A stretch of 15,642 nucleotides of DNA from Gemmatimonadota bacterium (GTDB lineage Bacteria; GCA-2686955): NCBI GenBank assembly GCA_002686955.1, contig NYZA01000001.1, positions 10,600 through 26,241 of the forward strand, in the 5' to 3' direction. Shown here piece by piece: positions 1 to 15,642 of the stretch. Every line of letters begins with the position of its first letter. The first letter of the stretch is position 1. A program made the position numbers and the translations under genes. The notes under the pieces were generated by a model. It ran no database searches and was not told where the DNA came from. It saw nothing but the letters and a program-made list of their open reading frames with translations.

Positions 1-1728
1 GCGCCGCCTACGTTCCGCTCCGATGCCGGGAATCGCGTCGAGCTGAGATTCGAGACCGGCCTTTCCCCTGAGCGATCGGTGATAGGTCACGGCATAACGG
101 TGGGCTTCGTCGCGGATGCGGCGCAGGAGCAGGTGGCCCGCGGAGGCGGGGGCGATCGGTATTGGAGTCGGTGACAGGGGTCGATACACCTCTTCGAGCC
201 GCTTCGCCAAGCCGAAGACCGGGATCTGGTCCATCTCGCAGTCCCGCAGGGCGGCGACGGCCGCGCTGAGCTGCCCTCTTCCACCATCGACGAGGATCAG
301 CCCCGGCGATTCCAAACCCTCTTCTCGCACGCGACTGTATCGACGCGACAGCACCTCGCGCATGCTCGCGAAATCGTCGTTGCCGTGGTCCCCCCGGATC
401 TTGAAGCGACGGTATTCGCTTCGATCGGCGCTGCCGTCGGTGAACACGACCATGCCGGCTACCACATGCGTTCCCTGCACATGAGAGATGTCGAAACCCT
501 CGACGCGCGCGGGCGGATCCTCCAACCCCAGAGTCAAGGCGAGGTCGCGGAGCGCATCTTGGGCCCATCGATCGGAGCGGTTGAGCGCGTGCTCGTGGAG
601 GAGGTGCTTGCCCTGCGTCTCGGCCATCTCGATTAGCTTCCGCCGATCGCCCCTGAGCGGTCGCAAGAGTGTCACCTTGGCCCCGCGCGCCGATGCAAGG
701 GCATCCGCCAGCGGCTCCCGATCGGGGAGCGCGCAGTTCACGAGAAGGGTCGGAGGGACGTCGCGACCACCTAAATAGTGTTGTTTGATGAAGGCATTCA
801 GCTTCTCCCCCTCGGACCAACTCTCGGCCGCGGTCAGGCGGTGCGCCCGGCGTCCCACCAACCTTCCGGCCCGCACCTCGAGCACCAGCGCTAGAACGAG
901 CGGAGCCCGCTCCACTAATGCCACCGCATCGATCTCCCCACCGCCCTCCATCACCACCCGCTGGGCGGCGGACACCCGTTTGATCCCTCGAATCTGGTCC
1001 CGCAAGAGCGCGGCGCGTTCGAAATCGAGTCTCTCGGCGCTCGAGTGCATCCGCTGCTCCAGATCGACGGCCAGGCGCTCCGATCGGCCCGAGAGAAGGC
1101 GCTCCGCCTGGTCGATCATCGCAGAATAATCAGCTGCCGACACTTTTCCGGTGCAAGGGGCCAGGCAGCGGCCGATATGGAAATCGAGACACTCTCGGCG
1201 ATGGGGCGGGAAGGGGAGTTTCTCGTCACACGAGCGGGCATAAAAGAGGCGGCTCGCGGCCTTGAGCATGGCGTTCATGTCCTTCACCGATATGAAGGGC
1301 CCGTAGTACCGCGAGCCGTCCCGGACGATCCGCCGGGTCTTTCGTATGCGGGGGAACTCCTCGTTCGAGACCTGAATATAGGGGTACGATTTGTCGTCTT
1401 TCAGGTAGACGTTGTAGCGAGGCTTGTGGTGCTTGATCAGGCTCGCCTCGAGCACCAACGCCTCGGCTTCGGTGTCGGTGACCATGTATTCCAGGCGCGC
1501 GAGGCGACCGACCAGGGCTCGCTCCTTCGGGGCCAGACCGGTCGGCTCGCGGAAGTAGGATCGCACGCGCTTGCTGAGGTCGCGGGCTTTGCCGACGTAG
1601 ATCACCAGCTCCGAAGCATCGAACATCAGGTACACGCCCGCGCTCTGCGGGAGATTATCGAGGAAGCTCTCGACGCTGAGCTCCGCGGCCGTGGGAGCGA
1701 GAACCAACGCGTGTTGTGTGCGGGACAT
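1..1728 (-). CDS. uvrC: Excinuclease ABC subunit C (UvrC), 3' end missing
   Basis: Nuclease of UvrABC nucleotide excision repair; it cuts the damaged strand on both sides of the lesion in the cytoplasm. The window holds 576 codons; typical UvrC is about 600 residues, so only the end of the C-terminal helix-hairpin-helix region lies beyond base 1 (it breaks off after IPGIG, about residues 566-570). The N-terminal GIY-YIG nuclease shows GVY at 31-33, YVGKA at 44-48 and a conserved [15 protein letters not shown] stretch from about 93. Four cysteines (C167, C180, C188, C192) match in spacing the [4Fe-4S] ligands described for E. coli UvrC. A UVR (UvrB-binding) helix pair follows at about 210-250. 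The RNase H-like C-terminal nuclease keeps D413 (FDISHVQG), D481 (LVDGGRGQL) and the [12 protein letters not shown] block at 540-551. The ATG at 1726-1728 is the first start after an in-frame TAG. Divergent from folE. Family assignment is certain. Confidence 0.97.
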
Positions 1729-1800
1729 GCAGAAGAGTGTAGGCTACGCTCCAGTAGGCTGGATGCCGTCACCTCTCCAGGATCTTCGAGTCCCCCGTCA

Positions 1801-2340
1801 ATGAACGATCTGATTCGACAACTGCTGAACGAACTGGGTGAAGATCCCGATCGTGAGGGACTGCGCCTCACCCCCAAGCGCGTGGCCGAGTCGCTCCGTT
1901 TTCTCACCTCCGGCTACGGAGCCGATCCCGACGAGATCTTGAACTCCGCCGTCTTCCAGGTGGACTACGACGAGATGGTGCTGGTTCGCGACATCGAGGT
2001 CTTCAGCCTCTGCGAGCACCATATGCTCCCCTTTTTCGGAAAGGCGCATGTGGCCTACATCCCGAAAGAGAAGATCGTGGGGTTGTCGAAGATCGCTCGA
2101 TTGGTGGAAGTCTACGCCCGCCGATTGCAGGTTCAGGAACGGCTCACCCAAGAGATCGCGGCAACGATCGAGAAGCTGATCGATCCGGAAGGGGTCGGCA
2201 TGGTGATCGAGGCGCAACATCTGTGCATGCGGATGCGGGGGGTCGCCAAGCAGCACTCTTCGGTGACGACCAGCGCCATGTTGGGTGTCTTTCGCGAGGG
2301 GCCGACGCGGCAGGAGTTTCTCAGGCTGATCCGAGACTAG
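1801..2340 (+). CDS. folE: GTP cyclohydrolase I (FolE)
   Basis: Converts GTP to 7,8-dihydroneopterin triphosphate, the first step of folate (and some pterin) synthesis; cytoplasmic, normally a homodecamer. The protein is 179 residues, typical of the short bacterial form. The zinc ligands are visible: C71 and H74 in [10 protein letters not shown], and C142 in QHLCMRMRG. Their spacing equals that of E. coli C110/H113/C181. The family's [12 protein letters not shown] stretch follows C142. The reading frame stays open far upstream across the antisense of uvrC, but homology begins at the ATG used here. The ribosome site is weak (CGAG about 10 bases upstream). The 72-bp gap to uvrC must hold both divergent promoters. 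The 3' end overlaps the convergent glycosyltransferase by 20 bp. No FolE2-type or fusion features are seen. Confidence 0.97.
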
Positions 2341-3622
2341 CTTCGGTCACCTGCTCCAGTACCGCCGCGAATTCGGTCGCGATCCGGGGCCGCGTGTAGG
2401 GTTCGAGCGCTTCTTCCCGCCCCTGCCAGCGAAAAGATCCGTCGTGGAAGGCGCCAATCCAACGCTTCAGCGCCGAGGTCGCGCCCTCGACGTCCTCCGG
2501 AGCAAAACAGATACCGGCCCCGGTTTCGCGCAAGACCTTTCCGGTGGCTTCCGGCGATGCCAGGGCGAAGACCGGCCGGCGGGCGCCCAAGTACTCGAAG
2601 AGCTTGCCCGGCAACGTGAGGTTATTCCCCTCGCCGCCCGCATCGACCAGCAGCAAGGCGTCGGCCTCGCGCTGACGCCGCACGATCTCTCGGTGGGGCT
2701 GGGTGGGATGGAAGGTGACCAGATCTTCGAGCGATCGCGCCCTCAGGATCCGATCGTTGATCGCGTCTCGTCCGCCGATCGAGTCGACCCGAACGACCGA
2801 CGCGAGGTCCGGAAAGTCGGAACGAAGCCGATCCAGCACGGACGCCAATGGGGCGATATTGCGCCGGAGGGTCAGTGTGCCGGTGTGGAGCAGCCGCAGA
2901 GGTGCCCCGGAAGCAGCCCCTCTCTCAGCGGCCGCGGCGGGGTAGTCGGCTGGATCGAAACCGTTGGTGATGGTGCGCATCTTCCCGGCGTGCGGTGGGT
3001 ATCTTCGGGCGAAGTCGGTCCGCATCGCTTCGGTCACCATCACCATGGCGTCACAGCCGCGAACGACCCGCGCCTCCAGGTGTCGATCGATCGCGCGATG
3101 CAGCGGCGTGGGGGGACGGAAGTGGATCCTGCGGGTCCATGGATCGCGGAAGTCGGCGACCCAGGGGAGCCGAGCGTCAGCGACCGCGGCCCGAGTCGCG
3201 ACGTGGGCGGAATCTGGCGGCGAGGTGCTCACGACGACATCGAAGCGGTCCGAACGCAGCAGAGAGGAGACGGGGCGGCGTGCGGCCAGCGCCCATGGCA
3301 GATAGATGTCGGGGACGAGCACGAGACCGGCGGCCGTGCGGGCGATGCGGTAGAGGCGATCGGGGCGGGCGCCTCGAGCCTGCTTGTTCGCCTGGGCCGG
3401 CAGACTGGTGGGAAGGGGAGAGGGGACGCGGTGAACGACCAGATCGGGCGGGAGCTCGTCCAGGAGCTCCGGATCGGTCGCGTCGGCGGGTGGCGGGGAG
3501 AGTACGAGCACTTCGGCAACCCAGCGATCTCGAGGGAGATAGCGGAGCAGTTTGACGATCCGCTGAACCCCACCTCCGCCGATGGGAGGGAAGAAGCAGG
3601 ACACGAAAAGGGCGCGCCTCAA
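2321..3622 (-). CDS. Glycosyltransferase, GT4-like (GT-B fold)
   Basis: A 433-residue predicted retaining glycosyltransferase that would move a sugar from a nucleotide-sugar donor to a glycan, lipid or polysaccharide acceptor; substrate unknown. The N-terminus [16 protein letters not shown] (6-21) is the glycine-rich start typical of family-4 enzymes. A conserved FRDPW motif lies at 158-162 and [10 protein letters not shown] at 218-227 marks the inter-domain region. The C-terminal donor-binding domain has LLHTGTL at about 244-250 and [18 protein letters not shown] at 337-354, with the expected glutamate E343. No signal peptide or clear membrane segment is seen. The start is a TTG at 3620-3622, with no ATG close by in frame, so an upstream non-ATG start is possible. 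It is divergent from the next gene with only 20 bp between starts. There are no polysaccharide-cluster genes beside it, so its pathway cannot be inferred. Confidence 0.88.
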
Positions 3623-3642
3623 CGGTCTCTGCTTTCGCGAGA

Positions 3643-4353
3643 ATGTCCGAGTATCAACCCATGAACCCTGCCCGAGTCGTCGAATCCACGGACCCCGAAC
3701 CCGCCCTGCTCTTCAGCTGCGAGCATGCCGGGAACGCTCTTCCGGCCGGCGTCGATGCGCGCGGGCTCATCGAAAGCCACTGGGCCTTCGATCTCGGCGC
3801 CGCGGAGCTGGTGGCCGATATCGCGCGAAGGTTGGGAGCGCCCGCGGTGCTGGCGCCCTTCTCTCGACTGTGGATCGATCCGAACCGCTCTCCCCGAGAT
3901 CCGGAGCTGATCGTACAGAGCTGCGGCGGCCACCCGATCCCCTTCAACCTGGGGATCGACGCCGCGGAACGTGAGCACCGGCAGCTTCGCTGGCACGGCG
4001 GATTCCACGACAGGCTCGCAGAGGAGATCTCGAAGCACGCTTCGCTTAGGCTCCTGGTCAGTATTCATACATTCACTCCCACGCTCCGGGGCCTCGAGAG
4101 GCCGTACTCCCTCGGTGTGCTCCACGATGGGCCGAGCGATTCCGTCCGCGCCCTTTTTCGGGCGCTTCGCTCGGAAGGGTTCGATCCACGAGACAACGAA
4201 CCCTACTCCGGCTTTGATGGGATGATCTACTCCATCGCCCGCCACGGTGTGGAATCGGGCGTTCCATATGTCGAGCTGGAGGTGCGCAACGACAAGACTC
4301 GATCGACGATGCCGGCCCGACTCGCGCGCGCGCTCCGGTCGGCGCTCGATTGA
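3643..4353 (+). CDS. N-formylglutamate amidohydrolase family protein
   Basis: A 236-residue protein of the N-formylglutamate amidohydrolase (FGase, HutG-type) family, metal-dependent hydrolases that release formate from N-formyl-glutamate at the end of one histidine-degradation route. Visible family motifs are LFSCEHAGNALP (23-34), HWAFDLGA (46-53), SRLWIDPNRSP (74-84), VSIHTFTPTLRG in the middle, and a C-terminal PYVELEVRND. Many standalone family members act on unknown N-acyl substrates; no other hut genes are in the window, so the histidine link is family knowledge only. The ATG at 3643 is used; another in-frame ATG at 3661 is possible, and neither has a strong ribosome site. The stop codon TGA directly abuts the repeat element that starts at 4354. 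Confidence 0.85.
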   Translation: MSEYQPMNPARVVESTDPEPALLFSCEHAGNALPAGVDARGLIESHWAFDLGAAELVADIARRLGAPAVLAPFSRLWIDPNRSPRDPELIVQSCGGHPIPFNLGIDAAEREHRQLRWHGGFHDRLAEEISKHASLRLLVSIHTFTPTLRGLERPYSLGVLHDGPSDSVRALFRALRSEGFDPRDNEPYSGFDGMIYSIARHGVESGVPYVELEVRNDKTRSTMPARLARALRSALD

Positions 4354-4358
4354 CCTAA

Positions 4359-4378
4359 GGGTCCACGCAAGAATGACT
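4359..4378 (+). repeat. Left terminal inverted repeat of the foldback element
   Basis: Sequence gggtccacgcaagaatgact. It matches the reverse complement of 4518-4537 at 19 of 20 positions; the only difference is an A at 4365 where the other end gives G. If the target duplication is TAA, this is the full terminal repeat; if it is CCTAAGG, the repeat starts at 4361. Confidence 0.75.
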
Positions 4379-4517
4379 AGCGAGTTTCGCATCCCATCTG
4401 CACCCCATCTCCGGTCGATCGGCAAGCCCCGAGATCTCAAAACAGCCCGACTATTCCTCTGGTTTCGGAGCTCGCCGATCGACCAGATCTGCGGCACATC
4501 TGGGCGCCAAGATGACA

Positions 4518-4537
4518 AGTCATTCTTGCGCGGACCC
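4518..4537 (-). repeat. Right terminal inverted repeat of the foldback element
   Basis: Partner of 4359-4378, 19 of 20 matching in inverted orientation. It is followed at once by the right copy of the putative target duplication (TAA at 4538-4540 within CCTAAGG at 4536-4542). Confidence 0.75.
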
Positions 4538-4623
4538 TAAGGGCGCGCAAAGGCGTGCCGATAGTCCCTGGAGGGGCTCCGACACTCGTCCCTCCGGCCG
4601 TTCCCATCTTTGAGGATCATCCG

Positions 4624-5901
4624 ATGCGCGTAGCTCAGGAGTATTTGGAGTTCGCCGATATTTGCGAGCTTTCTAGTTTGCTCGGCTTGTCGAGCGCGGG
4701 CGAGATCGAGGGCCTGACCTTGGCGGAGGACATCATCAACTCCAGCGGTGGTGTGCTCTACAAGGGGGGGAGTAGCTTCGGGGTTCGGCAGGAGCGCAAG
4801 CTGCGCAGCCTGATGGAGGAGTACGAACAGGCCTACCCGGTTCGAATCGAGCGCAACGACGCACTCACCGGATATGTAGCCGAACTGGTCCAGCGCGACC
4901 TCGCCAAGGTCGAAGAGGCGGTACGCGGCCGAAAGCCCTTCAGCGAGTCTTTGGAGCAGATCGCTCCGTTGGGGAGGCTTTTCGAGAAGCACCTGAAAGA
5001 GCGACCTGATCTGGCGCTCGGGCTTTTCACCGCGCGCGAGCGAGAGCACGAGATCACCGGCGATCCGCTGCCTCCGCTCTACCATCACACCCTGTTCCGT
5101 TCGGTGATGTTGGTTGCCCTCATGGAGTTCGTCCAGGAACACACAGGGACCGATCTCGATCCTGAGGTGGACTATCACGTGGCGCTGGAGGGGTCGTTTC
5201 TGCTCTACTCCGCCGCGAAAGACGAGCTCAAGACGATTCTCGCGCCGGAGAAGCGCCGCCGTGGAAGGACCTACAAGTGCGCAATGGCGGCTCTGGGACG
5301 TGTCCTGCACACGATGGAGCTCGACTCTCAGGTGGAACCGGTCATGGAGTTCGTCTTGGCGCACTACGGCGGAGACCATACGGTCGCGTCTCTCTCCTCG
5401 GAGACGGCGATGCGGGCCAACTTCATCATCGGCGTAGACGAATTCGCTCAGATGGTTTCGGGGCATCTCGAGGGGAATATGCCGATGAGAGAGGCCTTCG
5501 AGAGGATACTGAAGCTCGGGATTCAGCACCGGCTCTCGAGCATCGTGGTCGAAGCGCTCGCCCGAGGATTCCCTCAGTTGGCGTCGTTCGATTTCTACTC
5601 GGAGCTCGAGCGGATTCTCGGGGATTGCGAATCGCGCTCCGGGCATCCCCACCCGATCCACAGTCTCTTCTCCGCCACTCTGGTGCTGTGCGGGGCACGG
5701 GATTCTCAGTGTGCCCACTACAGCGGGAGCGCGGGTCAGCCAGTCTACATCACACAAGACGTCGATTCAGGTCTGGCCGCCGGAACCTACGGCACCTGCA
5801 AACTGATGACCCTCCAGCTGACCTCTCTCTACGACCGATATTACACCGAGATCAAAGAGGGAGTGACCGTGGACCGGAACGCGGGGCTCAAGACCGGCTG
5901 A
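4624..5901 (+). CDS. Degenerate HD-GYP-like domain protein
   Basis: A 425-residue protein without a family I can name firmly. Residues 30-75 (LTLAEDIINSSGGVLYKGGS...) resemble the N-terminal module found ahead of many HD-GYP domains (a 'di.d..G.vLl.kG' pattern). Residues 150-315 follow the HD-GYP layout: HHTLFRSVMLVALMEFV (154-170) where the first helix sits, EGSFLLYSAAKDEL (189-202) where LLHDIGK is expected, FVLAHYGGDHTVASL (243-257) where HHER...GYP is expected, and FIIGVDEFAQMVSG (267-280) where the 'aDafdAlts' helix is expected. The HD pair and the GYP triad are absent, so cyclic-di-GMP hydrolysis is unlikely; a sensor or scaffold role is inference. The C-terminal 100 residues are unrecognised. 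ATG at 4624 was chosen because GAGG lies 8 bases upstream; an in-frame GTG at 4555 has a poorly spaced site. It overlaps the end of nuoI by 14 bp, convergently. Confidence 0.6.
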   Translation: MRVAQEYLEFADICELSSLLGLSSAGEIEGLTLAEDIINSSGGVLYKGGSSFGVRQERKLRSLMEEYEQAYPVRIERNDALTGYVAELVQRDLAKVEEAVRGRKPFSESLEQIAPLGRLFEKHLKERPDLALGLFTAREREHEITGDPLPPLYHHTLFRSVMLVALMEFVQEHTGTDLDPEVDYHVALEGSFLLYSAAKDELKTILAPEKRRRGRTYKCAMAALGRVLHTMELDSQVEPVMEFVLAHYGGDHTVASLSSETAMRANFIIGVDEFAQMVSGHLEGNMPMREAFERILKLGIQHRLSSIVVEALARGFPQLASFDFYSELERILGDCESRSGHPHPIHSLFSATLVLCGARDSQCAHYSGSAGQPVYITQDVDSGLAAGTYGTCKLMTLQLTSLYDRYYTEIKEGVTVDRNAGLKTG

Positions 5902-6466
5902 CTTCTCGGGCTCGCGGCGCCAAGTCCTCTCGGTCGATGGGCGGATAGACCTCCATACCCTCGCCTTGCTCGTTGCCCATCAGCGCCTCACGACCCCAGA
6001 CCAGCCCCGCCCGAGAGTCCATCGCCACGTCGAAGATGCCGGTGTCCATCCGGATGGCGTCGACTGGGCAGGCTTCTACGCAGAAGCCGCAGAAGGAGCA
6101 CTTCGACAGATCGATTTCGAAGCTCTTGGGGCGTTTCTCGATCGCCCTATCGTCGACCGCTTCGGGAACGATGTCGATCGCGTGGCAGGGGCAGGCGGTC
6201 TCGCAGCACAAGCAGGCCGTGCAAGCGACAGTACCGTTCGCTTTTCGGGTCAGCCGGTGCATACCACGAAAGCGAGGCATCAGATCGGCCGGCACATCGG
6301 GGTAGGGGATCGTGACCGCGGCGGGCACGTTCTTCTTGAGTCCGGCGGCATGGGCGATGTGCAGCGACAGATTTCGCGTGAAGTGATGGACGGTAACCGA
6401 AAGGCCGCGCAGAACTTCGGGCAAGTAGATCCGCTCGAGCCAAGTCTGCCGATGTTGCGTCAACAT
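5888..6466 (-). CDS. nuoI: NADH-quinone oxidoreductase subunit I (NuoI)
   Basis: Iron-sulfur subunit that links NuoG to NuoB in the peripheral arm of complex I. At 192 residues it carries two ferredoxin-like [4Fe-4S] motifs (clusters N6a and N6b): C82, C85, C88, C92 followed by P, and C123, C126, C129, C133 followed by P. An extra cysteine, C87, sits inside the first motif. The N-terminal 45 residues form the amphipathic region that docks on NuoH. It is the last nuo gene present. The ATG at 6464-6466 is the first start after the nuoH stop; that stop is in the same frame, only nine codons upstream. The ribosome site is weak, suggesting coupling to nuoH. Confidence 0.97.
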   Translation of the reverse strand: MLTQHRQTWLERIYLPEVLRGLSVTVHHFTRNLSLHIAHAAGLKKNVPAAVTIPYPDVPADLMPRFRGMHRLTRKANGTVACTACLCCETACPCHAIDIVPEAVDDRAIEKRPKSFEIDLSKCSFCGFCVEACPVDAIRMDTGIFDVAMDSRAGLVWGREALMGNEQGEGMEVYPPIDREDLAPRAREVSRS

Positions 6467-6490
6467 TTTGGGATCACCCGCTTTCAGGTG

Positions 6491-7573
6491 TCAAGCCGCC
6501 GCGAGGATCCAGGCGCCCGTCGCGGCCACGTTGAAGAGGGCCAGGGGGAGCAGGATCTTCCAGCCGAGATGCATGAGCTGATCGTAGCGGAACCGGGGCA
6601 GAGTCCAGCGGATCGTCAGCAGGAGCCAACAGAAGAAGACAACCTTGATCCAGAAAGCGCCGAACTGGAGCCAGGGGACCAAAGCCGCCGGAGTGACCAG
6701 AAAGAGACCGAAAGGCAAGTGGAAGCCGTCGGCCATCAGATAGGGAACCTGGTAGCCACCGAAGTAGAGGGTCGACACGAGGCCGGCGACCACGACGGTG
6801 GTGACGAACTCGGCCATGAAGAACATGCCGAACTTCATGCCGCTGTACTCGAGGAAGCAGCCGATGATCTCCGACTCCGCTTCGGGTATGTCGAAGGGGG
6901 CCCGTTTCGTTTCGGCGATCGAGGCGGTGATCAGCAGCAGGAAACCCAGAGGCTGGTAGATGATCCCCCAGTTCGGTAGGAAGCCGGCGAAGAGACCGGT
7001 CTGCGCCCGTGCGATCTCCATCAGGTCGAGGGTGCCGTAGACCATGACCGATCCGACGACCGCGAGGCCGAGGGCCAGCTCGTAGCTGATCATCTGCCCG
7101 GCTGCCCGCATGGCGCCGAGCATCGCGAAACGGTTGTTCGACGACCACCCGCCGAGAACGATCGCGTAAACCGTGACCGACGCCATCGCGAAGATGAAGA
7201 GGAATCCGATATTCATTGGGGCGAGGCGCATCTCGACCGTGTGACCGAAGAGGGTGACGGTGTCGCCCATCGGAATCGCTGCGAAGGCGACGATCGCAGG
7301 GAAAATCGCCAGAAAAGGGGCAAGCGAGTGGATGAAGCGATTGGCGAAGGGGGGGACGAAGTCCTCCTTCGTCATCATCTTGATGGCGTCGGCGATGATG
7401 TGGAAGAGACCGATCGCCCGGAAGCCGAGGATCGCCGCGCGATTGGCGCCGATCCGGTCCTGCATCACCGCGCTCTGCTTCCGCTCCGCCCAAGTCAGCA
7501 GGGCGGCAAGGGTCATCAGTGTCGACACGGCGACGATCGTCTTGACGATCGCGATCACGAATTCGCCCGTCAT
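6491..7573 (-). CDS. nuoH: NADH-quinone oxidoreductase subunit H (NuoH)
   Basis: Membrane subunit at the base of the peripheral arm that forms much of the quinone chamber; 360 residues with about eight hydrophobic segments. Family blocks are clear: AERKQSAVMQDRIGANR (29-45), ADAIKMMTKEDFVPP (about 61-75), and AETKRAPFDIPEAESE followed by EYSGMKFGMFFMAEF. Two blocks deviate from the usual bacterial form: GANR replaces the common GPNR, and the segment between PEAESE and EYSG (IIGCFL) is one residue shorter than the common VAGFHT-type segment. The ATG overlaps the nuoG stop as ATGA (7570-7573), so translation is probably coupled. The first membrane segment starts at about residue 5. Confidence 0.97.
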   Translation of the reverse strand: MTGEFVIAIVKTIVAVSTLMTLAALLTWAERKQSAVMQDRIGANRAAILGFRAIGLFHIIADAIKMMTKEDFVPPFANRFIHSLAPFLAIFPAIVAFAAIPMGDTVTLFGHTVEMRLAPMNIGFLFIFAMASVTVYAIVLGGWSSNNRFAMLGAMRAAGQMISYELALGLAVVGSVMVYGTLDLMEIARAQTGLFAGFLPNWGIIYQPLGFLLLITASIAETKRAPFDIPEAESEIIGCFLEYSGMKFGMFFMAEFVTTVVVAGLVSTLYFGGYQVPYLMADGFHLPFGLFLVTPAALVPWLQFGAFWIKVVFFCWLLLTIRWTLPRFRYDQLMHLGWKILLPLALFNVAATGAWILAAA

Positions 7574-9228
7574 CGCAGCGCCTCCTCTTTGCTGGGTTGG
7601 CGGAGTCCCGGTGCGACCGGGGTCTCTGGCATCTCGATTCCTCGGCCGGGAGTGCCGAGGGGGCTGATCGTCTCGAGTCCCAACCCCGAGAAGAAGGGGA
7701 AGCGGTCGGCGATTCGCGCGAAGCGCCCGGAATCATCGGGCGGACCGGGCTCGGCTCGGAGGCGGAGCGCGAGATCGTCCAGCCACGACCATTCCGGTCG
7801 GGCCTCTCCGAGCGGCTCGACGCAGGTGCGAATGCGTTGTATCAGACCGTCGGCGTTCACGAAGGTGCCGCTCTGCTCGGCGAACATCGCCCTCGGAAGG
7901 AGCAGATCGGCGAGGCGGCCGGTGCCCCCTGGGCGGGAGCCGGAGTAGACCGAGAGCGTCGCGCCCGCCATCGCCCGCTGAACCACTTCGTTGTCGAGAT
8001 CGCCGGAGGTGAGGTCGACACCGAGTACGAGAAGCAGATCGGTTTCACCCCGCGCCGCCCGATCGAGGATGCCCTCGATTTCGCTCTCGTTCGCATTCGC
8101 CTCGGCCGGCAGACCCAGCTCGAGGGCTCCCCGCCGATTCGGTGTGTGGTCTTCCAGACGCAGATAGTCGTCGCTCTCTCCCATCCCGGCGCCGGAAACG
8201 CGGCCTTCGATCGTTCGCGCGAGCGGCCCCAGCACCGATAGAGCCGCGTGCATCTCCTCGCATGTGCGGTCAGTAGAGAGAATCACGTCGACCCTGGCCG
8301 CGGCACCGAGAGCCGCCATGATCCGGTCGAGGGCGGCGGACCAATCGAGCGTCGTGCCGTCGCGAAGCTGAGGATGCGCGATTCGGTCCCGTGCATCGAT
8401 CCGTTTGTAGGAATAGCGGCCGGCATCGCAGATCCAGTAGTCGTTCACACGGGGGTTGTAGCGGGCGCGGTAGCGGAATACCCGATCGCTGCTCTTCTTG
8501 TATGCGTGGCTGACGTCGTGGTCGACCCGGATCGAGCAGCCGCGCGCGCAACCATCGCATACGGAATCGGTCGAGGTAAGGAACCAGACCCGGCGACGGA
8601 AACGGAAATCGATGTTGGTCAGGGCGCCCACCGGGCAGACCTCGACCAGATTGCCCGCGTAGCGGCTGGTGAGCGGACGTGCCCCGACCGTGCCGATTCG
8701 GGAGTTGTCGCCCCGCTGGAACATCCCCAGCTCCGCCTCACCCGAGATTTCGGCGCTGAAGCGGACGCACGCCGTGCAGTTCACGCAACGTTCGTTGTCG
8801 AGCATGATCTCGCGACCCAGATCGACCATTTTCGGCTTGGCGAGCTTGTCTTCCAGATCGAAGCGACTCTTGTACGCACCGTGCCGCATGTAATAATCTT
8901 GCAGCTTGCACTCGCCGGCCTGATCGCAGACGGGGCAGTCGATCGGATGATGGATCAACAGGAGCTCTAGTATCGAGGCCCGGGTCTTCCGGACCCGCTC
9001 GTTGTCGGTGTGGACTACCATACCGTCGCGACAGACCGTATTGCAGGCGGGTTCGAGTTTGGGCGGCCCCTCGATCTCGACCTCGCACATGCGACAGTTG
9101 CCCGCTACCGATAGCCCAGGGTGGTAACAGAAACGGGGAATGTGGATACCTGCCTCTTCCGCGGCGTCGATCAGGCGAGTGCCGGGCGCGACCTCGATCT
9201 CTTTGCCGTCGATTGTGATTGTCGGCAT
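7570..9228 (-). CDS. nuoG: NADH-quinone oxidoreductase subunit G (NuoG), short form
   Basis: Large iron-sulfur subunit of the NADH-oxidising module; 552 residues. Ligands are visible for the [2Fe-2S] cluster (C34, C45, C48, C62), cluster N5 (H94, C98, C101, C107), cluster N4 (C148, C151, C154, C198) and the accessory cluster N7 (C224, C227, C231, C267). The rest is a shortened molybdopterin-oxidoreductase-like domain. E. coli NuoG is about 900 residues and Thermus Nqo3 about 780, so roughly 200-350 residues of that domain are missing. The closing block GTFVNADGLIQRI is kept, so this looks like internal reduction and not truncation by mutation. ATG at 9226-9228 has AGGAAAAG just upstream, overlapping the nuoEF stop, with 9 bp between the genes. 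Confidence 0.96.
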   Translation of the reverse strand: MPTITIDGKEIEVAPGTRLIDAAEEAGIHIPRFCYHPGLSVAGNCRMCEVEIEGPPKLEPACNTVCRDGMVVHTDNERVRKTRASILELLLIHHPIDCPVCDQAGECKLQDYYMRHGAYKSRFDLEDKLAKPKMVDLGREIMLDNERCVNCTACVRFSAEISGEAELGMFQRGDNSRIGTVGARPLTSRYAGNLVEVCPVGALTNIDFRFRRRVWFLTSTDSVCDGCARGCSIRVDHDVSHAYKKSSDRVFRYRARYNPRVNDYWICDAGRYSYKRIDARDRIAHPQLRDGTTLDWSAALDRIMAALGAAARVDVILSTDRTCEEMHAALSVLGPLARTIEGRVSGAGMGESDDYLRLEDHTPNRRGALELGLPAEANANESEIEGILDRAARGETDLLLVLGVDLTSGDLDNEVVQRAMAGATLSVYSGSRPGGTGRLADLLLPRAMFAEQSGTFVNADGLIQRIRTCVEPLGEARPEWSWLDDLALRLRAEPGPPDDSGRFARIADRFPFFSGLGLETISPLGTPGRGIEMPETPVAPGLRQPSKEEALR

Positions 9229-9237
9229 CGTCTTTTC

Positions 9238-11031
9238 CTATGCTTCCGCTTTTGCCCGGAATTTCTCGGGGTACTTCTGAACCATCGCGCGAATCGGCAT
9301 CGCCGCCGCATCGCCGAGAGCGCAGACCGTATTGCCCTGAATATTGTCGCAGACGTTTTCTATCGTCTCGAGATCGGCGGGCTTCATCTCACCGGATTGT
9401 ATTCGCTTCAAGATGCGCGTAATCCAGCCGACACCTTCTCTGCAAGGAGTACACTGGCCACACGATTCGTGGAGATAGAACTCTGCGGTCCGCAGCGCGA
9501 AGTCGACAATATCGACCGAGTCGTCGAGCACGATGACCGCGCCCGAGCCCGCCATCGTTCCGGCTTTCATCATCGCGTCGAACTCTATCGCCACCTCGCA
9601 TTCTTCCGCGCGGAGTATCGGCGAGGAGGAGCCGCCGGGAACGACCGCTTGAAGCTCGTGCTCCCCATCGATGCCGAGACAGAGATCTTCTACGACCTCC
9701 CTGACGGTGACGCCACCCTGGGGTACTTCGTAGAGCCCCGGGCGCTGCACATGCCCGGACACGGAGAGCACCCGGTTTCCACCGCTGCGCTCGGTGCCGA
9801 GCGCAGCGAACCACTCGCCCCCTTTGGTCAAAATGAATGGGAGCTGGCTCAGTGTTTCGACGTTGTTGATCACGGTGGGGGCCGACCACAGCCCTTCCAC
9901 GGCTGGGAATGGGGGTTTCAGGCGAGGCCATCCTTTACCGCCCTCGAGACTGTTCAGCAGCCCGGTCTCTTCACCGCAAATATAGGCGCCCGCTCCACGG
10001 TGTACGTAGATATCGAGATCGAGACCGCTTCCGAGGATGTTCTCACCGAGATAGCCCGCCTCTCTCGCCTCGGCCAGCGCCCCTTCCAACTGCTCGATCG
10101 GATAGACGAACTCGCCGCGCACGTAGATGTACGCCTTCTCGATCCCGACCGCGTGGCAGCAGATCGCGATTCCCTCGATCAGTCGGTGGGGCTCCCTCTC
10201 CAAGAACATGCGGTCTTTGAAGGTGCCGGGCTCTCCTTCGTCGGCATTGACCGCGAGATAGACCGGCTTGCCGCTGTTCTCCGGCACGAAACCCCATTTG
10301 ATTCCCGCCGGAAAGCCGGCGCCGCCTAGCCCGCGCAGATTCGCGGTCTTTACTTCCGCGGTCACAGCGCTCGGCTCCAGTGCGAGCGCCTTCCTCAGCC
10401 CTTCGTAACCGCCGACTTCCAGGTATCGCGCAAGCGTGTGTGACTCCGGATGCCCCCAGTGCACCGTCAGATAGCGCTCCCATTCGCGCTTTTCGGTCGG
10501 CTCGTCGACACCGTCGATATAGACACCGCTCGGACGGAGCGCGTGCCCGTCCCCTTCGCCTGGGAGCCCTTCCACGAGCGTCGCGACATCGTCGACTCCG
10601 ACCTTCTCGTGATAAGTGTCGTTCACCTGAATCACGGGGGCCGTTCCGCACGAACCCAAACACTCCACCGAATTGATCGTGAAGAGTCCGTCGGGAGTGG
10701 TCTGCCCGAAATCGATGCCGAGCCTCTCGCGCATCTCACTCACGACGGCCTTCGCGCCTCGAAGCGTGCACGAGAGGTTCGTACAGATATCAAGCCGATA
10801 CTTGCCTGCCGGGTCGACTCGGAACATCGTGTAGAAGGTTACGACCTCGTGCACTCTTGCGACCGGAATTCCGAGATGAGCCGCCAAAGCATCTTCGGCC
10901 TCGGTCGCAATGTGTCCAATCTGGCGTTGGATCAAATGCAGCGCCGGTAAAGTCGCTGCGGTGGGATCGGGGTAACGTGAGACGAGCTCGTCGATCTCGG
11001 CCTTCATTTCGGTGCTGAGAATGTCGCTCAC
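9238..11031 (-). CDS. nuoEF: NADH-quinone oxidoreductase NuoE-NuoF fusion
   Basis: One continuous 597-residue frame that combines the two NADH-side subunits. Residues 1-156 are NuoE: a thioredoxin-like [2Fe-2S] domain with C83/C88 (CTNLSC) and C124/C128 (CLGSC). Residues 187-597 are NuoF: RGLGGAGFPAG (233-243) for FMN, RGAGAYICGEETGLLNSLEG for NADH/FMN, and C524, C527, C530, C570 for [4Fe-4S] cluster N3. The linker at about 157-186 has no ATG and no good internal start. The start is GTG at 11029-11031, overlapping the nuoCD stop as GTGA, with GGGGAG eight bases upstream. The frame stays open about 40 codons further inside nuoCD, but that part has no homology; ATG at residue 9 is an alternative. 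HoxF of NAD-linked hydrogenases has the same domain order, but no hydrogenase genes are here. Confidence 0.95.
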   Translation of the reverse strand: MSDILSTEMKAEIDELVSRYPDPTAATLPALHLIQRQIGHIATEAEDALAAHLGIPVARVHEVVTFYTMFRVDPAGKYRLDICTNLSCTLRGAKAVVSEMRERLGIDFGQTTPDGLFTINSVECLGSCGTAPVIQVNDTYHEKVGVDDVATLVEGLPGEGDGHALRPSGVYIDGVDEPTEKREWERYLTVHWGHPESHTLARYLEVGGYEGLRKALALEPSAVTAEVKTANLRGLGGAGFPAGIKWGFVPENSGKPVYLAVNADEGEPGTFKDRMFLEREPHRLIEGIAICCHAVGIEKAYIYVRGEFVYPIEQLEGALAEAREAGYLGENILGSGLDLDIYVHRGAGAYICGEETGLLNSLEGGKGWPRLKPPFPAVEGLWSAPTVINNVETLSQLPFILTKGGEWFAALGTERSGGNRVLSVSGHVQRPGLYEVPQGGVTVREVVEDLCLGIDGEHELQAVVPGGSSSPILRAEECEVAIEFDAMMKAGTMAGSGAVIVLDDSVDIVDFALRTAEFYLHESCGQCTPCREGVGWITRILKRIQSGEMKPADLETIENVCDNIQGNTVCALGDAAAMPIRAMVQKYPEKFRAKAEA

Positions 11032-12854
11032 CGGTCCAACTCCCCACCGATCATGTTGACGGTACCGAAGGTTGGGATGACGTCCGCGATGGTCAGACCC
11101 TCTATCAGAGAGGAAAGGGCGCTCATAGGCGCGAAGCAGGGGGCGCGGCAATGCGCGCGATACGCCGTGTCGGAACCATCGGAGACGAGATAGAAACCGA
11201 GCTCCCCGTTTCCACCTTCGACGTAGCCGTACGCCTCGCTCGTGGGCGGGGCGGTGCCATGACCGGACATCGTCCTCTTGAAATGGTGCATCAGCCCCTC
11301 GATGCTGGTGTAAACCTCCGATTTTGGTGGTCGGTTTACGCTGGGATCTTCCGATTGAATCGGCCCCTCTGGCTGCTTGGCTATTGCCTGCTCGATGATC
11401 CGCATCGATTGGCGTATCTCTTCCATCCGCACGAGGTAGCGGTCGAAATTGTCGCCGTTTTGTCCGACCGGAACTTCGAACTCGTACTTCTCATATCCGC
11501 TGTAGGGAGCCGCCTTGCGCACATCGTACGAAACACCGGTCGAGCGCAGGAAGGGGCCGGTGATTCCGTACGAGATCGCGTCCTTGGGCGAGATCGCGCC
11601 GACACCGACCATGCGGTCCTGGAAGATCCGATTGCCATCGAGGAGCTTCACTACGTCGGCCATCATCTCTCGTGTCTTCGCGAGGGCCCGCGCCAGATGG
11701 AACTCGAAACGATCGGGAAGGTCGGCCGCCACGCCGCCCACTCTGGAGTAGGCCAATGTGACTCGCCCGCCGCAGACCCGCTCGAGCAGCTTGTAGAGCT
11801 CTTCACGGGCTTCGATCAGGTAGAGAAAGGCGGTGAAGGCACCCGTCTCCATTGAATGAGCGGCGACGCAGGTCAGATGATCCGCGATTCGGCTGATCTC
11901 GCTCATGAGCACGCGCAGCGCCGCCGCGCGCTCCGGGACTTCGATTCCGAGCAGTTTCTCGACCGCGAGCGACCAGCCGACATTGTTGATGATCGGCGAG
12001 ACGTAGTTCAGACGGTCGGTGAAGATGATCGACTGCGCGTAGCTTCGGTTCTCGCACATCTTCTCGAAGCCGCGGTGCAGGTAGCCGATATCCACGTCGG
12101 AATCGACGATCCTCTCACCCGCGAGTTCCACCGAAATACGAATCGTGCCGTGCATCGCCGGATGCGAAGGGCCCATATCGAGAAAGAGGTTCCTTGTGCG
12201 CCCCCGGGAGTCGGTGCCGGATGCGACTGGAGAGCGCAGCCCGGCTTCGGCGCCGTGCAACACTTTTCCGTTGCGGCCAGCGGTGCCGTTGAGACGGGGG
12301 CTGAGGGTGCGTTGCATTCCTTTCAGCAAGCGCGCGGCATCTTCGGATGCATCATAATCGACCTCGGGGTAGCCGGCGAGATCGGGGAGGCGCGGCTGCT
12401 CCTTGTCGATCGGGTAGTCCTTGCGGAGGGGGTGTCCCTCGAATTCGGGGTAGAGAAGCAGGCGTCTCAGATCGGGGTGTCCCTCGAATCGGACGCCGAA
12501 CATGTCGTACACCTCGCGTTCGAGCCACTCCGCGCTTTTCCACAGATCGGTCAGTGTTCGGATCTCCGCTTCTCCCGAATCGGAGGCCTGGACCTTGAGT
12601 CGAATCCGGTGTCCGCGCCCGAGTGAATGGAGGTGATAGACGATATCGAAGCGGCTGTCGCGACCGAGCCGGTCCACGGCCGTCACGTCGACGAGCATGT
12701 TCATCTCCAGCTCCGGATCGTCGCGCAGGAATCGGGCCGCGCGGTGGAGATGACCCGGCTCGATGCAAGCCGTCTCGTCGCCGTGTTCGGAACAAGAATC
12801 GAGGAGGGCGCCGCCCAGCTCATCGGTCAGTCTGTCGAGCGCATGCTGGCTCAT
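11028..12854 (-). CDS. nuoCD: NADH-quinone oxidoreductase NuoC-NuoD fusion
   Basis: A 608-residue fused subunit at the quinone end of the peripheral arm. NuoC covers residues 1 to about 165, with the signature EREVYDMFGVRFEGHP (112-127) and LRRLLLYPEFEGHPLRKDYP. A loose linker follows at about 166-222. NuoD covers 222-608, with LDMGPSHPAMHG (225-236), in which H231/H235 mark the quinone-site loop, then GYLHRGFEK (257-265), the TDRLNYVSP stretch and the closing GELDR. NuoD has no metal ligands, as expected for this hydrogenase-derived subunit. ATG at 12852-12854 has GAGG 7-8 bases upstream and sits 19 bp after nuoB. The stop overlaps the GTG of nuoEF. NuoCD fusions are common, for example in E. 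coli. Confidence 0.97.
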   Translation of the reverse strand: MSQHALDRLTDELGGALLDSCSEHGDETACIEPGHLHRAARFLRDDPELEMNMLVDVTAVDRLGRDSRFDIVYHLHSLGRGHRIRLKVQASDSGEAEIRTLTDLWKSAEWLEREVYDMFGVRFEGHPDLRRLLLYPEFEGHPLRKDYPIDKEQPRLPDLAGYPEVDYDASEDAARLLKGMQRTLSPRLNGTAGRNGKVLHGAEAGLRSPVASGTDSRGRTRNLFLDMGPSHPAMHGTIRISVELAGERIVDSDVDIGYLHRGFEKMCENRSYAQSIIFTDRLNYVSPIINNVGWSLAVEKLLGIEVPERAAALRVLMSEISRIADHLTCVAAHSMETGAFTAFLYLIEAREELYKLLERVCGGRVTLAYSRVGGVAADLPDRFEFHLARALAKTREMMADVVKLLDGNRIFQDRMVGVGAISPKDAISYGITGPFLRSTGVSYDVRKAAPYSGYEKYEFEVPVGQNGDNFDRYLVRMEEIRQSMRIIEQAIAKQPEGPIQSEDPSVNRPPKSEVYTSIEGLMHHFKRTMSGHGTAPPTSEAYGYVEGGNGELGFYLVSDGSDTAYRAHCRAPCFAPMSALSSLIEGLTIADVIPTFGTVNMIGGELDR

Positions 12855-12873
12855 GGAGTACCTCGGAAGGCTG

Positions 12874-13362
12874 CTATTCGCGCCCGTGGGGCGCCTTCTG
12901 GATCTTCTCTTGCAGCTTGATGAGACCGTCGAGAACCGCCTCGGGCCGAGGTGGGCATCCCGGGATGTAGAGGTCGACCGGAATGATCTTGTCGATCCCC
13001 TGAAGCGCGGCGTAGTTCTCGTACGGCCCTCCGCCGATCACGCAGGCACCGAAGGCCACGACCCATTTCGGCTCGCAGATCTGTTGGTAGACCCGTAGCA
13101 GATAGGGCGCCTGCTTGTGCGTGATGGTGCCGACCACGAACAGCACATCGGCCTGGCGCGGCGAGAATCGGGTGAGTCCGGCACCGAATCGATCCACATC
13201 GTAGTGGGAGCAGGCGGCCGACATGTACTCCATCCCGCAGCAAGCAGTGATGAAGGGGTACTGGAAGATCGAGTACTTCCGCGCCCAGCCGAGAAGATCG
13301 TCGAGCTTGCCGAGACCGACCGATCCGGAAAGGGCGTCGATCGATGACTGGATCATACCCAT
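12874..13362 (-). CDS. nuoB: NADH-quinone oxidoreductase subunit B (NuoB)
   Basis: Carries cluster N2, the last [4Fe-4S] centre before quinone. The protein is 162 residues. The ligands are C41 and C42 (ITACCGMEYMS), C107 (FGACVIGGGPYENY) and C136 (YIPGCPPRPEAV); their spacing equals that of E. coli NuoB C63/C64/C129/C158. The conserved end LDGLIKLQEKI is present. Two starts are possible: ATG at 13360-13362, with GAGG nine bases upstream and a 10-bp overlap with nuoA, or ATG at 13354-13356, which would give the common ATGA overlap. The first has the better ribosome-site spacing. Confidence 0.97.
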   Translation of the reverse strand: MGMIQSSIDALSGSVGLGKLDDLLGWARKYSIFQYPFITACCGMEYMSAACSHYDVDRFGAGLTRFSPRQADVLFVVGTITHKQAPYLLRVYQQICEPKWVVAFGACVIGGGPYENYAALQGIDKIIPVDLYIPGCPPRPEAVLDGLIKLQEKIQKAPHGRE

Positions 13363-13706
13363 CGCAATGCACCTCGCCGCCAGACGTAGGCCAGTCCGGC
13401 GCCCAAGACACCGATGAAAAGGAGGATCTCGTAAAGCCCCGGGAAGCCGAGGTCGCGAAAGATCACTCCCCAGAAATAGAGGAAGACAACCTCGATGTCG
13501 AAGAGGATGAAGAGCATCGCCACGAGGTAGTATCGGACCGGAAACTGCTCACCCGGATAGGGCTCGGCGAGCCCGCCGCAGGCAAAAGGCTGGTCCTTGA
13601 CCCTGTGGCGGCGCTTCGGGCCCAGGAAGACCGCGGTTCCCATCATGAAAGTGGCCACGCCCGCCGCCGCGATGACGAAGAAGATCAGAGCGAGATTGTC
13701 CGACAT
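13353..13706 (-). CDS. nuoA: NADH-quinone oxidoreductase subunit A (NuoA)
   Basis: Small membrane subunit next to NuoH, first gene of the operon; 117 residues with three hydrophobic segments (about 5-28, 58-82 and 88-109). The conserved loop cysteine C43 is in PFACGGLAE and the acidic FDIE motif (D70, E72) is in the second segment, both typical of the family. ATG at 13704-13706 has GGAG five bases upstream. The spacing across the operon (overlaps of 10, 4 and 4 bp; gaps of 19, 9 and 24 bp) indicates one transcript from here to nuoI. Confidence 0.96.
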   Translation of the reverse strand: MSDNLALIFFVIAAAGVATFMMGTAVFLGPKRRHRVKDQPFACGGLAEPYPGEQFPVRYYLVAMLFILFDIEVVFLYFWGVIFRDLGFPGLYEILLFIGVLGAGLAYVWRRGALRWV

Positions 13707-13739
13707 GTTACTCCGAGAATGCCGTGCCCCAAGCTAGCG

Positions 13740-13769
13740 AGCCTAGGCCCGGCGATGATCGGCCGTCAA
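13740..13769 (-). promoter_or_regulatory. Candidate sigma-70-type promoter of the nuo operon
   Basis: Read on the minus strand: TTGACG (13769-13764, five of six matches to the -35 consensus), an 18-base spacer, then TAGGCT (13745-13740, three of six at -10). It lies 34 bases upstream of the nuoA start codon. The -10 is poor, so this is only a candidate. No operator is evident. Confidence 0.35.
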
Positions 13770-13789
13770 CTGGAACCGGTGTTCTCACG

Positions 13790-13966
13790 ATGACGAAGAA
13801 ACCCTCGCCAGAGACTGCGTGAATCCTCTTCCTCCGCACCGGAAATCCGTGCCGGAGCCAGATGGCGGAGGAGGAGATCCTCGCGATTTTCCGTTCGGCG
13901 CGGGACGAGATTCGGGACTTCGTAGAGACGCTGCCGGAGCTGCCGGAGGCCCGCTTCGATCGCTGA
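13790..13966 (+). pseudogene. arsC: Arsenate reductase (ArsC, LMW-phosphatase type) remnant
   Basis: A single frame of 59 codons reads MTKKPSPETA, a TGA (13820-13822), then ILFLRTGNPCRSQMAE joined directly to EEILAIFRSARDEIRDF and a final stop. The first block is the phosphate-binding loop of thioredoxin-coupled arsenate reductases (usual form LFLCTGNSCRSQMAE). The second matches the C-terminal helix of the same family (F.rvRDEI). The 80-100 residues normally between them are gone, probably deleted across the GAG repeats at 13865-13873. The catalytic cysteine is now arginine (CGC at 13835-13837, one base from TGC), and the in-frame stop comes before the loop. Three independent lesions mean it is not functional as an arsenate reductase. 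No arsR, arsB or acr3 genes are nearby. A 34-codon product from ATG 13862 could be made but would lack the active site. Confidence 0.75.
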
Positions 13967-14148
13967 GAGAGCGGTCGTGGATGAGGGCGGTTGGGGGAGC
14001 GTCTCGCTCGTGTGTTCGAGTCGGATACTCTACATTATGGATGTCGCTGAGACACGGCTCTTGATGATCGGCGCGCCAAGACACGAGGACGCGGCCCTGG
14101 ACGACGCCGGCGAGCGTCGGATTGCAAGGAATACGAGATGAGGTTGAG
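13967..14148. other. Non-coding region before the hydroxyacyl-CoA dehydrogenase gene
   Basis: This 182-bp stretch has no recognisable gene. It contains an AT-richer patch (14024-14038, GATACTCTACATTAT) that could be part of a promoter, a GC-rich inverted repeat at 14102-14119, and an open frame of 34 codons (14037-14141) without recognisable content. I found no convincing -35/-10 pair and no sigma-54 -24/-12 pair. Confidence 0.4.
14102..14119. promoter_or_regulatory. Short inverted repeat upstream of hbd
   Basis: CGACGC, six bases, then GCGTCG: a perfect 6-bp inverted repeat 30 bases before the hbd start codon. No T-run follows, so it is not an obvious terminator. It could be an operator or a leader hairpin; in GC-rich DNA it may also be chance. 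Confidence 0.2.
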
Positions 14149-15042
14149 ATGAAAATCGAAAAGGTTGGTGTTGTCGGATGTGGCCTGATGGGCCACGGCA
14201 TAGTGCAGGTAGCGGCGCAGGGCGGATTCGAGGTCATCGTGGTCGAGACGGAGCAGACATTCCTGGACAAGGGGATCGCTCGCATCGAGAAGAGCCTGGC
14301 CAAGCTGGCGCGGAAGGCGGTGGAGAAGGGGAAACAGTCCGAAGATGATGCGAGCGCCTTCGTCGAAATGGCCAGGGGACGGATCCACCCGACTCTCGAC
14401 AAGCAGGAGCTCGCCGACTGCGATCTGGTGATCGAGGCGATCGTCGAGAACATGAATGTGAAAAAAGCGCTGCTGCGGGAGCTGGGCGACATCTGCAAGA
14501 GGGAGGCGATCTTCGGGTCGAATACGTCGTCGTTTTCGATCGCCGAAATGGGTGAGGCGTCCGGGCGCCCGGATCGGATGGTCGGACTTCACTTCTTCAA
14601 CCCCGTGCAGCTCATGAAGCTGGTCGAAGTGGTGCGCACGGACGCGACAGACAACGAAGTGTATGAAGCAGCAAAGGCGTTCGGAAAGGCATGCGGAAAG
14701 GCGCCGGTATCGTGTGGCGACACACCTGGCTTTGTCGTGAATCGTCTACTGGTTCCCTACATGGTGCAGGCGATTCAGATGCTGGATCGCGGCGATGCGA
14801 CCGCTGAGGATATCGACACGGCGATGCGCTTCGGCTGCGGCCATCCGATGGGTCCGATCACGCTGACCGACTACGTCGGGTTGGACACGACACTTTCGAT
14901 TCTGGAAGGCTGGTGCGAGCGCTATCCCGACGAACCGGCGTTCGCGATCCCCCGGAGCTTGCGACGCCTGGTAGGCGAGGGCCAGCTGGGCCGCAAGACC
15001 GGGCAGGGGTACTTCAATTGGGAGGGGGACAAACGGGTATAG
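14149..15042 (+). CDS. hbd: 3-hydroxybutyryl-CoA / 3-hydroxyacyl-CoA dehydrogenase
   Basis: Oxidises (S)-3-hydroxyacyl-CoA to 3-ketoacyl-CoA with NAD(P), or runs in reverse, in beta-oxidation or butyryl-CoA/PHB metabolism; cytoplasmic. The protein is 297 residues, normal for the single-function family. The Rossmann motif is G10-C-G12-L-M-G15. Catalytic and binding residues S127, H148 (GLHFFNP), E160 and N198 (PGFVVNRLL) have the same spacing as S137/H158/E170/N208 of the human enzyme. The C-terminal domain ends with GRKTGQGYF. ATG at 14149 was chosen because TGAGG lies five bases upstream and homology starts there; a TTG at 14122 is open in frame but unlikely. It ends one base before the stop of the convergent regulator gene. 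Chain-length preference and direction cannot be read from sequence. Confidence 0.95.
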   Translation: MKIEKVGVVGCGLMGHGIVQVAAQGGFEVIVVETEQTFLDKGIARIEKSLAKLARKAVEKGKQSEDDASAFVEMARGRIHPTLDKQELADCDLVIEAIVENMNVKKALLRELGDICKREAIFGSNTSSFSIAEMGEASGRPDRMVGLHFFNPVQLMKLVEVVRTDATDNEVYEAAKAFGKACGKAPVSCGDTPGFVVNRLLVPYMVQAIQMLDRGDATAEDIDTAMRFGCGHPMGPITLTDYVGLDTTLSILEGWCERYPDEPAFAIPRSLRRLVGEGQLGRKTGQGYFNWEGDKRV

Positions 15043-15642
15043 TCAGCTTCCGCCGTCCCCTTTGGTTTTGTCTCGGATCTTGAGCTGCCGTCTGAGCGTC
15101 GATTCACGCATGCCCAGTGCGCGGGCGGCGGCTCGTTTCTTTCCTTCGGTGGTCGCCAGCGCGCGGTCGGTGAGGTGATCGCGGATCTCCGATAACAGAT
15201 CTGGGGCACCGATTTCGTCGGCGACCGTTGCGATTCTGTCCAGCAGAGAGGCATCGATCCCCTGGATCGACGCTTCCCGGTCGGCCGCCGTCGCGATCTG
15301 TTCCGGCAGGGCATCGACACCGAGCTCGTTGGTGTCGAGGTTGCGCAGGACCGCGGAGCTGTGGACCGCCTGGCGGAGCTCGCGCACGTTGCCGGGCCAC
15401 CGGTAGCGCTCCATCGCCCGCATCGCTTCGGAGGTGAAGCGCAGCGCATCGGCGGGTAGCTGCATGCTGACCGCGTTGTCGCCGAGAAAATGCTCGGCCA
15501 GCAGCCGAATATCTTCGGGGCGATCGCGCAAGGGCGGCATCGTCAGCTTGAGCCCCTCGATCCGGTAGTAGAGGTCGGCCCGAAAAGCCCCCGACTCGAC
15601 CGCCGCCCCCAGATCGGCGTTGGTGGCCGCGAGAATGCGAAA
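15043..15642 (-). CDS. Sigma-54-dependent transcriptional activator, C-terminal part
   Basis: The last 199 residues of an NtrC-type enhancer-binding protein; its start lies beyond the right edge. Visible are the end of the AAA+ domain (ILAATNADL at 3-11, GAFRADLYYRI at 18-28, MPPLRDRPEDI at 35-45, YRWPGNVREL at 80-89), a linker, and a Fis-type helix-turn-helix at about 163-187 (KKRAAARALGMRESTLRRQL). The Walker motifs, the GAFTGA loop that contacts sigma-54 and any sensor domain are outside the window, so its signal is unknown. It is tail-to-tail with hbd, with no overlap. Regulation of hbd by this protein is possible but nothing in the sequence shows it; no -24/-12 site was found before hbd. 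Confidence 0.93.
   Translation of the reverse strand, partial: FRILAATNADLGAAVESGAFRADLYYRIEGLKLTMPPLRDRPEDIRLLAEHFLGDNAVSMQLPADALRFTSEAMRAMERYRWPGNVRELRQAVHSSAVLRNLDTNELGVDALPEQIATAADREASIQGIDASLLDRIATVADEIGAPDLLSEIRDHLTDRALATTEGKKRAAARALGMRESTLRRQLKIRDKTKGDGGS

Follow-up and report, generated by a model that had tools for sequence, protein, structure and literature searches.

RUP of Streptococcus pneumoniae is a non-coding MITE of 107 bp, which is present in about 100 copies and for which IS630-Spn1 is the presumed mover (PMC2229807). The Correia or NEMIS elements of Neisseria fall into two size classes of about 107 and 155 bp, with terminal inverted repeats (TIRs) of about 24 bp and hairpin-forming transcripts (PMC2229807), and the REP and REPIN sequences measure 20-40 bp (PMC3733652) and have been linked to tyrosine transposases (PMC2817692). 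Here, an element of a comparable kind was analyzed in a Gemmatimonadota bacterium (assembly GCA_002686955.1). The window was a stretch of 15,642 nucleotides (contig NYZA01000001.1, positions 10,600 to 26,241), and coordinates given without a contig or locus name refer to it. The element was very probably a MITE whose ends are recognised by a DDE transposase of the ISAzo13 family and which this enzyme mobilises in trans. The MITE family is new, the kind of element is already known, and the parent family is clear.

The sequence reading revealed a 179-bp non-coding fold-back element, whose features are collected in Table 1. The left end GGGTCCACGCAAGAATGACT and the right end AGTCATTCTTGCGCGGACCC were complementary at 19 of 20 positions, as had been stated in the preliminary description of this DNA, and in the repeat search the outer arms were 25 nt long and 92% complementary. 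The left TIR differed at a single position from the family TIR GGGTCCGCGCAAGAAT. The inner symmetric arm pair noticed earlier was also real, with a perfect 11-bp core (GGTCGATCGGC and GCCGATCGACC). Folded as single-stranded DNA, the element reached -49.7 kcal/mol, compared with a shuffle mean of -25.25 (z -7.84), and none of 200 shuffles was as low, so the fold-back was well beyond chance. No transposase gene was present within the 179 bp, and the listed open frames that run through it entered from the flanks and overlapped flanking genes in other frames, which bore out the lack of coding capacity. The sequence CCTAAGG was seen at both ends (4354-4360 and 4536-4542), composed of host CC, TAA and GG of the TIR at the left and of CC of the TIR, TAA and host GG at the right. 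The direct repeat reported earlier was thus present, but only its central 3 bp (TAA) were duplicated target, a register at which 25 of 48 copies were exact. Accordingly, the element proper began five bases past the stop codon of the upstream gene and not at the base after TGA as had been supposed. Elsewhere in the window, long open frames on the minus strand (9238-12854) suggested by eye the presence of fused NuoE-NuoF and NuoC-NuoD subunits of NADH dehydrogenase.

Table 1. Features of the element and its surroundings in the window, and insertions of Transposase_29 (PF21804) in MITE copies at other loci
Feature	Position	Strand	Basis or remark
Upstream gene, N-formylglutamate amidohydrolase family (PF05013), stop TGA 4351-4353	3643..4353	+	Context, outside the element
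3-bp target duplication TAA, left copy	4356..4358		Sequence; register set by 48 copies
MITE proper, 179 bp, without transposase gene	4359..4537	+	At least 40 scored host-genome copies; 49 paired in 1.14 Mb
Left TIR GGGTCCACGCAAGAATGACT	4359..4378	+	Sequence, repeat search; 1 mismatch to the family TIR
Inner arm, left, 11-bp core GGTCGATCGGC at 4413-4423	4413..4432	+	Fold; pairs conserved and co-varying in 33 copies
Inner arm, right, 11-bp core GCCGATCGACC at 4474-4484	4465..4484	+	Fold; pairs conserved and co-varying in 33 copies
Right TIR, minus-strand reading GGGTCCGCGCAAGAATGACT	4518..4537	-	Sequence, repeat search, paired copies
3-bp target duplication TAA, right copy	4538..4540		Sequence; register set by 48 copies
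Downstream open frame, no Pfam match; GTG start at 4555 also possible	4624..5901	+	Context, outside the element
PF21804 insertions in MITEs	L134 (G000 C108:63504-65944), L098 (C3:3780), L182:1228 (C22), L130 (C99:1844), L132 (C102:14135), L140 (C131:1670)		

A search of the host genome for further copies had been proposed, and about 100 were found. The host assembly comprised 4.28 Mb in 270 contigs and was 84.5% complete. At least 40 MITE copies were scored from 175 first-look candidates, and the 16-bp TIR end matched at 220 places (115 + 105) with no more than 3 mismatches, compared with 22 (12 + 10) for the reversed control, which suggests a copy number of about 100 in the 4.28-Mb genome. 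Copy statistics were based on 49 paired copies in 1.14 Mb of host sequence, mostly stretches chosen around known MITE copies. Thirty of the pairs measured 176-180 bp, another class 86-99 bp, one copy 151 bp, and two copies of 40 bp were barely more than two TIRs. Contigs often terminated within a copy, as is expected of repeats. Identity of long-class copies to the nearest copy ranged from 87 to 97% (median 92%), values that give no date for the last activity because younger copies, being identical, can be lost from view in a short-read assembly. At three places (G000 C17:57830-57864, C131:10747-10781 and C244:22402-22436, in L102, L140 and L168), MITE ends stood back to back with one common TNA, as CCC-TTA-GGG or CCC-TCA-GGG; since the duplication beside a copy makes a good target in its own right, copies insert next to copies. 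The flank of one 40-bp copy (L155:7026-7106, contig C176) matched a repeat shared by the two genera of the host family (G001 L093, L089).

At the expected register, the 3-mers flanking the two ends were identical in 25 of 48 copies; the other offsets from -4 to +4 gave agreement in 0-3 copies. The exact duplications included TAA (11), TTA (5) and TCA (3), and TAA flanked the window copy. The symmetrised target of the 48 copies (C 65%, T 88%, A/T 92%, A 88%, G 65%) gave the consensus C-TWA-G, within sequence of 63% G+C. Insertion was directly evidenced for another copy, C55:3190, which splits a dispersed repeat at TTA and for which paralogous empty sites exist. For the copy in the window, no vacant orthologous site was located in relatives. 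Seven further copies of the repeat crossed the site without an insert, two of which (L174 and L122) kept the identical TTA, and the others differed slightly there. The empty site read CACGC-TTA-TATCGAAACG in L174 and the filled site CACGC-TTA-[MITE]-TTA-TGTCGAAACG at C55:3190. The multicopy state, the exact 3-bp TNA-type duplications and the empty sites of this other copy supported the preliminary reading of the element as a MITE. The repeat family around C55:3110-3190 (L109), with the core GGTCCTCCCGAGGATCTCACGCTTATGTCGAAACG, had copies in L144, L140, L174, L170, L132, L103 and L122 and a partial match in G001 (L079).

Gene context was taken from a simple codon-score caller (87% coding), which is not a standard annotation. 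With this caller, 40 of 42 classifiable copies were located between predicted genes and 2 inside them. A copy lay within 30 bp of 23 of the 41 neighbouring gene 3' ends and of 16 of the 39 gene 5' ends, where predicted genes were allowed to overlap the element edge by up to 70 bp. Six copies had a predicted gene ending exactly at the TIR, its stop codon coinciding with the left or right duplication. The neighbours were unrelated genes, arranged in tandem, convergently or divergently. Where a TNA duplication falls on a TAA or TGA stop, the stop is regenerated, so insertions there would be harmless, and the placement by stop codons more likely reflects survival and target choice than function. 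The target, a palindrome rich in A and T within a genome rich in G and C, overlaps stop codons (TAA/TGA or the complements of these), and surviving insertions would accordingly be intergenic and often at or just past a stop.

Transposases between similar ends, the search for which had also been proposed earlier, were found with PF07592 elements in another, unrelated genome, G150, and not in the host. Two open PF07592 genes were detected in G150 by the profile search (E 7e-118 and 9e-114). The complete ISAzo13 element of 2,031 bp (L234:441-2471) was flanked by CTA at either end and had the terminal sequences GGGCTCACGCAAAAATAACTTGTCA and GGGTTGACGCAAAAACAAGTTCACA. In the second element (L235), the end GGGTCCGCGCAGAAATAACTTCACATTCTTGC was situated 23 bp past the stop, beside TAA/TTA, and the left end was not found. 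Compared with the MITE end (GGGTCCGCGCAAGAATAACTTGTCA), the best ungapped agreement of the G150 ISAzo13 ends was 26 of 32 (right end on C130), with 21 of 25 at the left end on C193 by inspection; by eye, the MITEs of G150 agreed with the identified end of the L235 element at as many as 30 of their first 32 bases. ISAzo13 elements on Streptomyces plasmids carried ends such as GGGCTTGCAGATCATCAACATGTC and GGGCTCGCAGAGAATCAACATGTC, and exact TTA or TAA duplications were seen at three of these copies, so that the duplication length of 3 bp was common to the MITE and the ISAzo13 elements of both Streptomyces (TTA/TAA) and G150 (CTA). By this likeness to the G150 and Streptomyces elements, the window element has ISAzo13 ends. 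The family had been called unrecognised in the preliminary description; the MITE family is indeed new, but a parent, ISAzo13 (PF07592), could be assigned. Both ISAzo13 transposases of G150 were encoded in two overlapping frames with an A run near the overlap (L234:1429-1489, L235:1474-1489), as in programmed frameshifting.

The only PF07592 match in the host genome was a remnant that covers 139 of 308 positions and is interrupted by an internal stop; no recognisable ends were found around it, and an intact ISAzo13 gene was not detected in the host assembly. Since only this broken gene was found, the MITE family would now be largely immobile in this host; an intact ISAzo13 copy may be missing, given an assembly that is incomplete and divided among many contigs. 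An intact parental transposase in the host is usual for young MITE families and is not required. On inspection, the interior of the MITE beyond about 32 bp matched neither of the two ISAzo13 elements of G150, so that no direct ancestor could be named. From the common ends and duplications we infer movement of these copies by an ISAzo13 transposase, and we likewise infer the chemistry of the cut. A full-length ISAzo13 element would supply the transposase in trans, the enzyme would bind the ends of roughly 25 bp and move the MITE, and joining across a 3-nt stagger at C-TWA-G targets would leave the TNA duplication.

The distribution of the family was surveyed with a 22-bp end scan over 386 genomes, in which two more genomes (G149 and G150) were positive. 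Related MITEs in the two showed 72-75% identity over 167-185 bp: those of G149, 178-179 bp in size, were 73-75% identical to host copies, up to full length and with E down to 2e-25, and one copy of G150 was 72% identical to a host copy along 185 bp (E 6e-19). These genomes belong to two families other than that of the host, within the same domain, and likely to a different phylum. In the Lentisphaerae MAG RIFOXYA12_64_32, the 25-bp end gave 21 matches versus 0 in the control, and fold-back elements of 160 and 265 bp were found, with interiors unrelated to the host MITE and flanks mostly TNA. Many of these copies stood at contig ends and several within contigs; one misbinned contig therefore cannot explain the matches, and misbinning of several contigs is possible. 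The whole-element search of 60 genomes gave no match apart from the host, and the plasmid, phage and viral collections gave none to the element or its end. The same-family genome G001 had 44 loose TIR-end matches versus 23 in the control, none with fewer than 2 mismatches and no clear copies. The MITE family is unexpectedly widespread, the genomes that carry it belonging to unrelated lineages.

When 33 long copies were aligned, 93.1% of the cells in the consensus fold were paired. Both sides had changed with pairing kept in 24 of the 43 arm pairs, compared with 10.2 +/- 1.8 pairs in shuffles, and 72 compensatory cells were counted, compared with 11-16 when partners were slid by 1-3 columns. 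The excess of covariation was strong, and its size is uncertain because the shuffle control ignores relatedness and the structure was taken from the same 33-copy alignment. The covariation fits arm-to-arm repair of hairpins, selection for matched transposase sites, or selection on the hairpin itself. Considering also the alignable interiors in unrelated genomes and the unrelated fold-back interior in the Lentisphaerae MAG, it is conceivable, though rather doubtful, that full-length folding is a feature selected by ISAzo13-type mobilisation or by the host, with the arms kept complementary by arm-to-arm conversion or hairpin selection. The co-varying arms are a testable side question.

The strong fold, the compensatory changes that keep the arms paired across copies, and the copies within 30 bp of more than half of the neighbouring gene 3' ends (23/41) could also be expected of a conserved bidirectional terminator or structured RNA belonging to the amidohydrolase transcription unit. 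This explanation is very unlikely, as about 100 copies adjoin genes that are unrelated and variously arranged (tandem, convergent or divergent); no Rfam covariance-model match was obtained in the window, and no terminator-like hairpin with a T-run in 4200-4700. As an origin of the element, and in the form of the single-copy conserved terminator that the preliminary description had set as the alternative, it was refuted by the multicopy state, the exact 3-bp TNA duplications and the empty sites of another copy. In favour of a MITE of an IS5-family element stand the 3-bp TNA-type duplications, which are known for part of the IS5 family, and the ends beginning with GGG. The tentative hint at IS5 given earlier was not sustained, and descent from an IS5-family element is highly improbable: PF13359 had no match in the host genome, both PF01609 genes lacked these ends on inspection, and the same long TIR is carried by ISAzo13 elements. 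The PF13359 and PF01609 transposases were thus rejected as parents, and no IS5 element with the 25-bp TIR was met in the searches, which covered PF13359 and PF01609.

A Transposase_29 (PF21804) insertion sequence joined to several copies could likewise be taken for the owner of the MITE, for an open PF21804 gene adjoins MITE TIRs at C108, C99 and elsewhere. The probability of this is negligible, since the insertion sequence is bounded by ends of its own (CAGACCTCCTGATC) with a separate 5-bp duplication, AACTT, lies inside the MITE at C108 with MITE sequence on both sides, and occurs elsewhere as PF21804 elements with AAGTT duplications and no MITE around; its own ends and the 5-bp duplication inside the MITE exclude it as the autonomous partner. 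The insertion sequence was found at the same MITE TIR position at 7 of 7 ends, at six loci. AACTT/AAGTT occurred 695 times in the 1.14 Mb, which were mostly stretches chosen for MITEs, so an estimate of preference from this number is biased. PF21804 relatives found in G211 and G150 use AAGTT at places outside MITEs, and the enzyme therefore probably targets a short motif, with MITEs as a favoured or safe landing place. No PF21804 match was obtained in plasmids, and the fixed position in MITEs is a further testable side question.

With this element as a MITE bearing ISAzo13 ends, the little-studied ISAzo13 family would gain an abundant partner that is non-autonomous and has a defined end sequence, a 3-bp duplication and the target CTWAG. 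In the library searched, PMC9208149 was the only paper to contain both ISAzo13 and MITE terms, and no link between the two was seen in it. The ISAzo13 elements (PF07592) of Streptomyces plasmids and G150 resemble the MITE in the long TIR from GGG, the pattern CGC..A..AAC.TGTC and the 3-bp TNA-type duplication, and differ in having a transposase gene and a size of about 1.7-2.0 kb, whereas the MITE has no gene and its interior is not theirs beyond ~32 bp. RUP is similar in its about 100 non-coding copies and in TIRs matching those of an insertion sequence; however, it uses TA targets and IS630-type ends, compared with CTWAG, ISAzo13-type ends and an almost full-length fold-back here. Correia or NEMIS elements share the size classes, the TIR length and hairpin formation, but have TA targets, other ends and no ISAzo13 link. 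REP and REPIN sequences are also dispersed intergenic palindromes of high copy number, for which, to our knowledge, target duplications are not typical; they measure 20-40 bp, whereas most copies of the present MITE are longer and carry 3-bp duplications.
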